From: an uncultured Sphingorhabdus sp.
GTDB taxonomy: Bacteria > Pseudomonadota > Alphaproteobacteria > Sphingomonadales > Sphingomonadaceae
Direction: 5' to 3'
NCBI GenBank assembly: GCA_905479715.1
Contig: CAJQNR010000071.1
Location: forward strand, 1 to 33,743
Length of the DNA: 33,743 bases
The position numbers and the translations under genes were made by a program. A model generated the notes under the pieces. It did no database searches. It saw only the letters and a list, made by a program, of their open reading frames with translations, and was not told where the DNA came from. This document shows positions 1-33,743 of this stretch, piece after piece. Position 1 is the stretch's first letter. Each line of letters starts with the position of its first letter.

Positions 1-563
1 CGGCGGAGAGCGATGCTTCGACAACCCCGGATCAAGTCCGGGGACGAACGGTGACCCCACCAACCGGCCCCATCCTCGCCATGACCCCGCGCGGAAAACC
101 GCTGACACAGGCGCGTGTCCGCGAAATCGCAGCCGGTCCCGGCGTCACCATAATCTGCGGCCGTTTTGAAGGATTTGACGAGCGCCTGTTCGAGGGGCGC
201 GATATCGAGCAAGTCTCGATCGGCGACTATGTGCTTTCCGGCGGAGAAATGGGCGCCCTGGTGCTTTTAGATGCTTGCATTCGGCTGCTTCCCGGGGTAA
301 TGGGCGCGTCTTCTAGCGGAGATGAAGAGAGTTTCGAACACGGAATTCTGGAATATCCGCAATATACCCGACCTCAAATATGGGAAGGGCGTATGGTCCC
401 TGAAGTCTTGCGATCGGGGGATCATGCGAAAATAGCTGCTTGGCGGAAACAAAGGGCAGAGGAAGATACACGGCTAAGGCGGCCGGATTTATGGGAGCGT
501 CACAGGGACGCTCCGGATCAGTCGCCCTCTGGTGCGCAGGAAAAAGATAAAGATAAGGAATAG
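1..563 (+). CDS. trmD: tRNA (guanine37-N1)-methyltransferase TrmD, 5'-truncated by the window edge
   Basis: This is the C-terminal part of the SPOUT-class enzyme that methylates N1 of G37 in tRNAs from S-adenosylmethionine. The frame is open to the first base, so the true start lies outside the window; the GTG at 51 is internal. Visible family motifs are [21 protein letters not shown] (E. coli CGRYEGIDER) and [11 protein letters not shown], the last forming part of the SAM-binding knot, followed by [16 protein letters not shown] and the C-terminal helical domain with [11 protein letters not shown]. The tail is lysine/aspartate rich. The gene ends 3 nt before rplS, matching the conserved rpsP-rimM-trmD-rplS operon. 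Oddity: the residues just before MTPRGK are encoded by a palindromic repeat (25-43), so the interdomain segment may carry an in-frame insertion. Identity is certain; only the length of the insertion is unclear. Confidence 0.96.
25..43. repeat. Palindromic repeat element inside trmD
   Basis: The 19-bp sequence CCCCGGATCAAGTCCGGGG is an inverted repeat with CCCCGGA/TCCGGGG arms around TCAAG. Its reverse strand, CCCCGGACTTGATCCGGGG, resembles the small palindromic repeat that is very common in intergenic regions of sphingomonads and other alphaproteobacteria. Here it lies in frame within trmD and encodes roughly TPDQVRG. Flanks such as TTCGTC on the reverse strand also look like the repeat family. 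Only one copy occurs in this window, so repeat status rests on recognition, not on copies seen here. Confidence 0.6.
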
Positions 564-566
564 GTC

Positions 567-956
567 ATGAACCTGATTCAAACATTGGAAAAAGAAGCGG
601 TAGACGCATTTGTTGCTTCGAAAGAAGTTCCCGAATTCCGTGCTGGCGATACAGTGCGCGTCGGTGTTCGCGTCGTTGAAGGCGAACGCGTTCGTACCCA
701 GAATTACGAAGGTGTGTGCATCGCACGGACCAGTCGCGGCATGGGCTCCAATTTCACCGTACGCAAAATGTCGTTCGGCGAAGGCGTTGAGCGTGTGTTC
801 CCGCTTTACTCCCCGAATATTGAAAGCATTACCGTGGTTCGCCGCGGTATCGTGCGTCGTGCGAAGCTTTATTATCTTCGTGGTCTCACCGGTAAGCGCG
901 CTCGTATTGCGGAACGCCGTTTGAACCAGCCTACGAAAGGCACTGAAGCAAAATAA
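567..956 (+). CDS. rplS: 50S ribosomal protein L19
   Basis: A 129-residue L19, which sits at the 30S-50S interface of the large subunit. The family signature is clear: [33 protein letters not shown] is the SH3-like core, followed by a conserved basic stretch ([26 protein letters not shown]) near the C-terminus. Length is normal for alphaproteobacterial L19, with a slightly extended C-terminal tail. The ATG follows the purine-rich stretch GATAAGGAATAGG, in which the trmD stop is embedded. It is the last gene of the trmD operon and is followed by a hairpin terminator at 978-1016. Confidence 0.98.
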
Positions 957-977
957 AATACGCTTCATAACAGTTTC

Positions 978-1016
978 AAACAGCCGGTTCTCCCCACCAG
1001 GAAAGCCGGCTGTTTT
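978..1016 (+). terminator. Rho-independent terminator after rplS
   Basis: A 10-bp stem, AAACAGCCGG (978-987) with CCGGCTGTTT (1006-1015), encloses an 18-nt loop and runs into a T-rich 3' side (TGTTTTC). It lies 22 nt after the rplS stop and before asd, so asd is probably a separate transcript. Confidence 0.85.
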
Positions 1017-1040
1017 CATATCAGCCACGGGAAAAGTTTC

Positions 1041-2066
1041 ATGGGTTACAAAATTGTAGTTGTCGGCGCCACGGGCAATGTCGGACGCGAAATGCTGAAC
1101 GTTCTGGCAGAGCGCGAATTTCCTTATGACGAGATCGCCGCTGTCGCATCATCGCGGTCGCAGGGCAGCGAAATCGAGATTGGCGATACCGGCAAGATGC
1201 TCAAGGTCCAGAATATCGAGAATTTCGATTTTTCAGGCTGGGACATGGCCTTGTTCGCTGCCGGTTCGGGACCGACAAAGGAATATGCGCCCAAAGCCGC
1301 TGCCGCTGGCTGTGTCGTCATCGACAACAGCTCGCTCTATCGCATGGATCCCGACGTGCCGCTTATCGTGCCGGAAGTGAACCCGGAAGCGATCAGCGGC
1401 TATACCAAGCGCAATATCATCGCCAATCCCAATTGTTCGACCGCACAGATGGTTGTCGCGCTGAAACCGCTGCACGATGCGGCGATCATCAAGCGTGTCG
1501 TTGTCTCGACCTATCAGTCGGTGTCCGGCGCGGGCAAGGGCGGCATGGATGAACTGTTTGAACAGTCCCGCGCCATCTTCGTCGGCGACCCCAAGGAAAA
1601 TCACGTCTTTACCAAGCAGATCGCGTTCAACGTGATCCCGCACATCGACGTGTTCCTCGACGACGGTTCGACCAAGGAAGAGTGGAAGATGGTGGTCGAG
1701 ACCAAGAAAATTCTGGATTCGAAGATCAAGCTGTCCGCGACCTGCGTCCGTGTTCCGGTTTTTGTCGGTCACAGCGAATCGATCAACATTGAATTCGAAA
1801 AGGAACTGTCCGCAAAAGACGCGCAGAAAATCCTCCGTGATGCGCCCGGCATCATGCTGGTCGATAAGCGCGAGGACGAAGGCTATGTCACCCCGGTCGA
1901 ATGTGTCGGCGACGGCGCGACCTTCATCAGCCGCGTGCGGGAAGATCCGACGGTCGAAAACGGCCTGAACATCTGGTGCGTCAGCGACAATCTCCGCAAG
2001 GGCGCGGCGCTCAATGCCGTGCAGATCGCGGAACTGCTGGGCCGCAAGCATCTGAAAAAGGGCTAG
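1041..2066 (+). CDS. asd: Aspartate-semialdehyde dehydrogenase
   Basis: A 341-residue NADPH-dependent enzyme that reduces aspartyl phosphate to aspartate beta-semialdehyde, the branch point to lysine/DAP, threonine and methionine. The N-terminal Rossmann motif is VVVGATGNVGREML (residues 6-19). The catalytic cysteine is Cys132 in NPNCSTAQ and the substrate-binding histidine is His244 in VGHSESINIEF, both typical of the family. Length is normal. The ATG at 1041 gives the expected N-terminus; the ribosome-binding site is weak (GGGAAAAG). Its stop codon abuts the stop of the convergent efflux gene with no gap. Context worth noting: its product is also the co-substrate of the carboxynorspermidine synthase encoded at 28067-29284. 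Confidence 0.97.
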   Translation: MGYKIVVVGATGNVGREMLNVLAEREFPYDEIAAVASSRSQGSEIEIGDTGKMLKVQNIENFDFSGWDMALFAAGSGPTKEYAPKAAAAGCVVIDNSSLYRMDPDVPLIVPEVNPEAISGYTKRNIIANPNCSTAQMVVALKPLHDAAIIKRVVVSTYQSVSGAGKGGMDELFEQSRAIFVGDPKENHVFTKQIAFNVIPHIDVFLDDGSTKEEWKMVVETKKILDSKIKLSATCVRVPVFVGHSESINIEFEKELSAKDAQKILRDAPGIMLVDKREDEGYVTPVECVGDGATFISRVREDPTVENGLNIWCVSDNLRKGAALNAVQIAELLGRKHLKKG

Positions 2067-3623
2067 TCACTCCATCAGGGGTGCGGCTTCGGCTCCGGGC
2101 TTGGGTTTCTGCAACAGCAGAACCAGTGGAATGACGGCGATGGTGATCCACATCATCGCCCAATAATCGTCGAGATAGGCGATCATCGCCGCCTGTTTGT
2201 TGACCAGCGCGTCGACCATCATCAGTGCCTGGTCTCCCAGGCCCTGGAACCGGTCGGCGGTGCTGGCATCGATATTGTTGATTGTCGAGCCGGTCAGGTG
2301 GGATGCGAGGTCGCTGTGGCTGGTCTGGATATTCCTGCCAAGAAAGGCAGAGGCAACCGAGATGCCGACCGACGCGCCGATGCTGCGGAACAGGTTGAGC
2401 AGGCTCGACCCGTCGGTGCGCAAATGCGGTGGCAGGGAAGCGAAGGCCAGGGTATTCAGGGGGATGAACACCAGGCCCATGCCCATTCCCTGGACCAGAC
2501 CACTGACCACAAAGGGACGCCAGTCCATCTCCATCGACCACTGGCTCATCTGCCACATCGAAAAAGCGGCAATGGAAAACCCGGTGCCGACGAGAAGACG
2601 GGCATCGACTTTCCCGACCAGCCTTCCGGCGACCGCCATGCTGAGCAGGATGCCGACGCCGCGCGGCGCCAGCAGCAGACCGGTATCGATGACCGGATAG
2701 CCGTAGAGATTCTGCATCATCGGGGGGAGCAGCGCCATATTGGCGAACATCACGACGCCGATGACGATCATGAAGAACAGGCTGGTGGCAAAGCTGCGGT
2801 TGGTCAGCATTTCCTTCGCGAATAATGCGGTTTTCGATGTCGCCATCTGCACCGCGAAAACCCAGAATGCGGCGATGGCAATCGCCGTTTCGATACGGAT
2901 TTCCCAACTGTCAAACCAGTCAAGCTGGGTGCCCCGGTCGAGCAGCAGCTGGAGACTGCCCAGTCCGACGGCAAGCGCCCAGAAGCCGAGATGATCGAAC
3001 TTTCGCCGGAACACCGGCTTTTCGGGCAAGAGCGCCCATAGCGCCGCGATGGTCGCGGCTCCGATCGGAACGTTGACGTAAAAGCACCAGCGCCAGCTAT
3101 AATTTTCCGTCAGCCAGCCGCCGATGATCGGACCCATGATCGGTCCGATCATGATCCCCATGCCCCATATCGCCATCGCACGGGCATGCCGTTCCGGTGG
3201 ATTGATGTCGAGCATGACGGTCTGCGCAAGCGGTGCTATGAAGGCGCCGCTGATGCCCTGCAAAACACGGAAGGCAACCATTTCTTCGAGACTGGTGGCC
3301 AGCCCGCAGAGCATCGATGCCAGGACAAAGCCGCCAACCGAAATCAGAAAAAGCTGACGGCCGCCGATCCGGTCGGCGAGCCAGCCGGTGATCGGCATGG
3401 CGATAGCGGAGGCGATAATATAGCTGGTGAGTACCCAGGTTACCGTGTCCAGCGACGCGCCGAGGCTGTTCTGCATATGCGGCAACGCAACATTGGCGAT
3501 CGTCGAGTCGAGAATCTGGATGATCGAAGCGCCCATGACTGCAACGGTCAAAAGCGCGCGGTTCAGGGGCGTGATGCTGATTTCCGGTCTGAAATCGTCG
3601 GCAGCAGCGGCGGCGGATGCCAT
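2067..3623 (-). CDS. emrB: DHA2-family drug:H+ antiporter, EmrB/QacA type
   Basis: A 518-residue inner-membrane major facilitator of the 14-TM DHA2 group, which exports hydrophobic toxic compounds by proton exchange. The sequence shows motif A after TM2 (GWLADRIGGRQLFL), the N-terminal family segment IIQILDSTIANVALPHMQ, the antiporter motif C (GPIMGPIIGGWL) in TM5 and the WRWCFYVNVPIG segment that follows it. The C-terminal extension after the last TM is short. Its ATG immediately follows the stop of the membrane-fusion gene (0 nt gap), so the two are co-translated and should form an EmrAB-type pump with an outer-membrane channel. No channel gene is present here. Substrate cannot be told from sequence. 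Confidence 0.93.
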   Translation of the reverse strand: MASAAAAADDFRPEISITPLNRALLTVAVMGASIIQILDSTIANVALPHMQNSLGASLDTVTWVLTSYIIASAIAMPITGWLADRIGGRQLFLISVGGFVLASMLCGLATSLEEMVAFRVLQGISGAFIAPLAQTVMLDINPPERHARAMAIWGMGIMIGPIMGPIIGGWLTENYSWRWCFYVNVPIGAATIAALWALLPEKPVFRRKFDHLGFWALAVGLGSLQLLLDRGTQLDWFDSWEIRIETAIAIAAFWVFAVQMATSKTALFAKEMLTNRSFATSLFFMIVIGVVMFANMALLPPMMQNLYGYPVIDTGLLLAPRGVGILLSMAVAGRLVGKVDARLLVGTGFSIAAFSMWQMSQWSMEMDWRPFVVSGLVQGMGMGLVFIPLNTLAFASLPPHLRTDGSSLLNLFRSIGASVGISVASAFLGRNIQTSHSDLASHLTGSTINNIDASTADRFQGLGDQALMMVDALVNKQAAMIAYLDDYWAMMWITIAVIPLVLLLQKPKPGAEAAPLME

Positions 3624-4739
3624 TTATTTGCCCTTGGAGCGGATATCGACGGTCACTTCGGCCGACAGTCCTGCGATCAGCGGACGGGGGGAGGGATCAT
3701 CAATCGCAATGCGGACGGGCACCCGCTGGGTTACCTTGACCCAGTTGCCGGTTGCATTTTGTGCGGGAAGAACCGAAAATTCGCTGCCGGTGCCGGCACC
3801 GATGCTTTCGACATGGCCTTTCAGCTTGATATCCGGATAGGCATCAAAGCTTATTTCGGCTTTTTGCCCCACTTTCATCTCGGTCAGATCGGTTTCCTTG
3901 AAATTGGCTTCGACCCAGCTTTTCTGGTCCGCCACAATCGTGAGGGCCGGCAATCCGCTGACCATCATCTGGCCGATCTGGAGACGGTCCGCCTGGGCCA
4001 CGCGGCCCGAGGACGGCGCCCGCACGACGGTACGGGACAGGTTCAACTGGGCCTGTTCCCGCTGGACTCTTGCCGCTGCGATGGCGGGATTTTCGCCGGG
4101 CATGGAACGGGCATTGGCGGCCAGACTATGGGCTTCCGCTGCGTCGGCCTGGGCCTGCCGCAGTTCTTCGCGTGCCTGTTTGACGGCATGCTCGGCTGCA
4201 TCAAAGGCAGCTTTGGTCGTGAAACCCCGCGCCATCAGCGCGCGTTGGCGCTCCAGAGTGACCTCGGCAAAGCCGATATTCTCCCGTGCTGCAGAGATAT
4301 CAACATCGCTTCCGCTGGCGCTGGTCCGCAAGGCCGCGACCTGCACTTCCGCACTTGCAATGGCCGCATTGGCCTGGGCAAGGGCGATTTCGAAAGGTGC
4401 AGGGTCGATCCGGAACAGGATATCGCCTTGCTTGACCATGTCATTCTCGCCAACATTCACCTCGATGATCCTGCCACCCACTTCGGCGGCAACGGAAACC
4501 TGGTCCTGCTGGACATAGGCATTGTCGGTCGACACGCTCAGTCCGCTGATCAGCCAGAAATATCCGGCGATGGCAATCAGGGCCAGCGGCACGCTCGCCA
4601 TGACCAGCCAGCGTCCCCAGCGGCGTTTCGCCCGGGCGGGAGGGCTATCGCCGATAGCGGTTCTGTCCTGATCATCGTCAGACAGGGGTTCGGGGCTATC
4701 ATCATGTTCGGAAATATTCTGGGATTCTAGCATGTCCAT
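3624..4739 (-). CDS. emrA: EmrA/HlyD-family membrane fusion protein
   Basis: A 371-residue periplasmic adaptor of the EmrAB type. The acidic cytoplasmic N-terminus (residues 1-35) is followed by a basic stretch (RAKRRWGR), a single TM anchor at about 44-64, and the lipoyl-like half motif NAYVQQDQVSVAAEVGGRIIEVNVGENDMVKQGDILFRIDP. Next come a long alpha-helical hairpin (about 115-215, rich in A/E/Q/R), the second lipoyl half (RAPSSGRVAQADRLQIGQMM) and a beta-barrel domain. It starts with a TGATG overlap with the upstream marR stop and ends directly at the emrB start, giving a marR-emrA-emrB operon. A second in-frame ATG lies two codons downstream and could be used instead. Confidence 0.93.
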   Translation of the reverse strand: MDMLESQNISEHDDSPEPLSDDDQDRTAIGDSPPARAKRRWGRWLVMASVPLALIAIAGYFWLISGLSVSTDNAYVQQDQVSVAAEVGGRIIEVNVGENDMVKQGDILFRIDPAPFEIALAQANAAIASAEVQVAALRTSASGSDVDISAARENIGFAEVTLERQRALMARGFTTKAAFDAAEHAVKQAREELRQAQADAAEAHSLAANARSMPGENPAIAAARVQREQAQLNLSRTVVRAPSSGRVAQADRLQIGQMMVSGLPALTIVADQKSWVEANFKETDLTEMKVGQKAEISFDAYPDIKLKGHVESIGAGTGSEFSVLPAQNATGNWVKVTQRVPVRIAIDDPSPRPLIAGLSAEVTVDIRSKGK

Positions 4740-5191
4740 CAGGCTCCCTGCTCCGGTTGTTTCGTATCACATGCCTTGCGCGACAAATTCTGGCGTATGC
4801 GTTCGACCAGTCCGGCCAGTTGCGCGCGTTCATCGGCACTCAGTCCGTCCTGCGCTTCATCGGCCAGTAGTGCGGAGGCCGTGCGCAATTCATCAATGAG
4901 CGGCAAGGCTTTATCCTCGAGATAAAGGCACCATGCACGGCGGTCATCCGGATCCTGACGGCGGCTGAGCATTCCTGCGTCGGCTAGCCGGTCGATCATC
5001 CGGGACAGGGTTATCGGCTCGACCTCCAGAAATTCCGCCAGCTTGCTCTGGTTGCTTCCCTCGTTGCGGGCGAGATAGGCAAGCAGGCGCCATTGCATTG
5101 CGGTGACGCCGCTATGCCTTACGCGCTCGTTCAGTTCCCTGCGGAACATGCGCGCCGTATCATGGATCAGAAAGCCGATGGTTTCGCTCAT
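4739..5191 (-). CDS. MarR-family transcriptional regulator
   Basis: A 150-residue winged-helix repressor. The HTH is seen in GVTAMQWRLLAYLARNEGSNQSKLAEFLEVEPITLSRMIDRLADAGMLSRRQDPDDRRAWCLYL, with the wing motif DPDDRRAW typical of MarR. I chose the ATG at 5191 (MSETIGFLI) because MarR proteins begin shortly before this helix; a longer open frame runs to 5278 but would cover the divergent promoter region. There is no Shine-Dalgarno sequence before this ATG. It is first in an operon with emrA and emrB, so it probably represses its own operon and perhaps the divergent isomerase gene at 5272, and is released by a phenolic or other toxic ligand (inference from family). Confidence 0.9.
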   Translation of the reverse strand: MSETIGFLIHDTARMFRRELNERVRHSGVTAMQWRLLAYLARNEGSNQSKLAEFLEVEPITLSRMIDRLADAGMLSRRQDPDDRRAWCLYLEDKALPLIDELRTASALLADEAQDGLSADERAQLAGLVERIRQNLSRKACDTKQPEQGA

Positions 5192-5217
5192 AAGTGGAGA
5201 TATAATAGCAATGCTTA

Positions 5218-5235
5218 CTAATCGCAAATTATTAG
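5218..5235. promoter_or_regulatory. Candidate MarR operator in the divergent promoter
   Basis: An 18-bp dyad CTAAT-N8-ATTAG lies in the 80-nt space between marR (-) and the isomerase gene (+). Size and symmetry fit MarR operators, and the location could serve both genes. A second short dyad AGCA-A-TGCT lies at 5207-5215. Assignment is by position and symmetry only. Confidence 0.35.
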
Positions 5236-5271
5236 GCTTGCGAAGATTGCAATCGACGGTACGATATCGCC

Positions 5272-5919
5272 ATGACATTGAAAGCAGACGTATATTGGTC
5301 GTTCCGTTCGCCCTACAGCTATCTGGCGACCCGGCGTTATGTAGCGCTCACGCAGGAATATGACCTGCAGATCAACCAGCGTTTCGTTTATCCGCTGGCG
5401 ATCCGCGAACCGGATTTTTTCGAGAAAAACCATCCCAACTGGCTGGGCTATGTGTTCAAGGATATATTCCGGGTTGCCCAGTATATGGGGATCCCGATGG
5501 CACCACCAAATCCCGATCCGATCGTGCAGGATATAGCGACCCGCAAGATCGCCGCCGAACAGCCCTATATTTTTGAACTGACCCGGATGGGGCAGGCGGC
5601 GTCGCGGCGCGGCAAGGGGCTCGAATTTGCCAATGAGGTTTCCCAGTTGATCTGGGGCGGAACCGCTGGCTGGCATGAAGGGAACCATCTGGAAAAGGCA
5701 GCGGAGCGAGCCGGGCTTGATCTGACCGAACTTCAGGTTGAAGCCTCAACCCAGGCCGAAGGGCTGGACGCGGAAATTGCCGAGAATCAGGCTGCACTGG
5801 AAGCAGCAGGCCACTGGGGCGTGCCGACTCTGGTGTTCGATGGCGAGCCATTTTTCGGGCAGGACCGGATTGAACTGGCGGTCTGGCGGATGGAACAGAA
5901 GGGATTGAAGAAGCGCTAG
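5272..5919 (+). CDS. DsbA-fold oxidoreductase of the 2-hydroxychromene-2-carboxylate isomerase / kappa-GST family
   Basis: A 215-residue thioredoxin-fold protein. The N-terminal active-site segment SFRSPYSYLA has serine (Ser13) where DsbA has its CxxC, as in HCCA isomerases and kappa-class glutathione transferases. The helical insertion fills about residues 60-165. The cis-proline loop is GVPTLVFDGEPFFGQDRIE near the C-terminus. HCCA isomerases act in naphthalene and related aromatic degradation, but many chromosomal homologues have no known substrate and no aromatic catabolic genes are seen here. Divergent pairing with a MarR-Emr efflux operon suggests a glutathione-dependent detoxification role, which is inference. 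Confidence 0.85.
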   Translation: MTLKADVYWSFRSPYSYLATRRYVALTQEYDLQINQRFVYPLAIREPDFFEKNHPNWLGYVFKDIFRVAQYMGIPMAPPNPDPIVQDIATRKIAAEQPYIFELTRMGQAASRRGKGLEFANEVSQLIWGGTAGWHEGNHLEKAAERAGLDLTELQVEASTQAEGLDAEIAENQAALEAAGHWGVPTLVFDGEPFFGQDRIELAVWRMEQKGLKKR

Positions 5920-6090
5920 GTTTTCGGCGCTTTCCTACATCGGGTTAAATCACTAGGCTGGGCTCACGGCCATATATATTTGCTGGCAAGCGATTCTGTT
6001 CGTGGCGACCCCATTGAATGAAAATCCGCGTCACGAAAAACCGTTCCTTGGCCTGAACTTTGACGAACTTTGGATGATGAAAGTCAATCG

Positions 6091-6843
6091 ATGACCGCAA
6101 AAAAATGGGATTTTTCATCCTTTGACGGGGTAAAGCTCAAAATCCATGAAATGGGCGAAGGCCGTCCGGTGATCCTGCTCCATGGCCTGTTCTCCAATGC
6201 CCATACCAATTGGATCAAATTTGGTCATGCGCAGACGCTGGCGGATGCCGGGTTCCGGGTGATCATGCCCGATCTGCGCGCCCATGGCGAAAGCGCGGCG
6301 CCACATGATCCTGCGGCTTATCCCGAGGATGTCCTGGTCAAGGATGTGCTGGCACTGATCGCGCATCTGCAACTCGACGATTATGATCTGGGCGGCTTCT
6401 CGCTCGGCGCGCGGACGACGGCCAAGCTGCTCGTCACCGGTGCGGAGCCGGGCAAGGCTATATTGGCGGGCATGGGACTGGAAGGACTGTCCGGATGGGC
6501 ACGGCGTCAAGAGTTTTTTCAGCAAGCAATCCGGCTCAGGGACACGGCCAAGCGGGGCGATCCGCACTGGATGGCGATCCAGTTCATGAAAAGCCAGAAG
6601 GTCGATCCGGTTGCGGCGTCCCATCTGCTCCGGACCTTCGCTGATTTGGAACCGGAGGCATTGTCGGCTATTGAAATGCCCGTCCTGGTGCTCTGCGGTT
6701 CGGAAGATCGTGACAACGGGGATCCCGAGAAACTGGCGGCGCTTCTGGCCCAGGGGCGGCATGTGGTCATTCCCGGAACCCATATGAGCAGTGTTACCAA
6801 AACAGAAATGGGGCAGGAGATGTTGCGCTTTCTGACCGAATAG
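6091..6843 (+). CDS. Alpha/beta hydrolase
   Basis: A 250-residue single-domain hydrolase. The oxyanion-hole segment HGLFSNA follows the first core strand VILLHG; the nucleophile is Ser104 in GFSLGAR; the probable acid is in LCGSEDRDNGD; and the catalytic histidine is in IPGTHMSSV. No signal peptide is seen, so it is probably cytoplasmic. I prefer the ATG at 6091 over an in-frame TTG at 6070; neither has a strong ribosome-binding site. It lies 8 nt upstream of an unknown membrane protein gene, which implies co-transcription. Substrate is unknown; the triad is complete, so it should be active. The 150 nt before it (5920-6069) hold no gene that I can see. Confidence 0.88.
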   Translation: MTAKKWDFSSFDGVKLKIHEMGEGRPVILLHGLFSNAHTNWIKFGHAQTLADAGFRVIMPDLRAHGESAAPHDPAAYPEDVLVKDVLALIAHLQLDDYDLGGFSLGARTTAKLLVTGAEPGKAILAGMGLEGLSGWARRQEFFQQAIRLRDTAKRGDPHWMAIQFMKSQKVDPVAASHLLRTFADLEPEALSAIEMPVLVLCGSEDRDNGDPEKLAALLAQGRHVVIPGTHMSSVTKTEMGQEMLRFLTE

Positions 6844-6851
6844 GAGGAATT

Positions 6852-7379
6852 ATGGCGAGCTTGTACAACTGGCGCAATTTCTGGATATTCTGGGGCGGCG
6901 GCATGGCGCTGTTTATCTATCTGGTTGTATCAGGCGGGGTGCTCCAAACATCTGTCGCTCCCAACGGAATATTGGATCACCAAAGTGCTGCTACGGCGGC
7001 AACGGTGAACGCGATCCAGCAAAGCTGGGCCGATGCCGGCGTGCTGGATCTCGCGCGCTGGGGCATGATCGCCGACCTCATATTCATCACCCTCTATATG
7101 TCCGGCGGGATTATCGGCGGACGACTCCTCTGGCAGCGCGCCAAATCACCAACGCTGAAGAAAATCGGCTTGCTCTGCGTATTGGTCTATTTTCTCTTTG
7201 GCCTGACCGATTATATTGAAACCGTCAGCCAGCTGATCCAGCTTGTCCGCGGGCAGGGCAGCGACATGCTCGCCGCCACGGCGGCGCTGGTAAAACCGGT
7301 GAAAGTCATCGCCTGGATTGTCGGTACCATTATGATGCTGGTCGCGCTTGTCTGGCGATGGCGCGAAACGCGGACTTGA
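6852..7379 (+). CDS. Hypothetical four-TM membrane protein
   Basis: A 175-residue protein that I do not recognise. Four hydrophobic segments are visible, at about residues 10-31, 72-92, 104-122 and 148-168, with a polar loop of about 40 residues between TM1 and TM2 and an arginine-rich C-terminus (WRWRETRT). The arrangement places both ends on the same side, probably cytoplasmic. The start is well supported by TAGGAGGAATT just before the ATG; that site overlaps the stop of the upstream hydrolase, so translation is probably linked. No catalytic motif is seen. Confidence 0.85.
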   Translation: MASLYNWRNFWIFWGGGMALFIYLVVSGGVLQTSVAPNGILDHQSAATAATVNAIQQSWADAGVLDLARWGMIADLIFITLYMSGGIIGGRLLWQRAKSPTLKKIGLLCVLVYFLFGLTDYIETVSQLIQLVRGQGSDMLAATAALVKPVKVIAWIVGTIMMLVALVWRWRETRT

Positions 7380-7436
7380 CCGGCAGCCAATAAAGTTTCA
7401 ATTCCAACCAAAATAACCAATGCTGAGGATGACAAT

Positions 7437-9275
7437 ATGAAAACCGCTGCTTCGATCGTCGCAATCGCCACCATGGCGCTGACAACTCCGGCATGGGCCG
7501 GGGATCAAGAGAATGATGCTATGGAAACAAGCGCTGCGCCGACAGCCGCCGATGCCAGGAAATTCGTCGATGAAACCGAAAAGAAGCTGTTCGACTTTTC
7601 GACCGATGCCGCGCGGACCTACTGGATCAATGCGAATTTCATCACCGACGATACCGATGCGCTGGCTGCCAAGGTGGGAGCCGAAGGGACCACGATGTCG
7701 GTACAGGCCGCACTCGATGCTGCCCGGTATAATAATGTCAAAGGCCTTGATGCGGTCACTCGTCGCAAGCTGGACAAATTGCGCGGCGGGATCGTGCTTC
7801 CTGCGCCGACGACGGAAGGCGCGGCAACCGAACTGAACGAGATCGCTACCAAGCTCAACTCGGCCTACGGCAAAGGCAAGGGCACTTTGAATGGTGAGGA
7901 AATCAACGGCTCCGACATCGAGGCCGCTATGGGAACCAATCGCAACCCCGAAGAACTCTCCGAAATGTGGGAAAGCTGGCACAGCAATGTCGGCGCGCCG
8001 ATGAAGGATGACTATGCGCGGATGGTCGAGATCGCCAATGAAGGCGCCAAGGAACTCGGTTTTGCCGACGTCGGTGCGATGTGGCGTTCCGGCTATGACA
8101 TGCCTGCCGATGATTTCGCCAAGCTGACCGATAAGCTATGGGCGCAGGTCAAACCGCTCTATGACCAGCTCCACTGCTATACCCGCGACAAGCTCAACGA
8201 AAAATATGGCGACGCAGTACAGCCTGCAAGCGGACCGATCCGGGCCGATCTGCTCGGCAATATGTGGGCGCAGGAATGGGGCAATATCTACGATATCGTC
8301 GCACCGGAAGGGGCCGGAGACATCGGCTTCGACACGACCGAATTGCTGATTTCCAAGGATTATGACGCGATGAAGATGGTCAAGGCAGGCGAGGGCTTTT
8401 TCTCCTCGCTCGGCTTCGACCCGCTTCCGGACACCTTTTACAAAAGATCATTGTTCACCAAACCGGCGGATCGCGAAGTGGTCTGCCACGCCAGCGCTTG
8501 GGATATCGACAATGTTGACGATATCCGGATCAAGATGTGCATCAAGGTGAATGGCGATGACTTCACCACCATCCACCACGAACTGGGCCATAATTATTAC
8601 CAGCGCGCTTATAACAAGCAGAGCTATCTCCATCTCGACGGTGCCAATGACGGCTTCCATGAAGCGATCGGCGATATGGTCGCCCTGTCGATCACGCCGG
8701 AATATCTGGTTCAGGTCGGCTTGCTTGACGCCGACAAGGTGCCGAGCGCCGACAAGGATATCGGTCTGTTGCTGCGTCAGGCGATGGACAAGGTCGCCTT
8801 CCTGCCCTTCGGCCTGCTGGTCGACAAATGGCGCTGGGGTGTGTTTCAGGGCAGCATACAGCCTGCCGACTATACGACCGCATGGCATGACCTGAAGCGG
8901 GAATATCAGGGTATCACGCCGCCGGTTGACCGGCCCGCCGATGCCTTCGATCCCGGTGCCAAATATCATATTCCGGGCAACACCCCTTATTCACGCTATT
9001 TCCTCGCCCGCATCCTGCAGTTCCAGTTTTACAAGGCTGCCTGCGATGAAGCCGGATGGAAAGGCCCGCTGCACCGCTGCTCTTTCTATGGCAACAAACA
9101 GGTCGGCGCGAAGCTGAACGCGATGCTGGAAATGGGCGCGTCCAAGCCGTGGCCCGATGCCCTCGAAGCCTTTACCGGTACACGGGAAATGGATGGCACG
9201 GCGATGATCAGCTATTTCGCGCCGCTGATGGACTGGCTGAAGGAAGAGAATAAGGGCAAGTCCTGCGGATGGTAG
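7437..9275 (+). CDS. M2-family zinc peptidyl-dipeptidase (ACE-like), secreted
   Basis: A 612-residue metallopeptidase related to angiotensin-converting enzyme, which releases C-terminal dipeptides. Residues 1-21 form a signal peptide (MKTAASIVAIATMALTTPAWA), so it acts in the periplasm or outside. The zinc site is HELGH (His381-Glu382-His385) with the third ligand Glu409 in GFHEAIGD, exactly 24 residues on, as in M2. Other family features are the IHHELGHNYYQRAY helix, the segment PADYTTAWHDLKREYQG and the C-terminal SKPWPDALEAFTGTREMD. Length matches a single-domain bacterial ACE. It appears monocistronic and ends in a strong palindromic terminator. A role in peptide scavenging is likely but not shown here. 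Confidence 0.94.
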   Translation: MKTAASIVAIATMALTTPAWAGDQENDAMETSAAPTAADARKFVDETEKKLFDFSTDAARTYWINANFITDDTDALAAKVGAEGTTMSVQAALDAARYNNVKGLDAVTRRKLDKLRGGIVLPAPTTEGAATELNEIATKLNSAYGKGKGTLNGEEINGSDIEAAMGTNRNPEELSEMWESWHSNVGAPMKDDYARMVEIANEGAKELGFADVGAMWRSGYDMPADDFAKLTDKLWAQVKPLYDQLHCYTRDKLNEKYGDAVQPASGPIRADLLGNMWAQEWGNIYDIVAPEGAGDIGFDTTELLISKDYDAMKMVKAGEGFFSSLGFDPLPDTFYKRSLFTKPADREVVCHASAWDIDNVDDIRIKMCIKVNGDDFTTIHHELGHNYYQRAYNKQSYLHLDGANDGFHEAIGDMVALSITPEYLVQVGLLDADKVPSADKDIGLLLRQAMDKVAFLPFGLLVDKWRWGVFQGSIQPADYTTAWHDLKREYQGITPPVDRPADAFDPGAKYHIPGNTPYSRYFLARILQFQFYKAACDEAGWKGPLHRCSFYGNKQVGAKLNAMLEMGASKPWPDALEAFTGTREMDGTAMISYFAPLMDWLKEENKGKSCGW

Positions 9276-9281
9276 GCAATA

Positions 9282-9317
9282 AAAATCCGGCGGGAACATA
9301 TGTTCCCGCCGGATTTT
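9282..9317. terminator. Perfect 36-bp palindromic bidirectional terminator
   Basis: The arms AAAATCCGGCGGGAACAT and ATGTTCCCGCCGGATTTT are perfect reverse complements with no loop bases left over. An A-run before and a T-run after let it terminate both the M2 peptidase (+) and the convergent peroxiredoxin (-). Confidence 0.92.
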
Positions 9318-9333
9318 CAAATTGATATTTGGC

Positions 9334-9810
9334 TTAAAGTTGGTCGAGCATATATTCTGCCGCGCTGACCTTGAAGTCGCCCGGTGCTTCGACGTTCAGT
9401 TCTTCGACGACGCCGTCATTGACGATCATCGAAAAACGCTGGCCGCGCTGGCCCAGACCGAAGCCGGAACCATCCATGGTGAGGCCAACTGCTTCGGCGA
9501 AATCGCCATTGCCATCGGCGAGCATGGTCACGTCTTCGGAACCCGATGCATCGTTCCATGCACCCATGACGAATGCATCGTTGACCGCGGTGCAAGCGAT
9601 TTCGTCTACGCCTTTTGCCTTGAGTTCAGCGGCTTTCTCGACATAGCCGGGAAGATGTTTGGCGGAGCAGGTCGGCGTGAACGCGCCGGGGACCGAGAAC
9701 AAAGCCACTTTCTTGCCGGCGAAATATTCGCTGGAGCTAACTTTCTGCGGGCCGTCTGCGGTCGCCTTGACCAGATTCACTTCGGGAATTTTGTCGCCTT
9801 TATTGATCAT
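9334..9810 (-). CDS. Type II peroxiredoxin (Prx5-like)
   Basis: A 158-residue thiol peroxidase. The peroxidatic cysteine is Cys48 in VPGAFTPTCSAKHLPGYV and the second cysteine is Cys73 in DEIACTAVNDAFVM, the spacing of type II/Prx5 enzymes that form an intramolecular disulfide and are reduced by glutaredoxin or thioredoxin. The C-terminal part (GLGQRGQRFSMIVNDGVVEELNVE) is also family-typical. I chose the ATG at 9810 because GGAGC lies just upstream and the protein then has the normal length; the open frame runs further to 9906 without support. It is a single gene, convergent with the M2 peptidase. Confidence 0.95.
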   Translation of the reverse strand: MINKGDKIPEVNLVKATADGPQKVSSSEYFAGKKVALFSVPGAFTPTCSAKHLPGYVEKAAELKAKGVDEIACTAVNDAFVMGAWNDASGSEDVTMLADGNGDFAEAVGLTMDGSGFGLGQRGQRFSMIVNDGVVEELNVEAPGDFKVSAAEYMLDQL

Positions 9811-9963
9811 TTTTCTGCTCCTTTTTTTGATTGGGCTGAGAACGCTTGCCTCTGTTGACCTTAGTGGTGACAGGCGCGTGAAATTGCAAGCCAAGCGCGC
9901 AAACAAATCGGCTAAACAACTGCATGATGAACTTTACCATGGGCAGCGGATAATTGCATTGCT

Positions 9964-10536
9964 ATGCTGATGCCGATGCATGATCCCGTCTTTTTCTCCG
10001 GACAATTTCTTCTCGCCACACCAGGAATGGCGGATCCACGCTTTACCCGATCGGTGGTGGCAATCTGTTCCCATGATGAAAATGGTGCTTTGGGCATCAA
10101 CATCAGCGAGACGGTGGAGGGTATCAGTTTCCACGATATTCTCCGGCAGTTCGATATTGATCCGGCCGCCGCTCCGGACTGCGATGTCTTTCTGGGTGGT
10201 CCGATGGAAACACAGCGCGGTTTCATCCTCCACAGTCTCGATATCAATATGTCGGATACATTGCAGGTCGGGGACCGCTGGGGCCTCAGCAGTTCGATCG
10301 ATATGCTCGGAGCGATTGCACAGGGGCGCGGTCCTGAACAATGGGTCATCGCGCTTGGCTATTCCGGGTGGGGCGAAGGACAGCTGGAAAGCGAACTGAC
10401 CCAGAATGGCTGGACAATCGCCGAAGGGCATCCTGATTGGCTATACGAAACAGGCTCGGGCGACAAATGGCTGATGGCCTGGAACGCCTTGGGCATAGAC
10501 CCATCGAAGCTGTCTAGCGGATTTGGCAGCGCCTGA
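9964..10536 (+). CDS. yqgE: YqgE/AlgH family protein (UPF0301)
   Basis: A 190-residue member of the UPF0301 family. Conserved segments seen are FSGQFLLATPGMADPRFTRSVVAICSHDENGALGINIS at the N-terminus, VFLGGPMETQRGFILHS in the middle and the YSGWGEGQLESELTQNGWTI segment. The biochemical role of the family is not settled; in Pseudomonas it is called AlgH. ATG codons at 9964, 9970 and 9976 are all possible starts, and the choice changes only four residues. It lies upstream of ahcY with 157 nt between them, most of which is occupied by inverted repeats. Confidence 0.93.
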   Translation: MLMPMHDPVFFSGQFLLATPGMADPRFTRSVVAICSHDENGALGINISETVEGISFHDILRQFDIDPAAAPDCDVFLGGPMETQRGFILHSLDINMSDTLQVGDRWGLSSSIDMLGAIAQGRGPEQWVIALGYSGWGEGQLESELTQNGWTIAEGHPDWLYETGSGDKWLMAWNALGIDPSKLSSGFGSA

Positions 10537-10564
10537 CCTTTCGATTGTTGCGGCATGCCGGAGA

Positions 10565-10620
10565 GCGGCCTCACAAAATATCAAATATAAAGACATCTTT
10601 ATATTTGCTTCAGAGGCCGC
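10565..10620 (+). promoter_or_regulatory. Outer GC stem of the ahcY upstream region
   Basis: GCGGCCTC (10565-10572) and GAGGCCGC (10613-10620) are perfect 8-bp complements that enclose the AT-rich palindrome at 10582-10607. The whole could fold as one long two-tier hairpin in RNA, or mark the flanks of an operator in DNA. It is not followed by a T-run, so it does not look like a terminator for yqgE. Confidence 0.6.
10582..10607. promoter_or_regulatory. 26-bp AT-rich palindromic operator upstream of ahcY (SahR-like candidate)
   Basis: CAAATATAAAGA and TCTTTATATTTG are perfect 12-bp arms around the dinucleotide CA. In Proteobacteria the ArsR-family regulator SahR controls ahcY and other SAM-cycle genes through palindromic operators in such positions. 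The link to SahR is inference from gene context and symmetry; no regulator gene is in the window. Confidence 0.6.
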
Positions 10621-10643
10621 GAAGCGTTATTGAAAAGCCATGT

Positions 10644-10679
10644 TGCCGCACAGGATTGCCCGTGCGGCATTTCGTTTTT
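10644..10679 (+). terminator. Terminator-like hairpin directly before the ahcY ribosome-binding site
   Basis: TGCCGCAC (10644-10651) pairs with GTGCGGCA (10662-10669) around a 10-nt loop and is followed by TTTCGTTTTT (10670-10679). The ribosome-binding site AAGGAG starts at 10681 and the GTG start at 10694. It could act as a transcription attenuator, or end transcripts that come from yqgE. Confidence 0.6.
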
Positions 10680-10693
10680 CAAGGAGACAAGAC

Positions 10694-12094
10694 GTGGCCA
10701 CCGCAACCCAAGATTATGTTATCAAGGACATCTCCCTCGCCGATTTCGGTCGCAAAGAGATTGAAATAGCCGAAACCGAAATGCCGGGCCTGATGGCTTT
10801 GCGGGAAGAATTTGGCGCAGACAAGCCTCTGAAAGGCGCCCGGATCACCGGTTCGCTGCACATGACCATTCAAACGGCGGTGCTGATTGAAACCTTGCTC
10901 CACCTCGGCGCGGAAGTTCGCTGGGCGTCCTGCAACATTTTTTCGACCCAGGATCATGCAGCCGCTGCGATCGCAGCCGGCGGAACCCCGGTTTTTGCGA
11001 TCAAGGGCGAAACGCTCGAAGAATATTGGGCCTATGTCGAACGGATTTTCGACTGGGGCACGGACCAGACCTGCAATCTCATTCTCGATGATGGTGGCGA
11101 TGCCACGATGTTCGCGCTTTGGGGTGCCCGGGTCGAAGCCGGGGAAGAATTGTTCACGCCCGGCAATGAAGAAGAAGAAGTCTTTGTTGCGACCCTGACC
11201 CGCTTCCTGGCCGAACGTCCCGGTTACCTGACCAAGACGGTTGAAACCATCAAGGGAGTTTCGGAAGAAACCACCACCGGTGTTCACCGCCTCTATGAAC
11301 TGGCCAAAATCGGCAAGCTTCCTTTCCCGGCGATCAACGTCAACGACAGTGTGACCAAGTCGAAGTTCGACAATCTCTACGGCTGCAAGGAATCGCTGGT
11401 TGACGCGATCCGTCGTGCCACCGACGTCATGTTCGCCGGCAAGGTCGCCGCGGTCGCAGGCTTCGGTGATGTCGGCAAGGGCTCGGCCCAGTCGCTTCGT
11501 AACGGCGGCGCCCGCGTGCTGGTAACGGAAATCGATCCTATCTGTGCGCTGCAGGCGGCGATGGAGGGCTTTGAAGTCGTAACCATGGACGAGGCCACGA
11601 AACGGGCTGATATTTTCGTGACCACAACCGGAAACAAGGATGTCATCACCGTCGATCACATGCGCGCGATGAAGGACCGTGCAATCGTTTGCAATATCGG
11701 TCACTTTGACAGCGAGATCCAGATTGGCGCTCTGAAAAATATGGAGTGGACGGAAATCAAGCCGCAGGTTGATGAAGTCAAATTCCCGGACGGTAAAAAG
11801 CTCATCGTTCTCGCGCAGGGCCGACTGGTTAATCTGGGCTGCGCAACCGGCCACCCGAGCTTTGTGATGTCAGCCAGTTTCACCAATCAGGTGCTGGCGC
11901 AGATCGAACTCTGGTTGCGTCCCGAGCAATATGAAAATGACGTCTATGTGCTGCCGAAGCATCTCGACGAGAAGGTCGCGGAACTGCATCTCGCGAAGCT
12001 GGGCGTAAAACTGGACAAGCTGAGCCAGGAACAGGCCGATTATATCGGAGTTCCGGTCGAAGGCCCGTTCAAGCCGGACCATTATCGCTACTAG
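10694..12094 (+). CDS. ahcY: Adenosylhomocysteinase (S-adenosyl-L-homocysteine hydrolase)
   Basis: A 466-residue NAD-dependent cytosolic enzyme that splits S-adenosylhomocysteine into adenosine and homocysteine, removing the inhibitory product of methylation and feeding methionine regeneration. Family motifs in order: [79 protein letters not shown], the NAD loop [14 protein letters not shown] and the C-terminal KPDHYRY. The approx. 40-residue insert seen in many bacterial enzymes is present ([15 protein letters not shown] region). I chose GTG at 10694 because AAGGAG lies 7 nt upstream; an in-frame ATG at 10640 would read through the hairpin and add an unlikely basic extension. It is monocistronic, with a strong terminator behind. 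Confidence 0.97.
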
Positions 12095-12114
12095 GCGGAA
12101 AACATTTGCTAATT

Positions 12115-12153
12115 AAAAAGCCGGGCAGTGCGCAAATCACTGTCCGGCTTTTT
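12115..12153. terminator. Bidirectional terminator between ahcY and the lytic transglycosylase
   Basis: AAAAAGCCGGGCAGTG (12115-12130) pairs with CACTGTCCGGCTTTTT (12138-12153) with a single G-U pair and a 7-nt loop. The A-run and T-run make it usable from both sides between two convergent genes. Confidence 0.93.
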
Positions 12154-12179
12154 ATTGTCGGGCGTTTAGCCCCTGGAGT

Positions 12180-13922
12180 TCAACGGGAAGTGAATTGGGT
12201 TTTGCGGCCATCCGGATGACCGGGAAATTGCGGCCACTGATTTTGCGATAGCGCGTGGGCGCTCGCAGACTGGATGCCCGCCTGTTTTTCGTACATCCAG
12301 TAGTTGCGCAATATGATCGAAACATAGCCACGGGTTTCCACATAGGGAATGCTTTCCATGAACAGCAGCGGGTCGTCATTATCCTTTATTTCCGTGTTCC
12401 AGCGCTGCACTGCGCCCGGACCTGCATTATAGGCGGCTGCAATCTTTGGCAGCTTTCCGCTGGTGATCGACGATTTTCCGAGATATTCCAGATAAGACTG
12501 GCCATATTCCAGATTGGTCGAGGGCTGGTAGAGATCGGATTCCTTGAAGTGCAGGCCATTGGCGCGGGCAATGTCTCCGGCCGTGCCCGGACGCACCTGC
12601 ATCAGTCCAATCGCATTGGCCGGGCTGACCACCTTGCTGCGAAAGGCCGATTCCTGAAGAGTGTGCGCATAGATAAGCGCAGGATCGACGCGCCAGCCAC
12701 CGTCGGGTTTCCATTTCGGTGCGGGGAAACGAGCCTGAGCGTCCGGTTTCATCCCGCGTGGTGCGTTATGGGCCAGCCACAGCTGGGTTCTTGGCAGATC
12801 CAGTTCGCGGGCGAGCTTGATCAGGGCAGGGTGATCGGCATCCGGACCGATGGTGGCCTGGTGCCGCAATACTTCGTCGGCCAGCTGCTCTTCACCAATT
12901 TCGACCAGCGCGATGGCGGCCCGGACATTTTCATGCCGCTCCAGCGCGCGCCAGTCCGATTTCTCGAATGAAGTGGCGGTTCCCGACTGGGCGGGCGTCA
13001 TCCCCAGCGTCTGCGCCGCGAGCATGCCATAAAAACTTTCATCGAAACGGGCGGCTGCCTGCAATTTCCCCTGCACTTTTTGCGGTTGCCCGCATTTCAG
13101 GTCGGAACGGGCGCTCCAGTAGAGGCCTGCGGCTTTAAGATCGATATTGTCGGCCGATCGTCCGACCATCTCGAACGAACTACTGGCCGACCGGCAATCG
13201 TTCAGACGCCAGGCAGCCAATCCGGCAACCCAGTTGGCATGACCGACCCATTCGCCGGCACCATTTTGGGCCTGTCTGGCGAGACGCAGGGCAGAAGCAT
13301 CGTCATTTTCGATATAGTAGGACCATGCGACCCGCTGTTCCAGTTCGGTTCGTCCTTCCGGTGACATATTGGCCGCGCTCGCGTTGAGCAACGCTTCCGC
13401 GCCTTCCGGATTGTCGGTCTTGATAAAGTCGATGATCCGGCCCCGCACATTATTCGCGGCACTGTCCGAATTTACGTCCTTGGGCTTGGACCGGATGGGC
13501 GGCCCTGGCACCCACGACAGATTGCGTCGTTGTGGCAGGCTGGGCAAGAGTTGCGCGCCGCGTTTTTCCGCCAAACGGCCCAATTGGGCGGCCTGCGGTA
13601 TTTGCGGCGCTTCGTTGACCAAGGTCAGCAACGGCCCCAGTTCGGCCCGCGGACTGTTCGCTGCCAGAAAATATTCTGCCTGTGCGATCGACTTGAGCGG
13701 TCCGTTCGGTGCCGTGTCCATCAGGTTTTTCGCGGTGTCCCACTGATTGGCGCTCATCGCCGAGAAAAGGGCTCGATAATGATCGGATTGTTGGCGCTTT
13801 AGCTGTGAGGGGATGTCCTTGGCGATCGACGCGCTATTGTAGAGCACCGCGCCATCATCCGCGAACGCTGGCGACGCAACAAGGGTGAAAAGAGTGGCGG
13901 TCAGTGCAAATTTCAGTTTCAC
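12180..13922 (-). CDS. Soluble lytic murein transglycosylase (Slt70-like)
   Basis: A 580-residue periplasmic enzyme that cleaves the MurNAc-GlcNAc bond of peptidoglycan with 1,6-anhydro ring formation. The signal peptide ends at SPAFA (residue 21). A long alpha-superhelical U-domain fills about residues 30-395 and the goose-lysozyme-like SLT domain follows. The catalytic glutamate is Glu424 in HTLQESAFRSKVVSPANAIGLMQV, and the GLMQV and AAYNAGPGAV motifs are present. The start is GTG at 13922, overlapping the upstream UDG-like stop by 4 nt (GTGA), so translation is coupled. Length is close to that of the family. Why it is paired with a DNA-glycosylase-like gene is not clear. Confidence 0.94.
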   Translation of the reverse strand: MKLKFALTATLFTLVASPAFADDGAVLYNSASIAKDIPSQLKRQQSDHYRALFSAMSANQWDTAKNLMDTAPNGPLKSIAQAEYFLAANSPRAELGPLLTLVNEAPQIPQAAQLGRLAEKRGAQLLPSLPQRRNLSWVPGPPIRSKPKDVNSDSAANNVRGRIIDFIKTDNPEGAEALLNASAANMSPEGRTELEQRVAWSYYIENDDASALRLARQAQNGAGEWVGHANWVAGLAAWRLNDCRSASSSFEMVGRSADNIDLKAAGLYWSARSDLKCGQPQKVQGKLQAAARFDESFYGMLAAQTLGMTPAQSGTATSFEKSDWRALERHENVRAAIALVEIGEEQLADEVLRHQATIGPDADHPALIKLARELDLPRTQLWLAHNAPRGMKPDAQARFPAPKWKPDGGWRVDPALIYAHTLQESAFRSKVVSPANAIGLMQVRPGTAGDIARANGLHFKESDLYQPSTNLEYGQSYLEYLGKSSITSGKLPKIAAAYNAGPGAVQRWNTEIKDNDDPLLFMESIPYVETRGYVSIILRNYWMYEKQAGIQSASAHALSQNQWPQFPGHPDGRKTQFTSR

Positions 13923-14695
13923 GGAGCAGAAATCCTTGTCAGCATTTGCAGATCCTTCCAGGCTTCGGCTTTGAACAATGGTCGCTCGATCAAAATCCGT
14001 GGATGGAAGGTTACGATCGTCTCTGTTTTGGAGGAACCATGGTTAATAAATTGCTTATTTTTCCGTGCCGACAGCAAATCTTCACCAAAAATCATCTTCG
14101 CCGCAAGATCGCCGAAGCAGATCACGCGCTTGGGACGGACCAGTTCGATATGGTGTAAAACCCGCGTTTTCAGGGGCATCCAATGCTGTTCCTCAATCCT
14201 GCCATCGATCGATGCCGATACCGAAAGGGTGGCCGAATAGGATTTTTGCGAATCACACCCAATTGCCGCCAGCATCCTGTCCAGCAGCTTCTGATTATGC
14301 GAATTGAACAGTTGAAAGTCGCCATTGCGGTTTTTTTCCGGGAGCGCCGAAATGGTCATGACTTCCGGCTCGAGAACGCCCTCGGGTAACACTCTGTGCT
14401 TCGACCAGGTTGCTTCGATCAGGTCGCTGCTATCGGATAACCATTCGAGAAAGTCGCCATGCGTTTCCGGTAGCGGCATATGTTGAACCGGAATTTTGGG
14501 TTCTTCCCGTTCGCGTGTCGTAACGGAAGCGGCGGGTGGATTGGTAATCTCGGGGGCCTTGGCAACCGGTGCCAGAAGCGGGGATGGCTGATCGGCATAA
14601 TCCAGTTCAACGCCAGCAAGGGACCACCAGTTTTGCAAGCTCTGGATCATCGACTCAGCGGACGGATTAGCGGTTGGTGGGGTGATTAAATTCAT
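13919..14695 (-). CDS. Uracil-DNA glycosylase superfamily protein, degenerate family-4-like
   Basis: A 258-residue protein. The C-terminal half matches the UDG fold: FQLFNSHNQKLLDRMLAAIG, HHIELVRPKRVICFGDLAAKMIFG, and the motif-2-like HPRILIERP with His231. The motif-1 position, GEAPG in active family-4 enzymes, reads SALPEK instead, and the four cysteines of the [4Fe-4S] cluster are absent (only two cysteines, far from the usual places). The first 90 residues are a proline-rich, low-complexity extension. It may bind DNA or nucleobases without normal glycosylase activity; this is inference. It heads a two-gene operon with the lytic transglycosylase and is divergent from the ETF-QO gene. Confidence 0.82.
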   Translation of the reverse strand: MNLITPPTANPSAESMIQSLQNWWSLAGVELDYADQPSPLLAPVAKAPEITNPPAASVTTREREEPKIPVQHMPLPETHGDFLEWLSDSSDLIEATWSKHRVLPEGVLEPEVMTISALPEKNRNGDFQLFNSHNQKLLDRMLAAIGCDSQKSYSATLSVSASIDGRIEEQHWMPLKTRVLHHIELVRPKRVICFGDLAAKMIFGEDLLSARKNKQFINHGSSKTETIVTFHPRILIERPLFKAEAWKDLQMLTRISAP

Positions 14696-14714
14696 TTATG
14701 CATAGAGTCATGAG

Positions 14715-14735
14715 TTGACGAATAGGTCAATTGAC
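14715..14735. promoter_or_regulatory. Cluster of TTGAC half-sites in a divergent promoter
   Basis: TTGAC (14715-14719), then GTCAA (14726-14730), then TTGAC (14731-14735) give one inverted repeat with a 6-nt spacer and an overlapping perfect palindrome GTCAATTGAC. They lie in the 128-nt space between the UDG-like gene (-) and ETF-QO (+). This could be an operator, or in part a -35 element; the factor is unknown. Confidence 0.35.
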
Positions 14736-14823
14736 GGGAAAGCAGGTTTCTGCCCAAAGGGTTGCGGTTTGCGACAGACCGAATGTAGATGAGAATAAAA
14801 GTACGAACTGTAGGAAAAGCGAC

Positions 14824-16479
14824 ATGAGTGAACGAGAGTCAATGCCTTATGACCTGGTGATAGTGGGGGGTGGCCCCGCGGGTCTCAGCGCCGCTATCCG
14901 ATTCAAGCAACTGGCCGACGAGGCAGGCAAGGACCTCTCGGTGTGCATCTTGGAGAAAGGCTCCGAAATCGGCGCGCATATTCTCTCCGGTGCGGTTATT
15001 GATCCCAAAGGTCTGGATGAACTGTTCCCCGCCTGGCGCGATGAAGACTGTCCGTTGGCAAAAAGTCCGGTGACCGAGAATCACCACTGGATCTTGACCA
15101 AGAAGAAGAAAATTTCCTTTCCGCATATCATGACACCGTCATTCATGCACAATAAGGGCACCTATACCGGTTCGCTGGGCAACCTGTGTCGGTGGCTGGC
15201 CGAGCGGGCCGAGAATATGGGTGTCGAGATTTTTCCCGGTTTTGCGGCCGCCGAAATATTGTACAATGACGATGGCTCGGTAAAGGGCGTCGCCACCGGC
15301 GATATGGGCGTAGCCCGCGACGGCAGCCACAAACCGGATTACCAGCCGGGTCTGGAATTGCATGCGAAATATACATTTTTTGCCGAGGGCGCCCGTGGTC
15401 ATCTGACCAAAATATTGAAAAACCAGTTTGCGCTCGATGCGGAGAGCGAACCCCAGATTTATGGTCTGGGCATAAAGGAATTGTGGGACATTGACCCCGC
15501 CAAGCACAAGCTGGGCCGGGTCATTCACACCCAAGGCTGGCCGCTCAGCGACGGCGCAAACGGCGGCGGTTTTCTCTATCATCAGGCCGACAATCAGGTC
15601 GCGCTCGGTTTTGTAACCTGGCTCAACTATGAAAACCCCTATCTCTCGCCATTTGAAGAAATGCAGCGCTGGAAGCTGCATCCCGAAATTCGCGAAATTC
15701 TCGAAGGCGGCAAACGGGTTTCTTATGGTGCCCGCGCGATCAATGACGGCGGTTTCCAGGCTGTACCCAAATTATATTTCCCTGGCGGCGCCCTGATCGG
15801 TTGTTCTGCCGGTTTCGTAAATGTCCCGCGGATCAAGGGCACGCATACCGCCATGAAGACCGGTATGATGGCCGCAGAAGCCGCTTATGAAGCGATTGAT
15901 GCAGACCGCACGAGCGACGAACTGGGCGCTTATGGTACTGCCTACGAGAATAGCTGGGTCCGTGAGGAATTGCGCGTTGTCCGCAATGTTCTGCCGGCGG
16001 TCGAGAAATATGGCGACTTCCTTGGAACGATCCTTTCCGGGATCAACATGTGGGCCGAGCATCTGAAGATCAAAATGCCGTTCACGATGAAATTGCACCC
16101 TGACTGGTCACGGCTAAAACGCGCGGAACATTGCGTTCCGATAGAATATCCCAAGCCCGATGGGAAAATCACCTTTGATCGCTTGTCGTCGGTGTTCCTG
16201 TCCAACACCAATCATGAAGAAGATCAGCCGATCCATCTTCAGTTGAAAGACCCGAATATTCCGGTCGACGTAAATTTGCCGGTTTTCGCAGGACCATCGG
16301 CCCGATATTGCCCGGCGGGTGTCTACGAATTTATTGAGGATGAAGACGGTAAACCGAAGTTCCAGATCAATGCACAAAATTGCGTTCACTGCAAAACCTG
16401 TGATATCAAGGACCCGTCCCAGAATATCAATTGGGTTGTTCCAGAAGGGGGCGGAGGTCCAAATTATCCGAATATGTAA
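14824..16479 (+). CDS. Electron transfer flavoprotein-ubiquinone oxidoreductase
   Basis: A 551-residue membrane-associated FAD/[4Fe-4S] enzyme that passes electrons from ETF (fatty acid and amino acid oxidation) to ubiquinone. The FAD-binding motif is DLVIVGGGPAGLSAAIRF (about residues 10-27). The C-terminal cluster ligands are Cys496 (ARYCPAGVYE) and Cys520, Cys523 and Cys526 (NCVHCKTCDIKDPSQNI), and the terminal motif VPEGGGGPNYPNM is family-typical. Start ATG at 14824 follows AGGAAAAG; the frame is open further upstream without support. It heads a long chain of close-packed genes, and its last codons overlap the likely start of the following TPR gene. The etfAB genes are not in the window. 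Confidence 0.96.
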   Translation: MSERESMPYDLVIVGGGPAGLSAAIRFKQLADEAGKDLSVCILEKGSEIGAHILSGAVIDPKGLDELFPAWRDEDCPLAKSPVTENHHWILTKKKKISFPHIMTPSFMHNKGTYTGSLGNLCRWLAERAENMGVEIFPGFAAAEILYNDDGSVKGVATGDMGVARDGSHKPDYQPGLELHAKYTFFAEGARGHLTKILKNQFALDAESEPQIYGLGIKELWDIDPAKHKLGRVIHTQGWPLSDGANGGGFLYHQADNQVALGFVTWLNYENPYLSPFEEMQRWKLHPEIREILEGGKRVSYGARAINDGGFQAVPKLYFPGGALIGCSAGFVNVPRIKGTHTAMKTGMMAAEAAYEAIDADRTSDELGAYGTAYENSWVREELRVVRNVLPAVEKYGDFLGTILSGINMWAEHLKIKMPFTMKLHPDWSRLKRAEHCVPIEYPKPDGKITFDRLSSVFLSNTNHEEDQPIHLQLKDPNIPVDVNLPVFAGPSARYCPAGVYEFIEDEDGKPKFQINAQNCVHCKTCDIKDPSQNINWVVPEGGGGPNYPNM

Positions 16480-18133
16480 TCTTGGTGTTTGTGCTCTGCT
16501 TGTCGCTGGCCTGACCGTTTCACCAGCGATGGCAAGCCGGGGCGATGGTGCCTCGGCCCTGAACCGTTTCGTCGCGGCGCGACTTGCTGAATCATCCAAT
16601 GAATCGCAAGCCGCCGCCGCGATTTATGCGGAAAGCCTGAAAGAGCAACCCGACAACGAGCTGCTCGCGGGCAAGGCCTTTGTCAGCGCCATCAACGCGG
16701 GCGATTTCGATCTTGCCGTAAAAGCCGTCCGGACGCTGCAGTTGCGCGGCAAAGCGGATCCGGAAATGCCGCTGCTGCCATTTGCTGCGGCTTTTGCACA
16801 GCGCGACTGGAACGGCGCCGATCTGGCGATCGTCGAACTGGAAGCACTCAAGAATTTCGCGTTCATGCAACCCTTTCTGGAGGCTTGGCTGGCCACGGCA
16901 AGAGGGCGGGATGTGACCACGCTGTCGCTGGCGCAGGCCGATACGACTGCCAAATATTATCTTGAAGAACAGCTTATATTGAACAATCTGGCGCGCCGTC
17001 AGGAAAGCGACGCGGTCGGCCTTCTGGTCGGACTGGTTCAGCGCAATGAAGCACGCATGGGGCCGTTACGGGTAGCGGCTGCCCGGCATTTCTGGGCGAT
17101 TGATGACGCGGCAACGGCACTGGAAATCTTGAAAGCGCGGACGACCGGACCGGAACGAAAATTGCTGCAACAGATCGAGGCCGGCCAGAAAAAGGGTGTC
17201 GCGCAAAAGATCACGCCATCAATCGGCCTTGCCTTTCTTTTCGAGCGGCTGTCGAATGACCTGGTGGACCAGCATGCCGATTTTCTGTCTCAGGTTATGG
17301 CGCAAGCGGGCGCACGAATTGCAGGCAAGTCGGACTATGCATATCTGACGCTGGGCCGTGCCTATGCCGAAGCCGACAACCACGATCTGGCAGTAGCCCA
17401 ATTTGCGCGGGTTCCCGCTGAAAGCCCCTATTATCTGGTGGCATTAAGTTCGCAGATCGCGAGTCTTGTCAACGACAGGCGTTATGATCAGGCCCTCGCT
17501 CAGATCGACAGGGCGCTGGACTATAGTCCTGATGCTCCTGAGCTTTATATTTTGAAAGGCCAGTCGCTGCAGGCGCAGGGCGATTTTGCGGGCGCGGCAA
17601 CATCCTTTACCTCCGCCGTCTCGCTGGGGGAAAAGCTGCAGCTGCCCGATCTGACCATGGCCGGTTACTGGCTCGCTCTCGGCGGCGCGCAGGAACAGGC
17701 CGGGATTTGGCCGGAGGGTCTGGAGTCCCTGCAAAAGGCCAATCAATTGCTGCCCAATTCGCCGACGATCCTGAACTATCTGGGCTATGCCCAGCTCGAG
17801 CGACGGGAAAATGAGGAAGAGGCGATCGCGGCGATCAAGAAAGCGCATGAATTGCGTTCGACATCGCCGGCGATTATCGATTCTCTTGGTTGGGCCTATT
17901 TCCTCACCGGCGACCATGACCGGGCCGTTACCTATCTCGAGAGCGCCCTCGAAGGCCAGCCCCAGGATCCGACGATCAACGAACATCTCGGTGATGCATA
18001 TTGGACCGTGGGTCGGCTGTATGAAGCGCGTTACGCCTGGAGATCGGCGAAATTATTTGCAGAGGACGAGGATTTGCTGCGTCTCGCCAGAAAAATCGAC
18101 ATCGGCCTGATGCCCGACCTAGTATCGCCCTGA
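16463..18133 (+). CDS. Secreted TPR-repeat protein with a probable non-canonical AUU start
   Basis: About 556 residues. A signal peptide is obvious: RICNLGVCALLVAGLTVSPAMA then SRGDG. TPR repeats fill the C-terminal half (about residues 285-540), for example LNYLGYAQLERRENEEEAI, IIDSLGWAYFLTGDHDRAV and INEHLGDAYWTVGRLYEA, a set common in alphaproteobacteria. Function is unknown; a periplasmic or outer-membrane scaffold is likely. There is no ATG, GTG or TTG in frame near the signal peptide. GGAGG (16453-16457) sits 5 nt before ATT at 16463, so AUU is the best start. In-frame ATGs at 16340 and 16370 would add about 30-40 polar residues read from inside the ETF-QO gene. The stop overlaps the ispE start by 1 nt (TGATG). 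Confidence 0.85.
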   Translation: MIRICNLGVCALLVAGLTVSPAMASRGDGASALNRFVAARLAESSNESQAAAAIYAESLKEQPDNELLAGKAFVSAINAGDFDLAVKAVRTLQLRGKADPEMPLLPFAAAFAQRDWNGADLAIVELEALKNFAFMQPFLEAWLATARGRDVTTLSLAQADTTAKYYLEEQLILNNLARRQESDAVGLLVGLVQRNEARMGPLRVAAARHFWAIDDAATALEILKARTTGPERKLLQQIEAGQKKGVAQKITPSIGLAFLFERLSNDLVDQHADFLSQVMAQAGARIAGKSDYAYLTLGRAYAEADNHDLAVAQFARVPAESPYYLVALSSQIASLVNDRRYDQALAQIDRALDYSPDAPELYILKGQSLQAQGDFAGAATSFTSAVSLGEKLQLPDLTMAGYWLALGGAQEQAGIWPEGLESLQKANQLLPNSPTILNYLGYAQLERRENEEEAIAAIKKAHELRSTSPAIIDSLGWAYFLTGDHDRAVTYLESALEGQPQDPTINEHLGDAYWTVGRLYEARYAWRSAKLFAEDEDLLRLARKIDIGLMPDLVSP

Positions 18134-18987
18134 TGTCTCATCCAGTTTTGGGTATGACGAACAGCGAAACCGCCCATGCAAAGATAAATCTGGCCCTCCA
18201 TGTTCGCAAGCGGCTGCCCGATGGCTATCACCGGATCGAAACAATCTTCGCCTTTCTCGACGAGGGAGATCTGCTGTCGGTTGCGCCGGCAGATGGTCTG
18301 GATCTGGTAATAAGCGGGCCATTTGGCGACGGGCTGAGCGAAACGGACAATCTTGTCCTACAGGCGGCCAACCGTCTTGCCGAAATGTCGGAGGTGACGC
18401 GCGGTGCCCGCCTCCATCTCGACAAGCGGCTGCCGGTCGCGTCGGGCATTGGCGGCGGCTCGGCCGATGCCGCTGCGACGTTGCGGTTGCTGAACCGGTT
18501 CTGGGGTCTGGACCATTCCGTCGCCGCGCTGGCCGATATCGCAAAACCGCTGGGTGCCGATGTTCCGGCCTGCGTGCTCAGCGAGACGTGCAGCGGCACC
18601 GGAATCGGCCATGACCTCAGGATGATCGACGACGACGGTTTGCAGTCCTGTAGCGTGCTGCTGATCAACCCGATGGTTCCGGTCTCCACAGCGGAAATTT
18701 TCGCGGCATGGGATGGTCAGGATCGCGGCGGTCTGGGGGAGGGGGACATTCTGTCGGTTTCCCGAAATGGCCGAAATGACCTGCAGTCCCCCGCCATTGC
18801 CCTGGTTCCGGTCCTGACCGACCTGCTACAATTGCTGGATGAACAGGAACCGATATTGGCGCGAATGTCCGGCTCCGGTGCCACATGTTTTGCATTGTTC
18901 AGGAATGCGGCAGACGCCAGGAAGGCCGAACGACACTGTCTGCAAAAAATGTCCGGAGCATGGACGATGATTGGGAGTTTTCGATGA
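18133..18987 (+). CDS. ispE: 4-diphosphocytidyl-2-C-methyl-D-erythritol kinase
   Basis: A 284-residue GHMP kinase that phosphorylates CDP-methylerythritol in the MEP route to isoprenoid precursors. The N-terminal AKINLALHVRKRLPDGYHRIETIF, the ATP-binding glycine motif PVASGIGGGSADAAAT, the GADVPAC segment with the catalytic aspartate, and the C-terminal MSGSGATCFALF are all present. Length is normal. The ATG at 18133 shares one base with the TPR stop; an ATG 21 nt downstream (MTNSET) is an alternative. The gene overlaps the next by ATGA, so TPR, ispE and the amidohydrolase are translationally coupled. Confidence 0.96.
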   Translation: MSHPVLGMTNSETAHAKINLALHVRKRLPDGYHRIETIFAFLDEGDLLSVAPADGLDLVISGPFGDGLSETDNLVLQAANRLAEMSEVTRGARLHLDKRLPVASGIGGGSADAAATLRLLNRFWGLDHSVAALADIAKPLGADVPACVLSETCSGTGIGHDLRMIDDDGLQSCSVLLINPMVPVSTAEIFAAWDGQDRGGLGEGDILSVSRNGRNDLQSPAIALVPVLTDLLQLLDEQEPILARMSGSGATCFALFRNAADARKAERHCLQKMSGAWTMIGSFR

Positions 18988-19712
18988 CAGAAGCTTTTGA
19001 AATATCCGGTATTCCCTCGGAAGGAGGCGTGCTGCTCGTGGTCGATCACGCCTCCAGCCATATACCCGATGACATTGATCTCGGCATCTCGGCAAAATAT
19101 CAGCAGGACCATATCGCCTTTGATCCGGGTATCGCACCAATTGCCCGCCTGATGACCGAGACCAGCGGATATCTCGCCATTCTCAGCACCGCGTCCCGGC
19201 TGATTGTCGATCTCAATCGCTATCCCGACGAAGCGGCCGTCATCGTCGAATGCAGCGATGGTGTCGAGATTCCGGGAAACAAGATTTCCGAAGAGGAAAA
19301 ACAGGCGAGGCTGGATCGTTTTTTCACCCCCTATCATGATCGGGTCGGTAAACTGATTTCGGATCTGAAGCCCGCTCTGGTTGCCTCGCTACACAGTTTC
19401 TCTCCGGTCCTTCGGAGCAATCCCCAATTGAAGCGGCCGTGGGACATGGGAATCATGTACAATGATTATACAGCGGCGCCCCGACTCGCGATCCAGTTTC
19501 TCGAAGCAGAGGGGGTTATCAAGGTCGGTGATCAGATGCCCTATTCCGGTAAAGACCTCAATGCGACGATGAACCGTCATTGCGAAGCCATTGGCCAACC
19601 CTATATTGGTGTAGAAATTCGACAGGACCAGATCATGGAAGACGCGGGACAGCGTCGATTTGCCGATATTTTATTGCGTACTTGCGATAAAATAAGAACG
19701 GCCCTTGCGTAA
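18984..19712 (+). CDS. N-formylglutamate amidohydrolase family protein
   Basis: A 242-residue member of the HutG-type amidohydrolase family. Motifs seen are VVDHASSHIPDDI near the N-terminus, RLIVDLNRYPDEAAVI, SLHSFSPVL and VGVEIRQD-like IGVEIRQDQIMED near the C-terminus, which carry probable metal-binding and acidic residues. The named activity releases glutamate from N-formylglutamate in histidine breakdown, but no hut genes are here; many homologues stand outside that pathway, so the substrate is open. The ATG overlaps the ispE stop by 4 nt (ATGA). ilvD follows after 39 nt. Confidence 0.87.
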   Translation: MTEAFEISGIPSEGGVLLVVDHASSHIPDDIDLGISAKYQQDHIAFDPGIAPIARLMTETSGYLAILSTASRLIVDLNRYPDEAAVIVECSDGVEIPGNKISEEEKQARLDRFFTPYHDRVGKLISDLKPALVASLHSFSPVLRSNPQLKRPWDMGIMYNDYTAAPRLAIQFLEAEGVIKVGDQMPYSGKDLNATMNRHCEAIGQPYIGVEIRQDQIMEDAGQRRFADILLRTCDKIRTALA

Positions 19713-19751
19713 CCGGTGTAGTTTTGGAAGGACGATCCGGAAATTGGAACA

Positions 19752-21485
19752 ATGGAACCCGAAATGACCGAGAAATTTGACAAGTCCCGTTTGCCGAGCC
19801 GCCATGTCAGTGTTGGCCCGGAACGCGCCCCCCAGCGCAGCTATTATTACGCGATGGGAATGACCGAAGAAGATATTGCAAAACCGTTCGTCGGCATCGC
19901 ATCGGCGGGCAACGACAGCGCACCGTGCAACACGTTGCTCGACGTCCAGGCGGATATCGCGCGGGAAGGCGTTATCGAGGCTGGTGGTACACCGCGGCGG
20001 TTCAATACGATCACGGTGACCGATGGCATCGCCATGGGTCATCAGGGAATGAAATCCTCTCTCGTTTCGCGCGAGGTCATTGCCGATAGCGTCGAACTGA
20101 GCGTCCGCGGTCACTGCTATGACGCGGTGATCGGCTATGCCGGTTGCGACAAGAGCCTGCCCGGGATGATGATGGCGATGCTGCGACTCAACGTGCCGTC
20201 GATCTTTGTCTATGGCGGCTCCATCCTGCCAGGACGGTTTCACGACCATGATGTTACCGTCGTCGACGTATTCGAGGCCGTAGGCCAGCATAGCGCCGGC
20301 AATTGCCCGCTGCAGGAACTGATCGAACTGGAAAAAGTCGCTTGCCCCGGCCACGGCGCCTGCGGTGGCCAGTTCACCGCCAACACCATGGCCTGTGTTG
20401 CCGAAGCAATCGGTCTCTCCCTGCCGAACAGCAATATGGCCCCGGCCCCCTATGAAACGCGCGACGACATGGCGAAGGCCGCTGGCCGCCAGATCATGAA
20501 CCTGATCGGCAGCAATCTGCGCCCGCGTGACATTTGCACCAGAGACGCATTCATCAACGCTGCCCGCGTGGTTGCCGCGACCGGTGGCTCGACCAATGCC
20601 GCGCTGCACCTGCCCGCCATGGCAAGCGAAGCCGGGATTGATTTCGATCTGTTCGATGTCGCGGAAATCTTCAAGACGACGCCTTATCTCGCCGATCTGA
20701 AACCGGGCGGAAAATATGTCGCCAAGGACATGCACGCTGCTGGCGGTGTCTATATGCTGATGAAGACAATGATGGCCAATGGTCTGATCAATGGCGACTG
20801 CATGACCGTTACCGAAAAGACGCTGGGTGAAAATATCGAAGAAATCACCTGGAATCCGGATCAGAAGGTCATCTATGATGTCCAGCACGCGATCACCAAG
20901 ACCGGTGGCGTCGTCGGCCTTAAAGGGTCGCTGGCACCAGAAGGTGCGATTGTCAAAGTCGCCGGCATGGCGCGTCTGCAGTTTCGCGGACCGGCCCAGG
21001 TTTTCGAATGCGAGGAAGATGCGTTCGAAGCCGTCGAAAAACGCGAAATCAAGGAAGGCGCCGTCGTCATCATCCGCAACGAGGGACCGAAAGGCGGTCC
21101 CGGCATGCGCGAAATGCTGGCCACCACCGCTGCGCTTTACGGCCAGGGCATGGGCGAGAAAGTCGCGCTCATCACCGATGGCCGTTTCTCGGGTGCAACC
21201 CGTGGATTCTGTATCGGTCATGTTGGACCGGAAGCCGCCGATGGCGGCCCCATCGGCCTGATCGAGGAAGGCGACATGATCAATATCGACGCCGAAAAAG
21301 GTATCATCGATCTGGAAGTCGACGAGTCGGTGTTGGAAGAACGCCGGAAGAAGTTCACCCAACGCGAAACCGATTATGGTTCGGGCGCGTTGTGGCGCTA
21401 TGCGCAAAATGTCGGACCGGCCTATCAGGGTGCCGTAACCCATCCGGGAGCCAAGGCTGAAAAACATGTCTATGCGGATATCTAG
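19752..21485 (+). CDS. ilvD: Dihydroxy-acid dehydratase
   Basis: A 577-residue cytosolic iron-sulfur enzyme that dehydrates 2,3-dihydroxy-3-methyl acids in valine, isoleucine, leucine and pantothenate synthesis. Cysteines expected to bind the cluster are Cys59 (SAPCNTLL), Cys132 ([11 protein letters not shown]) and Cys204 ([14 protein letters not shown]), the pattern of [2Fe-2S] IlvD; Lys133 is the carbamylated-lysine position. Further family segments are [17 protein letters not shown] and [21 protein letters not shown]. Edd (phosphogluconate dehydratase) is excluded by these segments and by length. Starts at 19752 or 19764 are both possible. The end overlaps the next gene by 20 nt. Confidence 0.96.
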
Positions 21486-21921
21486 CGCCATTGCTCTCAC
21501 GATATTGCTGACAGCCTGCGACAACAGGCCGGACAATGCTGTGCTTGCCGATGCGGAACAACGGGCAGCCGATCACGCCGGCGAAGACGGCAAAATCGAA
21601 TGTGCGATTGATGGCGCCAGCGATTTCAACCGCGGCTGTTTGACCGAACGGCTGAGCGGGGATGGCGGTGTGACCATGATCATCCGCCATCCCGATGGCG
21701 GCTTTCGGCGCTTCAATGTCCTGACCGACGGTCACGGGCTGGAAGCGGCCGACGGCTTCGACAAGGCGCAAATCTCGATCATCGAGGACGGCAAGATTCT
21801 GGTTACCGTCGGTCCCGACCGGTATCTGCTGCCGGCACAAATTAAATCCACGGCCAAGTCCGACGGATCAACCGACAATGGGGCCGCAAAAACCGAAGAG
21901 CCGGTACAAGCCGGTAACTAG
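21466..21921 (+). CDS. Small predicted lipoprotein of unknown function
   Basis: A 151-residue protein. The N-terminus [18 protein letters not shown] is a lipoprotein signal with the lipobox LTAC, so Cys18 would be acylated and the protein anchored in a membrane facing the periplasm. The remaining part is acidic and soluble, with a central segment [25 protein letters not shown] and a low-complexity polar tail. I know no function. It begins inside the end of ilvD in another frame (20-nt overlap) and ends 8 nt before nnr. A second in-frame ATG at 21472 is equally possible. Confidence 0.8.
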
Positions 21922-21929
21922 AGGCACTT

Positions 21930-23333
21930 ATGCTCAACCAAGGCAATATTCTGACCGCTGCTGAAATGAAGCTTGCGGAACAGGCGTTGATCGACAGCGG
22001 TGTGTCGGTCGAGGAATTGATGCGCCGCGCCGGGCAGGGCGCCGCGCAGATGATCTGGCGGATTGCGGCCGATATGCCGACACTGGTGCTGTGCGGTCCG
22101 GGCAATAATGGTGGTGATGGCTATGTCATTGCGCAATGGCTGCTCGACAAAGGCGTGGATGTTTCCGTGGCGGCCCCGCTCGAGCCGAAAACCGAGGCCG
22201 CTCAACATGCGAAATCGTTGTGGCGGGGAAAAACACTGGCACTGGCCGATGCACAGCCCGCACCGCAATTCGTCGACTGCCTGTTCGGCACCGGACTGGC
22301 CCGTGCCGTTGGTGACGACTGGTTCAACCATTTTTCGCGCCTGTTTGCGGGCGCCAAACGGCGGGTCGCGATCGATTTGCCGAGCGGAATAGAATCCGAT
22401 CACGGAAGCTGTTTCAACGACGTTCCTGTTTTCGATACCACCGTCGCTCTGGGGGCCTTCAAACCGTCGCATTTTCTGGAGCCGGCGCGATCGAATATGG
22501 GCAATCTGATCGGGATCGACATCGGCATCGCAGCGAAAAGCGATCTCGGGATTTTGTCCAGACCGCGGATTTCCGGTCCGACTTCGCATGATCACAAATA
22601 TAGCCGCGGTCTGGTGGCCGTGGTCGCTGGCGCGATGCCCGGCGCCGCGAAACTCACCGCCATGGCCGCTCAGAAATCTGGTGCCGGCTATGTCAAAATC
22701 TTTGCATCGCCGGGCTTTGAAGCGCCCCATTCGAGCATCGTGGTGGAGACGGTGGACGATATTGATGATCTGCAGCAAAAACTTTCCGACAAGCGCATTT
22801 CGACTATCGTCATCGGTCCCGGTCTGGGCAGGGATGACCGGGCAAGAGAATTACTGGCCGTTGCGCTCGCTACAGATGCGCCGCTCGTGCTCGACGCGGA
22901 TGCGCTGACCGTCGCAGGATTGCAGTTCAGCGATCTGGTGAAAGGCCGCTCCGCCGAGACTGTCTCGACACCGCATGCCGGAGAATTCGCCGGCCTCACG
23001 CCAGACGCCTTGCAGCACAAGCTCGATGATAGTCGAAAACTGGCCGGGCAATCGGAGTGCAGCATTTTGCTGAAAGGTTCGGATACCGTCATTGTTCGGC
23101 CCGATGGCAGGGCATCCATAGCGGCTTTGTCCTGTTCGTGGCTGTCGACGGCGGGGACCGGTGACGTACTGGCCGGGATTATCGCAAGTCGCTTGGCAAC
23201 GCGCGGCAGTGGTTATAAGGCAGCGTGCGAGGGCCAATGGCTGCATAGCAGGGCGGCAATATTGGCCGGCCCCGCTTTCACGCCGGAAATGCTCGTCGAC
23301 CACCTCCCCGCCACATTGCAGGAATGCCTATGA
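21930..23333 (+). CDS. nnr: Bifunctional NAD(P)H-hydrate epimerase / ADP-dependent dehydratase
   Basis: A 467-residue fusion that repairs damaged NADHX and NADPHX. The YjeF_N epimerase domain covers about residues 1-210 (ILTAAEMKLAEQALIDSGVSVEELMRRAG, VLCGPGNNGGDGYVIA, DCLFGTGL, AIDLPSGIESD). The ribokinase-like dehydratase domain covers about 220-467 (KYSRGLVAVVAGAMPGAAKLTAMAA, VIGPGLGRDD, STPHAGEFAGL, STAGTGDVLAGIIASRL). Length is that of the usual fusion. It starts 8 nt after the lipoprotein stop and overlaps the methyltransferase start by ATGA. Confidence 0.95.
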   Translation: MLNQGNILTAAEMKLAEQALIDSGVSVEELMRRAGQGAAQMIWRIAADMPTLVLCGPGNNGGDGYVIAQWLLDKGVDVSVAAPLEPKTEAAQHAKSLWRGKTLALADAQPAPQFVDCLFGTGLARAVGDDWFNHFSRLFAGAKRRVAIDLPSGIESDHGSCFNDVPVFDTTVALGAFKPSHFLEPARSNMGNLIGIDIGIAAKSDLGILSRPRISGPTSHDHKYSRGLVAVVAGAMPGAAKLTAMAAQKSGAGYVKIFASPGFEAPHSSIVVETVDDIDDLQQKLSDKRISTIVIGPGLGRDDRARELLAVALATDAPLVLDADALTVAGLQFSDLVKGRSAETVSTPHAGEFAGLTPDALQHKLDDSRKLAGQSECSILLKGSDTVIVRPDGRASIAALSCSWLSTAGTGDVLAGIIASRLATRGSGYKAACEGQWLHSRAAILAGPAFTPEMLVDHLPATLQECL

Positions 23334-24541
23334 CCGCGACTTCCGATCCCGACCTGATCCTTCGTGTTGCCGCAAAGGGTGATGGTGTGACCTCGGACGG
23401 CCGCCATGTCGCTTTTTCCGCCCCGCTCGACCGGTTGAACGAGGACGGTGGCCTGATCAAGGGGCCGCATCATGTCGAGGCCCCGTGCCAACATTTTCAG
23501 ACCTGCGGCGGTTGCAGCCTGCAGCATCTCGATGACGAGAGTTATAGGCGCTTCCTGACCGAGCGCGTGGCTTACGCGCTGGAAGGACAGGGGCTGAAGG
23601 CAGAATTGCTGCATCCGCCCCAGGTCTCGCGACCGAAAACCCGGATCCGCGCCAGCTTGCGCGCGGCGAAGCTGGGCGACCAGTTCAAGCTCGGTTTCAG
23701 TGGCGCCGGTAGCCACCGCATCGTCGATCTCCAGCAATGCGAGATCATGGCACCCGAATTATTCGCCCTTGTCGCACCGCTGCGGCAATTTCTCAAGAAT
23801 GCAGCCCGCCGCAAGCATGACATGAATATCGAAATGACGCTGGTCGATCAGGGCATCGACCTGCTGATCAGCAATTATGAGCCAGAGGGGCTGGAGCAGC
23901 GCGAAGCCTTGTCGGATTTCGCCAAGGCCAACGGGCTGGCTCGGCTGTCCGTCGACGGTGGCTATGGTCCGGAAACCCAGTGGGAACCCGAACCGGTTAC
24001 GGTCACGCTCGGCGGTACCGCGATCAACTTTCCCCACAGCTGTTTTCTGCAACCGACCCGGGACGGGCAGCAGATGCTGGTGTCGGCAATGCTTGAAGCC
24101 GTCGGCGATGCGCGCCTTGTCGCGGATCTGTTCGCCGGTCTGGGAACATTTACGCTGGCGCTCGGAGAGGATCAGAAAGTCTATGCCGCCGAAGGCGCGC
24201 GCGATGCGATTGGCTCTCTGAAGTTGGCCGCAAACCATATGACCCGGCAGATATTCTGCGAGCATCGCGACCTGTTCCGACGGCCGCTCAGCGTCGACGA
24301 ACTGAACCGGTTCGATGCCGTTATCCTCGATCCACCGCGGGCGGGAGCGCGCGAACAGATCATTCAGCTTGCACAATCGGATGTTGCGAATATCTGCTAT
24401 ATCAGCTGCAATCCGGCGAGTTTTGCACGGGATGCCAAGCAGCTTTGCGATGCCGGATACACGCTCCGGCAGGTGTGGCCCGTCGGCCAGTTTCTATGGT
24501 CGACCCATGTCGAACTGGTGTCGAGTTTTACCCGCGATTGA
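23330..24541 (+). CDS. rlmD: 23S rRNA (uracil-C5)-methyltransferase, RlmD/RumA type
   Basis: A 403-residue SAM-dependent RNA m5U methyltransferase. The iron-sulfur ligands are Cys53, Cys59 and Cys62 (PCQHFQTCGGCSLQH) and Cys137 (LQQCEIM). SAM-binding segments are VADLFAGLGTFTLAL and AEGARDAIGSLKLA, then the ILDPPRAGA motif. The catalytic nucleophile is Cys360 in YISCNPASFARD. The N-terminal TRAM domain is short. The family modifies U747 or U1939 in 23S rRNA or U54 in tRNA; the precise target is not certain from sequence. Start at 23330 shares ATGA with the nnr stop; an ATG at 23324 is also in frame. Last gene of the eight-gene chain. Confidence 0.92.
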   Translation: MTATSDPDLILRVAAKGDGVTSDGRHVAFSAPLDRLNEDGGLIKGPHHVEAPCQHFQTCGGCSLQHLDDESYRRFLTERVAYALEGQGLKAELLHPPQVSRPKTRIRASLRAAKLGDQFKLGFSGAGSHRIVDLQQCEIMAPELFALVAPLRQFLKNAARRKHDMNIEMTLVDQGIDLLISNYEPEGLEQREALSDFAKANGLARLSVDGGYGPETQWEPEPVTVTLGGTAINFPHSCFLQPTRDGQQMLVSAMLEAVGDARLVADLFAGLGTFTLALGEDQKVYAAEGARDAIGSLKLAANHMTRQIFCEHRDLFRRPLSVDELNRFDAVILDPPRAGAREQIIQLAQSDVANICYISCNPASFARDAKQLCDAGYTLRQVWPVGQFLWSTHVELVSSFTRD

Positions 24542-24574
24542 ATATCCGCGCAGGGCAATTCCTGCGCGGGATAT
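24542..24574. terminator. Hairpin between convergent genes
   Basis: CCGCGCAGG (24546-24554) and CCTGCGCGG (24561-24569) are perfect complements, extended by ATAT on both sides with one bulged G. No T-run follows on either strand, so it is a weak or factor-assisted terminator for the methyltransferase (+) and the MAPEG gene (-). Confidence 0.6.
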
Positions 24575-24583
24575 CCCTGATGG

Positions 24584-25012
24584 CTAAAAAACCGCGATCG
24601 CTGCGTGGATTGCCAGCGCAATGATGCAAAGGCTCGACAGCGCAAATACGGAGAAGCGATATAATACCCGGTTGCTGGTGACCTGAATAAGACTGTGCAA
24701 CACGCGCAAGCCGACATAGACCCAGGCGATGGTCAGATTTAGCCCAAAATCCTGCCCGGCAAGGATCAAAACGACACAAATTGCGTAAAAAAGGGTCGGT
24801 TCTGTCAGCAGATGGTTATAATTATGCGCTTTCCACTGCACTTCCGGTGGCAACAGTTCATCGAGGTCACCACCCTTGCCACCGACCAGATTGGCGGTGT
24901 CGATCTTGGCCTTGTTCATCGCCGGAATGCGGGTGACGTACATCCACAGCCACATCAGCATCGTCCACAAAATGAGCGCAACCATCGGTTGCAGCAACAG
25001 GCTATTCTCCAT
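24584..25012 (-). CDS. MAPEG family membrane protein (copy 1)
   Basis: A 142-residue four-helix membrane protein of the MAPEG group (microsomal glutathione S-transferase/leukotriene synthase fold). Hydrophobic segments are seen at about 5-27, 73-90, 92-112 and 118-140. The conserved polar stretch KAHNYNHLLTEPTLFYA before TM2 is the family signature, where the corresponding region binds glutathione in eukaryotic members. The start is backed by AGGGAGGAAA before the ATG. It is the downstream member of a tandem pair with 25042-25473 (29-nt gap); the two share PPEV/PDKV-(N/Q)WK-(A/S)HNY-HL--PTLFYA but differ widely elsewhere, so the duplication is old. Confidence 0.88.
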   Translation of the reverse strand: MENSLLLQPMVALILWTMLMWLWMYVTRIPAMNKAKIDTANLVGGKGGDLDELLPPEVQWKAHNYNHLLTEPTLFYAICVVLILAGQDFGLNLTIAWVYVGLRVLHSLIQVTSNRVLYRFSVFALSSLCIIALAIHAAIAVF

Positions 25013-25041
25013 AATATTTCCTCCCTTGGTTCATTATTATT

Positions 25042-25473
25042 CTAGAAAAGCGTGATCCATAGCGCGTTGATAGCCATGATCAGCAGGCAGATCGTCGACG
25101 CGATAAACAGCAGAAAGCGGACATTGACTAGATTGACGGTCGCTTGCCAGATGCTGTGGATGATCCGGATGATGACATAGCCCCATGCGAGATAGAGATT
25201 GAGGCCATGACCCGCACCGGCGATCGCAAGAATCGCGACCGTGGCGTAAAACAGCGTCGGCTGTTCCATCAAATGGGTGTAATTATGGGATTTCCAGTTC
25301 ACCTTGTCGGGGATCACGCCTTCCAGGTCGCTCCCCCGTCCACCCGGTGGTGCCTCGCTCAGGTCCGCGCCTGACTTGGCCATGGCCGGAAATCTTGTGG
25401 CCGCCATCCAGAACAACATGATCAGCGACCACAGGACAAGCACCGACGCCGGTGCCAAAATTGCAATTTCCAT
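25042..25473 (-). CDS. MAPEG family membrane protein (copy 2)
   Basis: A 143-residue paralogue of the neighbour. The signature is WKSHNYTHLMEQPTLFYATVAILAIAG, with four hydrophobic segments and the loop RFPAMAKSGADLSEAPPGGRGSDLE after TM1. I chose the ATG at 25473 because GGGGAGG lies 9 nt upstream; a GTG-type start at 25491 would contain that site. The ribosome-binding site is part of a small inverted repeat (25486-25501). It follows the ornithine decarboxylase gene by 76 nt on the same strand and may be co-transcribed with the polyamine genes. Confidence 0.88.
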   Translation of the reverse strand: MEIAILAPASVLVLWSLIMLFWMAATRFPAMAKSGADLSEAPPGGRGSDLEGVIPDKVNWKSHNYTHLMEQPTLFYATVAILAIAGAGHGLNLYLAWGYVIIRIIHSIWQATVNLVNVRFLLFIASTICLLIMAINALWITLF

Positions 25474-25485
25474 TATTTCTGTCCT

Positions 25486-25501
25486 CCCCAAAACTTTGGG
25501 G
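25486..25501 (-). promoter_or_regulatory. Inverted repeat that includes the ribosome-binding site of MAPEG copy 2
   Basis: On the minus strand CCCCAAAGTTTTGGGG is followed at once by AGGACAGAAATAATG. The 3' arm GGGG forms the first half of the Shine-Dalgarno sequence GGGGAGG, so folding could hide it. With a full stem the loop is only 2 nt, so 6 bp with a 4-nt loop is more realistic. Confidence 0.4.
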
Positions 25502-25549
25502 AAACTGCGTCAACGGCAAAGGATTGTCAATTGCAACCTAAGTTGGCGC

Positions 25550-26749
25550 TCAGGCCCCGGGGAAAGACACGACATTGTCGCGGTCGGAACGATCCAGATT
25601 GTCACCGACATAGAGGCTCGCCATCGGTTCATCGGTCACATCATATTCGTGGCTGTTGCCATAGCCGTTGAATTTTGTCCGCATCGCCGAACCATAAGCG
25701 CCGAGCATACCGATCTCGATATAATCGTCTGCCTTGATGTTGTCGGGCAGGTTGAATGGTCCGGCCATGAAATCCATATCGTCGCAGGTTGGCCCGTAAA
25801 AACTATATCCGGTGGATGTCCCGTTTTCGGCATCGGCACCAATCAGGCGCACCGGGAAACGCCAACCGATATGGGCCGCATCGAAAAGCGTGCCATAGGC
25901 ACCGTCGTTGATGAACAGCTCGTTGCCGCGACGGCGTTCAACCTTGACCACCAGCGAACTATATTCTGCCGACAGCGCGCGGCCTGGCTCGCACCAGAGT
26001 TCGGCGGAATAGCTGATCGGCAGATCCTCGAACGTGCGGTCAATGGCGGTGAAATAATGGTTCAGCGAAACCGGTTCCAGATCGGGGTAGATCGAGGGAA
26101 AACCGCCACCGACATTGACGATATCGACCGTCACCGACGCGCCGACAATGGCGGTACGCACGCGTTCGAGAGCATGGACATAGGCAAGCGGCGTCATCGC
26201 CTGGCTGCCGACATGGAAACAGATGCCAAGACTGTCGGCGGACTGCCGGGCGCGCTGCAGCAGTTCGGCCGAGTCATCGACATCGACGCCAAATTTGGAG
26301 GCGAGGCTGATTTCCGCGAATTCCGAGGCGACCCGGATGCGGACGCAAAGGGTCAGGTCTTCGGCATGTTCCGTTCCCAACTCGATCTTTTCCAGCTCTT
26401 CGATACTGTCGAGCGAAAAAATACGCACGCGGTGGTCGCGATAGGCTTCCCGGATCGACGCGAGCTGTTTGACCGGATTCATGTAGCAGAGCGTCGCGTC
26501 TGGCAAAGCCGCGCGCACGATGCGGACTTCGTCGATCGAAGCCACGTCAAAATGGGTTACGCCTTCTTCCCACAGCAATTGCAGCAATGCGGGCGAAGGA
26601 TTCGCCTTCACGGCATAGAGCGATTTGCCGGGAAATTGACCGACAAAATAGCGTGCAGCACGACGGGCGGCGTGCGGCCGGTTAAGCAAAACTGGAATAT
26701 CGGGGCTGAGAGCCCTCGTTAGCTCCTCAGCATCATGGTAATTATGCAA
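25550..26749 (-). CDS. odc: Ornithine decarboxylase, fold-III PLP type
   Basis: A 399-residue enzyme of the eukaryote-like ODC/DAP decarboxylase fold that makes putrescine from ornithine. The PLP lysine is Lys48 in YAVKANPSP; the HVGSQ segment, the glycine loop VDIVNVGGGFPS, WCEPGRALSAE and YGPTCDDMDFMAGPF (active-site Cys and Asp) are all present. Some relatives also act on lysine. The frame is open upstream to 26944, but the conserved part begins at HNYHDAEELTRAL; TTG at 26749 with AGGGGG 9 nt upstream gives the family length and is my choice. No ATG is available in this part. It is the third gene after the carboxynorspermidine synthase and decarboxylase genes and has its own 146-nt leader. 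Confidence 0.9.
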   Translation of the reverse strand: MHNYHDAEELTRALSPDIPVLLNRPHAARRAARYFVGQFPGKSLYAVKANPSPALLQLLWEEGVTHFDVASIDEVRIVRAALPDATLCYMNPVKQLASIREAYRDHRVRIFSLDSIEELEKIELGTEHAEDLTLCVRIRVASEFAEISLASKFGVDVDDSAELLQRARQSADSLGICFHVGSQAMTPLAYVHALERVRTAIVGASVTVDIVNVGGGFPSIYPDLEPVSLNHYFTAIDRTFEDLPISYSAELWCEPGRALSAEYSSLVVKVERRRGNELFINDGAYGTLFDAAHIGWRFPVRLIGADAENGTSTGYSFYGPTCDDMDFMAGPFNLPDNIKADDYIEIGMLGAYGSAMRTKFNGYGNSHEYDVTDEPMASLYVGDNLDRSDRDNVVSFPGA

Positions 26750-26762
26750 CTCAAGGGACCCC

Positions 26763-26891
26763 CTATCGGCTAAGATCGATTGAGCTGCCTTGCGGATTCG
26801 CAAGCGGCCATGGGGCAGCGAAGCGCGGATATATGGTTGCTTTCCTATTCTGTAAAGACCTGCAGTTAGAGAAAATGTAGCAATAGAACAT
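26763..26891 (-). CDS. Candidate 42-residue leader peptide (uORF) upstream of ornithine decarboxylase
   Basis: An ATG at 26891, next to the nspC stop, opens a 42-codon frame that ends with TAG at 26763-26765. The stop lies within TAGGGGG, the ribosome-binding site of the ornithine decarboxylase, 13 nt before its TTG start. The peptide starts MFYCYIFSNC and contains the basic and proline-rich stretch YPRFAAPWPLANPQG. The start has only a weak Shine-Dalgarno (GAG 9 nt upstream). Other readings of the leader exist, including an ATG in CCATGGCC in another frame that yields a 12-residue peptide. Translation is therefore a hypothesis based on the stop/ribosome-binding-site overlap. Confidence 0.4.
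   Translation of the reverse strand: MFYCYIFSNCRSLQNRKATIYPRFAAPWPLANPQGSSIDLSR
26784..26819 (-). promoter_or_regulatory. Structured leader of the ornithine decarboxylase gene (speF-motif candidate)
   Basis: On the minus strand GCTGCC (26819-26814) pairs with GGCAGC (26789-26784), and inside it TTGCG-AATC-CGCAA (26803-26790) forms a perfect 5-bp stem with a tetraloop. The speF RNA motif is a known conserved leader upstream of ornithine decarboxylase in alphaproteobacteria; position and gene fit. I cannot confirm the match to the covariance model. Confidence 0.5.
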
Positions 26892-26895
26892 TTTT

Positions 26896-28065
26896 TTAGC
26901 TCAAACGGTCCCGAAATGTCGTCCAATCGAAGCTTTTGGTACATTTCAGGCCATCATTTGCGCTGTTCCACAGCCAGATCGAGGGCAGGGGAACACCGTT
27001 GAAGGTGTTGGTCTTGACCATCGAATAATGCGCCTGATCGAGAAAGGCTATCCGTTGTCCGACATGCGGGGCTTCGGGGAGGATATAATCGCCGATAATA
27101 TCTCCTGCCAGACAGCTCGGGCCCCCGAGTCGAATGGCTGTCCCCTCGCTGCGCTCACCCAGCATCGCCGGTCGATAGGGCGCCTCGATAACGTCCGGCA
27201 TATGGCATGTTGCCGAAATGTCGGTAATGCCAACCGGCATGCCATTGTCGAAAACATCCAGTATCTCGCCGACCAATATCCCCGCATCCAGCGCAACGGC
27301 CTCGCCTGGTTCCATATAAATTTCGCAGCCGGAGCGGGCTTTCAGGTCTTTCAGGAAGGCAACCAGCGCATCGCGATCATAATCATCGCGGGTGATATGA
27401 TGGCCGCCACCAAGGTTGATCCATTTCAGGTTGCCGAAATGCGGCGCAATCTTCGGCTCCACCTTCTCCCATGTCCGCTGCAGTGCATCGAAACCCTGTT
27501 CGCAGAGATTATGAAAGTGGATTCCCGACAAATGTTGGAAATGGCCGGGCTGCAACTGGCTGATCGGGAATCCCAGCCGGCTGTGGGGCTGACTGGGGTC
27601 ATATTTTTCTGTTTCACCGAGCGCTATCTCGGGATTAATTCTTAAACCAATTTCCGAACTATCAAGTTTATTATTCTGATTAGAATAATTTTTCCATCGA
27701 TCTATCTGATCCGGATTATTGAACGTGATATGCGCGGAAATCTCGACAAGTTCGGTCAGGTCAGCCGCTTTATAAGCCGGTGAATAAGTGCTGATCGGCC
27801 CGCAAAAATGCGCCTTTGCAAGTCGCGCCTCCCACAGTCCCGAAGCGCAATAGCCATCAAGATATTCGTCGATCAAGAGAGCAAGAGACCACATGGAAAA
27901 GGCCTTGAGCGCCAACAGGACCTTGGCTCCGGAACGTTCCCTGATATCCGCCAAAATCGCCAGATTTCGCCGTACCGCGACTTCATCCACGACAAAGGCA
28001 GGCGAGGGAACCCGCTTCAGGTCAAAATGCGCAAATGCGCCGGGATCGCCTGCCTTGGTATCCAT
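26896..28065 (-). CDS. nspC: Carboxynorspermidine/carboxyspermidine decarboxylase
   Basis: A 389-residue fold-III PLP enzyme that decarboxylates carboxyspermidine (or carboxynorspermidine) to spermidine (or norspermidine). The N-terminal SPAFVVDEVAVRRNL and the PLP lysine Lys54 in LLALKAFSMW are family features that set NspC apart from ODC. Further motifs are HFHNLCEQGFD, INLGGGHHITRDDYD, YMEPGEAVALDAG, DISATCHMPDVIEAPYRP and GPSCLAGDIIGDY. It starts 1 nt after the synthase stop, so the two are co-translated. Together with the synthase and ODC this is the alternative spermidine pathway that uses aspartate semialdehyde rather than decarboxylated SAM. Confidence 0.95.
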   Translation of the reverse strand: MDTKAGDPGAFAHFDLKRVPSPAFVVDEVAVRRNLAILADIRERSGAKVLLALKAFSMWSLALLIDEYLDGYCASGLWEARLAKAHFCGPISTYSPAYKAADLTELVEISAHITFNNPDQIDRWKNYSNQNNKLDSSEIGLRINPEIALGETEKYDPSQPHSRLGFPISQLQPGHFQHLSGIHFHNLCEQGFDALQRTWEKVEPKIAPHFGNLKWINLGGGHHITRDDYDRDALVAFLKDLKARSGCEIYMEPGEAVALDAGILVGEILDVFDNGMPVGITDISATCHMPDVIEAPYRPAMLGERSEGTAIRLGGPSCLAGDIIGDYILPEAPHVGQRIAFLDQAHYSMVKTNTFNGVPLPSIWLWNSANDGLKCTKSFDWTTFRDRLS

Positions 28066-28066
28066 T

Positions 28067-29284
28067 CTAAAAGGCCAAAGGTGCTTCCAATTCTTCCAAT
28101 TTCCATGGCAGGCCGTGCTGGTTCAGCATCTCCATGAACGGGTCCGGATCGAACTGCTCCATGTTGAATACGCCGTGGCCTTTCCACTGGCTGGACAGCA
28201 TCATCGCCGCGCCGATCATTGCCGGAACGCCGGTGGTATAGCTGACGCCCTGATTGCCGGTTTCCTCGAACGCCGCTTCATGGCTGCAGATATTCTTGAC
28301 GTAGAGCGTCTTTTCGACGCCGTCTTTGACGCCGGTCGCAATCACGCCGATATTGGTATTGCCCTTGGTCGTCTCGCCGAGGCTCGCAGGCTCCGGCAAC
28401 ACCGCCTTCAGGAACTGGAGCGGGATGATTTCGCGGCCCTCGTACATCACCGGATCAATCCGCGTCATGCCGACATTCTGCAGCACTTCCAGATGGGTCA
28501 GATAAGCGTCACCAAAAGTCATCCAGAAGCGAATCCGCTGGATTTCCGGGAGATGCGTCTTCAGCGATTCAATTTCTTCGTGATACATCAGATACATATT
28601 CTTTGGGCCGACTGCCTCGAAATCGAATTCCTGTTTCTGGGTGAGTGGCGGCCCTTCCACCCAGTCGCCATTTTCCCAGTGGCGCGAATTGGCGGTGACT
28701 TCCCGGATGTTGATCTCGGGATTGAAATTGGTCGCAAAATGCTGGCCATGATCGCCGCCGTTACAGTCGAGAATGTCGAGCGTATCGATGCGGTCAAAAT
28801 GATGTTTCTTCAGCCAGCAGGTGAATATGCTCGTCACACCGGGATCAAAGCCCGAACCCAGCAGTGCCATGATGCCGGCGTCCTTGAACCGGTCCTGATA
28901 GTCCCACTGCCACTTATATTCGAACTTCGCCTCGTCGCGCGGTTCGTAATTGGCGGTGTCGAGATAATCGGTCCTGGTCGCGAGACACGCGTCCATGATC
29001 GGGAGATCCTGATAGGGCAGGGCCAGATTGACCACCAGATCGGGTTTTTCCTGCTCGATCAGTGCGGTCAGCGCCGGCACATCGTCGGCATCAATCTGTG
29101 CTGTCCTGATGTCGACGCCGGTGCGCTGTTTGACCGAATCGGCGATGGTTTCGCATTTCGATACGGTACGACTGGCCAGAAGCACCTCGGAAAACGGCCC
29201 GTCTCCTGCGGCAATGACCTGCGCCATCTTGTGTACCGCTACCGAACTGACGCCGCCCGCGCCGATCACCAATATTTTGCCCAT
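28067..29284 (-). CDS. Carboxynorspermidine/carboxyspermidine synthase (saccharopine dehydrogenase family)
   Basis: A 405-residue NAD(P)H-dependent enzyme that reductively condenses aspartate semialdehyde with putrescine or diaminopropane. The N-terminal Rossmann motif is KILVIGAGGVSSVAVHK. Other family segments are VVNLALPYQDLPIMDACL, DYLDTANYEPRDEAKFEYKWQWDYQD and LLGSGFDPGVTSIFTCWL. Lysine-pathway saccharopine dehydrogenase is a less likely name because the next gene is nspC. ATG at 29284 is preferred over a GTG at 29293. It heads the polyamine operon and is divergent from the dehydratase gene with 53 nt between the starts. Confidence 0.94.
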   Translation of the reverse strand: MGKILVIGAGGVSSVAVHKMAQVIAAGDGPFSEVLLASRTVSKCETIADSVKQRTGVDIRTAQIDADDVPALTALIEQEKPDLVVNLALPYQDLPIMDACLATRTDYLDTANYEPRDEAKFEYKWQWDYQDRFKDAGIMALLGSGFDPGVTSIFTCWLKKHHFDRIDTLDILDCNGGDHGQHFATNFNPEINIREVTANSRHWENGDWVEGPPLTQKQEFDFEAVGPKNMYLMYHEEIESLKTHLPEIQRIRFWMTFGDAYLTHLEVLQNVGMTRIDPVMYEGREIIPLQFLKAVLPEPASLGETTKGNTNIGVIATGVKDGVEKTLYVKNICSHEAAFEETGNQGVSYTTGVPAMIGAAMMLSSQWKGHGVFNMEQFDPDPFMEMLNQHGLPWKLEELEAPLAF

Positions 29285-29337
29285 GATTTCCACTCTAAAT
29301 GCTGGAGAAATGATAGGTCCGCATATAGGGAGAGACC

Positions 29338-30321
29338 ATGACAGAGCAATACCTCATGGACCCCGAACGGAAACCAATGCTTGCAGGGGTTGAGCGGGCG
29401 GCAACGAAAATTGCGGCGATTCTGCCAGCCACACCGCTGTTGCCTCTGGAAATTGACGGCACAACCATCTGGTGCAAGGCGGAATGTCTGCAACCCATTG
29501 GTGCGTTCAAAATTCGTGGTGGCTGGCACCGTCTGACCGATCTGACCGATGATCAGCGTAAGCGTGGCGTTGTCGCCTTTTCCAGCGGCAATCACGCGCA
29601 GGGCGTGGCCTGGGCTGCCCGCAGACTGAATGTGCCTGCAACGATCATCATGCCGGAGGATGCGCCCAAGGCGAAACTGGAGAACACGAAGGCCTTGGGT
29701 GCCAACGTGATCACCTATGACCGGATGAGCGGCAATCGCGAACAATTGGCCGCTGAACTGTCGGAGAAAACCGGTGCCGTCGTCGTGCCCAGCTTCGATG
29801 ATCCGTGGATTGTCGAAGGTCAGGGCAGTTGCGGCATCGAGATCCGGCAGCAGATGCTGGCGCGGACGGGGTCAGAGCCGGATCAGCTCATTGTCTGTTG
29901 CGGCGGTGGCGGACTGGCAAGCGGGACCACTCTCGCCAACCCCGATGCACGGATTTTCGTAGTCGAGCCGGAAGGCTGGTACGATATGAAGCGGTCTCTT
30001 GAACTCGGTGTAATTGTGCCGGTGCAAAAGGATCCGCCTGCAACCGAGTGTGATGCACTGCAAACCCTTCGCGTCGCTTCGATCACGTTTGATATCTTGA
30101 AAGCCCGTAACGCAGTCGGCCTAGCCGTGTCGCAGGCCGAGGTGCATCACGCGATGCGGGTGGCGTTCGAGAAATTGCATCTGGTGGTCGAGCCCGGTGG
30201 CGCGGTCGCTCTGGCAGCTATTCTAGCCGGAAAGGTGCCGTTGACCGATCGCACGGCGATCACCCTGTCCGGCGGGAATGTCGACCATCTGCTATATGCG
30301 AAAATTATCAAGGGCGGTTAG
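29338..30321 (+). CDS. Threonine/serine dehydratase-like PLP enzyme
   Basis: A 327-residue fold-II PLP enzyme of the IlvA/TdcB/serine racemase group. The PLP lysine is Lys58 in QPIGAFKIRGG, the phosphate/asparagine loop is SSGNHAQGVAWAA, and the glycine-rich loop is CCGGGGLASGTT. There is no C-terminal ACT domain, so it is not the feedback-regulated biosynthetic type and may be catabolic, or act on serine, threonine or hydroxyaspartate. The ATG at 29338 follows GGGAGAG; an ATG at 29356 is an alternative. Single gene, divergent from the polyamine operon. Confidence 0.88.
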   Translation: MTEQYLMDPERKPMLAGVERAATKIAAILPATPLLPLEIDGTTIWCKAECLQPIGAFKIRGGWHRLTDLTDDQRKRGVVAFSSGNHAQGVAWAARRLNVPATIIMPEDAPKAKLENTKALGANVITYDRMSGNREQLAAELSEKTGAVVVPSFDDPWIVEGQGSCGIEIRQQMLARTGSEPDQLIVCCGGGGLASGTTLANPDARIFVVEPEGWYDMKRSLELGVIVPVQKDPPATECDALQTLRVASITFDILKARNAVGLAVSQAEVHHAMRVAFEKLHLVVEPGGAVALAAILAGKVPLTDRTAITLSGGNVDHLLYAKIIKGG

Positions 30322-30656
30322 AGCCTGATTCTTCTTTCCTACACCCCTACGGATCGGATATCTTTTGGTGGTTTTAAATGCCGGCTCTTTGACATTTTGG
30401 ATAGATTGTAGAGGCCCCTCTCGCTCGCCGGGAAACTCACGGGATTTTCATGCCGATCCGGAAGTTTACACTCGAACCGCAATGTCTGGACCGCCAAGGC
30501 TGGAATTCCACCGGCTAGAGGCAAAAGTCACAGAAAATAAAAACGCGCATTTGTGTAAAGTCTTGGCCGATTTTCAATCTGCTGCGAAAATGGCGATCGT
30601 CAATCGAGTCAATGCCCCGATAATCTGAATGTAATGCGGGGAGAGCTACGCGGAAA
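30322..30656. other. 335-nt gap without a convincing gene
   Basis: The space between the dehydratase (+) and hemA (-, both genes end here) holds a boxA-like motif at 30383-30400 and an 8-bp inverted repeat, CGGATCGG (30350-30357) and CCGATCCG (30453-30460), about 95 nt apart. An 87-codon frame at 30365-30628 (+) has no ribosome-binding site and an atypical composition, so I do not call it. No clear terminator is seen for either gene. A small RNA is possible. Confidence 0.5.
30383..30400 (+). promoter_or_regulatory. boxA-like antitermination motif outside an rRNA operon
   Basis: GGCTCTTTGACATTTTGG resembles the boxA element of rRNA leaders (E. coli core TGCTCTTTAACA), and similar GCTCTTTGACATT sequences precede 16S genes in sphingomonads. 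No rRNA gene lies in the window. It may be a relic, a chance match, or part of an untranslated RNA. Confidence 0.35.
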
Positions 30657-31877
30657 CTAGGCGGCGATCGCGCGTTCCAGGTCCATCCGGCTCCAGATTT
30701 CTACCAGAGCCTTGGTCAGATCGACCATCATCGCTTCGCTATGCGCCGGACCAGGCGTGAACCGCAGCCGTTCGGTACCGCGCGGCACCGTCGGGAAGTT
30801 GATCGGCTGCACATAGACACCATATTCGGCCAATAGAACGTCGCTGATTTTCTTCGCCTTGACAGGATCGCCCACTTGCAGCGGAACGATATGGGTGGTT
30901 GATGGCATCACCGGAAGACCGGCTTCAGCAAACAGGTCTTTGAGCTTCTGCGCCGCTGCCTGTTGACCGTCGCGTTCTGCGGTCGATTGCTTGAGATGAC
31001 GAATACTGGCCAGTGCACCGGCGACCAGCACAGGAGACAGGCTGGTCGTGAAGATAAAGCCGGGCGCATAGGACCGGATGACATCAACAATCTTCTGGTC
31101 AGCGGTAATATAGCCGCCCATGACGCCCACGGCCTTCGCCAATGTACCCTCGATGATCGTAATTCTTTCCGCTGCGCTATCGCGTTCGGAAATGCCGCCG
31201 CCACGCTCGCCGTACATGCCGACCGCGTGCACTTCATCGCAATAGGTCAGCGCGTTATATTTGTCTGCCAGATCGCAGATTGCGTGGATCGGCGCGATAT
31301 CGCCGTCCATCGAATAGATACTTTCAAAGGCAATCAGTTTCGGCACTTCCGGATCTTCGGCAGCCAGCAATTCTTCCAGATGTTCCAGATCATTGTGCCG
31401 GAACACCCGCTTCTCGCAGCCGCTGTTCTTGATTCCGGCAATCATCGAAGCGTGATTGAGCTCATCGGAAAAAATTACGCAACCAGGCAGGATTTTGGTC
31501 AATGTCGAGAGCGTCGCTTCGTTCGATACATAGCCGGATGTGAAGAGCAACGCGCCGGACTTGCTGTGCCAGTCGGCAAGCTCCCGCTCGAGCTGGATAT
31601 GATAATGGGTATTGCCGCCGATATTGCGGGTTCCGCCAGAGCCAGCGCCTACATTGTGCAAGGCCTCTTCCATCGCCGCAATGACATCGGGATGCTGACC
31701 CATGGCGAGATAATCGTTCGAGCACCAGACGGTGACCGGTTGCGGTCCGTTGTGATGCGCGAAGCAGCGGGCATTCGGAAACGAACCCTTGTTGCGCAAA
31801 ATGTCGATGAATACTCTATAGCGTCCTTCGGCATGCAGCCGGTCAATCGCTTGCGAAAAAATTTTATCGTAATCCAC
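30657..31877 (-). CDS. hemA: 5-aminolevulinate synthase
   Basis: A 406-residue PLP enzyme that condenses glycine with succinyl-CoA, the first step of heme synthesis by the C4 (Shemin) route of alphaproteobacteria. The PLP lysine is Lys248 in [14 protein letters not shown], the same number as in Rhodobacter ALAS. Other motifs are [54 protein letters not shown] and [12 protein letters not shown]. The start is GTG at 31877; length is normal. murI lies upstream on the same strand, 151 nt away, and the space contains a tandem repeat that may be a control site. No bacteriochlorophyll genes are near. Confidence 0.97.
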
Positions 31878-31963
31878 TGTTCACCAAATCCTGCGTCAAA
31901 TCTGTTCTTGCGGCTGTCTTGAAATGGCTCTTAGCTGCCTTTGTCTACAAATTCCAGCGCAAA

Positions 31964-31988
31964 CCATTCGCAATAAGGCCATTCGTAA
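31964..31988. repeat. Tandem decamer repeat upstream of hemA
   Basis: CCATTCGCAA (31964-31973) and CCATTCGTAA (31979-31988) agree at nine of ten positions and are spaced 15 nt start to start. They lie about 90-110 nt before the hemA start, where a regulator could bind. No known consensus is recognised. Confidence 0.35.
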
Positions 31989-32028
31989 CAGGAGTTGTTC
32001 ACCATCGGCCTGGAAAGTCTCGTTTTGT

Positions 32029-32841
32029 CTAGAGAGTTTCAAATCGTTCGATGCCATATTGACCGATTGCCGGTCGATATGGCTCGATATCGGGCAAGGC
32101 ACCCGTGGTAACAAATATGCCGCTCTGGCGTTCGCCCGGCCAGATCATGTCCCTTGTGAGATGGGCGATCCGTCGGGCGATACCTTGCGCGCCATCGATG
32201 AACTGGATCGACTGTGGGGCTGCTGCGGACAATTCGTCTCGCACGAGGGGAAAATGGGTGCAGGCGAGGATCACCGTATCAATTTGCTCACCTCCCGGTT
32301 GATCGGTCAGACCGGTTATCGCTTCTCTGATGACCCGCGGATCGGGTGTTTCTCCGCGCAATTTGGCTTCTGCAGCATAGACCAGTTCGGGACATGCATG
32401 GCGGATCAATATCTTGTCGGCGGCGAAATCGGCGGCGAGCTTGTCAACATAGGGTTGTCTAATGGTTGCCTTGGTCCCGAGAAGCCCGATTACCCCGGTT
32501 TTTGTCAACAGGCTTGCCGGCTTGATCGCAGGCACGGTGCCGACAACCGGTATGTTCAATGCCGAACGGACGTGATCGAGCGCGATCGTCGAGGCGGTAT
32601 TACAGGCGATCGTCGCTATTGCCGGCTTGTAACGCTCAACAAGGCGGCCCAGCAACGCCGGTACGCGCGATGCCAATTCGGCTTCCGATTTCATCCCGTA
32701 AGGCAGTCCGGCATAATCCGCTGCATAGACGATCGGTGCCCGGGGCAGCAGCTTCATCGATTCTCGCAATACCGAAAGGCCACCGACACCGGTGTCGAAA
32801 AATAACAGGGGAGGGTATTCGCCAGTCGGTGTTTTCGTCAT
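32029..32841 (-). CDS. murI: Glutamate racemase
   Basis: A 270-residue cofactor-independent enzyme that supplies D-glutamate for peptidoglycan. The two catalytic cysteines are Cys80 in TIACNTASTIAL and Cys194 in VILACTHFPLV; the acidic residue is Asp16 in FFDTGVGGLSVL, with Thr in place of the commoner Ser after it. YAADYAGLPYGMKSE matches the family segment that usually reads YLGDTARVPYG-K, with Ala-Asp-Tyr-Ala-Gly-Leu as in alphaproteobacterial enzymes. The gene is divergent from plsY. hemA follows on the same strand. Confidence 0.95.
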   Translation of the reverse strand: MTKTPTGEYPPLLFFDTGVGGLSVLRESMKLLPRAPIVYAADYAGLPYGMKSEAELASRVPALLGRLVERYKPAIATIACNTASTIALDHVRSALNIPVVGTVPAIKPASLLTKTGVIGLLGTKATIRQPYVDKLAADFAADKILIRHACPELVYAAEAKLRGETPDPRVIREAITGLTDQPGGEQIDTVILACTHFPLVRDELSAAAPQSIQFIDGAQGIARRIAHLTRDMIWPGERQSGIFVTTGALPDIEPYRPAIGQYGIERFETL

Positions 32842-32986
32842 TCATTGCCCATAGCCAGAATTGCATAGAAACGGCAACTGCTTCGGTTCGTCTGACATGT
32901 GTTTGACCTTGGCCGTTTTTTTACACCAGAGACTTGCCGATTATTGTCGGTGAATATAGTCGCGGACCCAATAAGGGGTGATTTCA

Positions 32987-33589
32987 GTGCAGTCTATGTG
33001 GATAGAACCAATATTGGCGTTGTTGTTCGGCTATTTGCTGGGCTCGATTCCTTTTGGGCTATTGCTGACCAGAGCAACAGGCGGCGGCGATCTGCGTAAA
33101 ACCGGATCCGGCAATATTGGCGCGACCAATGTGTTGCGCTCCGGGAACAAGGGTCTCGCAGCGCTGACCCTTCTGCTTGATATCGGAAAGGGCTATGCGG
33201 CCGTCTATCTCGCCATGCAGATTTCCGGCGGACTTGGTGTTCTGGCAGGACTTGGGGCCTTTCTGGGTCACCTTTACCCCGTCTGGCTCCGGTTTAAAGG
33301 CGGCAAGGGAGTCGCTACGTTGCTCGGCGTCGTGACCGCGCTGATTCCCGCCGCGGGGTTGATATTTGCGGTCACCTGGCTTGGCTCGCTTGTTCTCTGG
33401 CGCTATTCGTCGGTTGGAGGAATGCTTGCCGCCATATCGGTGCCGATAGCGGCTGTCATTTTGGGAGAATCCGGCATGATACCGATGTTCATCGGTCTGG
33501 CGCTGCTGGTATTGTGGAAACATCGCTCCAATATAGAGCGTCTGATCGCGGGTGAAGAGCCAAAAATCGGAGCATCAAAAAAGGCCTGA
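32987..33589 (+). CDS. plsY: Acyl-phosphate:glycerol-3-phosphate acyltransferase
   Basis: A 200-residue inner-membrane enzyme that acylates glycerol-3-phosphate from acyl-phosphate, the first step of phospholipid synthesis. Five hydrophobic segments are seen, and the three cytoplasmic motifs are GSIPFG...GSGNIGATNVLR, FKGGKGVAT and the C-terminal LVLWKHRSNIERLIAGEE. I chose GTG at 32987 because AAGGGG lies 8 nt upstream; the ATG at 32996 is 17 nt from that site, and the GTG at 32978 overlaps it. dprA starts 5 nt after its stop. Confidence 0.95.
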   Translation: MQSMWIEPILALLFGYLLGSIPFGLLLTRATGGGDLRKTGSGNIGATNVLRSGNKGLAALTLLLDIGKGYAAVYLAMQISGGLGVLAGLGAFLGHLYPVWLRFKGGKGVATLLGVVTALIPAAGLIFAVTWLGSLVLWRYSSVGGMLAAISVPIAAVILGESGMIPMFIGLALLVLWKHRSNIERLIAGEEPKIGASKKA

Positions 33590-33594
33590 AGTGA

Positions 33595-33743
33595 ATGGGG
33601 AAAAGCCAGGAAGCGTTTGACCGGCTTCGGCTTATCCGATCCGAAAATATAGGGCCTGTTACCTATCAGCAATTGATCAGACGGTTTGGCTCTGCAACGC
33701 GCGCACTGGAGGCTATCCCCGAAATGGTGGCACGCGGCGGCGG
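33595..33743 (+). CDS. dprA: DNA-processing protein DprA, 3'-truncated by the window edge
   Basis: The first 49 codons of a gene cut by the end of the window. The translation starts [20 protein letters not shown] and continues [20 protein letters not shown], the N-terminal SAM/helical domain typical of DprA/Smf, which loads RecA on single-stranded DNA in transformation. The gene order plsY-dprA is common in sphingomonads and supports the call. The ATG at 33595 follows the plsY stop by 5 nt; no strong ribosome-binding site is seen, so coupling with plsY is likely. Confidence 0.85.

Follow-up and report, generated by a model that had tools for sequence, protein, structure and literature searches.

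In enterobacteria the ornithine decarboxylase (ODC) gene is controlled through its leader, as in the SpeFL/speF system. The odc1 motif (uORF-25-1) was described in PMC8632094 from 272 alphaproteobacterial examples located upstream of ODC. According to the passages of PMC8632094 drawn on here, it is built from a P1 stem, which holds the ribosome binding site in its right shoulder, and a pseudoknot formed from the 5′ end, and it carries a pair of UUG starts separated by two bases, with an 11-residue upstream open reading frame (uORF) opening at the first. Both UUG starts were used in E. coli reporters, and expression was higher in minimal than in rich medium. Three mutants of the S. echinoides odc1, placed just before the pseudoknot nucleotides, lost expression of the main ORF, two of them with little change in the uORF; the same passages name no ligand. 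In the open-licence literature the phrase 'odc1 motif' was found only in PMC8632094, and a search from 2021 onwards for ODC with UUG, uORF and riboswitch returned only that paper.

Two further RNAs are related in function. The speF RNA (RF00518, PMC1273637) is likewise alphaproteobacterial and located upstream of an ODC gene, but its model has 153 positions and tandem UUG starts are not described in the part of PMC1273637 used here. The spermidine riboswitch (PMC10853860) is another case of polyamine-related RNA control; however it is a close variant of a SAM aptamer, and odc1 and ornithine decarboxylase are not mentioned in the part of that paper used here.

The ornithine decarboxylase leader and its distribution

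The sequence examined, referred to as the window, is a 33,743-nucleotide stretch from an uncultured Sphingorhabdus sp. (contig CAJQNR010000071.1), which was counted among the members of Parasphingorhabdus, the genus under comparison. Its ODC gene lies on the minus strand, and 146 nt separate the in-frame TTG start from the stop of the upstream gene, which ends at 26896, as had been noted in a sequence-only reading of this DNA. The upstream gene encodes a decarboxylase with an Orn_DAP_Arg_deC domain, presumably nspC, and is accompanied by a gene with saccharopine dehydrogenase domains. The hairpin reported in the same reading at 26819-26784 is exact, with GCTGCC pairing GGCAGC around an inner CTTGCG/CGCAAG pairing. 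The positions of all features are given in Table 1.

Table 1. Features of the ODC leader region in window coordinates.
Feature	Positions	Strand	Evidence or remark
Ornithine decarboxylase (ODC)	25550..26749	-	Orn_Arg_deC_N and Orn_DAP_Arg_deC domains; TTG start 26749-26747
42-codon frame	26763..26891	-	Exists in the window; lacks conservation; not regarded as functional
-35-like box TTTACA	26851..26856	-	17-nt spacer to the -10-like box; column conservation
-10-like box TATATC	26828..26833	-	Column conservation; transcription would start at about 26817-26824
GCTGCC, 5′ strand of the presumed odc1 pseudoknot helix (PK5)	26814..26819	-	Kept in nearly all leaders
CGCTTGCG, small hairpin replacing the anti-SD strand GGGACTTCC of most other genera	26799..26806	-	Alignment
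CCGCAA, conserved block preceding the 3′ strand of the pseudoknot	26790..26795	-	26/26 genus leaders, 110/124 other leaders
GGCAGC, 3′ pseudoknot strand (PK3)	26784..26789	-	GCAGC within it has GUUGC, over the ODC start, as an alternative partner
CTCAATCGATC, genus-specific strand opposite GGTC..TTGAG (the SD with the two starts)	26774..26784	-	Local-fold test
GGGGGTCCC, Shine-Dalgarno (SD) block	26755..26763	-	25/26 genus leaders, 69/124 other leaders
11-codon uORF LSCIITMMLRS, stop TAA, overlapping the ODC start	26719..26754	-	TTG start 26754-26752; length conservation

In the alignment the near-invariant blocks of the leader are GCUGCC, CCANGG, CCGCAA, GGCAGC, GGRGGUCCC and UUGARUUGC, and the SD block occurs as the variant GGAGGTCCC in 51 of the 124 leaders from other genera. 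Judged by this comparison, conservation is strong in the hairpin arms and in the SD-start block, and a -35/-10-like pair recurs at fixed spacing. The leader is, by its alignment, a form of the odc1 motif as PMC8632094 describes it: it stands directly upstream of the ODC gene, has two UUG starts two nucleotides apart, opens an 11-codon uORF from the first of them, keeps both strands of the helix between 5′ end and loop (with compensation in other genera), and is followed downstream of ODC by two MAPEG (pfam01124) genes, which are also found downstream in the published case. When matched to the text descriptions in PMC8632094, GCUGCC:GGCAGC would be the pseudoknot, GGGACUUCC:GGRGGUCCC the P1 stem and CCGCAA the mutated positions. 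The tandem starts take the form TTGAGTTG in the window and in 25 of the 26 genus leaders.

In all 172 leaders were collected, of which 152 were distinct over one stretch and 142 over the uORF stretch. L048, which has no upstream sequence, L165, a reduced leader missed by the pattern, window duplicates and loci other than ODC leaders of the family (f1) were left out; L166 and L167 had no pseudoknot assignment, giving 150 leaders (26 from the genus and 124 others). Three genus genomes of 67-82% completeness (G004, G008 and G022) had no close ODC match. Searched at E<=0.1 against 396 genomes of the order, a covariance model built from 43 leaders (R1) matched 312, with 310 belonging to family f1, where 313 genomes were sampled, and two weak matches (E 0.022 and 0.086) to other families. 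The 84 genomes of the order lacking a match comprise three of genus g70 (f1), which also lack a close ODC (best 28-29% identity), and 37 plus 44 assigned to other families. ODC lay downstream in all 63 f1 loci fetched. Among 385 genomes of the class 26 matched, five of them from f1; the other 21 matches were weak (E 0.0016 to 0.094) and none of the 21 fetched loci had ODC downstream, and a spread beyond the family was rejected. Extra R1 matches in 10 of 37 re-searched genomes either fell on the 3′ half of a leader already matched or were weak (E of at least 0.001).

An identity with speF, which the sequence-only reading had proposed checking, was rejected. The RF00518 model had no match in the window or at 10 loci, and none of 98 relatives gave a match over the cut-off; weak matches at E<=1 were listed in 32 of these relatives, none on an ODC leader. 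The sole Rfam match in window positions 26500-27150, searched up to E 10, was to a miRNA family at 19.3 against a 60-bit cut-off and was taken as chance; at the other leaders compared with Rfam there was no match.

Reading frames and promoter-like boxes in the leader

The sequence-only reading had placed control of ODC in a 42-codon ATG frame whose TAG runs into TAGGGGG, and had suggested YPRFAAPWPLANPQG as the sensing peptide. The frame and its stop are present in the window, but the comparison with relatives does not support this role. Among the 29 Parasphingorhabdus genomes with a leader (L002-L030) the window alone has an ATG at the corresponding position. The frame is closed by a TAG inside the -10 box in 12 of them and elsewhere, nearer than the ATG of the window, in five; in the remaining 12 it is open back to that position, and in one of these, L014, an in-frame ATG follows still further back, within the upstream gene. 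Other stops and indels occur inside the frame among the genus genomes, and the ATG itself lies upstream of the conserved -35/-10 boxes. The frame is thus broken in relatives while the stems are kept, a pattern that had been named beforehand as speaking against the peptide, and by this pattern of conservation the frame is accidental; the 42-codon leader peptide was rejected. A conserved peptide encoded upstream of ODC and ending before it, as in SpeFL-type arrest leaders, was not found at this locus. Two other frames were considered. One, of 13 codons and opened by the ATG in CCCCATGG, was rejected by eye: in several members of the genus indels truncate or shift it, and its ATG is absent in the CCAAGG and CCAGGG leaders (1 of 26 in the genus, 31 of 124 elsewhere). 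An ODC start further upstream in the longer open frame, the other possibility raised, is not favoured, the longer frame appearing accidental with a stop within 10 codons upstream of the second TTG in 11 of the 26 distinct genus leaders.

The promoter-like boxes are best seen outside the genus. In the 124 other leaders the element-anchored columns rise to peaks at TTT and TAT and drop to 0.0-0.3 bits in between; the 26 genus leaders retain both boxes, but there conservation extends to adjacent columns. A strict consensus promoter scan of the window found no promoter.

The uORF that is conserved is the 11-codon frame opened by the first UUG. In contrast to the SpeFL leader, it runs across the ODC start in a reading frame different from that of ODC. 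Of 142 distinct leaders, 135 have a uORF of exactly 11 codons, where synonymous resampling of the ODC codons would give 22.6 of 141 tested, and in a thinned set it is kept in 24 of 28 against 4.5 expected. The stop is made by the uncommon valine codon GTA (5.9% of Val codons) in 90 of the 142 leaders and by the rare leucine codon CTA (2.2% of Leu codons) in 23, together 113. This comparison shows a uORF length that is under selection across the family, and the synonymous-codon test is independent evidence that the short overlapping uORF matters. Within the genus the length test is weak (19 of 19 sequences against 12.2 expected), the common codon CTG being used in 16 of the 19. Conservation of the uORF peptide is slightly above that of the resampled sequences (0.258 vs 0.219, sd 0.014, 24 sequences). 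The earlier suggestion of a leader that controls ODC translation through a uORF, a structured RNA and a meaningful TTG start looks right in outline, with a different uORF from the one it named.

The pseudoknot helix and the local hairpin of Parasphingorhabdus

The pseudoknot strands were located by their flanks and not by complementarity, which anchored 134 of the 152 distinct leaders automatically. All six pairs of GCUGCC:GGCAGC are kept in 123 of the 134, and comparison of leaders from other genera shows two-sided changes with all six pairs kept in L144, L152, L209 and L220. These compensations come from the automatic pass and from leaders more divergent than the first 43, in whose alignment covariation of the pseudoknot was weak, 31 of 500 shuffles reaching the observed score, and the RNAalifold covariation term was -0.09. 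In a later set 19 leaders, among them L137, L150 and L221, which had been misplaced automatically, had their strands assigned by eye. The alternative pairing GCAGC:GUUGC is complete in 101 of 150 leaders and lacks at least one pair in the other 49, and for this reason it was not adopted as a family-wide means of blocking the start.

One difference between Parasphingorhabdus and the published motif is the strand that pairs with the SD. Of the 124 leaders from other genera, 112 have a loop strand complementary to the SD block at shuffle p<=0.05; exact GGGACTTCC stands in the pseudoknot loop of 95, and most of the 12 leaders above this threshold keep a shorter GGGAC-type match. Comparison shows that the loop anti-SD strand is absent in 25 of the 26 distinct genus leaders, including the window (shuffle p at least 0.16), and that a hairpin-forming segment stands in its position in those same 25 leaders. 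The longest uninterrupted run between loop and SD is 4-6 bp in the genus vs 5-13 bp elsewhere, with 4 of the 124 other leaders at 5-6 bp. As the anti-SD strand is missing from the loop, GCUGCC:GGCAGC would be a plain hairpin in the window. The P1 stem described for odc1 is not found in these leaders, which are therefore filed as an odc1 variant and not as canonical members. The exception is L029 (from G009), a long-branch member that keeps the older type of loop strand. The free tree needs two changes, and one in which the variant arose once is not rejected (p-AU 0.34).

The loss of the loop strand is accompanied by a local hairpin over the SD and the two starts. Compared with spacer shuffles, the stretch that runs from GGCAGC up to the starts has a better fold at p<=0.05 in 23 of 26 leaders of the genus and in 1 of 124 others, the three genus leaders above 0.05 being L025 (0.09), L030 (0.055) and L029 (0.295). 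In the usual genus fold GCAGCUCAA pairs UUGAGUUGC and GAUC pairs GGUC. The hairpin hardly varies within the genus and so is without covariation of its own; five of its bases belong to the conserved GGCAGC strand. In the nested fold of the window the predicted unpaired probability is 0.04 for the SD, 0.03 for the first UUG and 0.00 for the ODC start, and when GCUGCC:GGCAGC is forced these become 0.13, 0.16 and 0.73. The closed state is calculated to be more stable than the forced one by 7.5 kcal/mol in the window and by 0 to 9.1 kcal/mol in the six genus leaders folded, which may leave little room for switching.

The odc1 element is already known, and the Parasphingorhabdus leader is a lineage-specific variant of it in which, from the alignment, the SD-hiding part of the element appears to have been replaced. 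A variant of this kind was not found in the open-licence papers searched.

Proposed control of ODC translation

Our preferred reading, to which we give a probability of roughly 0.7, is that the leader is a Parasphingorhabdus-type derivative of odc1 with a two-state fold and a competing overlapping uORF, for which we infer the transcription start, the switching between the folds and the signal, a polyamine-pathway metabolite being the likeliest. Transcription would start just downstream of the TTTACA/TATATC boxes, so that the mRNA would begin near GCUGCC. In the closed state GCAGCUCAA..GAUC would pair with GGUC..UUGAGUUGC, with CUCAAUCGAUC pairing with the SD-start region, and the SD and both UUG starts would be covered. 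In the other state GCUGCC:GGCAGC would break GCAGC:GUUGC, the strand being shared with the hairpin, and expose the ODC start at the second UUG, with the SD still largely covered. The 11-codon uORF, opened by the first UUG, would compete with ODC for initiation. In most other genera sequestering would take place instead by pairing of the loop GGGACUUCC with GGRGGUCCC. The published S. echinoides odc1 mutants that lose main-ORF expression but keep that of the uORF, as described in the passages of PMC8632094 used here, are consistent with selective control of this type.

The broader proposal is more tentative, and we consider it possible rather than probable: odc1 may be a metabolite-sensing RNA that chooses between overlapping starts, and Parasphingorhabdus may have exchanged its expression platform, from a loop-to-SD stem to a start-codon hairpin that competes for a pseudoknot strand. 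Rather less likely is that a protein or sRNA, and not a metabolite, binds the conserved sequence and that the fold merely sets a low basal rate. CCGCAA, GGCAGC and the SD block are very highly conserved in primary sequence, which would suit such a binder, as would the lack of a named ligand for odc1 in the passages of PMC8632094 used here. The published reporter, expressed more strongly in minimal medium in E. coli, a foreign host, does not decide the matter.

UUG codons are generally weak starts, and the tandem UUGs and the hairpin might simply give a constant low output of ODC with no sensing. The stable fold over the starts would fit this, and so would the modest reporter expression in the published case (PMC8632094, as far as used here), but compensated pseudoknot changes and near-invariant unpaired blocks seem more than a fixed low rate needs, and we regard a constant-output leader as unlikely. 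It is improbable that the leader is a canonical odc1 working exactly as in other genera, with a sequestering loop strand that went unrecognised: the other odc1 hallmarks tested are kept, but the best loop-to-SD pairing is at shuffle level in the 25 genus leaders named above and the uninterrupted runs in the genus are short. A SpeFL-like arrest, in which a ribosome on the 42-codon frame stalls at its C-terminal part and controls ODC translation, is hardly credible given the single ATG, the truncations at the -10 box, the further stops and indels and a start upstream of the promoter-like boxes, even though the frame exists with its stop running into the SD and its PQGSSIDL stretch recurs within the genus, where the RNA sequence at that place is conserved.

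Under the preferred reading, an odc1 derivative with a local hairpin, the genus variant touches on the question of how odc1 chooses between two adjacent starts. The core is kept, with GCUGCC, CCGCAA, GGCAGC, the tandem UUGs and the 11-codon uORF, while the sequestering stem is replaced, which would separate the core of the element from its output part. If the exchange of platforms is true, the Parasphingorhabdus leaders and those of the other genera would provide a natural pair of expression platforms on one conserved core.

Genes downstream of ODC and the loop insert

In PMC8632094, which describes odc1, an RNA element preceding ornithine decarboxylase (ODC) genes, MAPEG genes are given as the type lying downstream of the element, and the window likewise carries two of them 3' of ODC (see table). 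Within the leaders of several genera (L147, L148, L149, L151, L160 and others) the interval between the 5' pseudoknot strand, GCUGCC, and the anti-Shine-Dalgarno strand was lengthened by a hairpin-forming insert, at a site where most leaders contain CCANGG.

Coordinates of the features discussed
Feature	Coordinates	Context
Two adjoining MAPEG-family genes	window 24584-25491	downstream of ODC
ODC leader end, GGAGGTCCCATGAATG	L171:349-364	genome G071, family f8

Reduction and absence of odc1

Decay of the odc1 core was observed inside a single genus, g73, where it was recognisable in L164, partial in L166 and a short stub in L165, although the tandem TTG starts were retained. The three g70 genomes of the window's family f1 (L168, L169, L170) contained neither the odc1 element nor a close ODC, their best decarboxylases having only 28–29% identity. 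The single match of covariance model R1 in genome G177 was weak (E 0.058) and lay at another place in the genome.

Paired ATGs in family f8

The L171 leader end contains two ATGs separated by four bases, the first of which starts a 6-codon frame. Its genome gave no match to R1 in the search of 396 genomes of the order at E<=0.1. The two-ATG layout and the tandem-start arrangement may be distantly related.
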